From positions 1,464,001-1,528,000 of the forward strand of contig NZ_CP150239.1 in NCBI RefSeq assembly GCF_037975215.1: a DNA stretch of 64,000 bases, read 5' to 3'. The DNA is from Solibacillus sp. FSL R5-0449. GTDB lineage: Bacteria; Bacillota; Bacilli; Bacillales_A; Planococcaceae. Both the position numbers and the translations under genes were made by a program. The first letter of the stretch is position 1. Every line of letters starts with the position of its first letter. Shown here one piece after another: positions 1 through 64,000 of this stretch. Under the pieces are notes generated by a model. The model worked only from the letters and a program-made list of their open reading frames with translations. It had not been told where the DNA came from and searched no databases.

Positions 1-1368
1 ACAATCGAAGTAATTAACCCTGCGACAGAGGAAGTAGTAGGTAAGATTAGCAGCGGGACGAAAGAAGATGTGAATCGAGCGGTCCAGGCAGCGAATGAGG
101 CTTTCCCTTCCTTTTCAAAAATGTCGGTGGATGATCGAATTAAGCTGTTGGAAGCGATTGCTGAAGAATATGAAAATCGTAAAGATGATTTAGTGAAAAT
201 AATGACCGCTGAGTTAGGTGCACCTATTACCAAATCGGAGGAAATCCATTTTAAGATGGGGCTAACGCACTTTAAAGAAGCGGCAGAACAATTGAAGACA
301 TTTAAATTTACCGAAAAAAGAGAGAAATCATATATTCAAAAAGAACCGATTGGAGTAGCCGGGCTGATTACACCGTGGAATTTCCCGACAAATCAGCTTT
401 CCACAAAGCTTGCAAGTGCACTGGCGGCCGGTTGTACGATGGTAGTAAAACCTGCTTCCCAAACACCGTTTGCAGCGGTCATTCTGGCAGAAATTTTGGA
501 TAAAGCGGGTGTTCCAAAAGGAGTCTTTAATCTTGTAAACGGTTCAGGTTCAACAGTAGGTGAAGCAATCAGTACACATCCGGATGTGGACATTGTATCG
601 TTTACCGGATCAGGTGAAGTTGGCAGCGGATTAATGAAAAATGCTGCTGAAGATATTAAAAATATTTCATTGGAACTTGGCGGCAAATCACCATTTGTTA
701 TTTTAAAAGATGCGGATGTAAAGGAAGCAGCAAAAGCGGCATTAGGACAAATTGCTATGAATACAGGGCAAGTTTGTTCCGCGGCAACCCGCATGATTGT
801 ACCGGAAGAAATGCATGATGAATTCATTGAAGCAATGAAAGAATTTGTTACGGAATTTCCAGTAGGGGATCCACAGGATAAAAATACATTTATGGGTCCT
901 CAAGTTTCCAAAGATCAGTGGGAGACCGTTCAGTCCTACATTAAAAAAGGTGAAGAAGAAGGTGCAACCATTGCAATCGGTGGGCCAGGCAGACCAGATG
1001 GAATTAATAAAGGTTTCTTCTCACAAATTACGGTATTTACGAATGTGAAAAACGATATGACCATTGCACAGGAGGAAATCTTTGGTCCGGTTATGTCGGT
1101 CATCAAGTACAAAGATTTAGACGAAGCCATTGATATTGCTAATGATACGATTTATGGACTTGCCGGATATGTATTCGGTAATGATAAAGAAGACCTGAAG
1201 AAAGTCGCATTCTCCATTCGAGCAGGGCAAATTCGTATTAACGATAGTGAAACGGATCGTTCAGCACCATTCGGCGGATTTAAACAATCTGGTATTGGCC
1301 GTGAATGGGGCGATTATGGTATCGAGGAGTTTCTTGAGCCAAAAGCGATTATGGGAATGCCGTTCTAA
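1..1368 (+). CDS. NAD(P)-dependent aldehyde dehydrogenase (5' end cut by window)
   Basis: The reading frame is open from the first base, so the 455 visible residues lack only a short N-terminus; the internal GTG at 70 is not the start because the conserved [12 protein letters not shown] stretch lies before it. It oxidises an aldehyde to the acid in the cytoplasm using NAD(P)+. Family signatures are present: the PWNFP nucleotide-site motif, [16 protein letters not shown] with the general-base Glu, GQVCSA with the catalytic Cys, and EEIFGPV near the C-terminus. Usual family length is about 475-490 residues. A hairpin plus T-run follows immediately. Substrate cannot be told from sequence. Confidence 0.93.
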
Positions 1369-1376
1369 TTGGAAAG

Positions 1377-1410
1377 CTGTCCAAGTGTTTGTAACTTGGG
1401 CAGTTTTTTT
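1377..1410 (+). terminator. Intrinsic terminator of the aldehyde dehydrogenase gene
   Basis: A ten-base-pair stem (CTGTCCAAGT pairing with ACTTGGGCAG, one G-U) with a seven-base loop is followed by seven T residues, nine bases after the stop codon. Confidence 0.9.
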
Positions 1411-1436
1411 GTCTTGAAGAAATTGAGGGAGATTTT

Positions 1437-1608
1437 ATTAGAACAGTTGGGGAGGATATTAGAAGAAATGCGCTGGTTATTTGAAGAACGGTAGAACATA
1501 TTAGAAGAGTTGCCGGCCTTATTAGAACAAACATTAAATAAATTAGAACTTCGAATTTTTATTAGAACAAATAAAAATATATTAGCAGATCTCAAAATTT
1601 ATTAGAAA
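1437..1608. repeat. Phased array of ATTAGAA motifs (21-bp period)
   Basis: ATTAGAA or a one-mismatch variant begins at 1437, 1458, 1479, 1500, 1521 and 1542, exactly 21 bp apart, then at 1561, 1581 and 1601 (spacings 19, 20, 20). The 12-14 bases between units are unrelated to each other, so this is a periodic motif array, not a simple tandem duplication. About two DNA helical turns separate units, placing all motifs on one face of the helix. No CRISPR-like repeat length or spacer uniformity is seen. Function unknown. Confidence 0.8.
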
Positions 1609-1649
1609 ATCATTGACGGAAATTCCTTTAGGCACCCTTCAAATTAAAG

Positions 1650-1658
1650 TTATCCACA
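1650..1658 (+). promoter_or_regulatory. Perfect DnaA-box consensus (TTATCCACA)
   Basis: A single TTATCCACA lies 42 bp beyond the last ATTAGAA unit, in the gap between a terminator and the 3' end of the next gene. It matches the consensus DnaA box exactly. One nine-base match can occur by chance in 64 kb on two strands, and no second box is evident nearby, so function is uncertain. Confidence 0.35.
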
Positions 1659-1743
1659 AGTAACTAAATTATTGCGCGGGAAATTTTTGAATTATCTGAT
1701 ATTAGATGGAGTGTTCTCAATATTTGTAAAGCTACATTCTTTC

Positions 1744-1779
1744 AAAATAAAAAGCATCGGAAATAAATTTCCCGATGCT
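1744..1779 (-). terminator. Intrinsic terminator of the betaine-binding lipoprotein gene
   Basis: On the minus strand the stem AGCATCGG/CCGATGCT, extended by AAT/ATT pairs, is followed by a T-rich run. Confidence 0.85.
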
Positions 1780-1788
1780 ATTGTATGA

Positions 1789-2673
1789 CTATTTTTTTGG
1801 AGCTAAATCTTCAATCGAATCAATATCCATATATGCTGGAACAACAAAGCCAAGTCGTGCCCCTTTTAAATTTTCGCCTAAATCAATAAAGTCATCTTTG
1901 TGCTTTTCGTAAAAGGATTCATGGGTAATCGGCAGCCATGGAGCTAATGAAATATCCCCATTTCCCGTTGAAATCGCCTGGAACATAATTGCTGGGTCAA
2001 CTGGAGTGATTTCGGTATCAAAGCCATGCTGTTCCAATATAGCTGCGATGACATGTGATGAAGCATCTTCAGTATCCCAAGGAGTTGAAATAATACTAAT
2101 TTTTTCACCGTTTCCTTTTTCAACGCCATCAGTCCATTCTGCAATCGTATCCGAATTTTCCTCTACCCACTTATTTGCAGCATCCTCAAAGTTTGAATCT
2201 TGGGCATCGGTCATGACCGTTTCCATATCTTCCGGCTCCCAATAAAAGCGATCCACTATTGTATAAGCGTTCGGTAAATCTTCTTTAAAGCCTTTTCGTA
2301 CAATCGTATTAATATTTTCAATTTCACCTAATGATTTTTTAGGATCCTCCAAATATTTCAGATCATATTTTGCGAACATCCAGTGAGGGTTCCAGCCTGT
2401 AAATATAATGGGTTCTTCATTTTTATAAGCTTTATCCAGTTCGCCCAGCATACCTGCCGTAGAACTTTCTGTAAGGTTCCAGTTATTTAGATTTTCATAA
2501 TCTTGTAAAGCATTATTTGCTAATTCCATTGTTCCGCTTCCTGGTTCAATGCCATTAATCGTGTAGTTTAATTTTTCTTCAATTGTAGCACTGCTATCAT
2601 CCTGATTATTACAACCAGCTAAAAGCAGACCCGATAATGCTACTGAAAATAATCCTAATTTTTTAAAATGCAT
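1789..2673 (-). CDS. Glycine betaine/proline ABC transporter substrate-binding lipoprotein (OpuAC/ProX type)
   Basis: The 294-residue protein has a lipoprotein signal peptide ending in the lipobox LLAGC (Cys near residue 21), so it should be anchored to the outer face of the membrane. The remainder resembles OpuAC-type periplasmic-binding domains for quaternary ammonium osmoprotectants: GWNPHWMFAKYDLKYLEDP early, then a second lobe with AAILEQHGF and ISLAPWLPITH. A GGGAG ribosome site precedes the ATG. No intact permease or ATPase is adjacent; the divergent neighbour is a decayed ATPase of the same system, so this may be an orphan binding protein using a transporter encoded elsewhere. Ligand is inferred from family. 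Confidence 0.88.
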   Translation of the reverse strand: MHFKKLGLFSVALSGLLLAGCNNQDDSSATIEEKLNYTINGIEPGSGTMELANNALQDYENLNNWNLTESSTAGMLGELDKAYKNEEPIIFTGWNPHWMFAKYDLKYLEDPKKSLGEIENINTIVRKGFKEDLPNAYTIVDRFYWEPEDMETVMTDAQDSNFEDAANKWVEENSDTIAEWTDGVEKGNGEKISIISTPWDTEDASSHVIAAILEQHGFDTEITPVDPAIMFQAISTGNGDISLAPWLPITHESFYEKHKDDFIDLGENLKGARLGFVVPAYMDIDSIEDLAPKK

Positions 2674-2985
2674 AATACGCTCCCTTTATTCCTTTTATAA
2701 TGTAACAACCTTAAACATTTTACGAATTGTTACTTGGTTTATAATTATTAACTTAAACTTTATTTTTGTCAATTCGAAATCGTAAAAAAATACTATATAG
2801 AAATAAAAAAGTCGGATGGAAACCGTTAAATATTACAAAATTTTATTGGAGATTACGTAATAAACTATAAAATTACAATATTGCAATTTAAATGTCTCCA
2901 TTGTTACGTTTCTGAAAAGCGGGGTTTATAAATAAAGTATTTTATCAAAATAGGATTACGATAAATGGGAAAAGGAATGAGCTCT
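2674..2985. other. AT-rich divergent intergenic region
   Basis: This 312-bp gap lies between the betaine-binding protein gene and the ATPase remnant. It holds a ribosome binding site on each side and very AT-rich sequence that presumably carries divergent promoters. No open reading frame, RNA motif or strong hairpin was recognised. Confidence 0.5.
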
Positions 2986-3209
2986 ATGCTACATATCGAA
3001 AACTTACGCAAAGTATACCGTGGTGGGAAAGTGACCGTTGATAACTTAACTCTAGATATTAAAAAGAGGAGTTTATCGCATTTATTGGGACGAGCGGTAG
3101 TGGTAAAACGACAGCTCTTCGTATGCTGAACCGCATGGTAGAACCTATTAGCGGAACAATTTCAATAAACAGGAAAGAGATTACGAAGATGAATCCGGTT
3201 ACTCAATAA
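2986..3209 (+). pseudogene. Remnant of glycine betaine ABC transporter ATP-binding protein
   Basis: Translation starts MLHIENLRKVYRGGKV and continues as an OpuA/OpuC-type ATPase for about 26 residues. At about 3063-3070 the frame shifts: the continuation FIAFIGTSGSGKTTALRMLNR, containing the Walker A motif, lies in another frame. The sequence then ends at TAA after roughly 75 codons, whereas the family runs to 320-400 residues with signature, Walker B and CBS domains. A good ribosome site (AAAAGGA) is kept and a terminator follows directly, so most of the gene was deleted. It was probably the partner of the divergent binding lipoprotein. Confidence 0.88.
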
Positions 3210-3218
3210 CCGAACTTT

Positions 3219-3248
3219 AACACCTATTTTCAAAATAGGTGTTTTTTT
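3219..3248 (+). terminator. Intrinsic terminator after ATPase remnant
   Basis: A perfect palindrome with arms AACACCTATTTT and AAAATAGGTGTT around a single C is followed by a run of T residues. Confidence 0.85.
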
Positions 3249-3485
3249 ATTCTTTTGGGAATAATTTGAACTATTGATCTTGATAACTGGTAATGTTTTG
3301 AAAAGAGGTAAGAGGGAGGAATTAATTTTTATGGTATTGATCAAACGGTTAGATATATGGCTTATCGGCTTTAACATTTCATAATAATTAGTTGAATATT
3401 AACAAAAGTGAAACTATTTTGAATTTAAGTTCGTAATATATAAGTGTAAACAGATGTTTACGAGAAAGAGATAGGGGGATGAAGA

Positions 3486-5711
3486 GTGGTAACTTTTAAA
3501 AAGGCGGGTGCCATGCTAACTGCAACAGCGCTATCTGTTGGGTTATTAGCACCGATTGCTAGTGCTTCAACATTAGGGAATGAACGAATGGAGACATTAC
3601 CGATTCAGGTCGCACAAGCAAATACTACAGTAACAAAAGCAGATTTAATAAAGCGTTTCCGAGAATTATTTCCAAATGAGTTCCTGCATGTATCGGAAAA
3701 AGACTTTCATAGCGGGGCTGGATACTCACATCATTCAGACACTACGGTGCGTTATGAACTTTATTTCTCAAAGAATATTAATGATCAATATGAACATGGG
3801 AGCTTTGTTTTCGTAGGGGATACGTTAGAGTTGGAGCAATTCTATTATCAACCTGTATACACAAAGGATGTATTATTCCCGGCAAAATATTCAAAAGAAG
3901 AAGTGAAAAAATCAGCGGATAAATTTATGGAAAAGTTCAGTAAAGGCGAAGGGTATGAGCTTGTGCCGAACCCATACGATTATTACTCTCCATCTATATT
4001 AACGCAGCCTGTTGAATACTCATTTAATTATGAGAAGAAAAATTCAGGAATTCCAATTTCAGATCAAACTATCAATATTCGTGTACTAGGAGATGGAACA
4101 GTATCATCTTTTTATAGAACAACCTCTTCAAAAAATAATTTCACATATGATGACCCATCAAAAAAACAAGATGAATCATCCGTTGCTAACCGCGTTCAAG
4201 ATGCTTTAAAAGCACAATTGTCTTATACAATTATACCGGATTATTCAACAGGAAATCATAAAGTGAAGTTAGTTTATGAACCGAATAGCCAGGTTATTTC
4301 AGGTATCCATGCGCTAACAGGGGAATGGTTCACTATGGACGGACTCTCATCAACAATATCTGCTAAACCAATTACACCAATTGTATCAGCGCCATTAGCG
4401 TCAAAACAGCCGAACATGACAGCAGCTCAGGCACGAGCATTGGCTGAAAAATTGCTTGCAACAGATATAAAAGGTGTTCAACTGGAGATTGGAGCGGTTG
4501 ATGAAACAACTTCGGAGTCGGGTAAAGAAGTATTCAACATTCAATATATGTATAACTATCGTAATGGTGGAACAGGGACTGTACTAACAATTGATAAAGC
4601 AACAGGGGAATTCATTAATTACAGTGATATAAAAAGTAGTCTCGAAGTAGATAATGATGACAGCAAAGATGAAGTGAAATTAACACAAAAACAGGCATTG
4701 GATAAAGCGATCGCTCTTGTAAAAGAATGGATCCCTTCATCTGCTCACAAGTATGCATTGCCGGTAAATGAAGGCTACCATGAGACCTACAATAATAGTT
4801 ATAACTTTACATTCCCGCGCATCGAGAATGGCTTAACGGTAATGGGGGATAGTGTCTCAGTAAGTGTCGATGCCAAAACAGGTGATTTAGTCAACTTATA
4901 CATGAGCGACTATGGTGATTTGGAGTACCCGGCAGTAACGGATATTTTAGCTGAACAGGAAGCAACAAAAATGTTGAAGGATGAGTTGAAACTGAAACTG
5001 CAATATGTGAATCATCCAAAAGTAGGGAATGAGCAGCATTACAGTTTAGCATACCAACCAGTCTTCAAAGAACGGTCTGCTGGCATTGATGCCAAAACAG
5101 GTGAATGGTTAGATGCATCTGGAATGGCCAATGCGGACAAGCCGAAAATCGAGCATCCAAAAGCTGCCGAAGAATTAAATTATTTAATTCATGCAGGTAT
5201 TTTAGAAGTTAACGAAAAGTTTAACCCGGATGCCGCTATTACAAAAGAGGAAGCATTAAAAGTATTACTGAAATCCGTAACATACATGTATTACAGCTCT
5301 AGATACAATGATTTTGAAATGGCGGACGAATCATTTACTGATATAACGCCAGACGATCCTTCATATGCATTTGTCTCTCGTGCATTAAAGATGGGAATGC
5401 TCGATGCATCTACTAAAACCTTTAATCCTCAGACAGCTCTTACTAATCAGGAGCTGGCAAAATGGGTAATTGGAACACTGAAACTAAATAAACCTGCACA
5501 ACTGAGTGATATATATGAATTGAAATACAGTGATGCCGCACTAGTAGATAAGGAATTACGTGGTCACGTGGCATTAGCGTATGCAATGGGATTACTTGAA
5601 GCTGAAAATAATCAGTTGAAGCCAACTAGTGAAGTTACGTATGCACAATTAGCTCAAGTGACAATTCGTTTAGCACATAAAATGAACGAATATCAGATTA
5701 ATAACTATTAA
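3486..5711 (+). CDS. Secreted YcdB/YcdC-domain protein with C-terminal SLH repeats
   Basis: The GTG start follows AGGGGGATG. The 741-residue product has a Sec signal peptide (about residues 1-28, ending IASAS). The central part carries repeated YcdB/PepSY-like units in which similar blocks recur, for example QALTGEWFTMDG, KATGEFINYSD, KTGDLVNLYMSDYG and KTGEWLDASG. Residues about 555-735 form three degenerate S-layer homology modules with the typical xFxPxxxITKEEALKxLLK pattern, which bind secondary cell-wall polymer. It is therefore a surface-anchored protein. YcdB-family proteins are of uncertain function, and PepSY-type domains are thought to modulate peptidases, but no catalytic residues are visible. 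Confidence 0.82.
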   Translation: MVTFKKAGAMLTATALSVGLLAPIASASTLGNERMETLPIQVAQANTTVTKADLIKRFRELFPNEFLHVSEKDFHSGAGYSHHSDTTVRYELYFSKNINDQYEHGSFVFVGDTLELEQFYYQPVYTKDVLFPAKYSKEEVKKSADKFMEKFSKGEGYELVPNPYDYYSPSILTQPVEYSFNYEKKNSGIPISDQTINIRVLGDGTVSSFYRTTSSKNNFTYDDPSKKQDESSVANRVQDALKAQLSYTIIPDYSTGNHKVKLVYEPNSQVISGIHALTGEWFTMDGLSSTISAKPITPIVSAPLASKQPNMTAAQARALAEKLLATDIKGVQLEIGAVDETTSESGKEVFNIQYMYNYRNGGTGTVLTIDKATGEFINYSDIKSSLEVDNDDSKDEVKLTQKQALDKAIALVKEWIPSSAHKYALPVNEGYHETYNNSYNFTFPRIENGLTVMGDSVSVSVDAKTGDLVNLYMSDYGDLEYPAVTDILAEQEATKMLKDELKLKLQYVNHPKVGNEQHYSLAYQPVFKERSAGIDAKTGEWLDASGMANADKPKIEHPKAAEELNYLIHAGILEVNEKFNPDAAITKEEALKVLLKSVTYMYYSSRYNDFEMADESFTDITPDDPSYAFVSRALKMGMLDASTKTFNPQTALTNQELAKWVIGTLKLNKPAQLSDIYELKYSDAALVDKELRGHVALAYAMGLLEAENNQLKPTSEVTYAQLAQVTIRLAHKMNEYQINNY

Positions 5712-5737
5712 AAGCAGGTTTAGTTTAAATGAAACAT

Positions 5738-5766
5738 CCCTTGCCATTTAAAACGGCAAGGGTTTT
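5738..5766 (+). terminator. Intrinsic terminator
   Basis: CCCTTGCC and GGCAAGGG pair around a nine-base loop and are followed by TTTT. Confidence 0.85.
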
Positions 5767-5831
5767 CATATGTAAATTACGGAGCTAAGAACGATTATTG
5801 CGTTGCGAAAATCAGAATGGTGGGATGATTA

Positions 5832-6341
5832 ATGGTTATTAATCGAAATGAAATTTACTTCCGAAAGTTGAAATTAGAAGATTTCAATGCTGTAGTTGAT
5901 TGGAGCAGGGATGAGCATTTTTGTGAAGCAAATGGTTGGCAAAAAAATAGAGATCATATGGAAGTGTTTAAATGGTGGGAACGTTGTGTAGCCAATCAAC
6001 AAAAAGATATGATTCGTCTGGGAATTGAATATAAAAATAGACTTATCGGTCATGCCGATTTAACCGAGATTAATGAAAATTGTGCTGAAATTGGTATTGC
6101 TATAGGTGACAGTACGCTCTGGAATATTGGCATTGGTACACGAATGATAGAGGAATTAATCAATTATGCAAATGAACAATTTGGAATTACCACATTTTAC
6201 GGAGAAACGCATGAAACAAATCATCGCTCCAGAAAATTGATGAAGAAAATTGGATTTAAAGAGGAAAGCCGTGTGGGAACAGATTTATACATAGGGAAAG
6301 AAGTTAAGTTAGTACAATATAAGTTGGTTTTGAAAGAATGA
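5832..6341 (+). CDS. GNAT-family N-acetyltransferase (RimJ/RimL-like)
   Basis: A 169-residue cytoplasmic protein with the GNAT fold: an N-terminal FRKLKLEDFNAVVDWSRDE strand-helix, the central EIGIAIGDSTLWNIGIGTRMIEEL region that corresponds to the acetyl-CoA pyrophosphate loop, and the C-terminal NHRSRKLMKKIGFKEE motif typical of the RimJ/RimL and Acetyltransf_3 subfamily. Start ATG at 5832 follows GGTGGGATGATTA. Likely an acetyl-CoA-dependent transferase acting on a protein N-terminus, an amine or an antibiotic-like small molecule; the acceptor is not predictable. It stands alone between terminators. Confidence 0.85.
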   Translation: MVINRNEIYFRKLKLEDFNAVVDWSRDEHFCEANGWQKNRDHMEVFKWWERCVANQQKDMIRLGIEYKNRLIGHADLTEINENCAEIGIAIGDSTLWNIGIGTRMIEELINYANEQFGITTFYGETHETNHRSRKLMKKIGFKEESRVGTDLYIGKEVKLVQYKLVLKE

Positions 6342-6420
6342 TAAGGTCTTTTAATGAAGAAGGAAAGGTATACATATTTGAATGCATTTAAGCCCATTAA
6401 TACATATGAACGAAAAAGAA

Positions 6421-6456
6421 GAGGTACAAATCATTATGAATTCGTACCTCTTTTTT
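6421..6456 (+). terminator. Bidirectional terminator between convergent genes
   Basis: GAGGTAC and GTACCTC pair around a 16-base loop and are followed by six T residues. A purine-rich stretch on the other side supplies a T-rich run for the convergent minus-strand gene. Confidence 0.75.
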
Positions 6457-6465
6457 GTGTTATTA

Positions 6466-7410
6466 CTATTTGCTGTTTTCCTTTTTATTCGCTTTTGAAC
6501 CCCAATAGGTAGCAAGAATCGGTCCGGAAATATTGTGCCAGAAACTGAAGATCGCACTCGGAACTGCCGATACGGGATCGAAGTGCGCCATCGCTAACTG
6601 TGCTCCTAAACCTGAATTTTGCATCCCAACTTCAATCGATACCGCTTTTTGATCATCGTATTTTAGTTTAAATAGTTTCGCTACCAAGTATCCAATTAAG
6701 TAGCCCAACCCGTTATGTAAAATAACAATGGCAAAAATGATTAATCCAGTTTCCAAAATTTTATCGCGGCTTCCGCTTACTACGGCTGCAACGATCATTA
6801 CGATCGCCACAACGGATATTGTTGGTAGGATATCAATGCTTTTCTCTACAATTGGTCTAAATAAGAATTGAGCAAGAATCCCTAAAATGATCGGGATCAA
6901 TACCACTTTAATAACCGACATAAACATGGCCATAAATGAAACCGGTAACCATTCGCTTGCTAATAAATAGATGAGAGCAGGTGTTACAAACGGTGCTAAT
7001 AATGTTGTGAATGATGTAATTGTAACAGATAATGCCGTATTACCTTTAGCGAGGAATGTCATAACGTTTGATGACGTACCCCCTGGACAACATCCTACTA
7101 AAATAACCCCAACCGCAATTTCAGGTGGTAAATTGAAAATTTTTGCTAACGCAAATGCAAGTAATGGCATAATGACAAATTGAGAAACAATCCCGATAAT
7201 TACGCCTTTCGGATATTGAAGAATTAATTTAAAGTCATCTAATTTTAATGTCATCCCCATACCAAACATGACAATTCCTAATAATATGGTGATGTAACTG
7301 CCGATCCAAGTGAAATATTCAGGTGTCCAAATTGCTAAACCTGCAGCAACAAGAACCCAAATCGCAAATGTATTTCCTGCAAACTTACCTATCTTCTGTA
7401 AAATTCCCAT
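6466..7410 (-). CDS. Bile acid:sodium symporter (BASS/SBF) family transporter
   Basis: This 314-residue integral membrane protein has about nine to ten hydrophobic segments. It shows BASS-family hallmarks: GIVMFGMGMTL early, VGCCPGGTSSNVMTFLAKG in the middle, and EVGMQNSGLGAQLA near residue 255, the segments that form the sodium and substrate sites in the bacterial ASBT structures. It is closest in character to B. subtilis YocS-type proteins (310-320 residues). Members move organic anions such as bile acids, pantoate or keto acids with sodium. The substrate is unknown here. It is monocistronic, with a GAGG ribosome site before the ATG. Confidence 0.9.
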   Translation of the reverse strand: MGILQKIGKFAGNTFAIWVLVAAGLAIWTPEYFTWIGSYITILLGIVMFGMGMTLKLDDFKLILQYPKGVIIGIVSQFVIMPLLAFALAKIFNLPPEIAVGVILVGCCPGGTSSNVMTFLAKGNTALSVTITSFTTLLAPFVTPALIYLLASEWLPVSFMAMFMSVIKVVLIPIILGILAQFLFRPIVEKSIDILPTISVVAIVMIVAAVVSGSRDKILETGLIIFAIVILHNGLGYLIGYLVAKLFKLKYDDQKAVSIEVGMQNSGLGAQLAMAHFDPVSAVPSAIFSFWHNISGPILATYWGSKANKKENSK

Positions 7411-7560
7411 GATGATGTAACCTCAGCTTTCTATTGAATTCATGTTATTGTAGTTTAATAAATTTATAATTGCAATAATTTTCTGAATTTTAAGCATTTT
7501 TGTTATTATTCTAGTGAATATAGTCTGAAACTTTTGGTGGAACATAAAAACATACATCAT

Positions 7561-7596
7561 AAAAAGGGGCTATGCAGAAAAATACTGCATAGCCCC
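7561..7596 (-). terminator. Intrinsic terminator of the LLM oxidoreductase gene
   Basis: A perfect 12-bp stem, GGGGCTATGCAG with CTGCATAGCCCC, has a seven-base loop and on the minus strand is followed by TTTTT. Confidence 0.9.
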
Positions 7597-7609
7597 TGAC
7601 CGATCATCT

Positions 7610-8656
7610 TTATCTCTTTTTCAATTTTGCTACTTCTTCACGCACAATTGGTGCAACTTTCGTACCTAAAAGTTCAATGGCATGCAGTACTTGGTCATGC
7701 GGCATAGAACCGACCGGCACGTGTAAGAAAAACCTTGAAATGCCGACATGTTCGTACAGATAGATGATTTTCTTCGCAACCGTTTCCACATCACCTACAT
7801 AAAGAGCGCCTTCCAAGCTTCGGGCCTCATCAAATGCTTCATGTGTATACGGAGCCCAGCCACGTTCGCGGCCTAGTTTCGTCATAGCCGCTGCTGTTGA
7901 CGGGAAAAACTGCTCTGTTGCAAGTTCTGTCGTATCTGCAATAAACCCGTGTGAATGGGAAGCGACGCGCAGCTTTGAAATATCATGTCCTGCTTTTTTC
8001 GCCACATCATAATACAATTGAACGATGCGCGCAAAATACAGAGGGCTTCCTCCGATAATTGCCAATGTTAACGGCAAGCCCAATGTAGCCGCACGGATTG
8101 CAGATTGTGGTGTACCGCCGCTCGCTATCCAAATCGGCAATTTTTCCTGTACAGGGCGGGGGTAGATACCGCGTCCTGGAATAGACGGGCGGAAATGGCC
8201 GGTTGATGACACAATCTCATTTTCCTGAAGATTTAATAAGAGATCGAGTTTTTCTTCAAAAAGCGCATCATAGTCATTCAAGTCATTGCCGAACAGCGGG
8301 AATGACTCAATGAATGAACCGCGGCCAGCCATAATTTCGGCGCGTCCGTTCGATAGTCCGTCAAGTGTCGCAAATTGCTGGAAGACACGTACCGGATCGT
8401 CAGATGAAAGCACCGTTACAGCGCTTGTTAGTCGAATCTGTTTTGTTTGCATTGCAGCCGCAGCGAGTACGACAGAGGGAACTGATGCTGCATAATCTTC
8501 GCGGTGATGTTCCCCGACACCATACACATCCAGTCCAACCGCATCCGCCAGCTTAATTTCTTCGACGATTTGCCGCAGTCGTTCGGCATGACTTACTGTT
8601 TCACCTGTTAGCACATCCGGTGTAGTTTCTGCAAAAGTTGAAATACCTATTTCCAT
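7610..8656 (-). CDS. LLM-class flavin-dependent oxidoreductase (luciferase-like)
   Basis: The 348-residue protein belongs to the bacterial luciferase-like monooxygenase superfamily, a TIM barrel using reduced FMN or F420. Visible signatures are VGVGEHHREDYAASVP near residue 50, LSSDDPVRVFQQFATLDGLSNGRAEI near residue 105 and PVQEKLPIWIASGGTPQSAIRAA near residue 185. These match the large group annotated as LLM class or MsnO8/CE1758-like oxidoreductase. Start ATG follows GGAGGTCATCAT. The protein is cytoplasmic; substrate unknown. It is monocistronic with its own terminator. Confidence 0.9.
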   Translation of the reverse strand: MEIGISTFAETTPDVLTGETVSHAERLRQIVEEIKLADAVGLDVYGVGEHHREDYAASVPSVVLAAAAMQTKQIRLTSAVTVLSSDDPVRVFQQFATLDGLSNGRAEIMAGRGSFIESFPLFGNDLNDYDALFEEKLDLLLNLQENEIVSSTGHFRPSIPGRGIYPRPVQEKLPIWIASGGTPQSAIRAATLGLPLTLAIIGGSPLYFARIVQLYYDVAKKAGHDISKLRVASHSHGFIADTTELATEQFFPSTAAAMTKLGRERGWAPYTHEAFDEARSLEGALYVGDVETVAKKIIYLYEHVGISRFFLHVPVGSMPHDQVLHAIELLGTKVAPIVREEVAKLKKR

Positions 8657-8777
8657 ATGATGACCTCCAATTAGTAAAGGGCTCGTTTCCTTTTCTTACT
8701 AGCATTACCATAACAATTATTGTAGTGCACACCGGTAGGAAATGAAAGAAATGTATCTCTCATAAAGAACAGTATCA

Positions 8778-10226
8778 TCACAATTCAATTACTTTCTTAT
8801 CTTTTATTTCAATCGTTCTTGTTGCCACTTGCTTCACAAAATAGTCATCATGGGAAACAAAGAGCACAGTCCCGTCATAGGCCTTAATAAAGTTTGCCAA
8901 TGCCTCTTTTGTCGCCATATCAAGGAAGTTGGTCGGTTCATCAAGCAGGAGAATATTATATTCACCTAAAAACAGCTGACTTAAAAGCAATCGAATCCGT
9001 TCGCCACCGCTTAAAACGGTGATTCGCTTTTGCAGATCACTCTGTTCAAACTGCATTTGATGCAAAACAGTGCGGATAAATGCATCGTTGTATTCACTTC
9101 TTGTTTTAATAAAACGCCAGATCGTCTCATTCGGTAAGGTTTGATAAGCAAGCTGTGAAAAATGACCGATTTTTACTTTCGGTGAGCGTTCTATATTAGG
9201 ATGCTTTTCGATAATCGCGTTCAGCAATGTTGATTTTCCGCTGCCGTTTGGACCTTTTATCGCTAGTTTATCCTGTAGGCGAACATGAAGCTGACATTGA
9301 TCCAACAGTATATTGTTTCCGATTGCTAAAGTAAGGTCCTGTATCATAATCGGTACTTTATTATGAAGTTCCAGTGCTTTCGATTGTTTGAATTGAAGTG
9401 GTACTTCTTCTTTTACTTTCTCGACAACAGGCAGCTGTTCAATCCGTTTTTCCATTGTTTTAGCTGATCGGTAAACCGATTTTTGGCTCGTTCCCTTGGA
9501 TTTTGTTTCAAACATTCGGTTTGCTTTGGCCTTCGTTTCTTTTTTTGACATCCTTTTCGCTTCGGTAATCTTTTCGGCTTTTTTCATTTTTTCAGCAACA
9601 GCCTTTTCCAAGTGTGCCTTTTCGCGAACATATTTTTCATGGGCAGCAGCTTGCTCCTGTTTTTCCCGTTCTTTTTGCGCGGCATAATCCGAATAATTCC
9701 CGCTATAGACTGTCACATGCCCGTCACTCACTTCCCAGATTGTCGTAACGACGCTATCCAGCAAGTTACGGTCATGACTGACAATGACGACGGCTCCGTA
9801 ATAATAGCGGAGCTGCTCCTGCAAAAATTTGATGCCATCCTGATCTAAATGTGTTGTCGGTTCATCTAATAGCATTGCCTCGTAGAAATGGCTGAATGCC
9901 TGTGACAATTTCGACCGTGTTTGTTCGCCACCGCTATGGGGATTGACTGCTTTCAGTTTATGGAAAAGCGCAATGTCAATATTGTCATCTGTAACGGCAG
10001 GGGATGTTTGTTCAAAATAATAATAGTCGACATGTGCATTAACATTCCCTTGCTGTGGAATGAGTTGACCGGTTAATAATTTTAATAGAGTACTTTTACC
10101 GGCACCGTTATTACCGACAATCCCAATGCGGTCGAATTGATAAATGGCCAGCTGCGGGATTGTCAGTACATCCTTATCTAAAAATTGTACAAGTATATTT
10201 TTCAGTTCAAAGCTTAAGTTTTCCAT
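8778..10226 (-). CDS. ABC-F family ATPase (Msr/Vga-type ribosomal protection candidate)
   Basis: The 482-residue protein has two nucleotide-binding domains and no membrane segments. Domain 1 carries GNNGAGKST, a signature at SGGEQTRSKL and LLDEPTTHLD. Domain 2 carries GPNGSGKST, LSGGERIRLLL and LLDEPTNFLD. The charged linker between them (about residues 190-280, rich in K and E) is the P-site tRNA-interaction motif of ABC-F proteins. Antibiotic-resistance ABC-Fs dislodge macrolides, lincosamides, streptogramins or pleuromutilins from the ribosome; housekeeping members also exist. The upstream leader, with two leader peptides and a terminator, matches the way resistance ABC-Fs are induced. ATG start follows GGAGG with a normal spacer. 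Drug spectrum is not predictable. Confidence 0.9.
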   Translation of the reverse strand: MENLSFELKNILVQFLDKDVLTIPQLAIYQFDRIGIVGNNGAGKSTLLKLLTGQLIPQQGNVNAHVDYYYFEQTSPAVTDDNIDIALFHKLKAVNPHSGGEQTRSKLSQAFSHFYEAMLLDEPTTHLDQDGIKFLQEQLRYYYGAVVIVSHDRNLLDSVVTTIWEVSDGHVTVYSGNYSDYAAQKEREKQEQAAAHEKYVREKAHLEKAVAEKMKKAEKITEAKRMSKKETKAKANRMFETKSKGTSQKSVYRSAKTMEKRIEQLPVVEKVKEEVPLQFKQSKALELHNKVPIMIQDLTLAIGNNILLDQCQLHVRLQDKLAIKGPNGSGKSTLLNAIIEKHPNIERSPKVKIGHFSQLAYQTLPNETIWRFIKTRSEYNDAFIRTVLHQMQFEQSDLQKRITVLSGGERIRLLLSQLFLGEYNILLLDEPTNFLDMATKEALANFIKAYDGTVLFVSHDDYFVKQVATRTIEIKDKKVIEL

Positions 10227-10300
10227 TGTTGCTACCTCCGAAATAGTAAATTTCGTACCGATAGCTTATCGATACGAGCGGTTAGGGTAATCCGCCCGTA

Positions 10301-10324
10301 TTAAAAGAATAGTAACATCTGCAT
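10301..10324 (-). CDS. Second leader peptide MQMLLFF of the ABC-F leader
   Basis: A 7-codon ORF encoding MQMLLFF ends 74 nt before the ABC-F start. It has its own ribosome site (GGAGGG, then eight bases, then ATG), the same arrangement as the first leader ORF. It lies after the intrinsic terminator at 10365-10390, so it is transcribed only on read-through. A short GC-rich hairpin and the ABC-F ribosome site follow, which would suit a translational attenuation step. Role inferred. Confidence 0.55.
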   Translation of the reverse strand: MQMLLFF

Positions 10325-10364
10325 AGTTTTAGCCCTCCATTTTGTAATGAGTCTAAAACGCAAT

Positions 10365-10390
10365 AAAAAAGCAGACATATGTATGCCTGC
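10365..10390 (-). terminator. Leader terminator (attenuator) upstream of ABC-F gene
   Basis: On the minus strand an eight-pair stem, GCAGGCAT with ATGTCTGC, has an ACAT loop and is followed by six T residues. It lies between the two leader peptides and before the ABC-F gene, where an intrinsic terminator would stop transcription unless antitermination occurs. Confidence 0.75.
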
Positions 10391-10441
10391 TGCGAAAAAA
10401 ATATAGAAATCTCCCGTTTAAAGAGGAATCCCTATGGTTTC

Positions 10442-10515
10442 TTCGTTTACAAGCATGACAAAAAGGCCCAACATTAATGGGTTTGCTTTTTTATTGCCAG
10501 CTTAGCGTAAACGAA
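10442..10515 (-). promoter_or_regulatory. Leader stem: RLR codons pair with downstream strand
   Basis: The end of the first leader ORF (TTCGTTTAC, covering the Arg-Leu-Arg codons) is perfectly complementary over nine bases to GTAAACGAA located about 55 nt downstream. Between the arms is a weaker CCCA/TGGG hairpin followed by TTTTT. A ribosome stalled on the RLR codons would mask one arm and free the other, the classic requirement for ribosome-mediated attenuation. The exact alternative fold was not computed. Confidence 0.6.
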
Positions 10516-10525
10516 TTGAAAACAT
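10502..10525 (-). CDS. First leader peptide MFSIRLR of the ABC-F leader
   Basis: A 7-codon ORF encodes MFSIRLR and is preceded by GAAGGAGGG eight bases before the ATG, about 300 nt upstream of the ABC-F start. The C-terminal Arg-Leu-Arg is a macrolide-dependent ribosome arrest motif (+X+), as in the ErmD leader (MTHSMRLR) and the MsrA leader (MRLK). Arrest here would occur on codons that take part in the downstream stem. This suggests drug-inducible expression of the ABC-F gene. No promoter was assigned with confidence. Confidence 0.7.
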   Translation of the reverse strand: MFSIRLR

Positions 10526-10678
10526 AGAAACATCCCTCCTTCTCATAAATTAATGCCATCATAATAGATTTCCGGAAATAAATCAATACTGGAATTTACT
10601 GGGGAAGTTAAAAAGTGATTGAATGTTTATAAATATTCAAATATAATTATATTTATAAAACGACTGACAAGTAAGGTC

Positions 10679-10789
10679 ATGAACCGAGCGATGATTAAAT
10701 GGACTTCCATTATTGCAGGCTTATTATTATTCGGATTTGGCTGCTATTTTATTTATGAATGTATTCATGATTTAAAAGCATTGATTTAA
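10679..10789 (+). CDS. Small membrane peptide, 36 residues, unknown
   Basis: The ORF encodes MNRAMIKWTSIIAGLLLF followed by GFGCYFIYECIHDLKALI: a positive N-terminus, one hydrophobic segment (about residues 9-28) and a short charged tail, so a single-span membrane peptide is likely. The upstream ribosome site is weak (TAAGG), and the second Met at residue 5 is an alternative start. A clear terminator follows eight bases after the stop, supporting a real transcription unit. No family recognised. Confidence 0.45.
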   Translation: MNRAMIKWTSIIAGLLLFGFGCYFIYECIHDLKALI

Positions 10790-10796
10790 CGATTTG

Positions 10797-10840
10797 AACA
10801 GGGGATTCCATAGTACTTATGGTTTCGCCTGTTTGTTTTT
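10797..10840 (+). terminator. Intrinsic terminator after small membrane peptide gene
   Basis: AACAGG pairs with CCTGTT and CCAT with ATGG within an imperfect stem, followed by TTTGTTTTT. Confidence 0.7.
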
Positions 10841-11107
10841 AATTTGCATGCATTCGGCAGAGGTATGCTGACATATCGCTTTTTGCATAGACATACACTG
10901 CTATAAAATTAAAAGTTTTGCGGATGAGGCAACATTTATGGGGAGAGGACGTTCTAATCTATAGAAGAACATACATAAATACGGCATGTTTTCACAATTT
11001 GTATTGTGAATCGTTTAAAGATTTTGTATGCTAAGTGAATGTAGAAGTGGACTTTGGAGTTGAAATCGGACTTTGTCGCTGATTTTAACTTTGGATATTG
11101 CAAATGA
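10841..11107. repeat. Intergenic region with three GGACTTTG-like units
   Basis: GGACTTTG occurs at 11049 and 11068 and a variant TAACTTTG at 11086, so three units recur every 18-19 bp just before the DedA gene. The rest of this gap shows no gene or RNA motif I recognise. The spacing is reminiscent of the ATTAGAA array at 1437 but the motif differs. Confidence 0.4.
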
Positions 11108-11119
11108 TTGGAGTTGTTT

Positions 11120-11746
11120 TTGTTGTTAGATACAATCATTCTATCAATGATTGAGTTTTTTAAAGGGTTTGGCTATTTCGGTGTGTTACTGGCACTGTGC
11201 TTTGAGTTTATTCCAGCAGAAGTCATCTTACCGATGGCCGGGTTTTGGATTGCTCAAGGGGAATATAGCTATTGGTTAATGGTGCTTGCCGGAACAGTAG
11301 GCGGAACATTAGGACCGTTGACTTTGTATGCGGTAGGGCGTTATGGTGGTCGTCCAATCGTTCTGAAATACGGGAAGTTCTTCTTGATTAATGAGAAGCA
11401 AGTGAATGCATCGGACAAGTTTTTCGCAAAATACGGCGCGGGCGTTGCCTTTTTCGGACGCTTTATGCCAATCGTCCGTACCGCAATTTCGGTACCATGC
11501 GGGATGACAAAAATGAATGTATGGAAGTTTTCAATCTATACATTTTTAGCGATGTTTCCGATTACCGCGCTTTATGTTTATTTAGGCATTAAGCTTGGGG
11601 AGAACTGGGAGCAGGCAGGGGATCTGTTTAAACAGTATTTGCAGCCTTTTGTCATCATCATAATTGTGCTGGCAGTAATCTATGCGATTTATAAATACCG
11701 CATTAAATTATTGGAACGTAAAATGAATTTACCTAATAAAAAATAA
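11120..11746 (+). CDS. DedA-family membrane protein
   Basis: About 208 residues with four to five hydrophobic segments and the DedA (SNARE-associated/VTT) signatures: FEFIPAEVILPMAGFW near residue 30 and FGRFMPIVRTAISVPCGMTKM near residue 115, including the conserved Arg residues and re-entrant loop glycine. DedA proteins act in the cytoplasmic membrane; some flip undecaprenyl phosphate or phosphatidylethanolamine and support proton-motive-force homeostasis. The start is set at TTG 11120 because TTGGAG, the only plausible ribosome site, lies just upstream; a TTG at 11108 would sit on that site, and TTG 11123 is also possible. Confidence 0.88.
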   Translation: MLLDTIILSMIEFFKGFGYFGVLLALCFEFIPAEVILPMAGFWIAQGEYSYWLMVLAGTVGGTLGPLTLYAVGRYGGRPIVLKYGKFFLINEKQVNASDKFFAKYGAGVAFFGRFMPIVRTAISVPCGMTKMNVWKFSIYTFLAMFPITALYVYLGIKLGENWEQAGDLFKQYLQPFVIIIIVLAVIYAIYKYRIKLLERKMNLPNKK

Positions 11747-11753
11747 AAAATGA

Positions 11754-11785
11754 AAGGGCGGCCTCATTATACAGGCAGCCCTTTT
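11754..11785. terminator. Bidirectional terminator between dedA-type gene and Rgg-type regulator
   Basis: AAGGGC-GGCCT and AGGC-AGCCCTTT form an interrupted stem with an eight-base loop and T-rich flanks on both strands, between convergent genes. Confidence 0.75.
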
Positions 11786-11798
11786 TAATTTGCTTATA

Positions 11799-12662
11799 TT
11801 ATTTAACGATTAAATTATTTTTAATTTCCTTCTCCAGCATTTTAACTAGTTCTGCCTGTTCTAAATGCTGAAGTAGTGTTAATCCTTTTTCGATAAAACC
11901 TTCATCCGTTCCATTCAAATTATTCAGGCACACGCCTTTTCTTACATAACAGATCGACAAGTTAATAAAAAGCTGCTCCGATTTACATTTCCCGATGGCA
12001 TCATTCAAAAGGTGTAGCGCGGTTTCAAAGTCTTTTCCTTTTATATTGATAAGCGACAGATTGATGAGAAAGTTTATTTTTAACTTATTAATATTTTGAA
12101 ATCCGTTGTACTTGTCGATATGGCGAAAAGCAAATTCTTTAATTTCGGTTGCAGTAGAAATCGGAAATACAAATAAAATGGCATTCAGTATATAAATATC
12201 AGCTAAGTACAGTGTATTTCGCTGAGAGAGATCATCCCAAATGGGTGATAATGTTTTAGAAGCCAGTACAAAATCACTGGATCTTGCCAAAACGAGCATG
12301 CCTTCCATAACCGTTTGAATATTCATGATTAAATTGTCATTCGGATTTTGCTGTAAATAGGCAGCGCATTCTTCAATCATTTGAAGCAGAGCGTTTTCGG
12401 AATTATAGGTTTGATTGTAGAACTTCTTCATAATTCTTTGGCGGTCATGCATTTCATAATTGTTGCTTATGTATTCAAATTCTTCATAGGACATTTCAAG
12501 CCGTCCCAAAAATTCCTTCAAAATCGAAAATTTAATTTCTCTGTTTTCCCCTTTTTCAAATTTTGAGTAATTGCCCTGTGAGCATATTTTTTCGCTGACA
12601 TATTGTTGGGAATAGCCTTTACCTACCCTGATTTCTTTTATGACATGCCCGTAATTATTCAT
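11799..12662 (-). CDS. Rgg/GadR/MutR-type transcriptional regulator (RRNPP superfamily)
   Basis: The 287-residue protein has an N-terminal helix-turn-helix (about residues 5-62: GHVIKEIRVGKGYSQQYVSE then CSQGNYSKFEKGENREI). The remaining 220 residues are all-helical with repeat-like spacing, as in the C-terminal peptide-binding domain of Rgg proteins. Total length matches Rgg (280-300). Rgg regulators bind imported short peptides in the cytoplasm and control neighbouring, usually divergent, genes. Here a 19-codon hydrophobic peptide gene, a secreted-protein gene and an ABC transporter lie divergently, the typical Rgg layout. An inverted repeat overlaps its own predicted transcription start. 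PlcR-like or other TPR regulators are the alternative class. Confidence 0.82.
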   Translation of the reverse strand: MNNYGHVIKEIRVGKGYSQQYVSEKICSQGNYSKFEKGENREIKFSILKEFLGRLEMSYEEFEYISNNYEMHDRQRIMKKFYNQTYNSENALLQMIEECAAYLQQNPNDNLIMNIQTVMEGMLVLARSSDFVLASKTLSPIWDDLSQRNTLYLADIYILNAILFVFPISTATEIKEFAFRHIDKYNGFQNINKLKINFLINLSLINIKGKDFETALHLLNDAIGKCKSEQLFINLSICYVRKGVCLNNLNGTDEGFIEKGLTLLQHLEQAELVKMLEKEIKNNLIVK

Positions 12663-12669
12663 TTCATCA

Positions 12670-12688
12670 CCTAAATTATTCTTTTAGG
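12670..12688. promoter_or_regulatory. Inverted repeat, candidate Rgg-type operator
   Basis: CCTAAA and TTTAGG are separated by seven bases in the 83-bp gap between the regulator and the peptide gene. On the minus strand a TATAAT -10 element lies at 12692-12697, so the repeat covers the predicted start of the regulator transcript. This fits autoregulation. Binding is inferred only. Confidence 0.5.
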
Positions 12689-12691
12689 CAT

Positions 12692-12697
12692 ATTATA
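12692..12697 (-). promoter_or_regulatory. -10 element of the Rgg-type regulator gene
   Basis: A consensus TATAAT reads on the minus strand 30 bases upstream of the regulator start codon. A poor -35 (TTTACA or TTACAA) lies 18-19 bases further upstream. Confidence 0.5.
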
Positions 12698-12745
12698 CAC
12701 TTTTCGTCGGATAGTTTGTAAAATTAATACAAAGGAGGGGGAGAA

Positions 12746-12805
12746 ATGGTAGATTTATTACTCACAACATTGGAACTGTGGATTATTGGAACTGGTGGAG
12801 GATAA
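12746..12805 (+). CDS. Short hydrophobic peptide MVDLLLTTLELWIIGTGGG, candidate pheromone
   Basis: A 19-codon ORF starts at ATG 12746, eight or so bases after an excellent AAAGGAGGGGG ribosome site, divergent from the Rgg-type regulator. Its C-terminus ELWIIGTGG resembles mature streptococcal SHP pheromones such as DILIIVGG and DIIIIVGG: an acidic residue, four hydrophobics centred on Ile-Ile, and terminal Gly-Gly. It lacks the Lys-rich N-terminus of classic SHP precursors and has no basic residue, so it may be exported by an SHP-like route or act as a leaderless peptide, as known for the RopB peptide. The role is inferred from context and motif. Confidence 0.7.
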   Translation: MVDLLLTTLELWIIGTGGG

Positions 12806-12886
12806 GTGAAGGATGTAGAAGATTCATCTATTGTAATCAGGTTTTGGAATAGGAACAGAGGAGGAATCAATGATGAAAAAATTTAA
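12806..12886 (+). CDS. Possible 26-residue ORF directly following the peptide gene
   Basis: A GTG follows the stop codon of the peptide gene without a gap and in the same frame, and the GGTGGAGG that encodes the peptide's Gly-Gly-Gly tail would serve as its ribosome site. It encodes MKDVEDSSIVIRFWNRNRGG then INDEKI and overlaps the start of the next gene by 17 bases. Its product resembles nothing I know. It could be a coupling ORF or chance. Confidence 0.25.
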   Translation: MKDVEDSSIVIRFWNRNRGGINDEKI

Positions 12887-13190
12887 ATTGGTAAGTTTAA
12901 GTTTAGTAGCAGCAATTTCTTTAAGTGTATCCGTGAATATTTCAAGTATCCAAGCAGCTGAAAGTTTGAAGCCTGAAGTTTCTGTAGCGTCCGATACACT
13001 TTGGTATTCAAAAGAAGTGCCATATACAACGACACAATCGATGTGGGTAACGGTTACTCAAAACGGTAAAACGTATTCTGGTTATTTGTATAATCGTGGC
13101 TACGCTGTAGGGAAGCCGGGCTATTCCTTCTTCTCAGGCACGCTGAAAACAGGACCATATGCACCGCTTAGTAACGCAGACGAGGAGTAA
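12870..13190 (+). CDS. Small secreted protein of the Rgg-linked locus, unknown function
   Basis: The product has 106 residues (105 if ATG 12873 is used, which is better spaced from GAGGAGG). Residues 1-29 are a Sec signal peptide ending SSIQA-A. The mature 77 residues are rich in Tyr, Ser, Thr and Gly (VPYTTTQSMWVTVTQNG, then YSGYLYNRGYAVGKPG), probably beta-rich, with no cysteine, ending acidic (NADEE). No family recognised. Lying between an Rgg/peptide pair and an ABC transporter, it could be a bacteriocin-like effector, an immunity factor or a secreted signal. The lactococcin-972 group has similar size and an ABC partner but I see no convincing shared motif. Confidence 0.8.
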   Translation: MMKKFKLVSLSLVAAISLSVSVNISSIQAAESLKPEVSVASDTLWYSKEVPYTTTQSMWVTVTQNGKTYSGYLYNRGYAVGKPGYSFFSGTLKTGPYAPLSNADEE

Positions 13191-13215
13191 TTGCTAGTCT
13201 GAATCTGATCATTTC

Positions 13216-13275
13216 AAATCCTCTTTGAAAAGGACAAGCAACCGCTTTATGGCAGTTCTGCTCAAAGAGGAATTT
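13216..13275 (+). promoter_or_regulatory. Intercistronic inverted repeat between secreted-protein and permease genes
   Basis: TCCTCTTTGA and TCAAAGAGGA form a perfect ten-base-pair stem around a 33-base loop. No T-run follows, so it is more likely an RNA stability or processing element separating the abundant secreted-protein message from the transporter genes than a terminator. Confidence 0.5.
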
Positions 13276-13309
13276 ATATTTTCAGCAAACTAAAGGGGAA
13301 GGAGGGAGA

Positions 13310-15796
13310 ATGATGAATGAAGTAATTCGTTTTCTCATGAAGGGCTTGCTGAAAAGCAAATATATTTTTATTTTACCTGTGGCAATTATTGTACTTGTCG
13401 GATCGATGCTCGTAATGAATAGTATACAATCTGGTGCTACCAAGCAGGAACTGCAGGAGACATTCAACAACCGGAAAGATACCGTACATTTATTGATTAC
13501 AAGTACATTAACGAAAGAACGTGTAATAGGTCTTACTCCTGAAGAACAGCAATCATTGGAAAGTCTTCTATTGAAAGAGCAATATATAAACGATATTTTA
13601 AAGAAATTAGACGAGAACGATCTACAGATTGCTGAGCAGCAGCTGGCCTTTTTAAACGAATATGAAAATTACATAGCATTTAAAGCAATCCCTTATCTTG
13701 GAGAACAATCAGTCACAGTAGAAAAGGAGAAAGCTGAAGCGCTCATTGATCATCAGTTGGCCTATACGGAACAAAATACGCCATATAAAACGGCCTTATT
13801 TACAAAACAATTATTCCAAATTCTATTCAGCCCCGTTACGGCCTTTCTTCTTTTATTAGTTTTTAGCTATAAATATATGTTCGACCGAGAAAATCGTACT
13901 TTCGATTTCTTTAAAATGAATTCATTGTCCAGTACGGCCATTTATTTTGGCTATTTGATGCCATTATTACTTGTCGAGTTGTGTTACATCGTCATCGGAT
14001 ACGTTTTGTCTTTCCTGCCGCCATTATTATCAGGGAATCTCAACACAATTTACTATCCCGTTGAAGTGACGGTCAATTCTGAAGTTGTATTAATTCCAAT
14101 ATGGAAATGGCTAGTATTCATCCCGATAGGTTGGGGAATATTCTGTGCGATATTATTACTGCTGTTTACTTGCCTGATTAAACAGCAAGTGAAATTAGGT
14201 TTGTTGTTCTCGTTGATTAGTTTGCCGGTGTTAATCAGCTATATCGTTTCTTTGAAGACTGGCTTTCTTATGTATAACCCGATTCACCTGATTGTTTCGT
14301 ATGAACAGCTATTACTGAATTTGAATCGTTTAGTCTATTATTTAATCATTATGTTCTTGCTGGTTTTGGTGTGTACCGGTCTTACTTATGCTGTTATTAA
14401 TATGAAGAGTGTCAGTTTGGGAGTTCCAGAATATACAGCATCGAAAAAACAGTATCGTCCAAATAGGAAATTCAAATTACTACAGTTTGAGCATATGAAA
14501 AAGAAACGGAAAGGGCATATTCTTTTAACCGTTCTTCTGCTATTCGGAATAATTGGCGGTACGGTCATTGTAGTGAATGAGCAGTATCGAACATTTCCTG
14601 ACAAAGCACTGAAAATAATCGAGAGCTCGCAAAATACGAATATCCAAGATCAAACACACTGGAAGCTGGTCGCGGATGAATTTGAAATGGAGCAGGAGTT
14701 ACAGCAACGGATGGCTGAGGAGACGGGTGAAGAGCTGGAAATACTTGATCAAAATCCTTATCAGGCAATGATTAAACAATTAGAAATGCGGTTTGAAGCG
14801 CTTGAACATTTAAAGGCGGATATTCATTCTCCGACATTTGCCGAGACATTTCGGGATGTGATGAACTCATTTGAACCGGGATCTTATAAAGAAAGCGATA
14901 ATACGCTTTGGACTATGACCGACATGGCATCGGAAGAGCAGGAAATAGTTCTGGATGAAAAAAGGATAACCCCGTGGCCGCTTGGACATAAATGGGTATC
15001 GAAATTTGATGACCTGAGTCAGGCTTTGGACCAAGAACATTATGAACGTTTAAAACTGTTCCAGGAACAAAATACAAAATACGGAGACAGCAGTTCGTTT
15101 GCAATGTATCGGTTTTTGGATTGGAACTTGATGTTGGTCGTCCTGTTTTTGTTTGTATTCATATTATGGACTACGATGGCCGATGAATATAGACCGACCT
15201 TGTCGATGAACTTTTTAGCAACAAAACCGATTCGATTTTCTTCTATCTATATAATGAAGTGGATTTACAATTTAACGGTTGCCTGTAGTTTATTGCTCAT
15301 TACGGGAACGATTGTTTTTCTGATTGCTACGCTAATAGGTGGTGCAGGTGACTGGGATTATCCGATATTGATTTATGCAACAGAACGACTGGAGGATTCC
15401 TTTATCTTTTCAACTGCGAACAATGCCTATTTCTATTTTGAAAGTTTGTCATCGTTGCTTTTCAAAAGTGGCGTGCTTGTATTTTTACAACTCTTCTTCT
15501 TAAATAGTTTGTTCAGCTTTATCGGGAAATTGATGAAAAATCATTATGCCGCGATTATTGTTACATCCATACTTGTCATTACCGGGTACTTTGCAGGGAA
15601 CCATTACATTGAACTAACAAGTAGCATGTATAATCCGTTTGTATATTTTGATACATGGAATATTGTAGATGGCTGGAAATCGATTGAGGCAAATAACGCT
15701 AAAGTGAACTTTCTGACGGGTACGGGCATTTTACTAATCGGTGGAATCCTATTACTCGGGCTGGGGCTTTTATTTAAAAGGAAGGTGAATTCATAA
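13310..15796 (+). CDS. ABC-2 type transporter permease, double-length
   Basis: The 828-residue protein starts after GGGGAAGGAGGGAGA. It contains two similar halves: each begins with a membrane segment (about 15-35 and 400-420), then a large extracellular region (about 40-160 and 425-600) and a cluster of four to six membrane segments (about 165-365 and 605-825). This is a fused ABC-2 permease pair, so one polypeptide plus two copies of the following ATPase could form a full exporter. Its stop codon overlaps the ATPase start (TAATG). Operon context suggests it exports or gives immunity to the small secreted product; substrate unknown. Confidence 0.85.
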   Translation: MMNEVIRFLMKGLLKSKYIFILPVAIIVLVGSMLVMNSIQSGATKQELQETFNNRKDTVHLLITSTLTKERVIGLTPEEQQSLESLLLKEQYINDILKKLDENDLQIAEQQLAFLNEYENYIAFKAIPYLGEQSVTVEKEKAEALIDHQLAYTEQNTPYKTALFTKQLFQILFSPVTAFLLLLVFSYKYMFDRENRTFDFFKMNSLSSTAIYFGYLMPLLLVELCYIVIGYVLSFLPPLLSGNLNTIYYPVEVTVNSEVVLIPIWKWLVFIPIGWGIFCAILLLLFTCLIKQQVKLGLLFSLISLPVLISYIVSLKTGFLMYNPIHLIVSYEQLLLNLNRLVYYLIIMFLLVLVCTGLTYAVINMKSVSLGVPEYTASKKQYRPNRKFKLLQFEHMKKKRKGHILLTVLLLFGIIGGTVIVVNEQYRTFPDKALKIIESSQNTNIQDQTHWKLVADEFEMEQELQQRMAEETGEELEILDQNPYQAMIKQLEMRFEALEHLKADIHSPTFAETFRDVMNSFEPGSYKESDNTLWTMTDMASEEQEIVLDEKRITPWPLGHKWVSKFDDLSQALDQEHYERLKLFQEQNTKYGDSSSFAMYRFLDWNLMLVVLFLFVFILWTTMADEYRPTLSMNFLATKPIRFSSIYIMKWIYNLTVACSLLLITGTIVFLIATLIGGAGDWDYPILIYATERLEDSFIFSTANNAYFYFESLSSLLFKSGVLVFLQLFFLNSLFSFIGKLMKNHYAAIIVTSILVITGYFAGNHYIELTSSMYNPFVYFDTWNIVDGWKSIEANNAKVNFLTGTGILLIGGILLLGLGLLFKRKVNS

Positions 15797-16662
15797 TGGT
15801 ATTGCAGGTGTACGGTCTTGAAATGGAATATAAAAACAGAAGGGTACTGGATAATATTACGTTTTCAATCGGTACTGGTGAAATAATTGGAATCGTTGGA
15901 CCGAATGGGGCAGGGAAATCTTCGTTAATGCGCGCGGTATTAGGATTGGAAAAGATTAATAAAGGCACTGTTCACATAAACAATATTGCCAACAATAAGC
16001 CTGAGTTTTTTAAACATATTTCCTTTTTGCCAAGTGACAATTACTTGTACATGCAGTTAACCGGCTATGATCATCTGTCATTTGTGGCGAATATTTACCA
16101 TATTCCGCAACAAGAAATAGATGACGTCATTGAGTTGATCGGCATCCGCTCCTACGTGCATCAGCCCGTCAAATCTTATTCGTACGGGATGCGCCAGCAT
16201 TTGCTCATTGCGTTAAGTATATTGACGAAGCCGCTCATTATTTTAATGGATGAACCATTTAATGGACTGGACCCAACGAGCATTATTGAATTAAAACAAT
16301 TGATTCAAGTACTGCATGCAAAAGGAATGAGCATCTTCATCTCAACGCATAACTTGGATTTACTCGAAGATTTGACGGATACGTTCTGGTTTATTAAAGA
16401 AGGAAAGCTTTATAAAGATTCGTTGCAGTCGAGTAGGGAAGTTCAATACGAAATTAAATATTCGTATGAGAGTGATCTTTCTCAAATAATGAAAAAGGGC
16501 CAACTTCCTTTCCAGATGAAAGAGAATGTACTAATTACAGATGCGGCATTTGCGATTGAAACCTATCTTCAATGGCTATTGAAAAATGGTGTGCAAATCC
16601 ATGCGGTGAATCCGATTAACCGAAACTTGGAAGAACTGTACCGGGATTTTTATGGACTATAA
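15796..16662 (+). CDS. ABC transporter ATP-binding protein of the Rgg-linked locus
   Basis: The 288-residue ATPase overlaps the permease stop by one base (TAATG), implying translational coupling. Motifs: Walker A GPNGAGKSS near residue 36, Q-loop region near 80, signature SYGMRQ near 130, where the family LSGGQ is degenerate, and Walker B LIILMDEPFNGLDP near 150, with the switch His in STHNL. It has the layout of the CcmA/NatA-type ABC-2 exporter ATPases. The last 80 residues are a variable accessory domain. It energises the double-length permease. A strong terminator follows. Confidence 0.9.
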   Translation: MVLQVYGLEMEYKNRRVLDNITFSIGTGEIIGIVGPNGAGKSSLMRAVLGLEKINKGTVHINNIANNKPEFFKHISFLPSDNYLYMQLTGYDHLSFVANIYHIPQQEIDDVIELIGIRSYVHQPVKSYSYGMRQHLLIALSILTKPLIILMDEPFNGLDPTSIIELKQLIQVLHAKGMSIFISTHNLDLLEDLTDTFWFIKEGKLYKDSLQSSREVQYEIKYSYESDLSQIMKKGQLPFQMKENVLITDAAFAIETYLQWLLKNGVQIHAVNPINRNLEELYRDFYGL

Positions 16663-16669
16663 TAGAAAC

Positions 16670-16706
16670 AAGCCGTTGTCAGAATTTATGACAACGGCTT
16701 GTTTTC
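16670..16706. terminator. Terminator of the Rgg-linked transporter operon
   Basis: A perfect 12-bp stem, AAGCCGTTGTCA with TGACAACGGCTT, has a seven-base loop and GTTTT after it, between convergent genes. Confidence 0.85.
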
Positions 16707-16722
16707 AGTTAAAATGGTACAG

Positions 16723-17286
16723 CTATACAGTAAGAGAACCTCTAAATCCTCGTGCCGCGTAGTATGAGTCGGCCCCGTTATGGTACATGAAAATAGTTTC
16801 ATATCGACGGTCGCAGAAAATCGCTCCGCCTAGTTTACGAATATCCGGTGGTGTCAGAACCCAACTGGATGTTTTTAAATCGAATTTCCCAAGCTGCTGC
16901 AAAGAGCGGTATTCGACTTCCGTTAAAATTTCAATCCCCATTGACGCGGCCATATTGATAGCGCTGTCTTCCGGTTTGTTTTTCTTACGCGCATCCAATG
17001 CTTCCTGGTCATAACAAATACTTCTGCGTCCTTTAGGGCTTTCCGGTGAGCAGTCCATAAATGTGTATGTGTCTGTTTCTTGGTTATAGGCAACAACATC
17101 AGGTTCACCTTCTGTACGTTCCATTTCATTAAGAGACCACAGTTTTACCGGATTTGCTTCGAGTTTTGTCTGTACATTTTCCCAATCGATATTCGGATGA
17201 CGCTCCATATGCTGTAAAAAGCGATCTTTCAATGTTGTGAGAAGCTGTTCTTGCTGTTCGTTAGTTAGTACTTTTTTAGCTGCCAT
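16723..17286 (-). CDS. DUF4256 family protein
   Basis: 187 residues. The start is placed at ATG 17286 (MAAKKVLTNEQQ) because GAGGTG lies nine bases upstream; the GTG four codons earlier overlaps that ribosome site. The sequence matches the DUF4256 group: WSLNEMERTEGEPDVV, TFMDCSPESPKGRRSICYDQ and EALDARKKNKPEDSAINMA, with a conserved C-terminal GGAIFCDRRYETIFMYHNGA. No membrane segments, no known catalytic motif. Function unknown; cytoplasmic. Monocistronic. Confidence 0.85.
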   Translation of the reverse strand: MAAKKVLTNEQQEQLLTTLKDRFLQHMERHPNIDWENVQTKLEANPVKLWSLNEMERTEGEPDVVAYNQETDTYTFMDCSPESPKGRRSICYDQEALDARKKNKPEDSAINMAASMGIEILTEVEYRSLQQLGKFDLKTSSWVLTPPDIRKLGGAIFCDRRYETIFMYHNGADSYYAARGFRGSLTV

Positions 17287-17443
17287 AATAGTGAACACCT
17301 CGTTAAGTAGTTGATGCCTCTAATGATACTGTAATTTTGAGAATAATGTCTAGTAATGGTCCACATTCATAATAATATATCTATTTCCAAACATAGATTG
17401 CACAAGAATAAATTTGGCAAAGTAATGAATTGTTTCATATGCA

Positions 17444-17472
17444 TAGACAAATGAATTAATATGGTATATACT
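17444..17472 (+). promoter_or_regulatory. Promoter of the cold-shock gene
   Basis: TAGACA and TATACT are separated by 17 bases. The predicted start near 17479 gives a long leader of about 145 nt before the cold-shock start codon, as is usual for csp genes. Confidence 0.55.
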
Positions 17473-17505
17473 AAGGTTAATAAGAAATGTTACAAGCACA
17501 ACAAT

Positions 17506-17575
17506 AAATTCACCTATTACAATATGTATTCGTGTTTTATTTAGTACTTATTGTAATATGTGAATTTTTTTCTTT
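17506..17575 (+). promoter_or_regulatory. Terminator-like hairpin in the cold-shock gene leader
   Basis: AAATTCAC and ATTACAATA pair with TATTGTAAT and GTGAATTT, a 17-bp AU-rich stem with one internal mismatch pair, a 24-base loop, and a run of T residues after it. It lies inside the predicted 5' leader, 50 nt before the start codon. Its low GC content would make it temperature sensitive. Alternatively it ends an upstream short RNA. Confidence 0.55.
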
Positions 17576-17623
17576 ATGAGGAATTGTGATCTTATTAAAT
17601 TTAATTAAATGGAGGTCATTTAA

Positions 17624-17824
17624 ATGACACAAGGTACAGTAAAATGGTTTAACGCAGAAAAAGGTTTTGGATTTATCGAAGTTGAAGGCGGAAACGACGT
17701 ATTCGCTCACTTCTCAGCAATCCAAGGCGAAGGTTTCAAATCTTTAGACGAAGGTCAAAAAGTTGAATTTGAAATCGAAGACGGTCAACGTGGCCCACAA
17801 GCTACAAACATCGTAAAACTTTAA
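17624..17824 (+). CDS. Cold-shock protein (CspA/CspB family)
   Basis: 66 residues with one OB-fold cold-shock domain filling the whole protein. RNP1 (KGFGFIEV, near residue 13) and RNP2 (DVFAHFSAI, near residue 26) are intact. It is very close to B. subtilis CspB/CspC/CspD, cytoplasmic single-stranded nucleic-acid binding proteins that act as RNA chaperones. A strong GGAGG precedes the ATG. Codon use is strongly biased toward highly expressed genes. The long leader with a terminator-like hairpin suggests post-transcriptional control. Own terminator follows. Confidence 0.97.
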
Positions 17825-17843
17825 TTTTAATGATGTAACCGAT

Positions 17844-17877
17844 AAACTGCATCCCAATTAGGGGGTGCAGTTTTTTT
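17844..17877 (+). terminator. Intrinsic terminator of the cold-shock gene
   Basis: AAACTGCATCCC pairs with GGGGGTGCAGTTT and is followed by a run of T residues. Confidence 0.9.
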
Positions 17878-17966
17878 GTGTTTAAAATTAAATAGGATGA
17901 CACCTCCAGGAAAGTTATACCAAAAGAGGGTTTAATGGTAAAATTTAATAAAAAGGGGGTATTCAT

Positions 17967-19004
17967 TTGTTTGATGAATTGAACTATTTGATAAATCAAT
18001 TAGAAGACAAAGAAACGAAAGCCTTATTAATGCAAATTTTTTTACGGATGCAAGTAGTCGAAGAGGGAAATGGCTATTCAGAGGAGCAATTCTATTTAGA
18101 TATTAATAAAACATATAAGAATTTGGTGGAATACAAAAAGAATCAATTAAATATTGGACCTGTACAATATGTTAAGACCCATATTGTCTTTGGGGATTCG
18201 CCATCAGGCAGCCTGAAAATGGCATTTAAAAAATTAGGGATAAGTCAACAGGAAAGGGTAATTACGCTTTCCGATATATTTTCAATTGGCCCCGTTTGGA
18301 ACTTACATAACATAGAAGGTATTTCGAATCGATTGAATTGGTTAAGAAACCACATCCTTATTGATGATGAGGATCTATATCATTACGAAGAACATTTTAG
18401 ACAGTCGATTATCGATATTCAGCAAACGCCAAGTGATCACCCAATTATCATTTGGGCAGGAGAAAACGCACATGAACAAACAGCTTTACGGTTTGTGCTT
18501 TATTTATTAAAAGATAAAGATATCGACATTCAAATCATTCATACAAACAAAGCGTATAAACTTTATTTTGAGAAATCCGATATCGATTTTACACCGTTAA
18601 ATATGGGTGAACTTTCATCAGATCAATTAATGGAAATTTATAAAAATGAGCAAAATGGTCGGCTACTGATACAAGCGGAACGTCATATATTTGAAAGGGA
18701 ATGGGAGCAGCTTTGTCAATCCACTGATGTTCTGCGAATCTGGCAAAATCAAAAGATAAAGAGTGTTCCTGAAAATTTCTATGATAATTATATTACCAAT
18801 ACAGTGAAGAAAATCCATCAAAATAAGCAGCAGAAAGACTTTATAAAATCAGCCAGAATTATCGGAGAAGTAATAGGTCATCTCGATCAATATATTGGCG
18901 ATCAGTTTATAGAATATCGAGTTAGACGTTTAATTGTCGATGGGGTTTTTGACATGGAAGGTGTCCCGAAGGCAATGCATTCCTATAGTATAAAATTGCG
19001 GTAA
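17967..19004 (+). CDS. DUF1835 domain-containing protein
   Basis: 345 residues from TTG 17967, which follows AAAGGGGGT. Near residue 70 is VKTHIVFGDSPSGSLKMAFK, the hallmark of DUF1835, followed by SIGPVWNL, and the C-terminal half (about 240-345) corresponds to the usually associated DUF3658 helical domain. These proteins are common single-copy cytoplasmic proteins in Bacillales, of unknown function; the GDS/GSLK loop resembles a nucleotide- or phosphate-binding loop but no activity is established. It stands alone, ending at a bidirectional terminator. Confidence 0.85.
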   Translation: MFDELNYLINQLEDKETKALLMQIFLRMQVVEEGNGYSEEQFYLDINKTYKNLVEYKKNQLNIGPVQYVKTHIVFGDSPSGSLKMAFKKLGISQQERVITLSDIFSIGPVWNLHNIEGISNRLNWLRNHILIDDEDLYHYEEHFRQSIIDIQQTPSDHPIIIWAGENAHEQTALRFVLYLLKDKDIDIQIIHTNKAYKLYFEKSDIDFTPLNMGELSSDQLMEIYKNEQNGRLLIQAERHIFEREWEQLCQSTDVLRIWQNQKIKSVPENFYDNYITNTVKKIHQNKQQKDFIKSARIIGEVIGHLDQYIGDQFIEYRVRRLIVDGVFDMEGVPKAMHSYSIKLR

Positions 19005-19042
19005 GGATTTTGTAAGAAGTGGGCGCGGGGAATTACTAAATG

Positions 19043-19081
19043 AAAAAGATGCTTCGCCAAAATAGGCAAAGCATCTTTTTT
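19043..19081. terminator. Bidirectional terminator
   Basis: AAAAAGATGC and GCATCTTTTT pair, with inner GCC/GGC pairs, between two convergent genes. Confidence 0.9.
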
Positions 19082-19098
19082 GTAGTGAAATAATAAAC

Positions 19099-20406
19099 TT
19101 AGTTCAACAGCGCTTCACGTACCTCATCACGAAAATCTGCATCATTCAAAAGCATTCTTTCAAATGAATTTCGATTGTTGCTTAACAGGAAACGTTCATG
19201 AAATTTCAGGTCATTCAGTAAAATGACCATTTCGTACTGGTCTCCTTTAAGGTTTTCAACATACATCGCGTTGTTTAAGACGAACAGTGTAGAGCCGCCT
19301 TTTGAGCCAATATGTGTATATTTCTTATAATTTTCTTCATTTAATTGCATCGGCCACTCCATTACATCCCGAATTGTTTCAGCTGCAATTGGTGGCAGCT
19401 CGTCATTGGAAATAAGTGCGAGCAGTTTCCCGTAATCACTTGCAGAAGCGCCAACTAACCGATCCGACCAAACTCTTTGTACGGCAGGAGATGCGTCGAA
19501 CTTTTCTTCACTTACATTAATTTCGCCTGCTTTTATTTGCAGGCTGATCGATTGGGCTAATTTACGATACTCTTCCATTGATAAATTTTGGAGTGCCTTG
19601 ATTAATTCCTTTTCAGACATCCCATCTTTTTGAATAAAATCAGGGATTAAGAGTGCACTGCCAATTGGATAAACATCCTCGTGCTGTGTTAAGCCTAACT
19701 CTTTTTTTCTTTGATTGATCGCATCCACCCCGAGCAGATTAATTAAATAATCTGTATTGGCATTGGAGCTATACGTGATCATCCCTTTTGCAACTTCATG
19801 CAAAGTGACTTCATTATTTTGGATGCCTCCATCTTGTTTTAAAGCTTCTAACCATGCTTCATGTCCGCCCCCATCCGTATTTTTAAAATAGTAACGGTTC
19901 AATTCATTCAATGATATTTTCCGGTCTTTTTGAAGTTTATCTTCATCAACCTGCATGGCATATTCAACTGCAATAAGGATTTTTACTGTACTTGCCAATG
20001 GCCTTATAACAGTTGACTGATAGGTAATGAGAGGTTCGCCGTTTTCAGCAAAATAAAAAGAGCTGGATTCCGGATTTTCTTTTAAATGTTGGATAATATA
20101 ATTGGGGTTATCTCTAAGTAGAGCATATGCTGCAATTCCTGTAATTAAAATAACGACTCCGCAAATGGTTAATCGCTTTTTTGTATAAGTTTTTCGTTCC
20201 GTCAAGATCATAGCCAGAATACCAAGTAGGAAAGCAATGAGGAAATTTATATTGAAAACTAAAACGGCAATAATAATTCCAACTATTATCGCGACCGTCA
20301 CAATCGCTTTCTGAACTTCTTCACGTGTTCTATGTTTCTTATCCAATAAGGGGATTAAAGTGAAGAAAATAATTCCACCTAAACCAATCCAACCATAAAT
20401 ATTCAT
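19099..20406 (-). CDS. Membrane-anchored serine hydrolase, class A beta-lactamase-like
   Basis: 435 residues. Residues 1-100 hold four hydrophobic segments. The C-terminal domain (about 120-435) is a penicillin-recognising serine hydrolase: S-x-x-K at LASTVKI, S-x-N as SSNANTD near residue 215 and the KTG-like triad as SKGGS near residue 365. It should face outside the cell. Such proteins are beta-lactamases, carboxypeptidase-like enzymes or esterases. The four-helix N-terminal anchor is not usual for a secreted beta-lactamase. Start ATG 20406 follows AAAGGAGGAAAGGTC. Substrate is uncertain. Confidence 0.82.
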   Translation of the reverse strand: MNIYGWIGLGGIIFFTLIPLLDKKHRTREEVQKAIVTVAIIVGIIIAVLVFNINFLIAFLLGILAMILTERKTYTKKRLTICGVVILITGIAAYALLRDNPNYIIQHLKENPESSSFYFAENGEPLITYQSTVIRPLASTVKILIAVEYAMQVDEDKLQKDRKISLNELNRYYFKNTDGGGHEAWLEALKQDGGIQNNEVTLHEVAKGMITYSSNANTDYLINLLGVDAINQRKKELGLTQHEDVYPIGSALLIPDFIQKDGMSEKELIKALQNLSMEEYRKLAQSISLQIKAGEINVSEEKFDASPAVQRVWSDRLVGASASDYGKLLALISNDELPPIAAETIRDVMEWPMQLNEENYKKYTHIGSKGGSTLFVLNNAMYVENLKGDQYEMVILLNDLKFHERFLLSNNRNSFERMLLNDADFRDEVREALLN

Positions 20407-20552
20407 AAATGACCTTTCCTCCTTTGTAAACCACAGCTAAGCGTAACCAAATTTCCTTAAATTGTTATTACTGTCTTTTACGGAGGAAAGCTGTAAAAGT
20501 TTCATTTTCCTTTTATTTGTTTTTGTATGTAATCTTGTTGAAGAGCCAAAAT

Positions 20553-20584
20553 GAAAAGAAAACGCTACAAATTATGTAGCGCTT
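20553..20584 (-). terminator. Intrinsic terminator of the SASP gene
   Basis: On the minus strand AGCGCTACA and TGTAGCGTT pair around a five-base loop, followed by TTCTTTTC. Confidence 0.85.
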
Positions 20585-20596
20585 CCTTCTCATTAA

Positions 20597-20806
20597 TTAT
20601 TGTTGATTTGAATTTCCGCGTAATTGCTGCTCTGCCATTTGAACTAGGCGTTTCGTAATTTCGCCACCTACAGAGCCGTTAGCACGAGCTGATGCATCTG
20701 GTCCTAATTGAACACCAAACTCTTGTGCAATTTCGTACTTCATTTGGTCAACTGCTTGTTGTGCACCAGGTACACGTAATTTGTTTGAGCTGTTGTTGTT
20801 TGCCAT
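20597..20806 (-). CDS. Alpha/beta-type small acid-soluble spore protein
   Basis: 69 residues with the two SASP signatures: [20 protein letters not shown], including the Glu-Phe GPR protease site, and [20 protein letters not shown]. The protein coats and protects DNA in the dormant spore, and is degraded by GPR at germination. AAGGAGGCGATAACAA precedes the ATG. A sporulation-type promoter lies about 25-50 bases upstream of the start. It is strong evidence that the host makes endospores. Which paralogue (SspA/B/C/D) it is cannot be told. Confidence 0.97.
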
Positions 20807-20829
20807 TTGTTATCGCCTCCTTCTGACAT

Positions 20830-20858
20830 TAGAATGTGCCGAGAAAAGAGTTTCATAC
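20830..20858 (-). promoter_or_regulatory. SigG/SigF-like promoter of the SASP gene
   Basis: On the minus strand GTATGA and CATTCTA are separated by 16 bases, resembling forespore sigma-factor promoters (-35 like TGAATA, -10 CATACTA), about 25 bases before the start codon. Confidence 0.5.
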
Positions 20859-21069
20859 CATATGAGGAATAGGTAATTTACACTTCAATTGGGAACATTT
20901 ATAAACTTTGTAAACTCAATATATATCCATTCGTAGATGTTGAAACGCACCCTATCGAAAACAAATTAGAAAAATTGTCGGATTGTAACATCTGGAATAA
21001 AGTGGTTTAATTGGGACATCTAGTATAGATTTATCGTCATAAATATCGTTGCGGAAAGGGATGACTTTT

Positions 21070-21828
21070 TTGAATTCAATTATCGAAAACAACAAAAAAA
21101 GCTGGGAGATTGTAGCGAAGCATTTTGCGGGAGGAGATGCATTGCCAAGCTATGGACCTTTAGCCCAAACAGAAGAGGAACTGAATTTAATCGGACAGAT
21201 TGCCGGGAAAGCGGTCTTGGAAGTTGGATTTGGAAGCGGCCATTCTCTTTTATATATGAACAATAATGGTGCAAAGGAACTTTGGGGTGTCGATTTTTCG
21301 GAGGCACAAAGAGCACTTGCGCAGAAAACGTTACAAGGCATCGAGGCCAATTTATTTACGGCTCCAATGGAAAAAGAGATCGGTTTACCGAAAAATTATT
21401 TTGATTTAGTGTATTCCATTTATGCGATTGGCTGGTCAAGTGATCTTCCGGCAACATTCAAGTTAATTCACAGCTACTTAAAAGAAGGCGGCGAGTTCGT
21501 TTTCAGTTGGGAACATCCTTTTTACAATCAAATCAAATGCCGTGATCATCAGTTTATTTTAACGGATTCCTATCAGCGGGAAGGTTATATTGAAACAACG
21601 TCATTTAAAGGGGAAGATGCGCCAATGCAAATACCGAAATATAAAATGGCGACAATTATAAATGCCCTTATAAAAGCAGACTTTGAACTTGTAGAAATTA
21701 TTGAAAGTGATACGCCATCTCATTTAAAAGGTGAAGAAATTCCGTATTCCGAAAAATATTATTCTCTACATAAAGCAAGCCACTTTCCAACAACTTTTAT
21801 CGTAAAAGCGCGTAAACGTACTTTATAG
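21070..21828 (+). CDS. Class I SAM-dependent methyltransferase
   Basis: 252 residues from TTG 21070, ten bases after GGAAAGGG; the earlier TTG 21049 lies before that ribosome site. Motif I is VLEVGFGSGHSLLYM near residue 55, followed by LWGVDFSEAQ (motif post-I acidic residue) and the FDLVYSIYAIGW motif II/III region. This is the Methyltransf_11/25 type acting on small molecules in the cytoplasm. The substrate is not predictable. A GNAT gene follows after 12 bases with AGGAGG, so the two are co-transcribed. Confidence 0.87.
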   Translation: MNSIIENNKKSWEIVAKHFAGGDALPSYGPLAQTEEELNLIGQIAGKAVLEVGFGSGHSLLYMNNNGAKELWGVDFSEAQRALAQKTLQGIEANLFTAPMEKEIGLPKNYFDLVYSIYAIGWSSDLPATFKLIHSYLKEGGEFVFSWEHPFYNQIKCRDHQFILTDSYQREGYIETTSFKGEDAPMQIPKYKMATIINALIKADFELVEIIESDTPSHLKGEEIPYSEKYYSLHKASHFPTTFIVKARKRTL

Positions 21829-21840
21829 GAGGCAAGCAAA

Positions 21841-22644
21841 ATGATTCGAAAATTAACAAACGAAGACTTGGAAATTACAATGGCACTTGTACATAAAAGA
21901 CCAGCAGAAAATTTATTTATCATCGGTGATATTGAAGCGTATGGCATGGAATCTGATATCCAGGATTTATGGGGACAATTTGATGGTGATCGGCTGATTG
22001 CTATCTTACTGCGCTATGACCAGAACTACATCCCGTATAGTGAAGGGAACTATGATGTCGAAGGATTTGCCAAAATAATCAGCGGAAATCCAGGGCGCAT
22101 TGAAATATCGGGACTTCAGCACTTAGTCACGCCATTAAAAAAATGGATTGACCGCGGTATTCGTCGGGACAGTGAAACGTATTATGCAAAATGTACTGAA
22201 TTGACGGTTCCGACTGCTGAATTGGATTTTTCAAATGTGACGTATTTACAGCCTAGTGAGTATGAAGAAAATATTGAAATGCTCCAATCGATTCCGGAAT
22301 TTTCCACGGGGACATTCAGTGTTGAAGGAAGAGAGCGCGCGGAAAAGTTTAAAACAGGGCGCACTTATATTATTCGTGATGAACAAGGTGTAATGGTGTC
22401 TTCCGCATCAACAACAGCGGAAAATTCACAGTCCGCGATGATTGTAGGTGTTGGAACTAGACCAGGGTATGGGAAAAAGGGATATGCGACACATTGCATG
22501 TTAAAGCTTTGCCAAGACCTGCTCGCTGAAGGTAAGTCAATTTGTCTGTTTTATGATAACCCGGCAGCAGGACGAATTTATAAGCGGATCGGATTTGAAG
22601 ATATCGGATTTTGGTCAATGGTCCGTTATGATGAACGAAAATAA
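21841..22644 (+). CDS. GNAT-family N-acetyltransferase, two-domain
   Basis: 267 residues after AGGAGGCAAGCAAA. The C-terminal half has the GNAT acetyl-CoA motif VGVGTRPGYGKKGYATHCML near residue 200 and GRIYKRIGFEDIG near the end. The N-terminal half (about 1-130) is a second, degenerate GNAT-like fold (NEDLEITMALVHKRPAENLF), as in the double-GNAT FR47/YkwB group. Acceptor unknown. It is the second gene of a run of five tightly spaced plus-strand genes. Confidence 0.85.
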   Translation: MIRKLTNEDLEITMALVHKRPAENLFIIGDIEAYGMESDIQDLWGQFDGDRLIAILLRYDQNYIPYSEGNYDVEGFAKIISGNPGRIEISGLQHLVTPLKKWIDRGIRRDSETYYAKCTELTVPTAELDFSNVTYLQPSEYEENIEMLQSIPEFSTGTFSVEGRERAEKFKTGRTYIIRDEQGVMVSSASTTAENSQSAMIVGVGTRPGYGKKGYATHCMLKLCQDLLAEGKSICLFYDNPAAGRIYKRIGFEDIGFWSMVRYDERK

Positions 22645-22656
22645 GGAGGAAACATT

Positions 22657-23061
22657 GTGAGACAGTTATTAGCAGAGCAACCGATTCAAATAAACGCCTA
22701 TGATATTGATGCGATGGGCATTGTCAGTAATATTGTGTATGTCAGATGGTTTGAAGATTTACGTGTGACTTTTTTAAATGAACATTATCCATTGGCGGAT
22801 ATGATGAAAATGCAAATTTCTCCGATTTTGATGAAAACGGAGGTTGAATACAAAGCACCTTTAACAATATTCGATCAACCGGTCGGACGGTGCTGGATGG
22901 TTAAAATAGGGCAATCAAGTTGGGAAATGGAGTTGGAAATTGCAACGGAGAAGCAAACACATTGTACCGGAAAGCAATCAGGCTGCTTTTTCAATTTGGA
23001 AAAGAAAAAAGTTGCAAAAATTCCTGAGCCACTAAAAGAACTTTTTGAAATGGAGCAATGA
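22657..23061 (+). CDS. Acyl-CoA thioesterase, hotdog fold (4HBT/YbgC-like)
   Basis: 134 residues from GTG 22657 after GGAGGAAACATT. The motif YDIDAMGIVSNIVYVRWFED near residue 15 is the 4-hydroxybenzoyl-CoA thioesterase signature, in which the Asp is catalytic and the following helix is the hotdog sausage. It probably hydrolyses a short or medium acyl-CoA in the cytoplasm. The next gene starts within or just after its stop codon. Confidence 0.88.
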   Translation: MRQLLAEQPIQINAYDIDAMGIVSNIVYVRWFEDLRVTFLNEHYPLADMMKMQISPILMKTEVEYKAPLTIFDQPVGRCWMVKIGQSSWEMELEIATEKQTHCTGKQSGCFFNLEKKKVAKIPEPLKELFEMEQ

Positions 23062-23078
23062 AAAGGGAGCTATTAGTG

Positions 23079-23879
23079 ATGAAAGAAGTCCTAGAGGGAG
23101 TAGTAAATAAATCGATCGATGTGGATTTAATCAATCTAAACGAATTAATGGAGTTCATGTTAAACAATATCGGTAATACGGATGGCTATTTACGGGATAA
23201 CTTAATTTATCGGGGATTTTGTGAATTAATTCTGAATGGGAAATTTACTGATGAACAATTAATTGTGCTAGTAAAAACATGTTTGGATAATGAGCACCTT
23301 TACTTGAATATTACTCAGAGCGAACCTTCTGATGATGTATTTACAAGATCGTTTTCATCACTTGTTATCACCCTTATTTTAGGGTTAGATCGTGAAAAAA
23401 GAATATTGCCAGAGGAACTCGTTGTTGAGGCCATTGACCAAAGTATCCAATATCTTTTTCTTGAGAAAGATTACCGGGGGTTCGACAATACGAAAGGCTG
23501 GGCACATGCGGTCGCACATGGAAGTGACTTATTAGCAGAAGCAATTAGACATCCGCTAATGGTTGATACGCATTCATTATGGAGTGCATTACAAAGTTTG
23601 AAAAGCTGCCTTCATACTGAATACGCTTTAATCGATGAGGAAGAAGAACGCATGTTACCGGTCATTGATGCATTACTGGATAAGGGACTGACAGATGAGC
23701 AACTGTTGAAGTGGTTAAAAGGATTGCATTATGTAGAAGTAGAAGATTGGCATAAGAAATACCGGTATGAATGGAACGTGAAGCAATTCGAGGCGGCATT
23801 ATTAAGACATTTATTAAAATCAGCCAAATGTACACAAACAGCCGATTGGATTATTCATGGAACTCCCACTTTAGTTTAA
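23079..23879 (+). CDS. DUF2785 family protein
   Basis: 266 residues. Start chosen at ATG 23079, nine bases after AAGGGAG; an in-frame ATG at 23058 overlaps the stop of the thioesterase gene. The sequence is all-helical and matches DUF2785, with the characteristic KGWAHAVAHGSDLLAEAIRH near residue 140 and NVKQFEAALLRHLLK near the end. The conserved His residues in AHAVAHGSD suggest a metal or active site but no activity is known. Cytoplasmic. Confidence 0.82.
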   Translation: MKEVLEGVVNKSIDVDLINLNELMEFMLNNIGNTDGYLRDNLIYRGFCELILNGKFTDEQLIVLVKTCLDNEHLYLNITQSEPSDDVFTRSFSSLVITLILGLDREKRILPEELVVEAIDQSIQYLFLEKDYRGFDNTKGWAHAVAHGSDLLAEAIRHPLMVDTHSLWSALQSLKSCLHTEYALIDEEEERMLPVIDALLDKGLTDEQLLKWLKGLHYVEVEDWHKKYRYEWNVKQFEAALLRHLLKSAKCTQTADWIIHGTPTLV

Positions 23880-23891
23880 GGAGCTGAAAAA

Positions 23892-24764
23892 TTGAAACGC
23901 ATTTCTTTAATAGTACTGCCATTCGTTTTATACATATCAGGTTTGCTCGCTTATTATTTTGATAAGATTAACGGTTATCTATTTATTATTTTAATTATAG
24001 TCGGCTTAGGTATTTCGATTTCCGGTTTTTTTCTTTACCGGAACGAAAAGAAGTTGAAAGCTGCTTTTTTAGGGATATTTTATATACTATCTCTATTAAC
24101 TATATTTGAAAGCCGACTGATCGATTATGAAAAGTATACTTATTTCCTTGTCTCATATAACGAGCCTTTTGAAATAGTGGAAGATTCAGGTGTTAATGTA
24201 CTGGCAGTGGATGTTTTTGAGGCCCCATATATAACAGATTTGGGATATTTAATTCATACTATAGAATCTTCAACGAATAAAAAAGTTTTGGATGCGGAAG
24301 TTGTCACGAATGAAATCCGGTACCGTTCGAAAAACGTAGAATTACTAAGTTATGTACGTCCCGCGGAGAAACATTTTGAAACGATGAAGGAAAACGTCAT
24401 TGCTTATTTACCAGAAAACTCTTCTGCTATTAATCAATTTTTAGAAAGAGAAGATATAGAAGGTGACAGTGCGGGACTTGCCGCTGTGTTAAGCGCTCTT
24501 ATCGAAAATGGTGACGTTAATAATAATGTGCCGATTGCTGTAACAGGAGCGATTGACAGCAAAGGAAATGTAAAAGAAATCGGTTCGATTAAAGCGAAAA
24601 CTTTAATTGCCGAACAAAGCGGTTTCTCTCATATTCTTCTACCTGTGGAAAACGCAGAAGAAGCGAAGAAAGTAAAAAAAGATGAGCAGCTAAATATAAA
24701 CATTATTGCGGTGGCGTCTATAGATAATGCTGTAATGGAAATTATGAGGCTCAATAATGAGTAA
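23892..24764 (+). CDS. Membrane-anchored Lon-like (S16) peptidase-domain protein
   Basis: 290 residues from TTG 23892. Residues 1-75 contain three hydrophobic segments. The C-terminal half (about 165-290) is an S16 Lon peptidase domain: GDSAGLAAVLSAL with the nucleophile at Ser193, and AVTGAIDSKGNVKEIGSIKA followed by K236, the expected catalytic Lys. There is no AAA+ ATPase domain. It therefore resembles the BrxL-independent, ATP-independent Lon-C/YlbL-type peptidases, but without the PDZ domain of YlbL. Substrate unknown. It ends the five-gene run; no terminator was obvious. Confidence 0.85.
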   Translation: MKRISLIVLPFVLYISGLLAYYFDKINGYLFIILIIVGLGISISGFFLYRNEKKLKAAFLGIFYILSLLTIFESRLIDYEKYTYFLVSYNEPFEIVEDSGVNVLAVDVFEAPYITDLGYLIHTIESSTNKKVLDAEVVTNEIRYRSKNVELLSYVRPAEKHFETMKENVIAYLPENSSAINQFLEREDIEGDSAGLAAVLSALIENGDVNNNVPIAVTGAIDSKGNVKEIGSIKAKTLIAEQSGFSHILLPVENAEEAKKVKKDEQLNINIIAVASIDNAVMEIMRLNNE

Positions 24765-24877
24765 CCTGTGCTTGCGTGTGCTGAAAAATTAATTGTAATC
24801 AAGAATGGTCCTATCATTTTTTTATCTACTATGTTATTTTTATAATAATTTAATAATTTGCAATTTAAATAAGTGCT

Positions 24878-25161
24878 TACAGAATTTTGTAAGGTAAAAG
24901 GGAAATTAGTGAAAGACTAATGCAGCCCCCGCTACTGTAATAGCTGATGAAATCACAATAAATCACTGTCGTAATGATGGGAAGATGTGAAAGTAAAACG
25001 AAGCTTAAGCCAGGAAACCTGCTTATTCAATCGATACTTACTTTTCGGAGGGAGAAGTATAGGCGAAACTAGTCATTGTTTTTGTGTATTGAAACAATAT
25101 CCATAATTAATTTCACATGCCTGTACCTCTTTTTCGATGAGAGGTAGAGGCATTTTTATTT
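24878..25161 (+). promoter_or_regulatory. Cobalamin riboswitch with terminator, upstream of cobQ
   Basis: The aptamer (about 24878-25024) has the conserved elements GCAGCCCCCGCTACTGTAAT, CACTG, GATGGGAAGATGTGAAAG and the B12 box AAGCCAGGAAACCTGC at about 25007. It is followed by a terminator at 25117-25161 (ATGCCTGTACCTCT pairing with AGAGGTAGAGGCAT, then TTTTTATTTT). Adenosylcobalamin binding should favour termination and switch the cobQ operon off. Confidence 0.95.
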
Positions 25162-25195
25162 TATTGGGATATTTACAGTATGGGAGGAGATTTTA

Positions 25196-26689
25196 GTGCA
25201 GGCAATTATGATTCAAGGTACAGCATCCGATGTGGGAAAAAGTGTACTATGTACAGCGCTTTGCCGCATTTTGGCAAATGACGGTTATCGAGTGGCTCCA
25301 TTTAAATCACAAAATATGGCGCTTAATTCTTATATTACAAAAGACGGTGGGGAGATTGGGCGTGCACAGGGGGTTCAGGCAGAAGCCGCAAAAATTGACG
25401 CAACAACGGATATGAACCCGATTTTACTTAAGCCTAAAGGGGATATGATATCGGAAGTGATTTTCAACGGAAAACATTATGCCAATATAGATGCGCTAAG
25501 TTATCGTGAAAATTTTGTGGAAACAGTCATGCCTGAAGTTCGTTCTTCACTTGCCCGTTTGTCGGAGAGTTATAATGTCCTTGTTTTGGAAGGCGCGGGA
25601 AGTCCCGCGGAAATTAACTTAAAAAACCGGGACATTGCCAATATGCGCATGGCACATGAAACCGACGCCGCCGTAATTTTAGTTGCCGATATTGACCGGG
25701 GCGGTGTTTTTGCTTCAATTGTCGGGACATTGATGTTATTGGACGATGCGGAAAGAGCCCGTGTCAAAGGAATTGTTATTAATAAGTTTCGTGGAATGAA
25801 AGAATTGCTGAATGATGGAATCGGCTGGCTTGAAGAATATACAGGAATTCCTGTACTTGGTGTTATTCCGTATTTTGATATTCACATTGAAGCTGAAGAT
25901 TCGCTCGCTTTATCCAGCATGCGTTTTAAAAAGCCACAATACTATGAATTTGCGATTGATGTTGCAGTTATCCGGTTTCCGCATATTTCGAATTTTACCG
26001 ACTTAGACCCGCTCTTTGAAGAACCGGATGTAGGCGTGCGCTTTGTTACGGCACTGAGTGATTTGAAAAATCCGGATGTCGTGATTTTACCAGGGACGAA
26101 AAATACGGTGGAAGATTTTTTATGGCTTCAGCAAACCGGGTTAATGCAAAGGATTTTACAGTTAGCGAATCAAAATGTTCGTATTATCGGTATTTGTGGA
26201 GGTTACCAGATGCTAGGTGAAATAATCCGTGATGAGCATGCGGTTGAAAGCACAGGAGGCACATATTTAACTTTAGGTTTGCTGCCTATTGAAACAACAT
26301 TTATTACTAGTAAGCAAACAGTGCAAGTTTCCGGCAGAAGCTGTACAGGTCATGAAATTGAAGGGTATGAAATTCATTTAGGGCGCAGTGTAGCAACAAA
26401 ACCAATGAAGCCTTTCATCCAATTTTATGACGGCAGGACAGATGGTATCTATACGGAGCAAGTATTTGGTACATATGTTCACGGGGTTTTCCAAAACCGT
26501 CCGTTTACTCGCGATTATTTTAATACAATCCGTATGCAAAAAGGGATGGAGCCTATTTCAGGTGATGTCTTATCCGATTTTGAACACCGTGAACAAGCGT
26601 ATGAAATGCTGGACCGTCATGTTCGTCCTCACTTAAATATGGAAAAGATTTATTCGTTTATTTCGGAAAGCAAGATTGAAACGAAGTGA
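25196..26689 (+). CDS. cobQ: Cobyric acid synthase (CobQ/CbiP)
   Basis: 497 residues from GTG 25196 after GGGAGGAGATTTTA. The N-terminal P-loop (MIQGTASDVGKSVLCTALCR) and FKSQNMALNSY are CobQ-specific; the C-terminal glutaminase domain has IIGICGGYQMLGE with the nucleophilic Cys and the later FGTYVHGVF with the His. The enzyme amidates four side chains of adenosylcobyrinic a,c-diamide using glutamine and ATP. It is the first gene after the cobalamin riboswitch; cbiB follows 29 bases later. Confidence 0.96.
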   Translation: MQAIMIQGTASDVGKSVLCTALCRILANDGYRVAPFKSQNMALNSYITKDGGEIGRAQGVQAEAAKIDATTDMNPILLKPKGDMISEVIFNGKHYANIDALSYRENFVETVMPEVRSSLARLSESYNVLVLEGAGSPAEINLKNRDIANMRMAHETDAAVILVADIDRGGVFASIVGTLMLLDDAERARVKGIVINKFRGMKELLNDGIGWLEEYTGIPVLGVIPYFDIHIEAEDSLALSSMRFKKPQYYEFAIDVAVIRFPHISNFTDLDPLFEEPDVGVRFVTALSDLKNPDVVILPGTKNTVEDFLWLQQTGLMQRILQLANQNVRIIGICGGYQMLGEIIRDEHAVESTGGTYLTLGLLPIETTFITSKQTVQVSGRSCTGHEIEGYEIHLGRSVATKPMKPFIQFYDGRTDGIYTEQVFGTYVHGVFQNRPFTRDYFNTIRMQKGMEPISGDVLSDFEHREQAYEMLDRHVRPHLNMEKIYSFISESKIETK

Positions 26690-26718
26690 ATGGATAAATA
26701 TTAAAGGAGCATGGACCG

Positions 26719-27675
26719 ATGTATTTTATTATTTGTGTATTCGCAGTGCTCATCGATTGCATTGTCGGGGATCCGAAAAAATGGACGCATCCCGTCATTT
26801 ATATAGGTAGCGTAATTTCTTTTTTCGAAAGGAAATGGAATGATGGCAGTGGCACTAGAAAACGGATCAATGGATTACTAACAGTTTTCCTCACGGTAAG
26901 TATTACAACGGGCTCGGTTTTTTTTATTGTCTTTCTGGCCATGAAAATACATCTTCTTCTTTGGCTTGTAGTCGAAGTCTTTTTGATTAGTTTAGCCCTA
27001 GCCCAGAAATCATTAAAAGAAGCGGCGATGCTCGTTTACGATTCCTTGGAAGCGAACGATTTATCCGAAGCAAGGAAATATTTAAGCTGGATCGTGGGTC
27101 GTGATACAAATCATTTGGATGAACCTGAAATTGTAAGAGGTGTCATTGAAACAGTCTCGGAAAATACGAGTGACGGTGTGACGGCTCCTCTTATGTATGC
27201 ATTATGTTTCGGGGCAACCGGTGCATGGTGCTATAAAGCGATTAATACATTGGACTCGATGATCGGCTATAAAAATGAACGTTATGAAGACTTTGGATAT
27301 GCTGCAGCAAAAATGGACGATATTGCGAATTATGTGCCTAGTAGAATTTCGGGGTTTTTCCTTATTGTATTTACAAAATGTGAGACGGCACAACCAATTA
27401 AACACCGATTTAAATACTGGCTAAGTGATGCTAAAAAACATCCAAGCCCGAACAGCGGGTATATGGAGGCTGCTACAGCCATTCAGTTAGGAATCCGTTT
27501 AGGCGGGTTAAATCATTATGGCGGGGTGGAATCATTTCGTGCTTATATGGGGAAACCGTCCAATACGATGCAGAAAATACATATAAAAAAAGCGATCCAG
27601 CACATGTATGTTTGTACATGGTATGTTGTGATAACAGGAGGAATATTGTATGGAATTGCCTGCACATGGGGCTAA
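26719..27675 (+). CDS. cbiB: Adenosylcobinamide-phosphate synthase (CbiB/CobD family)
   Basis: 318-residue integral membrane enzyme that joins aminopropanol (or its phosphate) to adenosylcobyric acid. Signatures: DCIVGDPKKWTHPVIYIGSVI at the N-terminus, WIVGRDTNHLDEPEIVRGVIE TVSENTSDGVTAPL region near residue 130-160, and MIGYKNERYEDFGYAAAKMDDIANY near residue 190. GGAGC precedes the ATG. Its 3' end overlaps the next gene by 26 bases, indicating translational coupling. Confidence 0.95.
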   Translation: MYFIICVFAVLIDCIVGDPKKWTHPVIYIGSVISFFERKWNDGSGTRKRINGLLTVFLTVSITTGSVFFIVFLAMKIHLLLWLVVEVFLISLALAQKSLKEAAMLVYDSLEANDLSEARKYLSWIVGRDTNHLDEPEIVRGVIETVSENTSDGVTAPLMYALCFGATGAWCYKAINTLDSMIGYKNERYEDFGYAAAKMDDIANYVPSRISGFFLIVFTKCETAQPIKHRFKYWLSDAKKHPSPNSGYMEAATAIQLGIRLGGLNHYGGVESFRAYMGKPSNTMQKIHIKKAIQHMYVCTWYVVITGGILYGIACTWG

Positions 27676-28717
27676 TGCAGCCGCGTTATATAAAGCGATG
27701 AATTTACAGATGCCGGATAAAGTCATTGATGTCAGCGAAAATGTCAATCATCTGGGGGTACCGAAGCAAGTAAAGCAACAGTGGCAAAACCTGTTAGAAA
27801 AAATTGCTGGCTACCCGGATGAACAAGCAGAACCATTTCGATCGCAAGCGGCAGCTGTTCACCAAGTAGCAGCCGATCAAGTTGTCGTTACAAATGGTGC
27901 GGCAGAGGGCTTAATGGCTTTGGCACAGCTTTTCAATGGACAGGAGATTGCTTTGTTACAGCCAACATTTTCGGAGTATGCTAGAACACTAAAACAGCAG
28001 AATTGTGTCATTCAATCTATTTTAGCTGACGATATTGAAACATATCGATTTAATGAGGAAATATTGGAGAAACAGCTGAAAGATGTCCATGCCTGCTATA
28101 TTTGCAATCCGAATAATCCTACAGGCGTATTATTGAAAAAATATTGGATTGAACAGTTGATTAAAAAGTATCCCCACTGCGATTTTGTTGTCGATGAAGC
28201 GTTTATGGACTGGACCGATGAATCGGAGAGCGTAGTTCCATTGGTAAACACCCATTCCAATTTATTTGTTGTGCGATCCATGACAAAAATATATGCGCTG
28301 GCAGGAATCCGACTCGGTTATGTCATCGGTCAACAGGCAGAAGAAATTCGTCAATACTTGCCGCACTGGAATGTGAGTGCGATTGCAAATGAAATTGGCT
28401 GTCTTTGTTTACAGGACAAGGATTTTGTAATGGAATCTCGTGAAAAAAGCAGCAAATTACGGAGTCAGATAGTGAAGGACTTAAAATTAATTGATTGTAA
28501 AGTATCAAACAGTGCAGCGAATTTTTTGCTGTTCCAATTGCCGGAACAAAATAATTCTGATAAATTTTTTACATATTTATTAGAGCGAGGCATCGTTTTA
28601 CGCCATACAAAAAACTATGTCGGCCTGGACGGCGCATGGTTTCGAATCGCTGTCAAAAGTGAAGAAATCTGGACAAAATGCAAGGATGAAATAACGAATT
28701 ATGTCAAAAATCATTAA
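27650..28717 (+). CDS. cobD: Threonine-phosphate decarboxylase / CobD-like aminotransferase
   Basis: 355 residues, pyridoxal-phosphate fold type I. DVSENVNHLGVP near residue 27 corresponds to the DFSANINPLG-type motif of Salmonella CobD; CNPNNPTGVL and FVVDEAFMDWTD are the cofactor contacts, and VRSMTKIYALAGIRLGY contains the Schiff-base Lys. In cobalamin pathways this enzyme makes aminopropanol phosphate from L-threonine phosphate. It overlaps cbiB by 26 bases and the phosphatase by 17. HisC-type aminotransferases are related, but operon position favours CobD. Confidence 0.88.
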   Translation: MELPAHGANAAALYKAMNLQMPDKVIDVSENVNHLGVPKQVKQQWQNLLEKIAGYPDEQAEPFRSQAAAVHQVAADQVVVTNGAAEGLMALAQLFNGQEIALLQPTFSEYARTLKQQNCVIQSILADDIETYRFNEEILEKQLKDVHACYICNPNNPTGVLLKKYWIEQLIKKYPHCDFVVDEAFMDWTDESESVVPLVNTHSNLFVVRSMTKIYALAGIRLGYVIGQQAEEIRQYLPHWNVSAIANEIGCLCLQDKDFVMESREKSSKLRSQIVKDLKLIDCKVSNSAANFLLFQLPEQNNSDKFFTYLLERGIVLRHTKNYVGLDGAWFRIAVKSEEIWTKCKDEITNYVKNH

Positions 28718-29258
28718 CTACTACCGTCATGGTGAAACAGTGTGGAATAAAGTAGGGCGGCTGCAAGGATGGCTTGATTCGGATTTAACGACAAAAGGAG
28801 TTGAACAGGCAATGTCCGTTAACTGGAATCCTGAGATCGTATTCTCCAGTGACTTGAAGCGTGCAGTGCAAACAGCCCGTCTCATGTTTCCGGACCACAC
28901 CATTCATAAAAATGAAAATTTGCGTGAAATCAACTTGGGACATTGGCAAGGCAGCTATATTAAGAACCTTCAACAGGATGAACAGTATTGTTGCTATATG
29001 AATTCACCTGAACTGTTTATCAATACGACTCAAGAATCCTTTAAAGAAGTAACCAACCGGATGCTCAGGTTTCACCAGTATTTGTTAAAGTTACCGTATG
29101 AGAGAATCGCTGTCGTTTCGCACGGTGTTGCAATTGCCTGTTTGATTTCCGCACTTCATAAACAGCCTTACAACCAGCTATGGGGTAATTTGTTGAATGG
29201 TGCTGCTTGTTTTTCGATAGAAGGGAATAGCGAACAATTACATAGCAATATTAAATAA
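28701..29258 (+). CDS. Histidine phosphatase, CobC-like (alpha-ribazole phosphatase candidate)
   Basis: 185 residues. The catalytic YYRHGETVWN lies at residues 7-16, SSDLKRAVQTA near residue 50, the acid-residue LREINLGHWQG near 75 and the second His in VVSHGVAI near 145. This is the phosphoglycerate-mutase superfamily fold. As the last gene of the cobalamin operon, overlapping the preceding gene by 17 bases, it most likely removes the phosphate from alpha-ribazole-5'-phosphate or from adenosylcobalamin 5'-phosphate. Sequence alone does not prove the substrate. Confidence 0.85.
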   Translation: MSKIINYYRHGETVWNKVGRLQGWLDSDLTTKGVEQAMSVNWNPEIVFSSDLKRAVQTARLMFPDHTIHKNENLREINLGHWQGSYIKNLQQDEQYCCYMNSPELFINTTQESFKEVTNRMLRFHQYLLKLPYERIAVVSHGVAIACLISALHKQPYNQLWGNLLNGAACFSIEGNSEQLHSNIK

Positions 29259-29261
29259 GAG

Positions 29262-29299
29262 GAAACGCTATACCAGTTTTTTGGTATAGCGTTTCTTTT
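29262..29299. terminator. Bidirectional terminator between cob operon and nrdF
   Basis: A perfect stem of AAACGCTATACCA with TGGTATAGCGTTT is followed by CTTTT on the plus strand, and a purine-rich flank serves the minus strand. Confidence 0.9.
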
Positions 29300-30158
29300 A
29301 GAATTTAAACGTATCATCAGTTATAGGGGCTACTTTAGCCACTGCATAAGTCGCTCCTTTTTGACTGAAGAAATCGTAGGTTGACCCAGTATTGGAAATT
29401 CCGTTCATGACAATCGGGTTGACTTCCTCGTCAGGAAACATCGTATCGAGCCCCAAGTTCATAAGCGCTTTATTTGCATTGTAGCGCACATATTTTTTCA
29501 CTTCCGGAGAAAGTCCGGTTTCTGCATATAAATCATCGGTATACTTCATTTCATTTTGATATAAATCGAGTAAATATTCATAGCCCCACAAAGTAAGCTC
29601 CTGCTGTTTTTCTGCTGAGAACGTTTTGAAAATGTTCTGGGCGAAAAAGCCGACCGCTACTCCATGAATTGCTTCGTCACGCAAGATTAAGCTAATCACT
29701 TCCGCACTGTTTCGCAATACACCCTGTCCTCCCAAATAAAGAGGGTAGAAGAAGCCGGAATAGAATAAGAAGCTTTCCAGCATAACTGAAGCGAACATTG
29801 CTTTCCATAAACTTTCCGGGTCATCTTCTTTTATCGCGGTGTATACTTCGCCGATGCGGTTAGCCTTATATTGAAGAAACTCATTTTTTTGCACCCATTC
29901 AAAAACTTCGTCAATTTCCGTGTTTGTGCATAATGTTGTAAAAATATACGAATAAGACTTTGCATGGATTGCTTCAAACGATCCGAATACGGTCAACACC
30001 GCTTTTTCCTGAAAATCAGGTGTATACTTGGCAATTTCATTCATGCCGATGTTCGTTTGTACCGTATCAAGCAATGTCAGGCCGCCGAACACTTTTTTGT
30101 ATGTATCCTGATGCTCGAATTCCTTCCATTGTTTGACGTCTTTACTGACTGCGATTTA
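29298..30158 (-). pseudogene. nrdF: nrdF exon 2, class Ib ribonucleotide reductase beta subunit, with apparent frameshift
   Basis: This exon encodes the NrdF C-terminal 285 or so residues, including FGGLTLLDTVQTNIGMNEI, iron-ligand segments EAIHAKSYS and LRDEAIHGV, and ends with a canonical C-terminus. Joined after intron removal to exon 1, the protein reads FPE-EIAVSKDVKQWKE, confirming the 3' splice site after AT at 30159. Immediately after WKE the frame changes: the run AAA at 30120-30122 has one base too many, and FEHQDTYKKVFGG continues in the other frame. The two exons total 964 nt, one more than a multiple of three. Either a sequence error or a real null mutation. NrdF would make the tyrosyl radical for NrdE. 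Confidence 0.85.
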
Positions 30159-32817
30159 TTGCGATAGGTAAGTCTTTGAAGTTATCTCCAGCTTTTCCCC
30201 CGCACCAAACCGTACGTGATAGTTTCCTATCATACGGCTTTCCATCAAAACTTTTTGAAGTAGATTAATTATATTTTGTTATTTCCGACTAAAACTCTTA
30301 ATTTATTTAATTTATCAAGTTGATTTTTATCTAACTTAATTTTGTTCATGTAGTTTGAAATTGTTTCTTCTTTTGTTGAGTGTATAAGTTTGTGAATATC
30401 CTTACTTACCCAAACAAGATTTTTATATGAGTCATCTCCACCAGTACTTTTCATAATTTTATGATGTAGTTCCATATTGTTTATTTGCAATGGTTCATTA
30501 GTGACAAAACATTTACCCTTTTGGGCTGCCATTAATGATATGCAGTTATCATATAGTTCCACACTCATAGAATTAATTTTTACCTTAATCAGATATTCTA
30601 TTAAACCTGTTTCAGAAAGTTTCTTATGAATAAGTTCCCTTCCTTTTTTGGTATAATTACAAATATCTGGGTTAAACCTTAAAGGTATTTTATTGGTGCA
30701 ACCATAGACAGGGAAAATAGTTACTTTTCCAACTGTTATTAGTTTGTGATTATATTGACCATATCTTTGAAGATAAAATTTACTTCTACAATCTTCGTTA
30801 GTTAAATTGTGTTTTAATCTATTATACATGACCTTTCTAAGCCAGAAGTCAATTTCTCTCATATCCTTAGTGATATGAGAAGCCACTCTATAATAATTGT
30901 GAATCCCAAGTATCATAGAATTTAATTTTTGAACTTCTTTACCCGTAGGAATTTTTTGTATAACTTTTACTTGATGCACTAAATTTTTATATACATTCGC
31001 TTTTGCTTTATCAGACATTCTACTATAACAAACATACTTCGATTTCTTTTTAATAGCTTTCATTTTAATTCCTAAAAACACAGTGTAATTCTTTCTAAGA
31101 TTAGTTACTTTAGATTTCTCAGGACTAATATCTAGTTTGAGTCTTATTTTTAACCACTCTTTAACAGCTATAAATACTTTTTGTGCTGTTTCGTAATCTC
31201 TGCAAAATACTTTAAAATCATCTGCATATCTTACGAAAAAGAATTCTTTGAGATTGGTCTTTTTAAGTGCTTGTTGTTGATTGCCGATTTTAGTATATGG
31301 AAACTTTGCTTTGAAAGTTTCCCATTGGCTACTTAACCACCAATCTAATTCATTCAGAACAACATTTGATAATAGAGGACTAATGATTCCACCTTGAGGT
31401 GTTCCTTTAGTCGTTTTACCTTGTCCTTCTACTTCTGAATTTAGTATCTTTTTAATAATACTAAGCACTTTTTTGTCTTGTATGCCTATAGACCATAATT
31501 GTTTCATGAGTTTACTATGATTAACATTATCAAAGAATCCTTTAATATCTATGTCAACCACGTAGTTCATATATGCATTATTTATTAAAGCTTGTGCCCG
31601 AGCTATAGCATGTTCAGTACCTCTATTGGGTCTAAAACCATAACTATGTTTGTGAAACTTTGCTTCACATATCGGTTCAAGAATTTGTTTAATGCATTGT
31701 TGTATGATTCTATCGTGCATACAAGGAATACCTAGTGGTCTTAAACCTCCACCGTTCTTAGGAATTTCAACACGTCTTACACTTTTAGGCTGATAGTTTT
31801 CAAAGCGTTTCTGAATATCTCTAATGAATAAATTTTCATCCATTTTATCAATATCCGATAAAACTAAACCATCAGTTCCTGCTGTATTTGAGCCTTTGTT
31901 GTTTTTGATGTTTCTGTAAGCTAACATGATATTCTGTTCACTTATAATTAAATCATATAAGTTTTTAAAATATCTTCCATCTTTAGATTGTTCGTATAGT
32001 AAGTCTAAAGCATCTTGTATATTGTAATATTCGTTGTTTCTTAACAACTTTCTTTTCTTGTTTTTAGTCGTCAGGTCTACTAATCTCCCTTCTAATATAA
32101 AATATTAGAGTGGTTTTCGTATCTTCTTGTCTTACTCGAATCCTGTATAATTGAATTTACAAAATATCTACTTCATATTTGTTTTGACTAGAGGCTATCC
32201 CTAATATGTCATTACAACATATTTCAAATGGTTCATGCCTCCGCTTTCACTTGCATTAAGAATAGTTATACAAATTAACGTTTTCCTATTCAACGTTTCA
32301 TAGAAAGCAAATTCTCAACGTTGCAAGCTTCCCTTGTTCCATTATCACTATCTTTACATATATCCTTAGGTTGTTGGTATAAGCCTGTAAGCTTGATAGT
32401 GCCTGTAACACTATATGGATTTTCATACTGAAGAATCTTACTAATCCACACTTACACCGCAACTTCGGCAGCAAATGCATTTCTACATTCTGTTCCTATA
32501 GACTCGTACATTCCCAACTTCGTCAGTTCTTTTGAACATCCTAACCATAGATATTTTATAGACCTCCGACCTATCTGATACAACCTTTACCTCTAAAGGT
32601 CTTTCCTTGTTAATAATTAAATCAACATTAGGGTATCATTCAGCCGACTTCACCGAGCTTTTAACAATCAATTATTTGCTTAATATCATGCTAATCGGAG
32701 TATTAAGGGGAGCATTTCATGGCGTTACCCAATCATTCTACTCCTCGTGATAACAGTTATGAATTGATTAATCAATTCACTCTAACCTTGTGAATTTCGG
32801 TTAGAAACAAGTCGCAC
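30159..32817 (-). mobile_element. Group II intron inserted in nrdF
   Basis: On the minus strand the intron begins GTGCGACTTG at 32817 (consensus GTGYG) and ends AT at 30159 (consensus AY). Near the 3' end, about 30190-30235, domain V is recognisable as AAAGCCGTATGATAGGAAAC followed by TATCACGTACGGTTT, and domain VI follows. Length is 2,659 nt, with domains I-III at about 32050-32817 and the reverse-transcriptase ORF in domain IV. Exact removal restores the conserved NrdF sequence FPEEIAVSKDV. It lies in the sense orientation, so it can splice from the nrdF transcript. Confidence 0.93.
30269..32047 (-). CDS. ltrA: Group II intron reverse transcriptase/maturase with HNH endonuclease
   Basis: 592 residues from TTG 32047. 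Reverse-transcriptase blocks include RRVEIPKNGGGLRPLGIP near residue 92, TPQGGIISPLLSN near 216 and the catalytic YADD at 274-277. The X/maturase domain spans about 350-460. The C-terminus (about 515-560) is an HNH nuclease: CFVTNEPL, then NMELHHKIMKSTGG. The upstream frame stays open and encodes TTKNKKRKLL, a basic N-terminus usual in this family; the only upstream candidate is a CTG at 32074, so the true start may be non-standard. The protein helps splicing and drives retrohoming. Confidence 0.93.
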   Translation of the reverse strand: MLRNNEYYNIQDALDLLYEQSKDGRYFKNLYDLIISEQNIMLAYRNIKNNKGSNTAGTDGLVLSDIDKMDENLFIRDIQKRFENYQPKSVRRVEIPKNGGGLRPLGIPCMHDRIIQQCIKQILEPICEAKFHKHSYGFRPNRGTEHAIARAQALINNAYMNYVVDIDIKGFFDNVNHSKLMKQLWSIGIQDKKVLSIIKKILNSEVEGQGKTTKGTPQGGIISPLLSNVVLNELDWWLSSQWETFKAKFPYTKIGNQQQALKKTNLKEFFFVRYADDFKVFCRDYETAQKVFIAVKEWLKIRLKLDISPEKSKVTNLRKNYTVFLGIKMKAIKKKSKYVCYSRMSDKAKANVYKNLVHQVKVIQKIPTGKEVQKLNSMILGIHNYYRVASHITKDMREIDFWLRKVMYNRLKHNLTNEDCRSKFYLQRYGQYNHKLITVGKVTIFPVYGCTNKIPLRFNPDICNYTKKGRELIHKKLSETGLIEYLIKVKINSMSVELYDNCISLMAAQKGKCFVTNEPLQINNMELHHKIMKSTGGDDSYKNLVWVSKDIHKLIHSTKEETISNYMNKIKLDKNQLDKLNKLRVLVGNNKI

Positions 32818-32920
32818 CTTCGGGGAACCATATTTGTTTCCATTGCTGGTCCCAAAAAATACGAGCGAGGTCACTCGTCGGGGTATTCCAGTTGACCGCT
32901 TTATACGTTAAATTTGACAT
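32818..32920 (-). CDS. nrdF: nrdF exon 1 (N-terminus of ribonucleotide reductase beta subunit)
   Basis: 103 nt encoding MSNLTYKAVNWNTPTSDLAR, then IFWDQQWKQIWFPE, and the first base of the next Glu codon; this matches the N-terminus of NrdF proteins (for example FWLPEEIAL in B. subtilis). The exon stops at GAAG directly before the intron GTGCG. The next two bases of the split codon are the AA that begin exon 2. The start overlaps the nrdE stop by 13 bases. Without splicing only about 35 NrdF residues would be made. Confidence 0.9.
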
Positions 32921-33270
32921 GCGACACACTCCTCAATTGTAAGTAAACGTTGGCGTACGTAATAAACGGTTTTAATGCCACGCGTCCACGCATAAATGTA
33001 GACTTTTGCTAATTGTTCTGTGTTCCACTGATCCGTTACGTATAGTGTCATGGAAATTCCTTGGTCGACATGCTTTTGCGCGGCTGCGTAAAGGTCGATC
33101 AGTTCATACGGGTTTACTTCATAGGCTTCGGTATAAAGTTCTTGGTTATCATTCGTTAAAAATGGCATCGGATAAATTGTTCGACTGTCCGCATAATCAC
33201 GAACTTCCACACGTTCTGTAACAGGGGAGATGGAAGCCGTACAGCTGCGGATGTAGGAAATACTGCCTGT
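32908..33270 (-). CDS. nrdE: nrdE exon 2 (C-terminus of ribonucleotide reductase alpha subunit)
   Basis: Encodes the last 120 residues of NrdE, starting TGSISYIRSCTASISPV and including YPMPFLTND, HVDQGISMTLYV and RGIKTVYYVRQRLLTIEECV then the CQI end; the CVACQI tail holds the redox-active cysteine pair expected at the NrdE C-terminus. It joins to exon 1 as RLAIAP-TGSISY, the conserved radical-enzyme barrel motif, with no missing or extra residue. An ORF extending upstream to 33339 is only read-through into the intron. The stop overlaps nrdF exon 1. Confidence 0.93.
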   Translation of the reverse strand, partial: TGSISYIRSCTASISPVTERVEVRDYADSRTIYPMPFLTNDNQELYTEAYEVNPYELIDLYAAAQKHVDQGISMTLYVTDQWNTEQLAKVYIYAWTRGIKTVYYVRQRLLTIEECVACQI

Positions 33271-33607
33271 CCTTAATACCCTCAGTTTCCTGATATTTAA
33301 AAGGGAGTAGACTATACAATATAGGCGTTTGCCTACCAAGTATTATAGTCGTTGAACCTTCACCTCATAGAAAGGTGCTTGGCTGCTGATTACCGATTGT
33401 ATTGGCACTTAGGACATATTTAGCGAGAATTACAACCTCACAAAATATGCTTTTTTTCACCTTATGCTATCCAAAAATTTTTTTCTGCTTTCGCAACGTT
33501 CACGTTTATCGTTTCCAATTACGTTGTCGTATTTTTGGCTTTACGGCTTTCCAGCAATTTCACTTGTTTTGACACTGTTTTACAACAATGAAAGCCCTAG
33601 TCAGTTA
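33271..33607 (-). mobile_element. Group I intron (337 nt, no ORF) inserted in nrdE
   Basis: The 5' exon ends GCGCCT and the intron ends in G (AAGG before ACAGGC), as for group I introns with a U-G pair at the 5' site and a terminal omega-G. GGGC just inside the intron can pair with GCCT of the exon as P1. The conserved P7 region AGGTTCAACGACTATAAT and a later GTATAGTC are present, as in phage T4 and SP-beta group I introns. Intron removal restores AIAP-TGSISY. A TAA codon follows the exon at once, so unspliced message gives a truncated NrdE. Bacillus phages and B. cereus-group nrdE genes are known to carry group I introns. Confidence 0.9.
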
Positions 33608-35338
33608 AGGCGCGATTGCCAGTCGATAGCTATGGAATAGTCCATATTTCTGAACTTGTTTTTTCAATTCATCCCACATATTTCGAGTAATAATCGGAGT
33701 AGCCCCAAGTGCTTTAATCACTTCTGGTGCAAAATCTTTATCTTCTTTGTTTATATAGTTTTCAAAATAAATCCCGCTCGCATAATCACTTTTCTCAAAT
33801 CGATAAAACGTTTCGTTCTTTTGCTTCGCGATTTCCATTGATGATTTTAACGAGTAATAGTTCAACGATTCCATAAACGCATCGATAAATTCAATTGACT
33901 CTTTGGAACCATAACGAATCCCACTTTGTACGAGGTGTCCATGCAAGTTCATAACACCCAACCCGACAGAGTGCATCACTTTGTTGGCTTTGGATACAGA
34001 AGGGACGTTGACGATATCGGTCATCGTTGAAACATTCGTCAAAAGACGCATTGCTGTATCAACAAGCTGTCCGAAATCCTGAACTTTCGTCGCTTCGTGA
34101 ATGTCAATTGAACCTAAATTACAAGAAACATCGAGACCATATTTATTCGGCTCATTTTGGTCGGTAATGACGCTTGTTTGTTGATACTGGAGAATTTCAC
34201 TACAGAGGTTCGACATCTTCACACGCCCGATTTCCTTTAATGGATGGACATTGTTTACATTATCATCGAATATTTCGAACGGGTAACCCGATTCAAATTG
34301 TGCCTTTTTAATTTCCGTATATAGTTTACGGGCGTTTAATCGTTTCAGTTTACGGATGTTCGGATTATCCAATAGCTCATAGTACATTTCCGTAATTGAA
34401 ATTTCCGACATGCGTTTACCGTATTCTTTATAAATATCATAAGAACTGAACAAGACGATATCTTTATCGCGACGCATCAGTTCAAAGAAAATATCCGGTA
34501 AAATAATGCCTGTCGATAACGTAGCAAGTCGTATTTTATCATCTGCATTAGGTTTTTTAGACGAAATGAATGACTCAACATCTCCGTGAAAAACATTTAA
34601 ATAGACGACGCCGGAACCGTTTCGCTGCCCCAATTGGTTGCTGTAAGAAAACGAATTCTCCAGCAGTTTCGCAACGGGCATAACCCCGCTCGCACGGTTT
34701 AAGATCCCTTTAATCGGATCCCCTAATGGACGAAGATCGGTCAAGTTTACCCCGACACCGCCGCCTAAACGGGAAAGCTCCAAACAATAACCGATGTTCT
34801 CGGCAATCGAGTTCATTGTGTCGTCCATCGTCAGTTTGAAGCATGAGACAAGCTCGCCGCGCGCTTTTTTCCCGCTGTTTAAAGCAGTTGGGGTTGCCGG
34901 CTGGTAGGCAGTCATGATCGCTTCAATGGCCTTTTCCGCCAATGTTTCATCACCTTGTGCCAAATAAAGGGCGATGATGACGATCCGGTCCTCGTACTTT
35001 TCCAGAATCTCTTTTCCGTCCCGGCTTTTCATCGCATAGCTTTCGTAAAACTTTGAAGCACTCATGAAGGAAGGGAACCGGAACTTGTAGGAATAGGCTT
35101 TTTTGTACATCCGTTTAATAAAGTCCATCGAGTACAAGTCTAAAAACTCTTTTTCGTAATAGCCTTCATCAACTAAATAGCGCACTTTTTCCTCTATATC
35201 TATAAAGTAGCGCAGACGGACATTGACGTCTTCCAGAAAATAGCGGCGTGTCGCTTCTTTGTCTTTCGCCAAATCCAGTTCACCGGTCGCACGGTAACGG
35301 TTTAATATATCGTTATTTAATGTTAAATACTGTTTCAT
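33608..35338 (-). CDS. nrdE: nrdE exon 1, class Ib ribonucleotide reductase alpha subunit
   Basis: 577 codons from ATG 35338 (MKQYLTLNNDIL), which overlaps the nrdI stop as ATGA and is preceded by AAAGAGG. Visible features: PATPTALNSGKKARGELVSCFK with the substrate-site Cys, LSRLGGGVGVNLTDLRPLG, NVFHGDVESFISSKKPNADD, and SNLCSEI near residue 385, with the thiyl-radical Cys, N and E. Full length with exon 2 is 697 residues, as usual for NrdE. The subunit reduces ribonucleoside diphosphates to deoxy forms. The exon ends at the conserved RLAIAP. Confidence 0.95.
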
Positions 35339-35703
35339 ATCGATGCCTCTTTCCAAATGGAGTAGTAGTAATCTGTAATCGATTCGTAATTAGCCGGAGT
35401 TCCTCGCATTTCCACTTTTTCTATTAACGGAATTCCGTATTGTGCAGCTAAAGTGTCACCAGCACGGCCGAAAAAATCATGACCGAAATTACGGTTTCCG
35501 CTTACGATGATTCCTTTGCATAATTCGTAGTTTGCCGTCATGAACTGGTCGACGATAGGGGGGACAGAGCCTAATCCATCCGTATACGTAAGTAACAGAT
35601 ACGGTTCATCGATTTTTACCACTTCGGCCAGATCCATAGCGGGCAAGCCGAGTTTTTGCACGATATATCGTACATTGCCAGTTCGTGAAGCATAAATGAT
35701 CAT
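35335..35703 (-). CDS. nrdI: Flavodoxin-like protein NrdI
   Basis: 122 residues. MIIYASRTGNVRYIVQKLG at the N-terminus is the FMN phosphate-binding loop of NrdI, followed by YTDGLGSVPPIVDQFM and GNRNFGHDFFGRAGDTLA, which cradle the flavin. NrdI supplies the oxidant for assembling the dimanganese-tyrosyl cofactor in NrdF. Start and stop codons overlap nrdH and nrdE by four bases each (ATGA), so the operon is translationally coupled. It argues that the NrdF enzyme is a manganese type. Confidence 0.95.
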   Translation of the reverse strand: MIIYASRTGNVRYIVQKLGLPAMDLAEVVKIDEPYLLLTYTDGLGSVPPIVDQFMTANYELCKGIIVSGNRNFGHDFFGRAGDTLAAQYGIPLIEKVEMRGTPANYESITDYYYSIWKEASI

Positions 35704-35927
35704 GCAGTTATTTCAGAAATGCGATCGATAATAGAAGTCGGCTCTGCAATAAATTCACCGTTTATTTCAAATAACGGCACTGACTGAAAACCTGCATCGA
35801 TTACTTGTTGTTTTGCTTTTTCATCCTGATCAATATTAATGACTTCTACTTCCAATTTGGCTGCATCAAGTTCGGATTTTACCCAGAGACATTTTGGGCA
35901 AATTGTTTTCGTATAAAGTTTCATCAT
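35700..35927 (-). CDS. nrdH: Glutaredoxin-like NrdH
   Basis: 75 residues from MMKLYTKTICPKC. The redox motif is C-P-K-C at residues 10-13, followed by the thioredoxin-fold segment VEVINIDQDEKAKQQ and the cis-Pro motif SVPLFEINGEF. It would donate electrons to NrdE. GAGGGATTCT precedes the ATG; either of two adjacent ATG codons could start. Longer upstream frames run into the riboswitch terminator and are not coding. First gene of nrdHIEF. Confidence 0.9.
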   Translation of the reverse strand: MMKLYTKTICPKCLWVKSELDAAKLEVEVINIDQDEKAKQQVIDAGFQSVPLFEINGEFIAEPTSIIDRISEITA

Positions 35928-35987
35928 AGAATCCCTCGCTATATAAGTATTACTAATGATTGTGCCGTATATATTTTGCGGAAAAAA

Positions 35988-36021
35988 ACAAAAAAAGCTA
36001 TCCCGGAAAACAGGATAGCTT
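35988..36021 (-). terminator. Riboswitch-controlled terminator before nrdH
   Basis: On the minus strand AAGCTATCC and GGATAGCTT pair around a nine-base loop and are followed by eight T residues. It lies between the cobalamin aptamer and nrdH and is the expected expression platform. Confidence 0.88.
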
Positions 36022-36084
36022 GAAATGGAAACGGAAAGAGAGCGCGCCTCCATTTCCTATTCCCCGAAGAAATGTACGTAGTTT

Positions 36085-36245
36085 TAACGAGGCAGGTCTC
36101 CTGGCTTTGCTTCATCCGTCAGACGTACCTTCCCATGCCAGTAGCACAGTGGTCTATTCGCCTTCAGTCAGCATTTACAGTTGCGGGGACAGCGTTGGCT
36201 TTGCACCAAACTTCCCTTTTAAACTACATTTAGTAGTACCTTGTT
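36085..36245 (-). promoter_or_regulatory. Cobalamin riboswitch controlling nrdHIEF
   Basis: Read on the minus strand the sequence contains GGGAAGTTTGGTGCAAAGCC, ACGCTGTCCCCGCAACTGTA, CCACTG, GGCATGGGAAGGT and the B12 box AAGCCAGGAGACCTGC, all in the conserved order of cobalamin riboswitches. With the terminator downstream, adenosylcobalamin should switch the class Ib reductase off. Such control usually implies a B12-dependent class II reductase (NrdJ) elsewhere in the genome. Confidence 0.95.
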
Positions 36246-36422
36246 AAAAAAACACAATATATAGTTGAATTGAGTATAAGCGTTAACAACCTAAAAGTAA
36301 AGGGTCTATTGAATGATTGCATAAATCCAACCAAAACCCTAGACAACTCACTATTGAAAATAAAGAAAAAATATGGTTTTGTTATAACTGCATGAAGTTA
36401 GTATATAAAAAGAGAAAGTTGG

Positions 36423-36866
36423 ATGAATATGTCGATTCAATTAAAAATTAAGAAAACCAACCCCGAAGCCGTAATGCCGAAACAGGCACGAGAAGGGGAT
36501 GCAGGGATGGATTTGAGTGCGGTTGAAGACAACGTTTTACTGCCTGGAGAATACGGGTTAATTAAAACCGGACTTCAAATCGAATTGCCGGAAGGAACAG
36601 AAGCTCAAGTACGTCCACGTAGCGGATTAGCATTGAAACACGGGATTACTGTGTTAAATAGTCCAGGTACGATCGATGCAGGCTACCGCGGTGAGGTCGG
36701 GGTTATTTTAATTAATCACGGGAAAGAGCCGTTTACGATTGAAAAGGGGATGCGTATCGCTCAGTTAGTCGTTCAATATGTTCCGCAAGTTTTCGTTGAA
36801 GAAACGGACGAGCTGACAGATTCGGAGCGCGGTGACAAAGGCTTTGGTTCGAGCGGAGTGAAATAA
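36423..36866 (+). CDS. dut: dUTP diphosphatase (dUTPase)
   Basis: 147 residues (or 146 from the second Met). All five trimeric dUTPase motifs are visible: [40 protein letters not shown] with the catalytic Asp and Tyr, the RIAQLVV strand, and the C-terminal [11 protein letters not shown]-loop-like arm. It cleaves dUTP to dUMP and pyrophosphate, feeding dTMP synthesis and keeping uracil out of DNA. It is divergent from the nrd operon, a functional neighbour in deoxynucleotide metabolism. Confidence 0.96.
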
Positions 36867-36870
36867 TGGA

Positions 36871-36905
36871 AAAAAGCCTGGTTCCAGATGAACTCAGGCT
36901 TTTTC
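36871..36905. terminator. Bidirectional terminator
   Basis: AAAAAGCCTG and CAGGCTTTTT pair around a 14-base loop with inner TTC/GAA pairs, between convergent dut and a membrane-protein gene. Confidence 0.88.
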
Positions 36906-37216
36906 TAATCCTCTTTTTTCCACTTTATATAATTGTACGTAGTTTGAATCCCAAAAAGTAGTATGAAAAATAGCGTGAAAAATATAAAGAGATTAGTGAA
37001 ACCTTCAAACAAATAAATAATGATCAACGCTATGATACAAATGGGAATGGAATAAAGGTCGCGCAAAAATTTACGGCGGTATGATAGCCCATGATAGGCG
37101 ATTTTAAATCCTTTATCCACTTTCGGTTTTTCCCTGTAGTAGATCGATAGAATAAGTGGTGTAATAAAAACTAAAATAAGTATAAATGCAATTGAAAAAT
37201 CAATCATATTAATCAC
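36905..37216 (-). CDS. Small membrane protein, unknown
   Basis: 103 residues from GTG 37216, or 100 from ATG 37207, which is spaced better from GGTG. It has two to three hydrophobic segments (about 8-26, 55-72 and 75-92) with a basic, Tyr-rich loop between (KVDKGFKIAYHGLSYRRKF). No family recognised. It overlaps the preceding gene by eight bases, so both are made together and may act as a pair in the membrane. Confidence 0.65.
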   Translation of the reverse strand: MINMIDFSIAFILILVFITPLILSIYYREKPKVDKGFKIAYHGLSYRRKFLRDLYSIPICIIALIIIYLFEGFTNLFIFFTLFFILLFGIQTTYNYIKWKKED

Positions 37217-37637
37217 CGTTCTTTCCTGTTGTCACAATATCGATTTGCGTCACAATTTTTGTAATCGGTAAAAACGTTAATTCACATTGATAACGCCCAT
37301 CAGGGAAGTCTTTGTAAGTACTGGATTTAATATTGTAAACTTTGTTTTCAATCGTAACCTCAGTCGTATCGATACTTCTGCCATGCCCATTTACAAAGGT
37401 GATTTCGCAACTTCCTCCAGCAGTTTTCTGATCACCTGTCTGCAGATGATAGAAATCGTAGCTGTAAATCCCTGAAACAATCAGCATAAACAGCGAAAGC
37501 ACACCAAGCATAATTGTGTTCAAATTATAGGGGGATACTTTCTTATTTACGAATTGCCGGATAAAAAAGAAAGCAGCAATGATAAATAATAAAGTGAAAA
37601 TGATAAGTGCACTGTAAAATCCAATAAGCATGAACAT
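37209..37637 (-). CDS. Membrane protein with extracytoplasmic domain, unknown
   Basis: 142 residues with two hydrophobic segments (about 4-28 and 42-62) followed by an 80-residue domain with two Cys (GGSCEITFVNG and GRYQCELTFLP), likely outside the cell and possibly disulfide bonded. A ribosome site GAGGGGGC precedes ATG 37637. No family recognised. It is first of a two-gene unit with the 103-residue membrane protein. Confidence 0.65.
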   Translation of the reverse strand: MFMLIGFYSALIIFTLLFIIAAFFFIRQFVNKKVSPYNLNTIMLGVLSLFMLIVSGIYSYDFYHLQTGDQKTAGGSCEITFVNGHGRSIDTTEVTIENKVYNIKSSTYKDFPDGRYQCELTFLPITKIVTQIDIVTTGKNGD

Positions 37638-37879
37638 GCCCCCTCTAAACTCATTTCCTAATTTACGAAGAAGTTGGAAAAAAGTTTCAAAATGATCTTA
37701 TTTTTATTTTATTGGAATAATAAGAGATTGAAGTTACATAAGGACTTTTCTAACGAAGTATAAATGGGCATATGCATAAGGGTAACGTTTTTCCGTTGAG
37801 AAGGGGATCAATCGATTTTAGGCGAATTGATAACAAAGGGAAAATGTTAAATTTGGTGTGAGATAAAGGGAGGCATTGT

Positions 37880-38767
37880 ATGCGAAGTGTGCAAAGTGTA
37901 TTGTTTGAGAAGTTTTTAGTGCTGCGCGGAACGAAAAAGAAATTTATGGATTTACGCCTGCTCGATGATTTTATTGCAATGAAACATAATGAAAGACCGT
38001 ATGAACTGGATGCTAAATTCAAAGAGCAGCACCAAATCCAAAAAGACGAACTGAATGGCATGAACTATTACACGATCAATGAACAGCAAACACCGGAAAA
38101 GGTCATTTATTATTTCCATGGTGGTGCCTATATTAATGATCCACTGATTTTTCATTGGCGCTATTTAGTGAAGCTTGCACAGGAATCAAACTTCACGATT
38201 GTCGTGCCGATTTATCCGAAGCTGCCTAAACATACACATAAAGAGTGCTTTACTGCCATTCATGATTTATATGATCAGCTCGTTTTAAAATATGATGCGC
38301 CGTTTATTTTTATGGGGGATTCAGCAGGCGGTGGACTGGCATTGGCGCTGGCGCAGGATGTAAAGAGGTTCTCAAAAAAACAGCCACAGCATATTGTTCT
38401 ACATTCCGCATGGCTCGATGTCCGCGGTGAAGATCCGCGCTATAAAGAACTTGAAAAACTGGACCCGATGCTAGGTGTGCTCGGTGCACAGGAGCTGGGT
38501 AGGTTATGGGCGGACGGATTGGAGTTAACCGACTACAAAATAAGTCCTGTCTATGGGGAACTGAAAGACATCGGTCAAATTACCGCTTTTGTCGGAACTG
38601 GTGAACTGCTGCTTGTCGATGCAGCTATGCTGCTCGATAAAGCAAAAGAACAAGGCGTAACAATCGATTACTTCGAATACCCGAGAATGAATCATGTTTT
38701 TCCGGTATTTCCGATTCCGGAAGCAAAGAAAGCTATGAAACAACTGCTCAATATCATAAAGAATTAA
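37880..38767 (+). CDS. Alpha/beta hydrolase, HSL/Aes-type esterase
   Basis: 295 residues. The oxyanion-hole motif YYFHGGAYIND lies near residue 77, the nucleophile elbow GDSAGGGLALALA near 145, and the catalytic His near 275 in RMNHVFPVF; this order is typical of hormone-sensitive-lipase family carboxylesterases such as Aes. It hydrolyses short-chain esters in the cytoplasm. GGGAGGCATTGT precedes the ATG. Natural substrate unknown; monocistronic. Confidence 0.9.
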   Translation: MRSVQSVLFEKFLVLRGTKKKFMDLRLLDDFIAMKHNERPYELDAKFKEQHQIQKDELNGMNYYTINEQQTPEKVIYYFHGGAYINDPLIFHWRYLVKLAQESNFTIVVPIYPKLPKHTHKECFTAIHDLYDQLVLKYDAPFIFMGDSAGGGLALALAQDVKRFSKKQPQHIVLHSAWLDVRGEDPRYKELEKLDPMLGVLGAQELGRLWADGLELTDYKISPVYGELKDIGQITAFVGTGELLLVDAAMLLDKAKEQGVTIDYFEYPRMNHVFPVFPIPEAKKAMKQLLNIIKN

Positions 38768-38880
38768 CCCGAATGAACAATGCATAAATAGTATATTATC
38801 CGACACAAGCAAGTGATTGGTGGAGATTTGTCGGCCAAATTAACAGTAGTTTGTAAGGGAAAAGTGCATTGAACTAACAG

Positions 38881-38925
38881 AAAACAGGTGTGTTGAAAAT
38901 TTTAAATTTCATCACACCTGTTTTT
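38881..38925. terminator. Bidirectional terminator
   Basis: AAAACAGGTGTG and CACACCTGTTTTT pair, with inner TGAAAATT/AATTTCA pairs extending the stem. Confidence 0.88.
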
Positions 38926-38927
38926 AA

Positions 38928-39695
38928 TTATTGTACTGTGTACCCACCATCTAATACGACAGCCTGACCAGTCATTCCTTTTGCATCCTCGCTTGAAATA
39001 AATAAAGCAAGATTAGAAATTTCCTTTACATCAAGTAATCGTTTTTGGGGAACGAGTGGATAGATTACTTCTTCCAATACATTTTCGAGAGGAATATTGC
39101 GTGTTGTTGCCAAGTCTTGCAATTGGTTTCGAACAAGTGGTGTATCTACGTATCCCGGGCAAATTGCGTTAACTGTAATGCCATCTGATGCCGTTTCAAG
39201 TGCCGCGACTTTTGTTAACCCGATAACCCCATGTTTAGCCGAATTGTATGCGGCTTTTCCTGCAAATCCAACGAGTCCATTTATGGATGACATATTAATA
39301 ATACGACCAAATTTTTGTTTTCTCATATGTGGTAATACATGTTTGGTTAATACAAATGGAGCCGTTAACATAATTTTTATTAGTAGTTCGAATCGTTCTG
39401 TAGGAAAATCTTCTAACATTGCTACATGTTGCATGCCCGCATTGTTTATAAGTATGTCAATCCGCTCAAATTTTTGAATCGTTTCATTTATTGCAGCTAT
39501 AATTTCTTCTTCTTTTGTAACATCGCATTTTAATCCAGCAGCTCTTTCACCAAGCGTGCTCGCTGCTGCTTTCACTTTTTCTTCATTTATATCGGTCAGC
39601 ACGACAAAAGCACCTTTAGTATAAAAATCTTTTGCTATTTCAAATCCTATACCTTGTGCTGCACCTGTAATGAATAACACTTTATTTTGTACCAC
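38928..39695 (-). CDS. 3-hydroxybutyrate dehydrogenase (SDR family)
   Basis: 255 residues from GTG 39695, nine bases after AGGAGGC; the ten codons upstream include the ribosome site. Short-chain dehydrogenase motifs: FITGAAQGIGFEIA, LINNAGMQHVA, catalytic Ser in NMSSINGLVG, Y-x-x-x-K as YNSAKHG, and AICPGYVDTPLVRNQL. The QH and PLV elements match D-3-hydroxybutyrate dehydrogenases. It converts 3-hydroxybutyrate to acetoacetate with NAD+. A decayed GntP-family permease, the usual partner, lies upstream on the same strand. Confidence 0.88.
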   Translation of the reverse strand: MVQNKVLFITGAAQGIGFEIAKDFYTKGAFVVLTDINEEKVKAAASTLGERAAGLKCDVTKEEEIIAAINETIQKFERIDILINNAGMQHVAMLEDFPTERFELLIKIMLTAPFVLTKHVLPHMRKQKFGRIINMSSINGLVGFAGKAAYNSAKHGVIGLTKVAALETASDGITVNAICPGYVDTPLVRNQLQDLATTRNIPLENVLEEVIYPLVPQKRLLDVKEISNLALFISSEDAKGMTGQAVVLDGGYTVQ

Positions 39696-39818
39696 CCAAA
39701 AAACGCCTCCTAGATTAGGAGCCAAAAGAGCTGGCTCCGTTTAATTTTGATTGTCAAAGCACTAATGAAAACTTTCGGTATTTGAAGCAACCCATTTCAT
39801 AACTACCAGCCTATTAAA

Positions 39819-40076
39819 CTATCCAAAGAATGTATAAAGAGCGATGATAACAAATACGGCCAATGTTTTAATGATAGTAATAGCAAAAATGTTACGATAA
39901 GACTGTTTATGTGTTAATCCTGTTACCGCCAGCAGGGTGATGACCGCGCCGTTATGAGGAAGGGTATCCATCCCTCCTGATGCCATTGCCACGACACGGT
40001 GCATAACTTAAGGTGGAATATTGGCCGCCATAATTTCAATTGCAGGACTTAGTAAATTTTTTATCCAATCTTCCAT
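39819..40076 (-). pseudogene. Decayed GntP-family permease (C-terminal remnant)
   Basis: From ATG 40076, preceded by GAGGTAAC, the frame reads MEDWIKNLLSPAIEIMAANI then PP and meets TAA, where GntP permeases have PEVxHRVxAMASGG. The frame continues after the stop as VMHRVVAMASGGMDTLPHNG and ends ALYTFFG, the normal C-terminus. The whole remnant is 86 codons, while GntP transporters have about 450 residues. An internal deletion has removed the body and a nonsense change (probably GAA to TAA) followed. It probably once imported hydroxybutyrate or gluconate. Confidence 0.85.
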
Positions 40077-40196
40077 TTTTTGTTACCTCGCGTCTTCTAT
40101 TATTTGTATGTATTAGTTTATACTGTATAAGAGGAAGTGGCTATACATAATGTAGTGGTAGTAAGTCTTATCATGAAGTGCAAGGAGATTTCAGTT

Positions 40197-40733
40197 ATGA
40201 AACTGTATGTAATTCGTCATTGTGAAGCTGAGGGACAGGCACCGGATGCGTGTTTAACTATGGCTGGCAAGGAAGCTAGCGAGCGTTTAGCAAATTTTTT
40301 ACAGCACTTAAATATAGAACGAGTCATTTCAAGCCCCTATACAAGGGCAGTTCAGACAATACAGTCTTTTGTTTTACAAAATAATATTCCGTTTAAATTA
40401 GATGATCGTCTAAAAGAAAGGGTATTAAGCAGTGTAAATCTTCCCGACTGGTATGAAAAGTTACAACAAACTTATATCGACAAGGATTTAAAATTCCTGG
40501 GCGGGGAATCAAGTAATGAAGCCGCACAACGCATTAATGAAGTTGTAGAAGAATTAAAACAAAGTACTCATATGTCATTGGTGATTGTTACACACGGCAA
40601 TATAATGTCATTACTACTCAATCATTTTCAATCGGATTTTGGTTTTGAAGAATGGAAGCAGCTGTCAAATCCGGATGTCTTTGAAATAGAGTTTAGCAAT
40701 AATCAAACTGTTGTAAACCGAATATGGCAGTAA
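40197..40733 (+). CDS. Histidine phosphatase family protein
   Basis: 178 residues from ATG 40197 after AAGGAGATTTCAGTT; an upstream GTG-type extension lacks conserved sequence. The catalytic KLYVIRHCEAEG has R-H at residues 6-7, SSPYTRAVQT lies near 45, and the second His is in VTHGNIM near 130. It is a phosphoglycerate-mutase-like phosphatase, cytoplasmic. Substrate unknown. A phosphoesterase gene follows 36 bases later, probably co-transcribed. Confidence 0.87.
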   Translation: MKLYVIRHCEAEGQAPDACLTMAGKEASERLANFLQHLNIERVISSPYTRAVQTIQSFVLQNNIPFKLDDRLKERVLSSVNLPDWYEKLQQTYIDKDLKFLGGESSNEAAQRINEVVEELKQSTHMSLVIVTHGNIMSLLLNHFQSDFGFEEWKQLSNPDVFEIEFSNNQTVVNRIWQ

Positions 40734-40769
40734 AAAGCGCAAAATAGGTTGCAGAAAAGCAGGTGCAAT

Positions 40770-41504
40770 ATGAAAAATTATTTCATTATTAGTGATATCC
40801 ACGGTCAATATAAAGCATTTGAAAAGTTATTAACATATTGGAATCAAAAGGATACACTTGTTTTACTTGGTGATTTAATCGATCGGGGACCAAGGTCTTA
40901 TGAGGTCGTGCAAAAAGTAATGAACTTAAAACGGCAGTACGGGGAGCAGGTTATTTTTTGCAAAGGGAATCATGAAGCGATGCTGCTGGATTTTCTCGAA
41001 AATCCTGGACAAAAACACGCCTTTTATTACAAATATGGCGGTCGGGAAACAATGGCTTCATTTTTAAAGTATTTACCGGTCGAAGTAAGTGAACTGGACC
41101 CGATTGAACAAGCGCAAGTCGTAAAAGAGAAGTTTGCGAAGGAATTGGATTTTTTAAATAACGGCAAATTATATGAAATCGCAGGAAATCTGTTGTTGAC
41201 GCATGCAGGGTTTGATTCGAGTTTCGCGACCGTTGATGAGACGCAGGATGAAAATTTCTTATGGATTCGCCAGCATTATAAAAATGAAAATAAAACACCG
41301 TATATCAATGTTTTTGGCCATACACCATTACAACACATCCATGATTGCAATGATGTTTGGATTAGTGAAGACCAAAAATATATTGGAATAGACGGCGGGT
41401 GTTATTTTACAGGTCAATTGAATGGCATCGTTCTGTCGGAAGATGGACAAATCGTTCATATATATGCCGTTACTTCGGACAAAACCGAAAACTATGATAA
41501 TTGA
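40770..41504 (+). CDS. Metallophosphoesterase (PrpE/ApaH-like)
   Basis: 244 residues from ATG 40770 after GCAGGTGCA. Metal-ligand motifs of the calcineurin-like superfamily: FIISDIHGQY, LVLLGDLIDRGPRS, FCKGNHEAML, LLTHAGFDSSF and NVFGHTPLQH. Size and motifs match bacterial serine/threonine phosphatases or symmetrical Ap4A hydrolases such as B. subtilis PrpE. It would act in the cytoplasm on phosphoproteins or dinucleoside polyphosphates. Family assignment firm, substrate not. Confidence 0.9.
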   Translation: MKNYFIISDIHGQYKAFEKLLTYWNQKDTLVLLGDLIDRGPRSYEVVQKVMNLKRQYGEQVIFCKGNHEAMLLDFLENPGQKHAFYYKYGGRETMASFLKYLPVEVSELDPIEQAQVVKEKFAKELDFLNNGKLYEIAGNLLLTHAGFDSSFATVDETQDENFLWIRQHYKNENKTPYINVFGHTPLQHIHDCNDVWISEDQKYIGIDGGCYFTGQLNGIVLSEDGQIVHIYAVTSDKTENYDN

Positions 41505-41606
41505 CAGGTGTCGTTTAGACTGAGTATAAAGTTATAATTGTATAATATTTTTTCTTGTATGTATGTTTTCTCCCGGTTTTTTGGTATACTACAATCAACG
41601 ATATGT

Positions 41607-41650
41607 AAAAGAGGTTATCCCGTTCGATTTTGTGCGGGGTAACCTCTTTC
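41607..41650 (+). promoter_or_regulatory. Strong hairpin just upstream of the CDF transporter gene
   Basis: AAAGAGGTTATCCCG and CGGGGTAACCTCTTT form a nearly perfect 15-bp stem with a 12-base loop, 34 bases before the transporter start. It lacks a clean T-run on the plus strand but could end leader transcription or shield the message. It does not match the yybP-ykoY manganese riboswitch. Confidence 0.5.
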
Positions 41651-41683
41651 GTGTTTAAAGAAGTTTTTCAGGGAGGAAACATT

Positions 41684-42589
41684 TTGGAGCAATATACAAA
41701 TTTACGAGCGGGCGAAAAAGGTGCCTATTTATCGATTATTGCCTACATATTTTTAAGCGCGCTTAAGTTAGCAGCAGGCTATTTAGGAGATTCAGAAGCA
41801 TTAAAGGCAGATGGATTAAACAATACAACAGATATTATTGCTTCAGTAGCCGTTTTGATCGGGCTCAGAATTTCCCAGCGTCCGCCTGATGATGACCATC
41901 GATACGGACATTTTCGTGCAGAAACGATCGCATCACTTGTCGCTTCATTTATTATGATTTATGTCGGGATCGAAGTACTTATATCGGCTGGTGAAAAAAT
42001 CGCTAATCCGATCGATCAGGATCCTTCCATCTTAACAATTATTGTTGCCGTGTTTAGTGCAGCAGGTATGTTTGCAGTTTATAAATATAATTTAAACCTC
42101 TCAAAAAGAATTAACAGTTCTGCTGTTAAAGCGGCAGCCTATGATAACCGCTCTGATGCCTTTGTCAGTATCGGGACAGCAATCGGTATTACCGCAGCGA
42201 TATTAGGTTTCCCGATCGTCGATACGATTACCGCCTTTATTATCGGTTTAATCATTATTAAAACAGCGATCGAAATCTTTAAAGAAGCGGTGTTCTCGTT
42301 AACGGACGGATTTGATACGGAATTGATCAGTTCGATTGAAGAACGTGTTTCGAAAATTCCGCGTGTCCGTGACGTTACCGATGTCCGTGGCAGACAGCAC
42401 GGCAGCTTAATTCTTGTCGATATTACAGTAAGTGTAAATCCTAATCTCAATGTACGTGATTCACATGCCATTACGGAGCAAATTGAAAATGAAGTGAAGC
42501 AGTTGAATCCTTATGCGACAACACTTGTTCATATTGAACCGTATGACCCGAAAGAAATGGTTATTTGCGAAGATGATTTTCATTTCTAA
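41684..42589 (+). CDS. Cation diffusion facilitator (CDF) transporter
   Basis: 301 residues from TTG 41684, four bases after GGGAGGAAAC; upstream codons would run through the hairpin. Six hydrophobic segments; metal-site residues are visible as ALKADGLNNTTDIIAS (the D-x-x-N type of site) and AAYDNRSDAFVS (D-N-x-x-D), then a cytoplasmic C-terminal domain with RQHGSLILVDITV. The DxxN/DxxxD pattern is closer to manganese CDFs such as MneP/MneS than to zinc ones. It would export a divalent metal by proton antiport. Confidence 0.9.
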   Translation: MEQYTNLRAGEKGAYLSIIAYIFLSALKLAAGYLGDSEALKADGLNNTTDIIASVAVLIGLRISQRPPDDDHRYGHFRAETIASLVASFIMIYVGIEVLISAGEKIANPIDQDPSILTIIVAVFSAAGMFAVYKYNLNLSKRINSSAVKAAAYDNRSDAFVSIGTAIGITAAILGFPIVDTITAFIIGLIIIKTAIEIFKEAVFSLTDGFDTELISSIEERVSKIPRVRDVTDVRGRQHGSLILVDITVSVNPNLNVRDSHAITEQIENEVKQLNPYATTLVHIEPYDPKEMVICEDDFHF

Positions 42590-42599
42590 TGACATAGAC

Positions 42600-42644
42600 A
42601 AGCCGTTCTCCTATTACTCGATGTATTAGGAGAACGGCTTTTTT
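42600..42644 (+). terminator. Intrinsic terminator of the CDF gene
   Basis: AAGCCGTTCTCCTA and TAGGAGAACGGCTT form a 14-bp stem followed by six T residues. Confidence 0.92.
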
Positions 42645-42775
42645 CTATGAAAGAATCAAAATCATACATCTTCTGTTAAAATGTAAATACTTGCAAGCTT
42701 TATACCAACGTTAGGTTCTTTAACAAGAGCAACTTACATAGATTCAAAATTTACAAAAAAGAAAGAGGAATACTA

Positions 42776-44716
42776 TTGCATACTACTATCGGGATAGTCG
42801 CTCATGTCGATTCTGGCAAAACGACATTTAGCGAACAATTACTTTATCATACAAATGCGATTAAAAAGCGCGGTCGTGTCGATCACCAGGATGCTTTTTT
42901 AGATAATCATGCGATAGAACGTCAGCGCGGGATTACGATTTTTGCGGAGCAGGGACGGATCGATTACAACGGGCAAGTGTACACACTGATCGATACACCG
43001 GGTCATATCGATTTCGCACCGGAAATGGAACGTGCGGTTCATGTGATGGATGCGGCCATTGTCATTGTCAGTGCGGTCGATGGAATTGAAGGGCATACGG
43101 AAACCGTTTGGCATTTGCTGAGGGAACACCATGTTCCGACATTCATCTTCATTAACAAAATAGATCGTGAAGGAGCGGATGTTGATGCAGTAATGGGTGC
43201 AATTAAAAAAGACCTATCCCCAAATGCCCTCCTGTACAACATTGGCATTGATACTACAGTAAAAGAGTGGCTTGCGGAACGTGATGAACAGCTGATGGAA
43301 AAGTACTTCATTGACGATTTAACGGAGGACGATTGTACCGCAAAGCTGAAGCAGATGATTCATCAGGAACAGGCATTTGTTTGTATGTCGGGTTCAGCTC
43401 TGAAAGATGAGGGGGTACTGGAGTTTTTCGAAACGGTTGCGAAACTGACAGAAACAACATTCGATGCGAACGGATCATTTGAAGGGAAAGTTTATAAAAT
43501 TCGCCATGACAATCAGCAGCGCCTCACATTTATGAAAGCTTTATCGGGTGTTTTAAAGGTGCGTGATGAATTTACATTCGGTGAAACGGCCGAAAAGGTA
43601 ACGGAAATCCGGCTATATAATGGCAACAGTTTTACGACGGTTCAGCAAGTGCAGGCAGGTGATATTTTTGCGGTGAAGGGACTGACGACGCCGATTATTG
43701 GTGATGTAATTGGCGCTAATGAAGCAAACCCTGCCCAATTTGAAATGGTCCCGACATTGCAGGCGAAAGTAATGTACGAAGGTGAATTACATATTAAAGA
43801 ACTTCACCGGATTTTCCGTGAAATTGAAGCGGAGGAGCCGAGTTTACGGGTTGTATGGAATGAGAAATTCCAGGAGATATCGGTTCATGTTATGGGGACG
43901 ATTCAGCTCGAAGTATTAACGGAACTTGTGAAGGACCGCTTCGGAATTGACGTGCAATTCGGCAAACCGCAAATTCTTTATAAAGAAACGATCGCTGCCC
44001 CTACTGTCGGTTATGGCCATTTTGAACCGCTAAAGCATTATGCGGAAGTGCATCTGAAAATGGAACCGAACACGCGTGGTGCAGGCAACACATTCTCGAA
44101 CGAATGCCATACTGATGACTTAACTGTCGGATATCAGCGGTTAATAGAAAAGCATCTATTTGAGCGGGACCATCACGGATTGCTTACAGGTTTTCCGGTA
44201 ACGGATATTCATTTTACGCTACTAACTGGACGTGCACATAACAAGCACACAGAAGGCGGGGACTTTCGGGAAGCATCGTTTCGAGCATTGCGGCAAGGGC
44301 TTGAACAAGTGGGAAATGTACTGTTGGAGCCTTATTACCGATTTAAGTTGAAAGCGTCAAACGACCATATCGGCCGGATGATGTCCGATATCCAACAGGC
44401 AAGCGGTACATTCGAGGCGCCGATTTTAACAGAAGACACCGTGACATTATACGGGCGGGCTCCTGTAGCAACCTTTATGGATTATTCCACTCAATTTGCC
44501 GCTTATACAAACGGGAAAGGCGCGTTAACACTGCAATTTGATGGCTATGATGTATGCCATAACAGTGAAGACATCATTGAACAAATTGGCTACAATAAAA
44601 ACGCCGATCCGGAATATAGTTCTTCGAGCATTTTCTGTGCAAAAGGGAAGGGTTACAGTGTCCCTTGGCATGAAGCAAAAGACGCGATGCATTGTGAAGT
44701 GCAGGAAATTGAATAA
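42776..44716 (+). CDS. Tet(M)/Tet(O)-like translational GTPase
   Basis: 646 residues from TTG 42776 after AAAGAGGAATAC; Tet(M) has 639. G-domain motifs: AHVDSGKT (G1), RGITI (G2), DTPGHIDF (G3) and INKIDREG (G4). Then EF-G-like domains II-V, including RGAGNTFSNECHTD and GRAHNKHTEGGDFREASFRALRQG in domain IV. It belongs to the ribosomal-protection group that removes tetracycline from the ribosome, but it diverges from the acquired Tet proteins in several blocks and sits in ordinary chromosomal context, so resistance is not certain; a housekeeping or stress role is possible. Confidence 0.87.
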   Translation: MHTTIGIVAHVDSGKTTFSEQLLYHTNAIKKRGRVDHQDAFLDNHAIERQRGITIFAEQGRIDYNGQVYTLIDTPGHIDFAPEMERAVHVMDAAIVIVSAVDGIEGHTETVWHLLREHHVPTFIFINKIDREGADVDAVMGAIKKDLSPNALLYNIGIDTTVKEWLAERDEQLMEKYFIDDLTEDDCTAKLKQMIHQEQAFVCMSGSALKDEGVLEFFETVAKLTETTFDANGSFEGKVYKIRHDNQQRLTFMKALSGVLKVRDEFTFGETAEKVTEIRLYNGNSFTTVQQVQAGDIFAVKGLTTPIIGDVIGANEANPAQFEMVPTLQAKVMYEGELHIKELHRIFREIEAEEPSLRVVWNEKFQEISVHVMGTIQLEVLTELVKDRFGIDVQFGKPQILYKETIAAPTVGYGHFEPLKHYAEVHLKMEPNTRGAGNTFSNECHTDDLTVGYQRLIEKHLFERDHHGLLTGFPVTDIHFTLLTGRAHNKHTEGGDFREASFRALRQGLEQVGNVLLEPYYRFKLKASNDHIGRMMSDIQQASGTFEAPILTEDTVTLYGRAPVATFMDYSTQFAAYTNGKGALTLQFDGYDVCHNSEDIIEQIGYNKNADPEYSSSSIFCAKGKGYSVPWHEAKDAMHCEVQEIE

Positions 44717-44785
44717 CGAAGAGAAGGATTTTGCAGGACAATAAAGAAATAAGCTAGAGTGTATAGAAAAAAGGAGGCACTTCTA

Positions 44786-45094
44786 ATGGCATATATTTTA
44801 CAAGTAGATTTCAAAATGGACGGTCCATTCAGCGAAGAAATGGCTGTAGGGTTTAAAGGATTGGCAGAAAGTATTAATGAAGAAGAAGGCATGCTTTGGA
44901 AAATTTGGACAGAGGATGCGGAAGCTGGTGAAGCGGGTGGTATTTACTTGTTTGAAACAAAGGAAACTGCTGCAGCTTACTTGGAAATGCATTCAAAGCG
45001 TCTCAATGGCTTTGGTATAACAGCCATCAACAGCAAAATTTTTGCAGTGAACGAGTCATTAACGAAGATTAACAATGGTCCGGTTAATGGATAA
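44786..45094 (+). CDS. YdhR-type monooxygenase-like protein
   Basis: 102 residues from ATG 44786 after AAAGGAGGCACTTCTA. The ferredoxin-like alpha/beta sequence (MAYILQVDFKMDGPFSEEM, then EEEGMLWKIWTED, GGIYLFETKETAAAYLEMH) matches the YdhR putative monooxygenase family, in which a dimer of about 100 residues binds small aromatic compounds. No cofactor motif is expected. It lies 69 bases after the GTPase gene and may be co-transcribed. Confidence 0.85.
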   Translation: MAYILQVDFKMDGPFSEEMAVGFKGLAESINEEEGMLWKIWTEDAEAGEAGGIYLFETKETAAAYLEMHSKRLNGFGITAINSKIFAVNESLTKINNGPVNG

Positions 45095-45150
45095 ATAAAG
45101 GGACAGAATTAACAATAGAAAATAAGGTCGGAATAGCTCTGACTAATACT

Positions 45151-45197
45151 AAAAGACAAAAGACTCTTTATGCAAGAGAGTTTTTTGTCTTTTTTTT
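45151..45197. terminator. Bidirectional terminator
   Basis: AAAAGACAAAAGACTCT and AGAGAGTTTTTTGTCTTTT form a long A/T-rich stem with a seven-base loop between convergent genes. Confidence 0.85.
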
Positions 45198-45211
45198 ACG
45201 CTTACGCTCAT

Positions 45212-45949
45212 TTAGTTTTTCTTTTGCTTTGACCAAAAGTCAGGAGGCATATAAGGAATTAAAGAATAATCAATTTCATCCCCGGATTGAGTTGCTAATT
45301 GTACAAGTAAAGATTCCTTTTTATTAAGTGGGTTTATTGCTCCGGTTTTAACTGTAATAACCTGAACACCAGTTCTTTTTGGATGACCGACAACAACGAC
45401 CTGATTACCTAAAGTATAAACATCGGTAATTTCAGTTTGAAATGCAACAATATAAAGGTCCAAATCATTTTCATTTTGAAACATGGGGATAGATAAGCCG
45501 AGGTTGTGTTCGAAATCATACCAACCAGAGATTCCAATATCATAATTTGTAAATAATCGATGTAGGGCATAATGGACTCTACTTGGAATATAACTCCATC
45601 TTCCTGTCTTGCTATACCAGTGTTCCTCATATGCAGGTCTTTTATAATCAGGTTTATTTACTATCACTTCAAAAGGAATTTTAGTTCCATTTTTCATCAC
45701 TTCTGAAATTTGGACTATATTTGAAGGGAAAGGTTGCTCTTTCCAAGGAGGATCAGAAATATTTTCAGGTTTGGAAGGTTCAAGATTTTGAAGACGATTT
45801 TCAGCTTCTTTTAATTTTTCTTTAAGGTCTTCAATTTTTTCCTCTAAACTCTTAGCTTCATTTAATTCTTCTGCTTTGCAAAATGGAGCAATACTTATAT
45901 TAAAAATCACTACACAAATAATAAATAAAATCCTTTTGGCAGTTACCAT
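45212..45949 (-). CDS. Secreted protein with coiled coil, unknown
   Basis: 245 residues. A signal peptide spans about 1-26 (ending FCKA-EE). Residues 28-60 are a charged coiled coil (EKIEDLKEKLKEAENRLQNL), followed by a Pro-rich stretch and a globular domain of about 180 residues rich in aromatic residues (EEHWYSKTGRWSYIPSRVHY, GISGWYDFEHNLG). No lipobox Cys. GAGGTG precedes the ATG. No family recognised; it would be exported and may bind the cell surface. Confidence 0.7.
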   Translation of the reverse strand: MVTAKRILFIICVVIFNISIAPFCKAEELNEAKSLEEKIEDLKEKLKEAENRLQNLEPSKPENISDPPWKEQPFPSNIVQISEVMKNGTKIPFEVIVNKPDYKRPAYEEHWYSKTGRWSYIPSRVHYALHRLFTNYDIGISGWYDFEHNLGLSIPMFQNENDLDLYIVAFQTEITDVYTLGNQVVVVGHPKRTGVQVITVKTGAINPLNKKESLLVQLATQSGDEIDYSLIPYMPPDFWSKQKKN

Positions 45950-46406
45950 TTAAACACCTCGAAATTATTTTGCGCTATTGATGCTTAATTATGTTTTAGT
46001 AATTTTTTTCAACAATTAGAGTTGCTTTTGTACAGATTTAAAAGACTTAAAATAAAATAACACTTTGATTTTCTATTTTTTGTTTGAAAAGTTGGACTAT
46101 GATAGGCACGTTTAATTAAATATCTATCTATACTTCAATCTTAAAAATTTTTTAGAGAAATAATGTGAAACTAATTTCCATTTTTACCGTCAGTACAGCG
46201 CACTACTGATTGGTAGAGATTTTAGAAGAATTGAATTAGAATGCCCACGTTACGACTTATCGCTAGTAGGTGTCCAGCACAGCGTTAAGTGAAATTAAAA
46301 ACTATGGGAACGATTAGTATGAAATCTCGACAATTCCTAGTTGCAAAAGCAAATAATTTTTTTAATTCAATCAAATCTATTAAAGGAAAAGAGAGGAAGA
46401 AAGAAA
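45950..46406. other. Intergenic region without recognised features
   Basis: 457 bp between divergent genes. The first half is very AT-rich. The part from about 46185 to 46310 is less AT-rich and contains some short complementary segments, but I could match it to no known riboswitch or RNA family, and no credible ORF is present. Confidence 0.4.
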
Positions 46407-47951
46407 ATGAAGAATACACTTTTTACTGTATTAGGCATACTATTTTTTGTGTGTAACCTGTCTTTATCGGGGACGTTTGCTGCGAGCACAAAGCAATTCT
46501 CAGATGTGCCCTCATCAAAGTACTTTGCCGAAGCGGTTAATGATTTGGCAGAACGTAATATTATCGGAGGGTATCCAGATGGTACATTCAAACCAGGAAA
46601 TACCATTACAAGAGGACAGGCTGCCGCAATTATCGCGAAAATGATCAACTTGGATACTTCAAACGTAAAAAATCCAGGCTTTCAAGATGTTTCAACTGCG
46701 AATAATTACTATAAAGCAATTGCAGCCATGACAGAAGAAGGTATCATCAACGGTTATGGCGATGGGCGTTATGGGCCAAATGATCCAATCAAACGCGGAC
46801 AGATGGCATCAATACTTGTCAAAGCGTTCGATCTGCCACGCTATAGTTTCGATGAAAGTAAAAAACCTTTCAAAGATGTTGACTATTATGCCAATTCACA
46901 TAGCACTAATATTTATATTATCTATAAACTTGGCATCACGGGAGGTACATCGGCTGACAAGTTTAGCCCCAATGCTTTCATCACGAGAGGACAAGCAGCC
47001 AAATTGTTGAAAGCATCTGAAGAAGCAAAACTGTCTATGCTGACATTAAAGGCGAACGACTTAAATTGGGATCGAATTTTTAATGTTGGAGCGAATGAGA
47101 TAAACGCAGGTGTTTTTGAAGGAATCGTAGTGAGCGGGAAAAATCTATCAACCGGTTACACGGGAGATAAGGTCCAGTTATTCCCGTTGAAAGAAGGAAA
47201 GAGTACACTCGTGGTCGTTGGTGAAAAGGCAAACAAGCAAGTTTCTCAAAAATATTATGTACATAGTAAAAAAGAAAATGGCGAGCTGAAGCTGACGCTG
47301 GAAGAAACCGATGATTCTCTGCCGAGAGAAGCGGCTTTACCGCTATGGAATGATTTAAGGATATACTGGTTAGGGAAGGAAATAAGTAAATCACGTGAAG
47401 TATCGTTTGAATCTGTTCAAAACGTATCACTTACAACAATGGATGGAAAAAAGTTGTCTGAAAATGTGAAGTTCGAAAAATGTAATGATGGTTACGATAT
47501 TTGTATCAATATAGAACAACCCGGTCAGTATATTGCTACTGTTCTTATGGTCGGGGGAGTACAAGTACGGTACGGAATTGAAGTGAAACCGAACAATAGT
47601 AGCTTTTACTATCAAGTGAGGGTTGTGAAAGAACAAACTTCTGATCTATTTGATATGGGACAACAATACAACATAGGCAAGCATACACCATTAAGAAAAG
47701 ATATAGAAAAGATAGCTACAGTCATTAGAGATCCAGGTACTAACTTGTATCGTGTGCAAGCTATCGGGCATGAAGAAGGTACGTTCCATATTGGGTTTAA
47801 CAATATAGTAATCGACAAATTGTGCTATGAAACATTTTGTGAATCAAATGTTGAATACGAAATTTCTCTTTTTGTAGATGTGCAGCGAATCGGCTCCATT
47901 GTGAATGTTCATATCCAACCGTCTTCTTTCAGAGCAGACTCTGACGCATGA
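46407..47951 (+). CDS. SLH-domain surface protein
   Basis: 514 residues from ATG 46407 after GAGAGGAAGAAAGAAA. A signal peptide ends near residue 25 (GTFAA-ST). Three S-layer homology modules follow (about 28-215): FSDVPSSKYFAEAVNDLAER with GGYPDGTFKPGNTITRGQAA, FQDVSTANNYYKAI with GYGDGRYGPNDPIKRGQMAS, and FKDVDYYANSHSTN with GTSADKFSPNAFITRGQAAK. They anchor the protein to pyruvylated cell-wall polymer. The C-terminal 300 residues are beta-rich and unrecognised, possibly Ig-like domains. Likely an exported wall-associated protein. Confidence 0.88.
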   Translation: MKNTLFTVLGILFFVCNLSLSGTFAASTKQFSDVPSSKYFAEAVNDLAERNIIGGYPDGTFKPGNTITRGQAAAIIAKMINLDTSNVKNPGFQDVSTANNYYKAIAAMTEEGIINGYGDGRYGPNDPIKRGQMASILVKAFDLPRYSFDESKKPFKDVDYYANSHSTNIYIIYKLGITGGTSADKFSPNAFITRGQAAKLLKASEEAKLSMLTLKANDLNWDRIFNVGANEINAGVFEGIVVSGKNLSTGYTGDKVQLFPLKEGKSTLVVVGEKANKQVSQKYYVHSKKENGELKLTLEETDDSLPREAALPLWNDLRIYWLGKEISKSREVSFESVQNVSLTTMDGKKLSENVKFEKCNDGYDICINIEQPGQYIATVLMVGGVQVRYGIEVKPNNSSFYYQVRVVKEQTSDLFDMGQQYNIGKHTPLRKDIEKIATVIRDPGTNLYRVQAIGHEEGTFHIGFNNIVIDKLCYETFCESNVEYEISLFVDVQRIGSIVNVHIQPSSFRADSDA

Positions 47952-47982
47952 AATCGATTCGAGCTTGAACAACGCTAAATAT

Positions 47983-48010
47983 ATAAACCGCTAATGCTAG
48001 GTTTATTTTT
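47983..48010 (+). terminator. Intrinsic terminator of the SLH protein gene
   Basis: ATAAACC and GGTTTAT pair around a ten-base loop and are followed by TTTTT. Confidence 0.7.
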
Positions 48011-48112
48011 AATGATTTATCTGAAGAAACCTATTCTGTTTAGTAAAAGAGCATATGATAATATGTAATACTCCTTACACTTTATATTATTAACACAGCC
48101 TTTTGGAGAATC

Positions 48113-48202
48113 ATGTCTGATCGGTTATTTTTAATTGTGTTACTTATCTTCCTATTACCTTTGTTTATTAAGTTTTTTGCAGTTAAAAGTAGCACAAAAT
48201 AA
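48113..48202 (+). CDS. 29-residue hydrophobic membrane peptide
   Basis: A short ORF after TTTTGGAGAATC encodes MSDRLFLIVLLIFLLPLFIK followed by FFAVKSSTK: one membrane span with a basic C-terminal tail. It has a reasonable ribosome site and is followed 14 bases later by a strong terminator, so a small transcription unit is plausible. No family recognised. It could be a regulatory membrane peptide; a toxin-like peptide is also possible, but no antisense RNA partner was identified. Confidence 0.5.
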   Translation: MSDRLFLIVLLIFLLPLFIKFFAVKSSTK

Positions 48203-48214
48203 ATTCGAAGTTTG

Positions 48215-48256
48215 AGAAAAGCAGGAACATTGGTAATTCAACGTTCCTGCTTTTCT
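48215..48256. terminator. Bidirectional terminator
   Basis: AGAAAAGCAGGAAC and GTTCCTGCTTTTCT form a 14-bp stem with inner TG/CA pairs between convergent genes. Confidence 0.9.
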
Positions 48257-48305
48257 ATATACTTTTTGTTACATTCATTTTTAGGAACTCTGATAAAGTC
48301 AGCAG

Positions 48306-48839
48306 TTACTTTACAAAAATATGTGCATCGCAATAACACAGCCCTTTACAGCTTGGGCAATCGACTTGATACGGCTCGAAATAGCGCGGCATGTAAATAA
48401 AAGGTTCAAAGCCCTGTGCTGCAAATTGTCGCTCTGCTGCCCAGCGGTTTGTATCGGATTGTACCCATCCAACTGTAACAATTGTTTTTGCAATCAGTTG
48501 TGCGGCTTCTAGGTAAGCGCGTACAAGCTTTGTACCAATTCCTTTTTTACGTTCGTTTGGATGAACGACAAAATGGCTTGTATAATAACTGATGCCTGAT
48601 GCGACCAGTTTCTTTAACGGCTGCAGTTCTTCATGAAAGTAAGGGAACTCCTTGTTGAAATCCAATATTTCATAACCTGCGATATAACCGACAACTTCAT
48701 CCTGTTCATTAACCGCAATATAACGGATGCCACCAGCCTGATCAACAGTATCGGACGTTTCTGGTTCAAATGGTAAAAAATCATTGAGCAATGTCGCAAT
48801 TTGCGCTGCATATTTCTTTTCATAGGGGTAAATATTCAT
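48306..48839 (-). CDS. GNAT acetyltransferase with Cys-rich C-terminus
   Basis: 177 residues. The GNAT core has YIAVNEQDEVVGYIAGYEI, the acetyl-CoA loop FVVHPNERKKGIGTKLVRAY near residue 95 and QFAAQGFEPF near 140. The last 20 residues contain four Cys and a His (VDCPSCKGLCYCDAHIF), an arrangement that could bind a metal and is not part of the standard GNAT fold. Function unknown; cytoplasmic. A GGTGGACC-type sequence lies upstream of the ATG. Confidence 0.82.
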   Translation of the reverse strand: MNIYPYEKKYAAQIATLLNDFLPFEPETSDTVDQAGGIRYIAVNEQDEVVGYIAGYEILDFNKEFPYFHEELQPLKKLVASGISYYTSHFVVHPNERKKGIGTKLVRAYLEAAQLIAKTIVTVGWVQSDTNRWAAERQFAAQGFEPFIYMPRYFEPYQVDCPSCKGLCYCDAHIFVK

Positions 48840-49133
48840 CGGTGGACCTGCCTTCTCATGTTCGAATTTTATTATTTTAACATAATAGGGAACATTATGT
48901 TATTACAATGAGCTTTTGGATAGTTTAGACTGCTCTGGATCAAACAATCCTTTAAAACTAAGGTGAGTTAACCAGTTAACCGTAAGAAGAGGCATTGTGA
49001 AATCCATTTATCCGGCATTTATTTTTGTACTTTTAATCAAAATATTGGCAGTGAACTTTCATTAAATGGGTAATTTTGATAATTGTAAAAACAGAACACT
49101 TGTTCTATAATGTAGAAGAGCGAGGTGTAATGG

Positions 49134-49358
49134 ATGAAGGAACAATTAAGAAAGGCGATGCAACACCATCAAATATTGGATATTGTGTATATCGCCAAAG
49201 ATCAGTCAATAACAAAGCGTCGAATCAAACTAATTAAAATTTCAGGTGATCATGTGCAAGCGTATTGCTTTACCCGTCATGCAAAACGAAATTTTATTGT
49301 AGATAATATTTTGGCGGTACATCCGGTAAATAGAAAAGCGAGAGAATTACAAGCTTGA
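49134..49358 (+). CDS. Small WYL-like domain protein
   Basis: 74 residues after CGAGGTGTAATG. The sequence LDIVYIAKDQSITKRRIKLIKISGD followed by HVQAYCFTRHAKRNFIVDNI is a WYL-like SH3/Sm-type beta barrel, with Y-x-x-x-x-R and the FxxxxILAV ending. WYL domains bind nucleic acid or ligands and regulate other proteins. Stand-alone versions of this size occur in Bacillales. Role unknown. Confidence 0.7.
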   Translation: MKEQLRKAMQHHQILDIVYIAKDQSITKRRIKLIKISGDHVQAYCFTRHAKRNFIVDNILAVHPVNRKARELQA

Positions 49359-49461
49359 ATATATGTAATCTTATTAAATAAAAAAAATTATCATTTATTT
49401 GATTATTTTATGGAATATTCTGACTATTTATGTTATATTACAGATAGGGAGGTGAATACGG

Positions 49462-49593
49462 ATGAAAGCTTTAAAAAGAATGGGGGCAACAAACTTTTTT
49501 GAAAATATTGTGAAAAGTAATCCTAGATTAAATAAATTAAAACGTATGTATTTAATTAGAAAGGGAATTTCAGAATATGTTAAAACAAAATAA
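49462..49593 (+). CDS. 43-residue basic protein, unknown
   Basis: An ORF behind a strong GGGAGGTG encodes MKALKRMGATNFFENIVKSN followed by PRLNKLKRMYLIRKGISEYV and KTK. It is highly basic (about 11 Lys/Arg of 43) with amphipathic helices and no membrane span. A strong terminator begins five bases after the stop, supporting a real gene. No family recognised; small basic proteins of this kind can bind RNA or other proteins. Confidence 0.6.
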   Translation: MKALKRMGATNFFENIVKSNPRLNKLKRMYLIRKGISEYVKTK

Positions 49594-49597
49594 ATAA

Positions 49598-49634
49598 AGC
49601 CCTCCACATTCGATTTGTGGAGGGCTATTTTTTT
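49598..49634 (+). terminator. Intrinsic terminator of the 43-residue protein gene
   Basis: AGCCCTCCACA and TGTGGAGGGCT form an 11-bp stem followed by ATTTTTTT. Confidence 0.92.
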
Positions 49635-49794
49635 ACCTATAGGAACACTATTTTAAATGATTTTGTGTTGAGTAAATTTCAATTCATACATATAGAAAAC
49701 GGTAGATTAGTAAAGTGTTCATAAAATTTTATTTCGCAAATTGGTTTTCTTTTTGAAGAGAGATACATAATATAAATATAAGCAAAGTAATGAT

Positions 49795-49836
49795 AAAGAA
49801 AAACACATAGTTTATTGATATTCAATAAACTATGTG
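49795..49836 (-). terminator. Terminator of the Spo0E-like gene
   Basis: CACATAGTTTATTGA and TCAATAAACTATGTG are a perfect 15-bp inverted repeat with a three-base loop; on the minus strand it is followed by TTTTTCTTT. Confidence 0.8.
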
Positions 49837-49902
49837 CAATTAATAAATCGATATTAACTCAAAATATTTAGAAGCGAAACAATATGTAATCCTTCATTTT
49901 AA

Positions 49903-50067
49903 TTAAGCTGCAATATCCGAATATTTATTAAGTAATTCATCCAGTTCCTGACTGCAATTCACGACTTCCGGATGAGTGAATCCTAAATCTTTTGCTTTTT
50001 TGTACATCAATTTTCTTTTAGTCTCAATTCGTATTTTTAATAGCTTTTTAAACAGTAAAAATTTCAT
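49903..50067 (-). CDS. Spo0E-like aspartyl-phosphate phosphatase
   Basis: 54 residues, short enough to be missed by length cut-offs. GAAGGGAAATTTATCG precedes the ATG. The sequence IETKRKLMYKKAKDLGFTHP followed by EVVNCSQELDELLNKY is the Spo0E signature: helix 1 with a Tyr, then the S-Q-E-L-D-x-L-L-N-x-Y motif. Spo0E, YisI and YnzD dephosphorylate Spo0A-phosphate and delay sporulation. It fits the spore-former assignment. Terminator 67 bases downstream. Confidence 0.88.
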   Translation of the reverse strand: MKFLLFKKLLKIRIETKRKLMYKKAKDLGFTHPEVVNCSQELDELLNKYSDIAA

Positions 50068-50383
50068 CGATAAATTTCCCTTCAGTAGTAGTTGGTAGGT
50101 TTAAACTTTTGTTGAAATAAAATGACAACTGTTTCATCCTATCTTATTTCGGAAGAGATATATGTCGAAACATGCTAAAATTATAAAATTCAATAATTTG
50201 TAAAATATTAAATTTTTATACATAAATAGAAAGCGATATATTTGACTAAACTTAACAGGTATGATTTTTTTGAGAGAAACTTATAGTTGTAAGTAATTCA
50301 TTGAAATCCAATTTTTGTACAACTTGTCCTATGATTGATATAATGAGCGATGTGAATACATATAACAGAAAGAGGTAATGAAA
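50068..50383. other. AT-rich divergent intergenic region
   Basis: 316 bp between the Spo0E-like gene and brxB. It presumably holds both promoters. I see no ORF, hairpin with T-run, or RNA motif worth naming. Confidence 0.4.
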
Positions 50384-50818
50384 ATGACAAATGCTTATGA
50401 TGAATATATGCGTCAAGTAACACAGCCAATGCGTACGGAACTTGAGGGTGCAGGCTTTACACAATTAACAACAGCAGATAGCGTACACGAATTTATGGCT
50501 GAAACTAAAGGAACGGCTTTAGTTGTAATCAATTCAGTTTGTGGTTGTGCGGCAGGTCTTGCCCGTCCAGCTGCTCGTGAAGCGGTAGCAGATGTAAAAC
50601 CGGATCAGCTTGTAACAGTATTTGCTGGTCAAGACCCGGAAGCGACTGCAGCAATGCGTGGATACTTTGATGAAGTACCGCCAAGCTCGCCATCAATGGC
50701 AATATTAAAAGATGGCCAATTAGCGTACTTCATTCCACGTGATCAAATCGAAGGTCATCCAATGGAACAAATCCGTGATCATTTATCAGATGTGTTAAAA
50801 CAAGTATGTGCCGAGTAA
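50384..50818 (+). CDS. brxB: Bacilliredoxin BrxA/BrxB (YphP/YqiW family)
   Basis: 144 residues from ATG 50384, eight bases after AGAGG; the ATG at 50378 is too close to that site. The C-G-C redox motif is at residues 53-55 (INSVCGCAAGLARPAA), followed by VFAGQDPEATAAMRGYF and PPSSPSMAILKDGQLAYF, all conserved in the family. It removes bacillithiol from bacillithiolated proteins, so the host should make bacillithiol. BrxB rather than BrxA is a guess from overall resemblance. It overlaps the following gene by 13 bases. Confidence 0.9.
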   Translation: MTNAYDEYMRQVTQPMRTELEGAGFTQLTTADSVHEFMAETKGTALVVINSVCGCAAGLARPAAREAVADVKPDQLVTVFAGQDPEATAAMRGYFDEVPPSSPSMAILKDGQLAYFIPRDQIEGHPMEQIRDHLSDVLKQVCAE

Positions 50819-51591
50819 CAATCGTCACAACTGCAGGCAGACCGGACGAGCAATCGCTTCAGTTAGCTGAATTTGCAAGTCGGGAATTGCAGGCAAGAAT
50901 TGTTCCGCGCCAAAAACGTTCGGTTCGTAAGCTTTCAGAAGTGTATGATGCCAATGTCATTGTTGCGGGAAAAAATCGTTTTGAATACTATGCGAAAGGT
51001 ACCGAGGCGCCTTTCTTTTTTCATCCGAACTCAGCCGCATTTCGTCTGAAACGTGTCGCCCGGGGTGAAGATGAACCATTACTTTCTGCTTGTGCATTGC
51101 AGGAAGGGGATACATTTTTGGATTGTACCCTTGGGATCGGTGCTGATAGCTTATTGGCTGCCTATGTTGTAGGTGAAAAAGGTAAAGTGATCGGTGTAGA
51201 AGCAGATAAAAATGTGTCGTTTATTGTAAAAACAGGAATGCAAACGTATGATACGACTGAACTTCCATTAACTGCATCAATGCGTAATATCGAAGTCATT
51301 CATTCAAATGCGCTGGACTATTTAAAAAAACAAGAAGATGACAGCTTTAATGTCGTCTACATGGATCCGATGTTCGAGGAAGTCATTGAAGAATCAACGA
51401 ACTTTGAAGCGCTGCGCTATGCCGGTAAGCATTTGACTTTAACGGATGAATGGGTGGCCGAGGCAAAGCGTGTGGCCAAAAACCGTGTCGTGTTAAAGGC
51501 ACATTATAAATCGGACTGGTTTGAAAAATACCAGTTTGAGCGGGATGTACGATTAACAGCTAAGTTCCATTATGGTGTGTATGAAAAATAA
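50806..51591 (+). CDS. RsmJ-like class I SAM methyltransferase (YpiP-type)
   Basis: 261 residues. A central Rossmann domain has DCTLGIGADSLLAAYVVGEKG as motif I, VIGVEADKN, and MDPMF as the catalytic-loop motif (like the DPMY/DPMF of RsmJ). An N-terminal 80-residue extension resembles B. subtilis YpiP. RsmJ methylates G1516 of 16S rRNA; the Gram-positive homologues are presumed RNA methyltransferases. Its start lies within the last codons of brxB, so translation is coupled. An intrinsic terminator follows. Confidence 0.82.
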   Translation: MCRVTIVTTAGRPDEQSLQLAEFASRELQARIVPRQKRSVRKLSEVYDANVIVAGKNRFEYYAKGTEAPFFFHPNSAAFRLKRVARGEDEPLLSACALQEGDTFLDCTLGIGADSLLAAYVVGEKGKVIGVEADKNVSFIVKTGMQTYDTTELPLTASMRNIEVIHSNALDYLKKQEDDSFNVVYMDPMFEEVIEESTNFEALRYAGKHLTLTDEWVAEAKRVAKNRVVLKAHYKSDWFEKYQFERDVRLTAKFHYGVYEK

Positions 51592-51592
51592 T

Positions 51593-51630
51593 AACGTTGG
51601 GGTTCTTTTAAAGAACTTCAACGTTTTTTC
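51593..51630 (+). terminator. Intrinsic terminator after brxB unit
   Basis: AACGTTG..GGTTCTTT and AAAGAAC..CAACGTT form a long stem followed by TTTTTT. Confidence 0.88.
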
Positions 51631-51642
51631 TTAATGCTTTAC

Positions 51643-51659
51643 ATACCCCTTGCAGGTAT
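51643..51659. promoter_or_regulatory. CsoR operator upstream of csoR
   Basis: ATACCCCTTGCAGGTAT is an inverted repeat of the type bound by CsoR (TACCCC around a short spacer with GGGGTA). A nearly identical site precedes copA, which supports the assignment. Confidence 0.8.
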
Positions 51660-51693
51660 GATAATGTGAATTCAAGTAAGGGGGATTGATTGA

Positions 51694-52020
51694 ATGATTC
51701 ATGAAAGCGATAGTCATTTGGAAATACATGAAGAAAGCTGTCGTAAAAGTCATCATCCTGAACCGATAAAAAAAGATTTAACGACGCGATTGAATCGTAT
51801 CGAAGGGCAAATACGCGGAATTAAAGGTATGATTGATAAAGACGTGTATTGTGATGATATCATTACACAATTATCGGCAACCCAATCTGCTTTAAACAGT
51901 GTCGCGAAAATTTTGCTTGAAGGTCATTTAAAGGGCTGTGTCGTAGATCGTCTGAATGAAGGCGATACGGAAGTTTTGGACGAGCTTGTCGTAACTATTC
52001 AAAAAATGATGAAAAAATAG
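51694..52020 (+). CDS. csoR: Copper-sensing transcriptional repressor CsoR
   Basis: 108 residues, all-helical. The Cu(I)-binding triad is C53, H78, C82 (VYCDD and EGHLKGC), and the DNA-contact Arg residues lie in TTRLNRIEGQIRGI. A His-rich 25-residue N-terminal extension (SDSHLEIHEE, SHHPEP) is longer than in many CsoRs. Without copper it should bind the two palindromes in this operon. AGGGGGATTGATTGA precedes the ATG. First gene of csoR-copZ-copA. Confidence 0.95.
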   Translation: MIHESDSHLEIHEESCRKSHHPEPIKKDLTTRLNRIEGQIRGIKGMIDKDVYCDDIITQLSATQSALNSVAKILLEGHLKGCVVDRLNEGDTEVLDELVVTIQKMMKK

Positions 52021-52033
52021 GGAGTGTTCAAGT

Positions 52034-52240
52034 ATGGTAAATGTAACGTTAAATGTTAATGGGATGTCTTGTGGTCATTGTGTGAAATCTGTAGAAACGA
52101 GCGTAGGCGCGTTAGCTGGTGTACAGGAAGTAAAAGTTGATCTTGCCGAGAAAAAGGTATCAGTTGCGTATAACGAAGATGCCGTTACTGTTGAGCAAAT
52201 CAAAGAAACAATTGATGAACAAGGTTATGACGTTGTTTAA
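52034..52240 (+). CDS. copZ: Copper chaperone CopZ
   Basis: 68 residues, a single heavy-metal-associated domain with GMSCGHC (Cys 13 and 16) and the C-terminal strand pattern TIDEQGYDVV. It carries Cu(I) to CopA in the cytoplasm. Thirteen bases after csoR with its own GGGAGTG ribosome site. A small hairpin terminator and a second CsoR operator lie between copZ and copA, so copA also has its own promoter. Confidence 0.95.
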   Translation: MVNVTLNVNGMSCGHCVKSVETSVGALAGVQEVKVDLAEKKVSVAYNEDAVTVEQIKETIDEQGYDVV

Positions 52241-52261
52241 TTTGAGGTTTTCAAATGATTC

Positions 52262-52293
52262 AGGTTCTCTTCTATAGAGAACCTCTCTTTTTA
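52262..52293 (+). terminator. Terminator between copZ and copA
   Basis: AGGTTCTCT and AGAGAACCT pair around a five-base loop and are followed by CTCTTTTT. Confidence 0.8.
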
Positions 52294-52302
52294 GAAAATT
52301 TT

Positions 52303-52319
52303 ATACCCCCTTGAGGTAT
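52303..52319. promoter_or_regulatory. CsoR operator upstream of copA
   Basis: ATACCCCCTTGAGGTAT matches the site before csoR at 14 of 17 positions and lies just before the copA ribosome site. Confidence 0.78.
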
Positions 52320-52333
52320 AAAGAGGTGAGAAA

Positions 52334-54727
52334 ATGACAAAAGAACTGACATTGCAGGTAACAGGTATGACGTGTGCAGCATGTTCGGCAAGGATTGAAA
52401 AAGGGCTGAACCGTATGGATGGAGTTGAGTCGGCGAACGTCAATCTAGCGGTTGAAAAAGCGGCGATTCAATATGATGAAACGGTTATTAAAGCACACGA
52501 TATCGTGCAAAAGATTCAGGCACTCGGTTATGATGTCGTTAAAGAGAAAGCGGACTTCACAATCGATGGAATGACGTGTGCGGCGTGTTCGGCAAGAATT
52601 GAAAAAGTACTCGGAAAAATGGATGGAATTGCTTCGGCAAATGTGAATCTGGCATTGGAAAAAGCGACGGTCGAATTTAACCCTTCGCAAGTTTCGGTAT
52701 CCGATATTATTGCACGGATCGAAAAGATTGGGTACGGCGCACAGCCCGTCGTTGAAGGAAATCCGGTTGATCATCGCGAAAAAGCGATTCAACGGCAAAC
52801 GATTAAATTCATCTCCGCAGCAATTTTATCATTGCCGCTGTTATGGACGATGGTTGCCCATTTTTCATTTACGAGCTTTTTATATGTACCAGACATTCTG
52901 ATGAATCCTTGGGTACAGCTAGTATTAGCAACACCTGTTCAATTTATTATTGGCTGGCAATTCTACGTAGGGGCATATAAATCATTACGCAGTGGTGCTG
53001 CAAATATGGATGTGCTCGTCGTAATGGGAACGAGTGCGGCTTATTTTTACAGTATTTATCAAATGCTCGCACATCCGAATGGCCATATGCCGCACCTGTA
53101 TTTTGAAACGAGCGCGGTGCTCATTACACTGATTTTATTAGGGAAACTGTTTGAAGCACGTGCAAAAGGCAAGTCTTCGCAGGCGATCAAACAATTGATG
53201 GGCATGCAGGCGAAATCAGCGCTTGTCATCCGTGATGGCGTTGAACAGGCGGTACCACTTGAAGAAGTGCGCATCAATGATATTGTCCGCGTCAAGCCGG
53301 GTGAAAAGATTCCAGTCGATGGGGAAGTCGTTTCCGGAACTTCTGCGGTGGATGAATCGATGCTGACAGGCGAAAGTTTGCCGGTGGAAAAAAACATCGG
53401 AAGTTTCGTTTATGGTGCCACACTGAATAAAAATGGTGCACTGGAAATGAAGGCATTGAAAGTTGGCAGTGAAACAGCATTGTCCCAAATTATTAAAATC
53501 GTCGAGTCGGCACAAGGTTCCAAAGCACCGATTCAGCGTCTTGCCGATAAGATTTCTAATATATTTGTACCGATAGTAGTAGGAATTGCCGTTGTGACGT
53601 TCATGTTGTGGTGGCTGATCGGAGGAGAATTCATTCAGGCATTTGAGGCGACAATTGCAGTACTTGTCATCGCATGCCCATGTGCGCTTGGCTTGGCGAC
53701 ACCAACGTCGATTATGGCGGGTTCAGGACGTGCGGCACAGTTTGGTATTTTATTTAAAGGCGGGGAACACCTTGAACAGACTGGTTTTGTCGATACGATT
53801 GTAGTAGATAAAACAGGTACTGTAACTAACGGGAAGCCGGTATTAACAGATGTAGTCCTGTTTAATGATTTTGATGAGAAGGATGTACTTCGCATTGTTG
53901 CATCAGCAGAAAAACAGTCCGAGCATCCATTGGCGGAAGCAATTGTTGAAGGAGTGTTGAAGCGTGGACTTTCGCTTTCGGCTGTTTCCGGCTTCCAGGC
54001 ACTTCCTGGGCTTGGTATTGAAGCTCAAGTGGATGATTTAGAAGTTGCTGTTGGTACGAGAAAGCTGATGCGAGATCAACAAATTAGTATCGATGAATCG
54101 GTTGAACAGCAACTGATTTCATTGGAACAGCAAGGGAAGACGGCGATGCTTGTTGCGATCAATAAAGAATTTGCAGCAATCATTGCTGTGGCGGATACGG
54201 TAAAAGAAACATCTGCTGAAGCGGTAAAACGTCTGCACGCGCTTGGTCTGAAAGTCATTATGCTTACAGGGGATAATGAGCGTACTGCCAAAGCAATTGC
54301 AGCGGAAGTCGGCATTGATGAAGTCATTGCAGAAGTACTGCCGGAACAAAAGGCACAGCAAATCGAAAACTTGAAACAACAAGGACGAAATGTTGCGATG
54401 GTTGGTGACGGTATTAATGATGCACCGGCACTTGCGGTAGCCAATATCGGGATGGCAATCGGTACGGGTACGGATGTAGCGATGGAAGCGGCGGACATTA
54501 CATTAATTCGCGGGGATCTGAACAGTATTGCCGATGCGATATTAATGAGCCGTAAAACGATGACAAATATTAAACAAAACCTGTTTTGGGCATTTGCCTA
54601 TAATGTTATCGGCATTCCAATTGCCGCGCTCGGTTTCCTTGCTCCCTGGGTAGCAGGTGCTGCAATGGCATTCAGTTCCGTATCGGTTGTGTTGAATGCA
54701 TTACGACTGCAGCGTGTGAAATTGTAA
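52334..54727 (+). CDS. copA: Copper-exporting P-type ATPase CopA
   Basis: 797 residues. Two N-terminal metal-binding domains each with GMTCAAC (Cys 14/17 and about 84/87), eight membrane segments, TGES actuator motif ([11 protein letters not shown]), the CPC ion-site motif ([15 protein letters not shown]), the phosphorylation motif [12 protein letters not shown] and [10 protein letters not shown] hinge. Length is normal. It pumps Cu(I) out of the cell and is induced when CsoR releases the operator. The AAAGAGGTGAGAAA ribosome site overlaps the end of the operator region. Confidence 0.97.
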
Positions 54728-54926
54728 AACAACCGGTATTGTGGATAAAGAATCATACTGAGCAAGGATGACAATTAAAATCGAAGTTTAAATTCGCTAA
54801 GAATATTCCAATATAGAATTACAACATGTGTTTTAAAAATTATTGTAGTGGAAACGTACAATGGAAGTGTTAATTCGTATGAAAATAATAGCACTCTAAT
54901 TTCTTAAAATGATTGGGGACAATAAT

Positions 54927-55925
54927 ATGATGGAAGATTCAAAGTTATATGATGTCACGATTATCGGTGGAGGTCCTGCTGGAATGTTTACGGCATTCTA
55001 CGGTGGCATGCGCCAGCTTGAAGTGAAGTTAATTGAAAGTCTGCCACAATTAGGCGGGCAGCTTGCAGCACTTTATCCGGAAAAATATATTTATGATATC
55101 GCAGGATTTCCTAAAATCCGTGCACAGGAACTTGTCAATAATCTGAAGGAACAAATGTCGGCTTTTGATCAGGCAATCGTAACTGATCAAAGTGCTGAAG
55201 CCATTGATAAGTTGGAAGATGGCACATTTAAACTGACAACCAATAAAGAAATACATTATACAAAAACAATCATCATTACAGCAGGCCTTGGTGCTTTCCA
55301 GCCGAGAAAGTTGGAAGTTGAAGGAGCCGATTACTACGAAGGCAAAAACCTTCATTATTTCATCCATAATATCAGTGATTTCAAAGATAAAAATGTTGTC
55401 ATTTTCGGCGGTGGCGATTCGGCCATTGATTGGTCGCTTATGCTTGAGCCGATTGCTAAGAAAGTTACACTTGTGCATAGACGAGATCAGTTCCGTGCGC
55501 ATGAGCACAGTGTAGAAAATCTGTTCAATTCGAGTGTGGAAATCAAAACCCCTTATATGCCGGATGCGTTGGTTGGTGATGAAAATGGCATTCATCAAAT
55601 TGTGATCCGGAATGCAGAAGGAGATAAAGAAACACTTGAAGTCGACGACATCATCGTAAACTATGGGTTTAAATCCTCTTTAGGACCGATTAAAGAATGG
55701 GGTTTAGAAATCGAGAGAAATTCCATTATCGTCAACCCAAAAATGGAAACCAATATCGAAGGAATCTATGCGGTTGGTGATGTCACAACATATGATGGAA
55801 AAGTGAAGCTGATTGCAACGGGATTCGGTGAAGCACCGGTTGCCATCAGTGCAGCGCGGTTGTATATTGACCCGACAGCCAAAAAGCATGTACCGCACAG
55901 CACGGATCTTTTTAAAGAGAAATAG
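54927..55925 (+). CDS. Ferredoxin-NADP+ reductase, thioredoxin-reductase-like (YumC type)
   Basis: 332 residues from ATG 54927 (alternative ATG 54930); TTGGGGA serves as ribosome site, so the longer frame from 54909 is unlikely. The FAD site is [20 protein letters not shown], the NADPH site [17 protein letters not shown], and the second FAD motif [21 protein letters not shown]. There is no CxxC redox pair, which separates it from thioredoxin reductase and fits the YumC/TrxR-like ferredoxin-NADP reductases. It passes electrons between NADPH and ferredoxin or flavodoxin. Confidence 0.92.
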
Positions 55926-55970
55926 CTGATAGGTTTTCTTCGGTTAATTGAAAGTAGTTACTATGCTGCG

Positions 55971-56003
55971 TACCATTTCCTTAAAGGGAAGTGGTATTTT
56001 TTA
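55971..56003 (+). terminator. Intrinsic terminator of the reductase gene
   Basis: TACCATTTCC and GGGAAGTGGTA pair, followed by a run of T residues. Confidence 0.82.
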
Positions 56004-56115
56004 TTTACTTCTCTTTTTGTTTCTTATTTCATATAATTCACGGCATATGTTACATAATTTTTGTTATAAAGTTATACTTGGTAAAATTAGAAAATATTTA
56101 GGAGGTGTCTAATAG

Positions 56116-56751
56116 TTGAAAAAAATAGTAGTATTCTTAAGTTTGATGTTAATTCTTGTAGCCTGTTCAAATAATAAAGGAGAAAATACTAGTGTAACTA
56201 TTGAAAAAATAAATGCTTCTGCACAGCCTTCCGAAGGTGAAACAGACAAATTAAAAGTTCAAAATGGTGAATTACAAGCAGCTTTAGAAAATACGCAAAC
56301 GCAATTAAACTACAAAAAAGAAGAAGCTGATTATTATCAACAAGTGATCCATGACCTTATTAAAGATTATAGTGATACCGAATTAAAAGATTTAGCACTG
56401 CAATTATGGAATTACCGTTTAGAAATAAACGGAGGGGCTGTTCCGTCAAACGGCATCGTAGAATTACAATCAGACACGATTGAAGTTTCTTTGAAAGAAA
56501 GTCAACCAGCCTATCCGGTTTTGCCGAATGATAATTTTATTCAAGGACAAATTAGCGGGAATTATATCGACCATTTAAAAATGAATTCTAATCCGACTGA
56601 AACCTCTGTTACAGATGGCACCGTTGTTACGGCAATACATTATAAATTCGAAGATGTTAAAGCAGGAACCACTATTTCGTTTACTGTAACCGAAGAATTA
56701 AAAAAGCGGTTAGGACTGGAAACTAATCAAATTTCTATAAATAAACAATAA
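56116..56751 (+). CDS. Lipoprotein with coiled coil, unknown
   Basis: 211 residues from TTG 56116 after AGGAGGTGTC. The signal peptide ends in the lipobox LILVAC (Cys 17). Residues about 40-75 form a coiled coil (LKVQNGELQAALENTQTQLN), followed by a 130-residue domain with beta-rich pattern (GIVELQSDTIEVSLKESQPA). Anchored outside the membrane. No family recognised. Confidence 0.75.
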   Translation: MKKIVVFLSLMLILVACSNNKGENTSVTIEKINASAQPSEGETDKLKVQNGELQAALENTQTQLNYKKEEADYYQQVIHDLIKDYSDTELKDLALQLWNYRLEINGGAVPSNGIVELQSDTIEVSLKESQPAYPVLPNDNFIQGQISGNYIDHLKMNSNPTETSVTDGTVVTAIHYKFEDVKAGTTISFTVTEELKKRLGLETNQISINKQ

Positions 56752-56871
56752 AGAATCGAAATCTAATATGTCAGTATTGACCCCTACCTATTACTTTCTG
56801 AAAATTCCCTTTTTCGTTATGATAGAGTGAGCAGGAAAAATAATGAGAGATACAAAGGGAGTGCCTAAACT

Positions 56872-57678
56872 ATGGAATATATCACGCTTAATAATGGAGT
56901 AAAAATGCCGATTGTTGGTACGGGTACAAATACGTACGGGAAAGTAAATAAAGACTATAACGGTGAATTAAAAAATGATATTCCTGAACTTGAGCAAGCA
57001 CTTGAACTGGGATACCGTTCAATAGATGCAGCGATTAGTTATCGAAACGAAGCGCTTGTTGGGGGGATTTTAGCAGAAAGCACAGTGCCTCGAGAAGAGT
57101 TGTTCATTACGACAAAAGTTCCAGCGAGAGAAGAATATGTTTCTTCAAAGGAAAAGACGCGAGCAGCAATCGATAATAGTCTAAAAAACTTTAAAACAGA
57201 CTATTTGGACCTGCTTCTAATCCATGCTCCGATTGAAGACAAAGAACAGCTTAAAAACACTTGGGAAGTTTTTGAAGAATATTATGAGGCGGGCAAACTT
57301 AAAGCAATCGGTGTTTCGAACTTTAAGAAAAATCATTTGAATGATTTGAAGGGATTCGCGAAAGTGCAGCCGGCCGTTAATCAAATACAAATTAACTTAA
57401 TAGAAAAAAACAAAGAATTACTTGAGACATTGCAAGAAGAGGGCATTACACCTGTAGCGTGGGGGCCGATGAAAACAGAACAACACCAAGATGAAGTGTT
57501 GGAGGAAATCGGTAAAGCATACGGTAAAACTGGTGCCCAAGTGTTATTGAAATACCAGATTGAACGCGGTGTAGTTGTAATCCCGAAATCACACAACCGT
57601 GAAAACCAAGCAGCTAATCTGGATCTTTTCGATTTCGAATTGACTGCAGAAGATGTTGGAAAAATTGAAAATCTGTAA
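56872..57678 (+). CDS. Aldo/keto reductase
   Basis: 268 residues. AKR catalytic residues are visible: Asp/Tyr in LGYRSIDAAISYRNE (Asp near 53, Tyr near 58), Lys in FITTKVPA near 85 and the usual His position in LLLIHAP near 115. The C-terminal cofactor region is VVIPKSHNRENQ. It reduces aldehydes or ketones with NADPH in the cytoplasm. GGGAGTGCCTAAAC precedes the ATG. Substrate unknown. Confidence 0.9.
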   Translation: MEYITLNNGVKMPIVGTGTNTYGKVNKDYNGELKNDIPELEQALELGYRSIDAAISYRNEALVGGILAESTVPREELFITTKVPAREEYVSSKEKTRAAIDNSLKNFKTDYLDLLLIHAPIEDKEQLKNTWEVFEEYYEAGKLKAIGVSNFKKNHLNDLKGFAKVQPAVNQIQINLIEKNKELLETLQEEGITPVAWGPMKTEQHQDEVLEEIGKAYGKTGAQVLLKYQIERGVVVIPKSHNRENQAANLDLFDFELTAEDVGKIENL

Positions 57679-57693
57679 TCTTTAAATTAATTT

Positions 57694-57730
57694 ATCCTAG
57701 TGATATGAATCATATCGCTAGGATTTTATT
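57694..57730 (+). terminator. Intrinsic terminator of the aldo/keto reductase gene
   Basis: ATCCTAG-GATATG and CATATC-CTAGGAT form a stem with one mismatch and a three-base loop, followed by TTTATTT. Confidence 0.85.
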
Positions 57731-57743
57731 TATAGGGGGTACC

Positions 57744-57947
57744 ATGCTGGACAAAGTTTTTAGTTGGCCTATGATTGTGGCATATTTCGTCGTAGGGAAT
57801 ATGTGGATTTTATTACTGATCGCATTTGAAGTGGACAAGGCTTGGATTATTCTGAATCCAATAAATCTTACTTTTGCTTTCAATATCATTTATGGCGTTA
57901 CATATCAGGTGAATTCTAGAAGATCGGATAAAAGATCTTACGATTAA
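57744..57947 (+). CDS. Small membrane protein, unknown
   Basis: 67 residues from ATG 57744 after TAGGGGGTACC; the longer frame from 57705 would begin inside the preceding terminator. Two hydrophobic segments (about 8-26 and 32-52) with a short basic tail (NSRRSDKRSYD). No family recognised. A VOC-family gene follows 35 bases later and is probably in the same transcript. Confidence 0.6.
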   Translation: MLDKVFSWPMIVAYFVVGNMWILLLIAFEVDKAWIILNPINLTFAFNIIYGVTYQVNSRRSDKRSYD

Positions 57948-57982
57948 ATTAAACTATTTAGTAATAGAAAGGAAGGCGTCCA

Positions 57983-58378
57983 TTGTCAACAGGGCTGATA
58001 CATCATATTGAACTGTATGTTTCGGATTTAAAAAGTTCCATCAATTTTTGGGGTTGGTTTTTAGAGGAACTGGGGTATGAGTCTTTTCAATCGTGGGAAA
58101 GCGGACATAGTTGGAAACTCGGAGCTACCTATATCGTATTCGTGCAAGCGGAAGAACGATTTTTGGATGTCCCTTACCATAGAAGTCGCGTTGGTCTAAA
58201 CCATTTGGCTTTCCATGCAAATTCCCGTCAACAAGTAGATGCTATGACAAAAATGTTGGAAAGTAAGGGGGTTAAAATCCTTTATACGGATAAACATCCC
58301 TATGCAGGCGGGGAAAATTATTATGCAGTATTTTTTGAAGATCCTGATAGAATTAAGGTTGAATTGGTAGCTCCATGA
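57983..58378 (+). CDS. VOC (glyoxalase/bleomycin resistance) family protein
   Basis: 131 residues from TTG 57983 after GGAAGGCGTCC. The N-terminal GLIHHIELYVSDLKSSINFW carries the first metal-ligand His, GLNHLAFHANSRQQVD the second half-module, and AVFFEDPDRIKVELVAP the typical final strand with Glu. It forms two beta-alpha-beta-beta-beta modules with a metal centre. Possible lyase, dioxygenase or resistance function; not decidable. Confidence 0.88.
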   Translation: MSTGLIHHIELYVSDLKSSINFWGWFLEELGYESFQSWESGHSWKLGATYIVFVQAEERFLDVPYHRSRVGLNHLAFHANSRQQVDAMTKMLESKGVKILYTDKHPYAGGENYYAVFFEDPDRIKVELVAP

Positions 58379-58380
58379 CC

Positions 58381-58440
58381 TTTCATTTATACGCCATAAA
58401 TGAAAAAGGAACGCCTAATGGATTATAGGTGTTCCTTTTT
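58381..58440. terminator. Tandem hairpins, bidirectional terminator
   Basis: TTTCATTTAT/ATAAATGAAA (five-base loop) is followed at once by AAAAAGGAACGCCTA/TAGGTGTTCCTTTTT with a T-run, between convergent genes. Confidence 0.85.
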
Positions 58441-58462
58441 CACATGTGCTATACAAAAGAAT

Positions 58463-59224
58463 CTATTCCTTGCGCATAATAAAGCTCAAATGTCTGCCTG
58501 TTGAACGGTCCTGTCGGTGGGAAAATCCATCATCGTCCATAAATGTGCACATCCGGTCAATCGTAATATTCTCTTCCGGCACACCTGCAAGCAAGCACTG
58601 CTTCTTCACAGTCAATTGGTTATCGATATGGAATTTATTCGTTTCATTATTCCAGTACATAAATTCGTCCGCATATCCGAGTGCTTTGAATTTTTCCTGC
58701 ACATCGGCATCCACTTCGAATTTTTCCTGGCTGATTGCAGGTCCGATCATTACTTTCACATCACTTAAATCACAATTTTCTTCTTGCTGTAAATGCTGCA
58801 GCAGCTTCAATGTAATTTCCTTAATCGTCCCTTGCCACCCGGAATGAACGGCCCCAATAACATTTGTTTTTTCACTATAAAATAAAACCGGTACACAATC
58901 TGCGGTAAAGCTGGAGATCACGACATTCGGTTCATACGTATACAGTGCATCGGTCTCGGGAACAGCGGATGCATTGTCGATAGCTCCTTTGCCGATTTCG
59001 GATTTTTCCACACGGAAGAAGTTGGCGCTATGTGTTTGATTGGCGCATACAAAATCGGTTAACTCCGTTTGCAGCAGTGAGGCAAGCTGTTGGCGGTTTT
59101 CGATAATATCCGCTTCGTTTTTGCAGACATGGAGTGCCATATTATTGTTCTCGGGAAATGCAGGATCTTTTAATGTTATGCCTAATACGCGTTTTTCATT
59201 ATTTTCATAAAATTTTATCTTCAT
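58463..59224 (-). CDS. pgeF: Peptidoglycan editing factor PgeF / YlmD-type multicopper-oxidase-like protein
   Basis: 253 residues from ATG 59224 after CAGGGGGTGATAAA; an upstream extension is hydrophobic but not conserved. Motifs of the DUF152/YfiH family: CANQTHSANFF with the first His, SSFTADCVPVLFY with Cys, and GAVHSGWQGTIKEI with the second His, forming a zinc/copper site. PgeF in E. coli removes wrongly incorporated L-Ser from peptidoglycan precursors; members also show purine nucleoside phosphorylase or adenosine deaminase activity. In B. subtilis ylmD lies near sepF, but that neighbourhood is absent here. Confidence 0.9.
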   Translation of the reverse strand: MKIKFYENNEKRVLGITLKDPAFPENNNMALHVCKNEADIIENRQQLASLLQTELTDFVCANQTHSANFFRVEKSEIGKGAIDNASAVPETDALYTYEPNVVISSFTADCVPVLFYSEKTNVIGAVHSGWQGTIKEITLKLLQHLQQEENCDLSDVKVMIGPAISQEKFEVDADVQEKFKALGYADEFMYWNNETNKFHIDNQLTVKKQCLLAGVPEENITIDRMCTFMDDDGFSHRQDRSTGRHLSFIMRKE

Positions 59225-59312
59225 TTTATCACCCCCTGTACTATACCCGTAAAAGCAAATTTTGTATAGGCAAATGGTGTTTGGTATAATGATGAAAAAT
59301 AGGGGGAATGTG

Positions 59313-59741
59313 ATGAAGAGTTGGCAAATCATTTTAACAGGTTTTTTACCTTATGTCATGGCGGTCATTGCCTTTATCGCATTTTCATTGCCTTATGTGA
59401 ATCATATGTTCACATTCGGAACGGCCGCGTCCATTATCATTTATGTTTTGCCGATTTATTTTTTTGTCGTGATTCCCTGGTATTATGTCCTGTACATCAT
59501 GCGTAAAAATTACAGTAAACGGGCACTTTACTTAACAAGCTTTGTTTTTTGTTTTCTGCAGCCAGTCGTATTCGGATACTTTATGAAAGCACCTATTGGC
59601 AGTGAGAAATTCTTATTTTTTGTATCACCACCGTTAATAGTAGGTATAATGGTTAGTACATTGTGTATTAACTGGTTTTATAAGGAAGATTTGCAGCAAG
59701 CGACAAATGGAAGGGGAGAGCCTATTGGAATTGACGATTGA
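59313..59741 (+). CDS. Integral membrane protein, unknown
   Basis: 142 residues from ATG 59313 after AGGGGGAATGTG. Four hydrophobic segments (about 5-27, 33-58, 70-90 and 98-120). No family recognised. Its 3' end overlaps the RNase H-like gene by 17 bases, so the two are translated together. Confidence 0.65.
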   Translation: MKSWQIILTGFLPYVMAVIAFIAFSLPYVNHMFTFGTAASIIIYVLPIYFFVVIPWYYVLYIMRKNYSKRALYLTSFVFCFLQPVVFGYFMKAPIGSEKFLFFVSPPLIVGIMVSTLCINWFYKEDLQQATNGRGEPIGIDD

Positions 59742-60396
59742 ATGGCAATACATGACAAAGTCGAAGCAGGAAATTACATGGCGAAGTGAGGCAATTCCGG
59801 CAGCACATGCCTATACGCTTGTACTGGATATGGAAAATACAGGACGTACAAAAAACATCGTAATGACTGATGAACATGACAGTACATGGACATTGAAAGA
59901 GCTGAAAAAATATTTGAAATCTCTTGAAACAGAACCTAGCGAAGTCGAAGTGTACTTTGATGGCGGATTTAATAGAGAAGAAAAGCTGGCCGGTTTAGGA
60001 ATTGTCGTCTATTATAAACAGAATGGGAAAAACTATCGCTTGCGGACGAACCAGCTGGCGGAGTATTTGACATCAAACAATGAAGCGGAATATGCAGCAT
60101 TAAATCTTGCAGTTGAACAGCTTGAAGAAATGGGTGTCCATCATCAAAAAATTAAGATTTACGGCGATTCCCAAGTCGTCATTAATGAAATGAACGGTGA
60201 ATGGGCAGTAACCGATAGCGTTCTCTCCACATGGGCGGATAAAATCGATGCGAAGTTGCAAAAGATTGGGCTCCGACCGGAGTATCAATATATCGACCGC
60301 AAACTAAATGGTGAGGCGGATCAGCTAGCGAATCAGGCACTACAGGAAGTCGAAATATACGCGGATATTGATATACGAAAAAGTAAGAAAAGATAG
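59725..60396 (+). CDS. RNase H-like domain protein (RNase HI type)
   Basis: 223 residues from TTG 59725, seven bases after AAGGGGAGAG, which lies inside the longer ATG 59707 frame. Residues 1-75 are a variable N-terminal domain. The RNase H fold spans about 80-215 with the carboxylates in place: VYFDGGF (D), SNNEAEYAAL (E), IYGDSQVV (D) and NGEADQLANQAL (D). It could cut RNA in RNA-DNA hybrids; many such Bacillus proteins (YpeP-like) are annotated as reverse-transcriptase-like. Overlaps the preceding gene. Confidence 0.87.
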   Translation: MELTIEWQYMTKSKQEITWRSEAIPAAHAYTLVLDMENTGRTKNIVMTDEHDSTWTLKELKKYLKSLETEPSEVEVYFDGGFNREEKLAGLGIVVYYKQNGKNYRLRTNQLAEYLTSNNEAEYAALNLAVEQLEEMGVHHQKIKIYGDSQVVINEMNGEWAVTDSVLSTWADKIDAKLQKIGLRPEYQYIDRKLNGEADQLANQALQEVEIYADIDIRKSKKR

Positions 60397-60412
60397 ATGA
60401 AGGAGGATCTTT

Positions 60413-60715
60413 ATGATTCGATCTGTTGGCACAGGGAGTTCAAGTTTAAATAATCAGACACGTCCCCGAAATTTACAGCAACAAACTACAGCCTTCCCGA
60501 AAATCGGTGAAGAACAAAGTGTCGCACGAGAGCAGGAAAAGCTGCGAACTGATGAGGCCGAAAGAGGACCAGTAATGGTTGGAGTCAAACCGAAAGCACA
60601 GCTGAAATCCATTTTTGATGAGCCAAATGGTGTTGTGAAACTGAACGCGGACGGCGACAAATTGGAAGTTAGTAAGCGTGCAATCTCACTCGCAAAAGAA
60701 GTGCTCTATACGTAA
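60413..60715 (+). CDS. Small polar protein, unknown
   Basis: 100 residues after AAGGAGGATCTTT. The first 60 residues are low complexity, rich in Gln, Thr, Glu and Arg, and probably disordered (SVGTGSSSLNNQTRPRNLQQ). The end is more structured (LNADGDKLEVSKRAISLAKE). No membrane span or known motif. It follows the RNase H-like gene by 17 bases and precedes a strong terminator. Confidence 0.65.
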   Translation: MIRSVGTGSSSLNNQTRPRNLQQQTTAFPKIGEEQSVAREQEKLRTDEAERGPVMVGVKPKAQLKSIFDEPNGVVKLNADGDKLEVSKRAISLAKEVLYT

Positions 60716-60720
60716 AGAAA

Positions 60721-60759
60721 AAAGCTCCGCCGGAAATATTTCGGCGGAGCTTTCGTTTT
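60721..60759. terminator. Bidirectional terminator
   Basis: AAAGCTCCGCCG and CGGCGGAGCTTT form a perfect 12-bp stem with a nine-base loop between convergent genes. Confidence 0.92.
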
Positions 60760-60764
60760 ACATG

Positions 60765-62183
60765 TTATTGTTGTTTTTCAAATGCACGTTCACCAGCAAT
60801 ACCTGGTTGCGTTAATTCGAATGGATTTAAAATAATATCGAGCTGCTCAAGTGTGAAATAGTTGTACATTAAGCAAAGTTCGCGTACAGATTTACCGCTA
60901 TGCAGTGCTTCGCGTGCAATTTGGCTTGAACGTTCATAGCCAAGGTGCGGCGCAAGTGCTGTAATAACACCGATTGAACGCTCTACAAAATCATGCAGAC
61001 GCGCTTCATTTGCTTCAATATGATCCAGGCAGTATTTTGTAAATACTGTGAAGCCGTTTGTCATAATTTCAATTGACTGTAGCAGATTAAATACGAGAAC
61101 TGGCTCCATTACATTCAGCTCAAATTGTCCTGCTTCTGAAGCAAGTGAAATCGTTACATCGTTACCAATTACTTGGAACGCGATTTGGTTGATAACTTCC
61201 GGCATAACCGGATTTACTTTACCTGGCATAATTGAAGAACCTGGTTGACGTTCCGGTAAGCGGATTTCTGCGAAACCGGCTTTTGGACCTGATGCCATTA
61301 AGCGTAAGTCATTACAGATTTTCGACATATTCATCATGGCGATTTTTAGCATAGATGATACTTCAGCATACGTATCGGTGTTTTGTGTACCATCGATTAA
61401 ATTGTCTACTTTAATGAACGGGAAACCACTATAAGTCGCGATGTTTTCTACTGCCATTTTCATATATTCAGGGTCCGCATTCAGGCCTGTCCCGATTGCA
61501 GTTGCACCGATATTGATTTGCAGCATTGTTTGCTGCGCTTTTTTGATTCGGGCGATATCACGAGAAACAACGGCAGCATAGGCACCGAATTCCTGGCCTA
61601 AACGTACTGGTACAGCATCCTGTAAATGCGTACGACCCATTTTAACGATTGAATCGAATTCTACTGATTTTCTGATGAAGCTATCGCGCATCATTTCCAT
61701 TGCCATAATTAAATTATTTAATGTAGAAACTGTTGCAATGTGGATAGCTGATGGGAATGCATCGTTTGTTGATTGCGCCATATTGACATGGCTGTTAGGA
61801 CTAATGATTGAATAAGTACCTTTTTCTTCCCCTAAAATTTCAAGTGCCCGGTTAGCGATTACTTCATTGGTATTCATGTTCATTGAAGTACCTGCTCCGC
61901 CCTGAATTGGATCTACAACGAACTGGTCATGTAATAGTCCTGAAATGATATCATCTGATGCTTGTGCAATTGCATTAGCAATTACTGGATCCAATTTGCC
62001 GATAGCAGCATTTGCAAGTGCTGAACTTTTCTTTACGATGGCAAATGCACGAATTAATTCAGGGTGCATTGTCATTTTAGTAATCGGGAAATTTTCTAAT
62101 GCACGAGTTGTTTGAACGCCGTAATAAACGTCCTTTGGAATTTCTAATGTGCCTAAAAAGTCTTTTTCAATACGTGTACTCAT
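60765..62183 (-). CDS. aspA: Aspartate ammonia-lyase
   Basis: 472 residues from ATG 62183 after TTGGAGGGTTTGTACAA; an upstream frame adds 15 unconserved residues. Fumarase/aspartase superfamily signature GSSIMPGKVNPVMPE near residue 320, the catalytic-site blocks GGAGTSMNMNTNEV near residue 100 and SQSTND-type AQSTNDAFPSA near 140. It converts L-aspartate to fumarate and ammonia. The residues and length fit AspA rather than fumarase C (which is nearest). Single gene, no asparaginase adjacent. Confidence 0.94.
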   Translation of the reverse strand: MSTRIEKDFLGTLEIPKDVYYGVQTTRALENFPITKMTMHPELIRAFAIVKKSSALANAAIGKLDPVIANAIAQASDDIISGLLHDQFVVDPIQGGAGTSMNMNTNEVIANRALEILGEEKGTYSIISPNSHVNMAQSTNDAFPSAIHIATVSTLNNLIMAMEMMRDSFIRKSVEFDSIVKMGRTHLQDAVPVRLGQEFGAYAAVVSRDIARIKKAQQTMLQINIGATAIGTGLNADPEYMKMAVENIATYSGFPFIKVDNLIDGTQNTDTYAEVSSMLKIAMMNMSKICNDLRLMASGPKAGFAEIRLPERQPGSSIMPGKVNPVMPEVINQIAFQVIGNDVTISLASEAGQFELNVMEPVLVFNLLQSIEIMTNGFTVFTKYCLDHIEANEARLHDFVERSIGVITALAPHLGYERSSQIAREALHSGKSVRELCLMYNYFTLEQLDIILNPFELTQPGIAGERAFEKQQ

Positions 62184-62390
62184 TTGTACAAACCCTCCAA
62201 GAGAATGGTGTAATAGTTGGATAAACAACTACATTATACGCCATATTATAATAAAAGCTTACTTGCTGAATTATTAGTTTATTTAACGTTCTCACGTAAG
62301 TTTAAATTAACCAATATTAACAAATATAATGAGGGAAATTTCGAAACTTTTTTACTTTTTATACGACTAATTAGGAAAGGGATGAGGTGA

Positions 62391-62939
62391 ATGTCAATGA
62401 AGAGATGGTTAAGTTATATGCTGGTCATTGGAATGATCTTAGTTCTAGCGGCATGTAATACAAAAGAAAATGAAAATGAAACATCATCCGATCCAACCGA
62501 ACCTGTACAGAAAGAAAATGATGAAAATAAAGTAGATTATGAATTACTGTTTCATTTAGATACGATACCTCCTGAGGTAGGTACGAGTATTTCAATTGTC
62601 CAGGATGAAAAGCTGTATACGACTTGGGCCGATATTTTTGGCTTTGAATCCGTTCCACCTGTCGATTTTGAATCAGAGGAAGTACTGTTTGTCACAGGGT
62701 ATTCGGATGGTTGTGGAAGAGAAATTGAAAAAATCGAAAAAGATGGGGATACTTTAGTCATTACGTTAAACTATCCGGAAGATCTTCGCAGTGAGGAAGA
62801 CATCGCCTGCACAGAAATAGCTTTGGACAATACGTATGTTGTCAAAATGAAAAAAACCGACACAACAAAGGGTAAGCTGATCGATATCAATCGAACAATC
62901 TATGAAGAGGATAAAACGGTTCAGGAAAAATTGAAGTAA
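62391..62939 (+). CDS. Lipoprotein, unknown
   Basis: 182 residues from ATG 62391 (second ATG at 62397 also possible) after GATGAGGTGA. The lipobox LVLAAC places the Cys near residue 22. A polar, acidic linker (KENENETSSDPTEPVQKEND) is followed by a 130-residue domain containing two Cys (SDGCGREIEKIE and EDIACTEIALDN) that may form a disulfide. Anchored on the outer face of the membrane. No family recognised. Confidence 0.75.
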   Translation: MSMKRWLSYMLVIGMILVLAACNTKENENETSSDPTEPVQKENDENKVDYELLFHLDTIPPEVGTSISIVQDEKLYTTWADIFGFESVPPVDFESEEVLFVTGYSDGCGREIEKIEKDGDTLVITLNYPEDLRSEEDIACTEIALDNTYVVKMKKTDTTKGKLIDINRTIYEEDKTVQEKLK

Positions 62940-62978
62940 ACAAATACAGTAATACGAGGGCTACCAATTCCTCTATAT

Positions 62979-63022
62979 AATATTACACTGAAAATATTGA
63001 ATTTTCGGTGTAATATTTTTTT
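62979..63022 (+). terminator. Intrinsic terminator of the lipoprotein gene
   Basis: AATATTACACTGAAAAT and ATTTTCGGTGTAATATT form a 17-bp stem with one G-T pair, followed by TTTTTTT. Confidence 0.9.
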
Positions 63023-63167
63023 CGTCATGATTTTTCTGCAAGAAGAAAACATTATGTTGGGAATAAGGTTAAATTGCTATTTAGATAATAACCGGCTCCG
63101 AACTTCCATTGTAAGACGGGCAAAAAATTGGTAGTATGAATTATCGTACAATAATAGTATTGAACGC

Positions 63168-63496
63168 GAACTATAGGGAATTGGAAGATGCCAAGGACCT
63201 ATAGGCAACTAATTGCATACATATCAAGCGTTGATCGTCGTGGATAAAACTACTGGCGGGAGCAGTTTCTGGAGAGAGCGCGATAATCCGCGTCGCCGAA
63301 GGGTTCACAATCTCAGGCAAAAGGACAGAAGAGTAATGAGAGACGCTTTTCTTTAATAGTGGATGTAAATTCATTGTTTATAGAAAGGTACTCGATAGAT
63401 GTCACAGATTTTTGAAATCTGGACGCGATTTTACAGAGGTGAAATCGATTATTCTTAGACACAGGGACTGGCATAATATCAGTCCCTGTTTTAATT
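63168..63496 (+). promoter_or_regulatory. Glycine riboswitch leader with terminator, upstream of permease gene
   Basis: A canonical glycine aptamer lies at about 63262-63336: CTGGAGAGAGC, TCGCCGAAGGGTTCACAA and CTCAGGCAAAAGGACAGA. Upstream (63170-63200) is a separate nested hairpin (CTATAGG..TTGG/CCAA..CCTATAG). Downstream are two hairpins (CAGATTT/AAATCTG and CGATTT/AAATCG) where a second aptamer would sit in tandem riboswitches. An intrinsic terminator, ACAGGGACTG/CAGTCCCTGT plus TTTT, spans 63461-63496. It should control the permease in response to glycine. Confidence 0.9.
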
Positions 63497-63587
63497 CCAG
63501 AAAAATTTACTTGATGGACCGCGATGATGTACTTATTATTTTGCGCTGTGTAAACAGACAAAATACTTATCCTTTGGAGGAATCGTT

Positions 63588-64000
63588 TTGGAACAACAAG
63601 AATTAAAGCGCGATCTGAAAAATCGCCACGTTCAGTTAATCGCGATTGGAGGAACAATCGGAACGGGGTTGTTTTTAGGGTCAGGTAAAGCGATCTCACT
63701 TGCAGGACCTTCTATTATCTTTGCATACTTAATCGTTGGAACCGCACTATTTTTCGTCATGCGTGCACTTGGCGAATTGCTTTTATCAAAAGGCGGCTAT
63801 GCTTCATTTACCGAGTTCGCCACTGAATACTTAGGGGATTGGGCAGGTTATATTACCGGCTGGACTTACTGGTTCTGCTGGATTATGACGGCAATGGCGG
63901 ACATTATCGCTGTCGGCATGTACACGCAGTACTGGTTCGACATCCCGCAATGGGTACCGGCTATTGCATGTTTAGTTGTATTGCTTTTTTTGAACTTATT
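63588..64000 (+). CDS. Amino acid permease, CycA-like (3' end cut by window)
   Basis: From TTG 63588, seven bases after TTTGGAGG, the frame is open to the window end (137 codons). It begins MEQQELKRDLKNRHVQLIAI and has GGTIGTGLFLGSGKAISLAG, the substrate-binding first helix of APC-family amino acid permeases, then the helix 2-3 region with GELLLSKGGYASF, and GWTYWFCWIMTAMADIIAVG. These are typical of the CycA/AnsP/LysP cluster; with a glycine riboswitch in front, a D-serine/D-alanine/glycine transporter (CycA) is likely. Symporter in the cytoplasmic membrane. Confidence 0.88.
   Translation, partial: MEQQELKRDLKNRHVQLIAIGGTIGTGLFLGSGKAISLAGPSIIFAYLIVGTALFFVMRALGELLLSKGGYASFTEFATEYLGDWAGYITGWTYWFCWIMTAMADIIAVGMYTQYWFDIPQWVPAIACLVVLLFLNL

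Follow-up and report, generated by a model that had tools for sequence, protein, structure and literature searches.

A short peptide gene divergent from an Rgg-like receptor in Solibacillus: an apparently new branch of the quorum switches with peptide signals known mainly from streptococci

Several described pairs of receptor and peptide resemble the locus presented here. Streptococcal Rgg2 and Rgg3 are paired with SHP2 and SHP3. ComR, the receptor of ComS/XIP in streptococci, regulates competence, and ComS peptides end in a Trp-rich core; PapR, the partner of PlcR in the Bacillus cereus group, is a longer Sec-type propeptide. The Rgg/ComR/PrgX receptors are described in two papers as essentially restricted to Lactobacillales (PMC9765709, PMC12700828). 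RopB-clan receptors, delimited by BLASTP at 25% identity and 70% coverage, are placed in six families that include Bacillaceae and Staphylococcaceae by a third source, mostly with leaderless peptides (LCPs) of 8-10 residues; a long L. sphaericus LCP is given there as an exception in length, and leaderless RopB peptides are stated to exit and re-enter cells without known machinery (PMC10518010). A strict set of peptides defined elsewhere requires either a match to an SHP model or a predicted Sec signal (PMC10075063). In the open-licence literature, supplements excluded, we found no paper describing the present family in Solibacillus, Sporosarcina or Planococcaceae.

The window analysed is a stretch of 64,000 nt from Solibacillus sp. 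FSL R5-0449 (Planococcaceae; contig NZ_CP150239.1), whose genome is a single contig of 3.58 Mb. A preliminary description had read the genes at 11799-16662 as an Rgg-like regulator divergent from a hydrophobic peptide ORF, with genes for a secreted protein and an ABC transporter behind the latter. This set of ORFs and their positions were borne out, including the secreted protein as the next gene downstream of the peptide and the overlap of the ATPase start with the permease stop, which have one base in common (TAATG). The features are:

11799..12662, minus strand: Rgg-like receptor/regulator of 287 aa, with an N-terminal HTH and C-terminal TPR-like helices (profiles and fold model)
12677..12692, plus strand: operator candidate TATTCTTTTAGGCATA, one mismatch from TATTC-N6-GAATA
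12692..12697, minus strand: TATAAT, a candidate -10 for the regulator gene, in contact with the operator candidate (by eye)
12719..12724, plus strand: TAAAAT, a candidate -10 for the peptide promoter, with no -35 that can be made out (by eye)
12746..12805, plus strand: peptide gene of 19 codons, MVDLLLTTLELWIIGTGGG, with AGGAGG at 12733-12738
12870..13190, plus strand: secreted protein of 106 aa, with a Sec-type N-terminus by eye
13310..15796, plus strand: membrane protein of 828 aa, putative ABC permease (ORF)
15796..16662, plus strand: ABC transporter ATPase of 288 aa, with a clear ABC_tran domain

Judged by eye, the operator candidate lies just upstream of the expected -35 position of the peptide promoter; a consensus promoter scan listed neither 12692-12697 nor 12719-12724 as a promoter. 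A direct repeat of 12 nt, with copies at 12653 and 12674, lies in part within the regulator's coding start. The gap from the peptide stop to the secreted gene is 64 nt, and a scan of this interval returned no plus-strand terminator. A hairpin between the secreted gene and the permease was discarded as a candidate (z -0.46, with equal stability in 54 of 200 shuffles).

We call the regulator 'Rgg-like' rather than a filed Rgg member because its matches to the curated models of the Rgg C-terminal domain fall under their cut-offs (TIGR01716, 24.8 bits against 36.9; PF21259, 20.6 bits against 27), while its HTH_3 domain passes (26.7 bits against 23). A profile built from 24 relatives was searched against solved structures, where the best sequence-profile match among the solved chains was Lmo0325 of Listeria monocytogenes (3.1e-20); the profile also matched S. 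salivarius NrpR (1.4e-14), Rgg3 (1.6e-13), Rgg2 (8.6e-13), Rgg144 (1.7e-8), PlcR (2.2e-8), PrgX (about 7e-5) and RopB (7.3e-5). The single-chain fold model (pLDDT 91.3) has the RRNPP/Rgg-type layout, an HTH followed by a C-terminal domain of TPR-like helical repeats, and aligns with PlcR, Lmo0325, Rgg144 and Rgg3 over 266-280 residues at Z 18.4-19.5. As modelled, the regulator is a receptor of the RRNPP/Rgg-type (Rgg/PlcR-type) fold. The earlier assignment as an Rgg-like regulator, and with it the expectation that the C-terminal domain should match Rgg/RRNPP profiles, therefore stands as to fold, HTH domain and the matches to Rgg3, Rgg2, PlcR and PrgX, and falls short at the curated C-terminal cut-offs.

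Among the individual receptors, PlcR, likewise a peptide receptor of Bacillales, gives the best structural alignment (3u3w, Z 19.5), tied with Lmo0325 (Z 19.3) and Rgg144, although its sequence-profile match is weaker than those of Rgg2 and Rgg3. The latter share the fold (Rgg3, 6w1f, Z 18.4; Rgg2, 5w4m, Z 17.6) but at only about 16-17% identity in the structure alignments, and they belong to other taxa and other cargo. ComR likewise shares the fold (5jub, Z 15.1). RopB resembles the receptor weakly, in structure (12% identity, Z 13.5) as in profile.

To follow the peptide gene we took as the family the 94 regulators scoring at least 200 bits, and as controls 380 other genes of the same loci. 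A W-type ORF was required to lie on the divergent strand, to start 75-155 nt upstream, to have 8-35 codons and a Shine-Dalgarno match, and to contain W[LIFMV]. Such an ORF occupies the divergent position at 54 of the 94 family regulators and at 5 of the 380 control genes, a contrast to be taken as evidence and not as a probability, since the W criterion was picked after inspecting the first results and the rows are related. A chance-looking ORF from Pilibacter (L111) is inside this count but was left out of the motif and operator counts, which thus use 53 rows. Substitutions in the peptides are mostly silent: pN/pS, for which unequal-length pairs (those with L042 and L078) were skipped, is 0.12 in the query regulator's clade, 0.28 in the clade of an in-genome paralogue and 0.15 in a Sporosarcina clade, and a fourth clade has zero substitutions among its comparable rows. 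Judged by this pattern, the 19-codon ORF at 12746-12805 is a selected gene, kept in a fixed place. The proposal of a hydrophobic peptide gene divergent from the regulator in a Planococcaceae host, conserved beside it in relatives, is in this respect upheld.

The 53 rows contain 44 distinct peptides with the motif [DE]xW[LIF]IGxG; position W-2 is D or E in 36 of them, W+2 is I in 35 and W+3 is G in 33. They are 14-23 residues long, with one outlier of 32. D or E occurs within the first five residues in 37 of the 44 and K or R within the first eight in 4, and the net charge is zero or below in every one; judged by these residue counts, the peptides have no leader sequence. The likeness to the SHPs thus lies in the divergent short gene and in the hydrophobic, glycine-rich C-terminus, where DIWIIVGG of L226 differs by a single residue from DIIIIVGG of L194, a locus with a streptococcus-type receptor. 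Unlike the streptococcal SHPs, which have a basic N-terminal leader, 40 of the 44 lack one, and the family has its conserved Trp. The SHP2/SHP3 model NF033797 matched none of the six family peptides whose length allowed a scan, MVDLLLTTLELWIIGTGGG with its 19 aa being too short; the same extraction beside streptococcus-type receptors yielded MKKISKLIPILVLIMDIIIIVGG (L194), which passes with 47.5 bits (cut-off 38), and a second control peptide (L197), which stays below with 8.7 bits. The strict set cited above (PMC10075063) would probably exclude the family peptides. Leaderlessness, a divergent or adjacent receptor and target genes that are secreted or antagonistic are features held in common with the LCPs of the RopB-SIP class, which at mostly 8-10 residues are shorter than the family peptides.

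A family member at E<=1e-30 is present in 57 of 261 Planococcaceae genomes, and the peptide is not in all of them; among the 94 family regulators, 40 are without a W-type ORF. On a quick tree of 132 rows (the named RopB, ComR, PrgX and PlcR are not among them) the W-type regulators do not form one clade. Their label needs 13 changes, which implies repeated losses, changes or missed peptides. The 26 rows from the TIGR01716 scan (L180-L205) lie on one side of a branch with support 98, apart from the family of the query regulator; the deeper branching order is uncertain because many branches are long. Some Planococcaceae (e.g. L206, G302) also have receptors above the curated Rgg C-terminal cut-off, as a group apart from the W-type family. 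Distances between peptides and between receptors are correlated (Mantel r 0.64, with 0 of 999 permutations as high), as would also arise from co-inheritance alone.

Upstream of the receptors we looked for TATTC-N4-6-GAATA with at most one mismatch, a word whose arms were chosen after earlier results had been inspected and so not blind. It occurs at 32 of the 53 peptide-bearing loci, at 12 of the 40 family loci without a W-type ORF and at 3 of the 380 controls. A generic palindrome search was weak and was set aside (on average 6.22 of 7, with 5.83 for shuffles; only 5-6 of 7 in the query regulator's clade). The local form, TATTCTTTTAGGCATA, occurs four times without mismatch in the host genome, where base composition or a third-order chain predicts 0.007 copies:

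12677-12692 of the window, plus strand: the copy at the regulator/peptide locus
genome position 1874204, 91 nt upstream of the start called for a 177-aa gene: exact copy; the gene has no Pfam family
311 nt before the gene of a 328-aa protein with a Sec-type N-terminus: exact copy, with an S8 subtilase next
ahead of an IS110-type transposase gene: exact copy, followed by genes for 121-aa proteins with Sec-type N-termini

The third of these heads a putative distal regulon of the 328-aa protein, the subtilase and an 80-aa protein (7680-10085 of L274). At the fourth (L282) the transposase gene (5027-6301, minus strand) separates the operator copy from a pair of genes for 121-aa proteins, which looks like an insertion of the element downstream of the promoter. 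One further copy, at genome position 1861792, has one mismatch. A longer operator pattern with up to two mismatches gave 8 sites in the genome and 5 for its control, so that only exact or near-exact copies stand out and weaker ones mean nothing.

Among 16 congeners, exact TATTCTTTTAGGCATA occurs in six, namely the host genome and five with a receptor 93-96% identical, each with the local copy; it is absent from G009, whose receptor is 70% identical, and a reversed control word occurs in none of the 16. The word before the 177-aa gene is present and identical in four genomes (G000, G005, G007 and G008), where the 60 nt on its 5' side are random in comparison, agreeing at 0.22-0.35. Of the exact copies, two are confined to the host genome. 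Neither G003 nor G012 has a distal copy; the 177-aa gene was not found in the 200 kb searched of G003, and in G012 it is matched over its last 44 codons only, without the operator word. Also in G012, a 62% relative of the 177-aa gene (4092-4619 of L047) lies a few kb from another receptor/peptide pair, again without the word.

Of the cassette behind the peptide, the ATPase is the one gene with a clear family. Its best NCBIfam match is a lantibiotic-protection ATPase model, at 156 bits far under the cut-off of 310. Neither the 106-aa protein nor the permease has a convincing Pfam, NCBIfam or PHROGs family. The 'double-length ABC-2 permease' of the preliminary description is accordingly kept as a description only: an 828-aa membrane protein is there, and a family model that matches it convincingly is not. 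The 106-aa protein has a predicted four-stranded beta region at residues 43-94; a known bacteriocin was considered and set aside, with no family match and no PDB match at E<=0.001, although absence from a list of structures excludes no family. A toxin with an immunity transporter would be a guess at the function of the secreted protein and the ABC proteins.

The cassette and the pair of regulator and peptide come apart in both directions. The query regulator's clade consists of six loci (the window locus and L034 to L038), and the secreted gene with the full transporter is found in three of them, the window locus, L034 and L038; L036 is without the secreted gene, L035 without most of the permease and L037 without any. 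Regulator and peptide are thus present without a transporter in G008 (L037), and also in G009 (L039, with a less similar peptide), and neither genome has a permease match anywhere. Conversely, we took from other genomes 12 stretches of 16-17 kb that surround the transporter or the secreted gene, 11 with the permease and one (G028) with the secreted gene alone, and the query regulator had no match in any of them. In L138 and L139 permease and ATPase adjoin the VTT-domain gene that is also their neighbour in the window. The secreted gene for its part is found in G007 (L035) beside a permease that is mostly gone and in G028 in a genome with no permease match at all, which keeps the pairing of toxin and immunity transporter a guess. 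In the former case (9071-9385 of L035) D replaces a nearly invariant G in a GPY motif of the secreted protein. In G294 the cassette (4328-10024 of L148) points away from another HTH reading frame, behind which comes a TPR frame; the two may be what is left of a regulator, broken or split, that belonged to a different class of peptide receptor. A dedicated exporter, as in the earlier reading of a complete peptide-signalling and export unit, is rejected on this gene content; going by gene order, the cassette is better read as exchangeable cargo, separable from the switch.

Cargo varies likewise across the family. At 38 of the 53 loci a gene of 80 codons or more, in the same orientation as the peptide, starts no more than 600 nt from it. 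These genes make up 22 clusters with no similarity detected between them, one of which (L036) is a deletion form of the window locus's cassette. The first co-oriented gene looks secreted at 16 of 39 loci, against 38 of 402 other genes, by a rule that is home-made and simple and on a set of 39 that includes related rows and L111; clusters with a row passing the rule number 12 of the 22 by hand count, and 15 by eye. Pfam puts a name to few of the cargo genes. The cargo of L046 is a secreted C39-like peptidase (Pfam), an arrangement that recalls RopB and SpeB, and papain-like C92 proteins are the cargo of L240 (above the Pfam cut-off) and L079 (just below).

The in-genome paralogue (L004), with a receptor 55% identical, starts at 8887 (genome 1454887), about 22 kb from the query regulator. 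It has its own peptide, MVEFIIIALELWIVGIGGG, its own operator variant and a different cargo, a sigma-70 region-4 gene and a YvrJ gene, which also speaks against a dedicated transporter. A third, distant paralogue (27%) lies in an 18-kb stretch around genome position 1595764 (L005), in a subclade in which no W-type peptide was found. In G032 three Rgg-like genes stand in tandem (8033-10849 of L050), and the one W-type peptide found is upstream of the outermost.

We think it probable that the locus is a self-activating switch built on an Rgg-like cytoplasmic peptide receptor, its peptide exported and re-imported, that drives the peptide gene, the cassette and distal promoters. The receptor would bind the operator in the space that separates its gene from that of the peptide. 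The whole peptide, or its C-terminal part around LELWIIGTGGG, would exit the cell, be brought back by an oligopeptide permease and bind in the TPR-like groove of the receptor. The receptor so loaded would activate, rather than repress, the peptide gene, the secreted-protein/ABC cassette downstream, reached by read-through from the peptide promoter, and the few distal promoters with the same 16-mer, and the locus would in this way signal. For export, processing and import respectively, EcsB (PptAB/Ecs-type exporter), a TIGR00054 (Eep/RasP-type) protease and seven OppA-type matches over the cut-off are present in the host genome, but their presence says little, as these are housekeeping genes.

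Export by the known route is not evident, since the peptides are without a basic leader, and one may ask whether the peptide is both made and read inside one cell, the locus then being a timer or memory switch instead of a means of cell-to-cell signalling. The scarcity of K and R near the N-terminus (4 of 44), the net charge of zero or below throughout and the lack of an exporter linked to the regulator/peptide pair would fit such same-cell feedback, which we nevertheless find unlikely, given that leaderless RopB peptides do leave and re-enter cells (PMC10518010). That the short ORF is a leader or attenuator, or a small membrane peptide, and that the receptor's ligand is something else, seems very improbable: the ORF is indeed short, hydrophobic and first in the presumed transcript, but what is conserved is an amino-acid motif at its C-terminus, beside a peptide-receptor fold, and receptor and peptide are constant while cargo and spacing vary freely (22 clusters at 38 loci).

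The exchange of cargo also bears on how far the switch controls the cassette. The two might be mere neighbours, the cassette controlling itself and the receptor acting on the peptide gene and distal targets; the cassette does occur without the query regulator in other genomes, and in G008 the pair occurs without the cassette. There the receptor, the peptide and the distal word are all still present although the local cassette is lost, and the distal word may explain why the pair was retained. Against a mere neighbourhood stand the gap of just 64 nt with no plus-strand terminator in the scan and the excess of secreted-looking first genes, and we give this reading a minority place, rather doubtful but to be reckoned with.

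Whether the family is a separate signal class of Planococcaceae and neighbours is, in our estimate, evenly balanced. The peptides of such a class would be acidic and leaderless, 14-23 residues long and built around a [DE]xW[LIF]IGxG core, and would combine an SHP-like C-terminal code with RopB-type leaderlessness. Each receptor clade would use its own version of a single palindromic operator and control sets of secreted proteins that can be exchanged, together with, in the paralogue, a sigma-factor/YvrJ operon. If so, Rgg-type signalling would extend outside Lactobacillales and would call for an export route beyond those known; how an acidic, leaderless peptide of such size travels is the foremost question. 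The locus thus has the look of a new branch among quorum switches that are mainly known in streptococci. If its peptides signal, the family would offer many sets of receptor, peptide and operator in environmental bacteria and a test case for the passage of leaderless peptides through membranes, and it would direct attention to secreted proteins, still uncharacterised, through which bacteria may act on one another.
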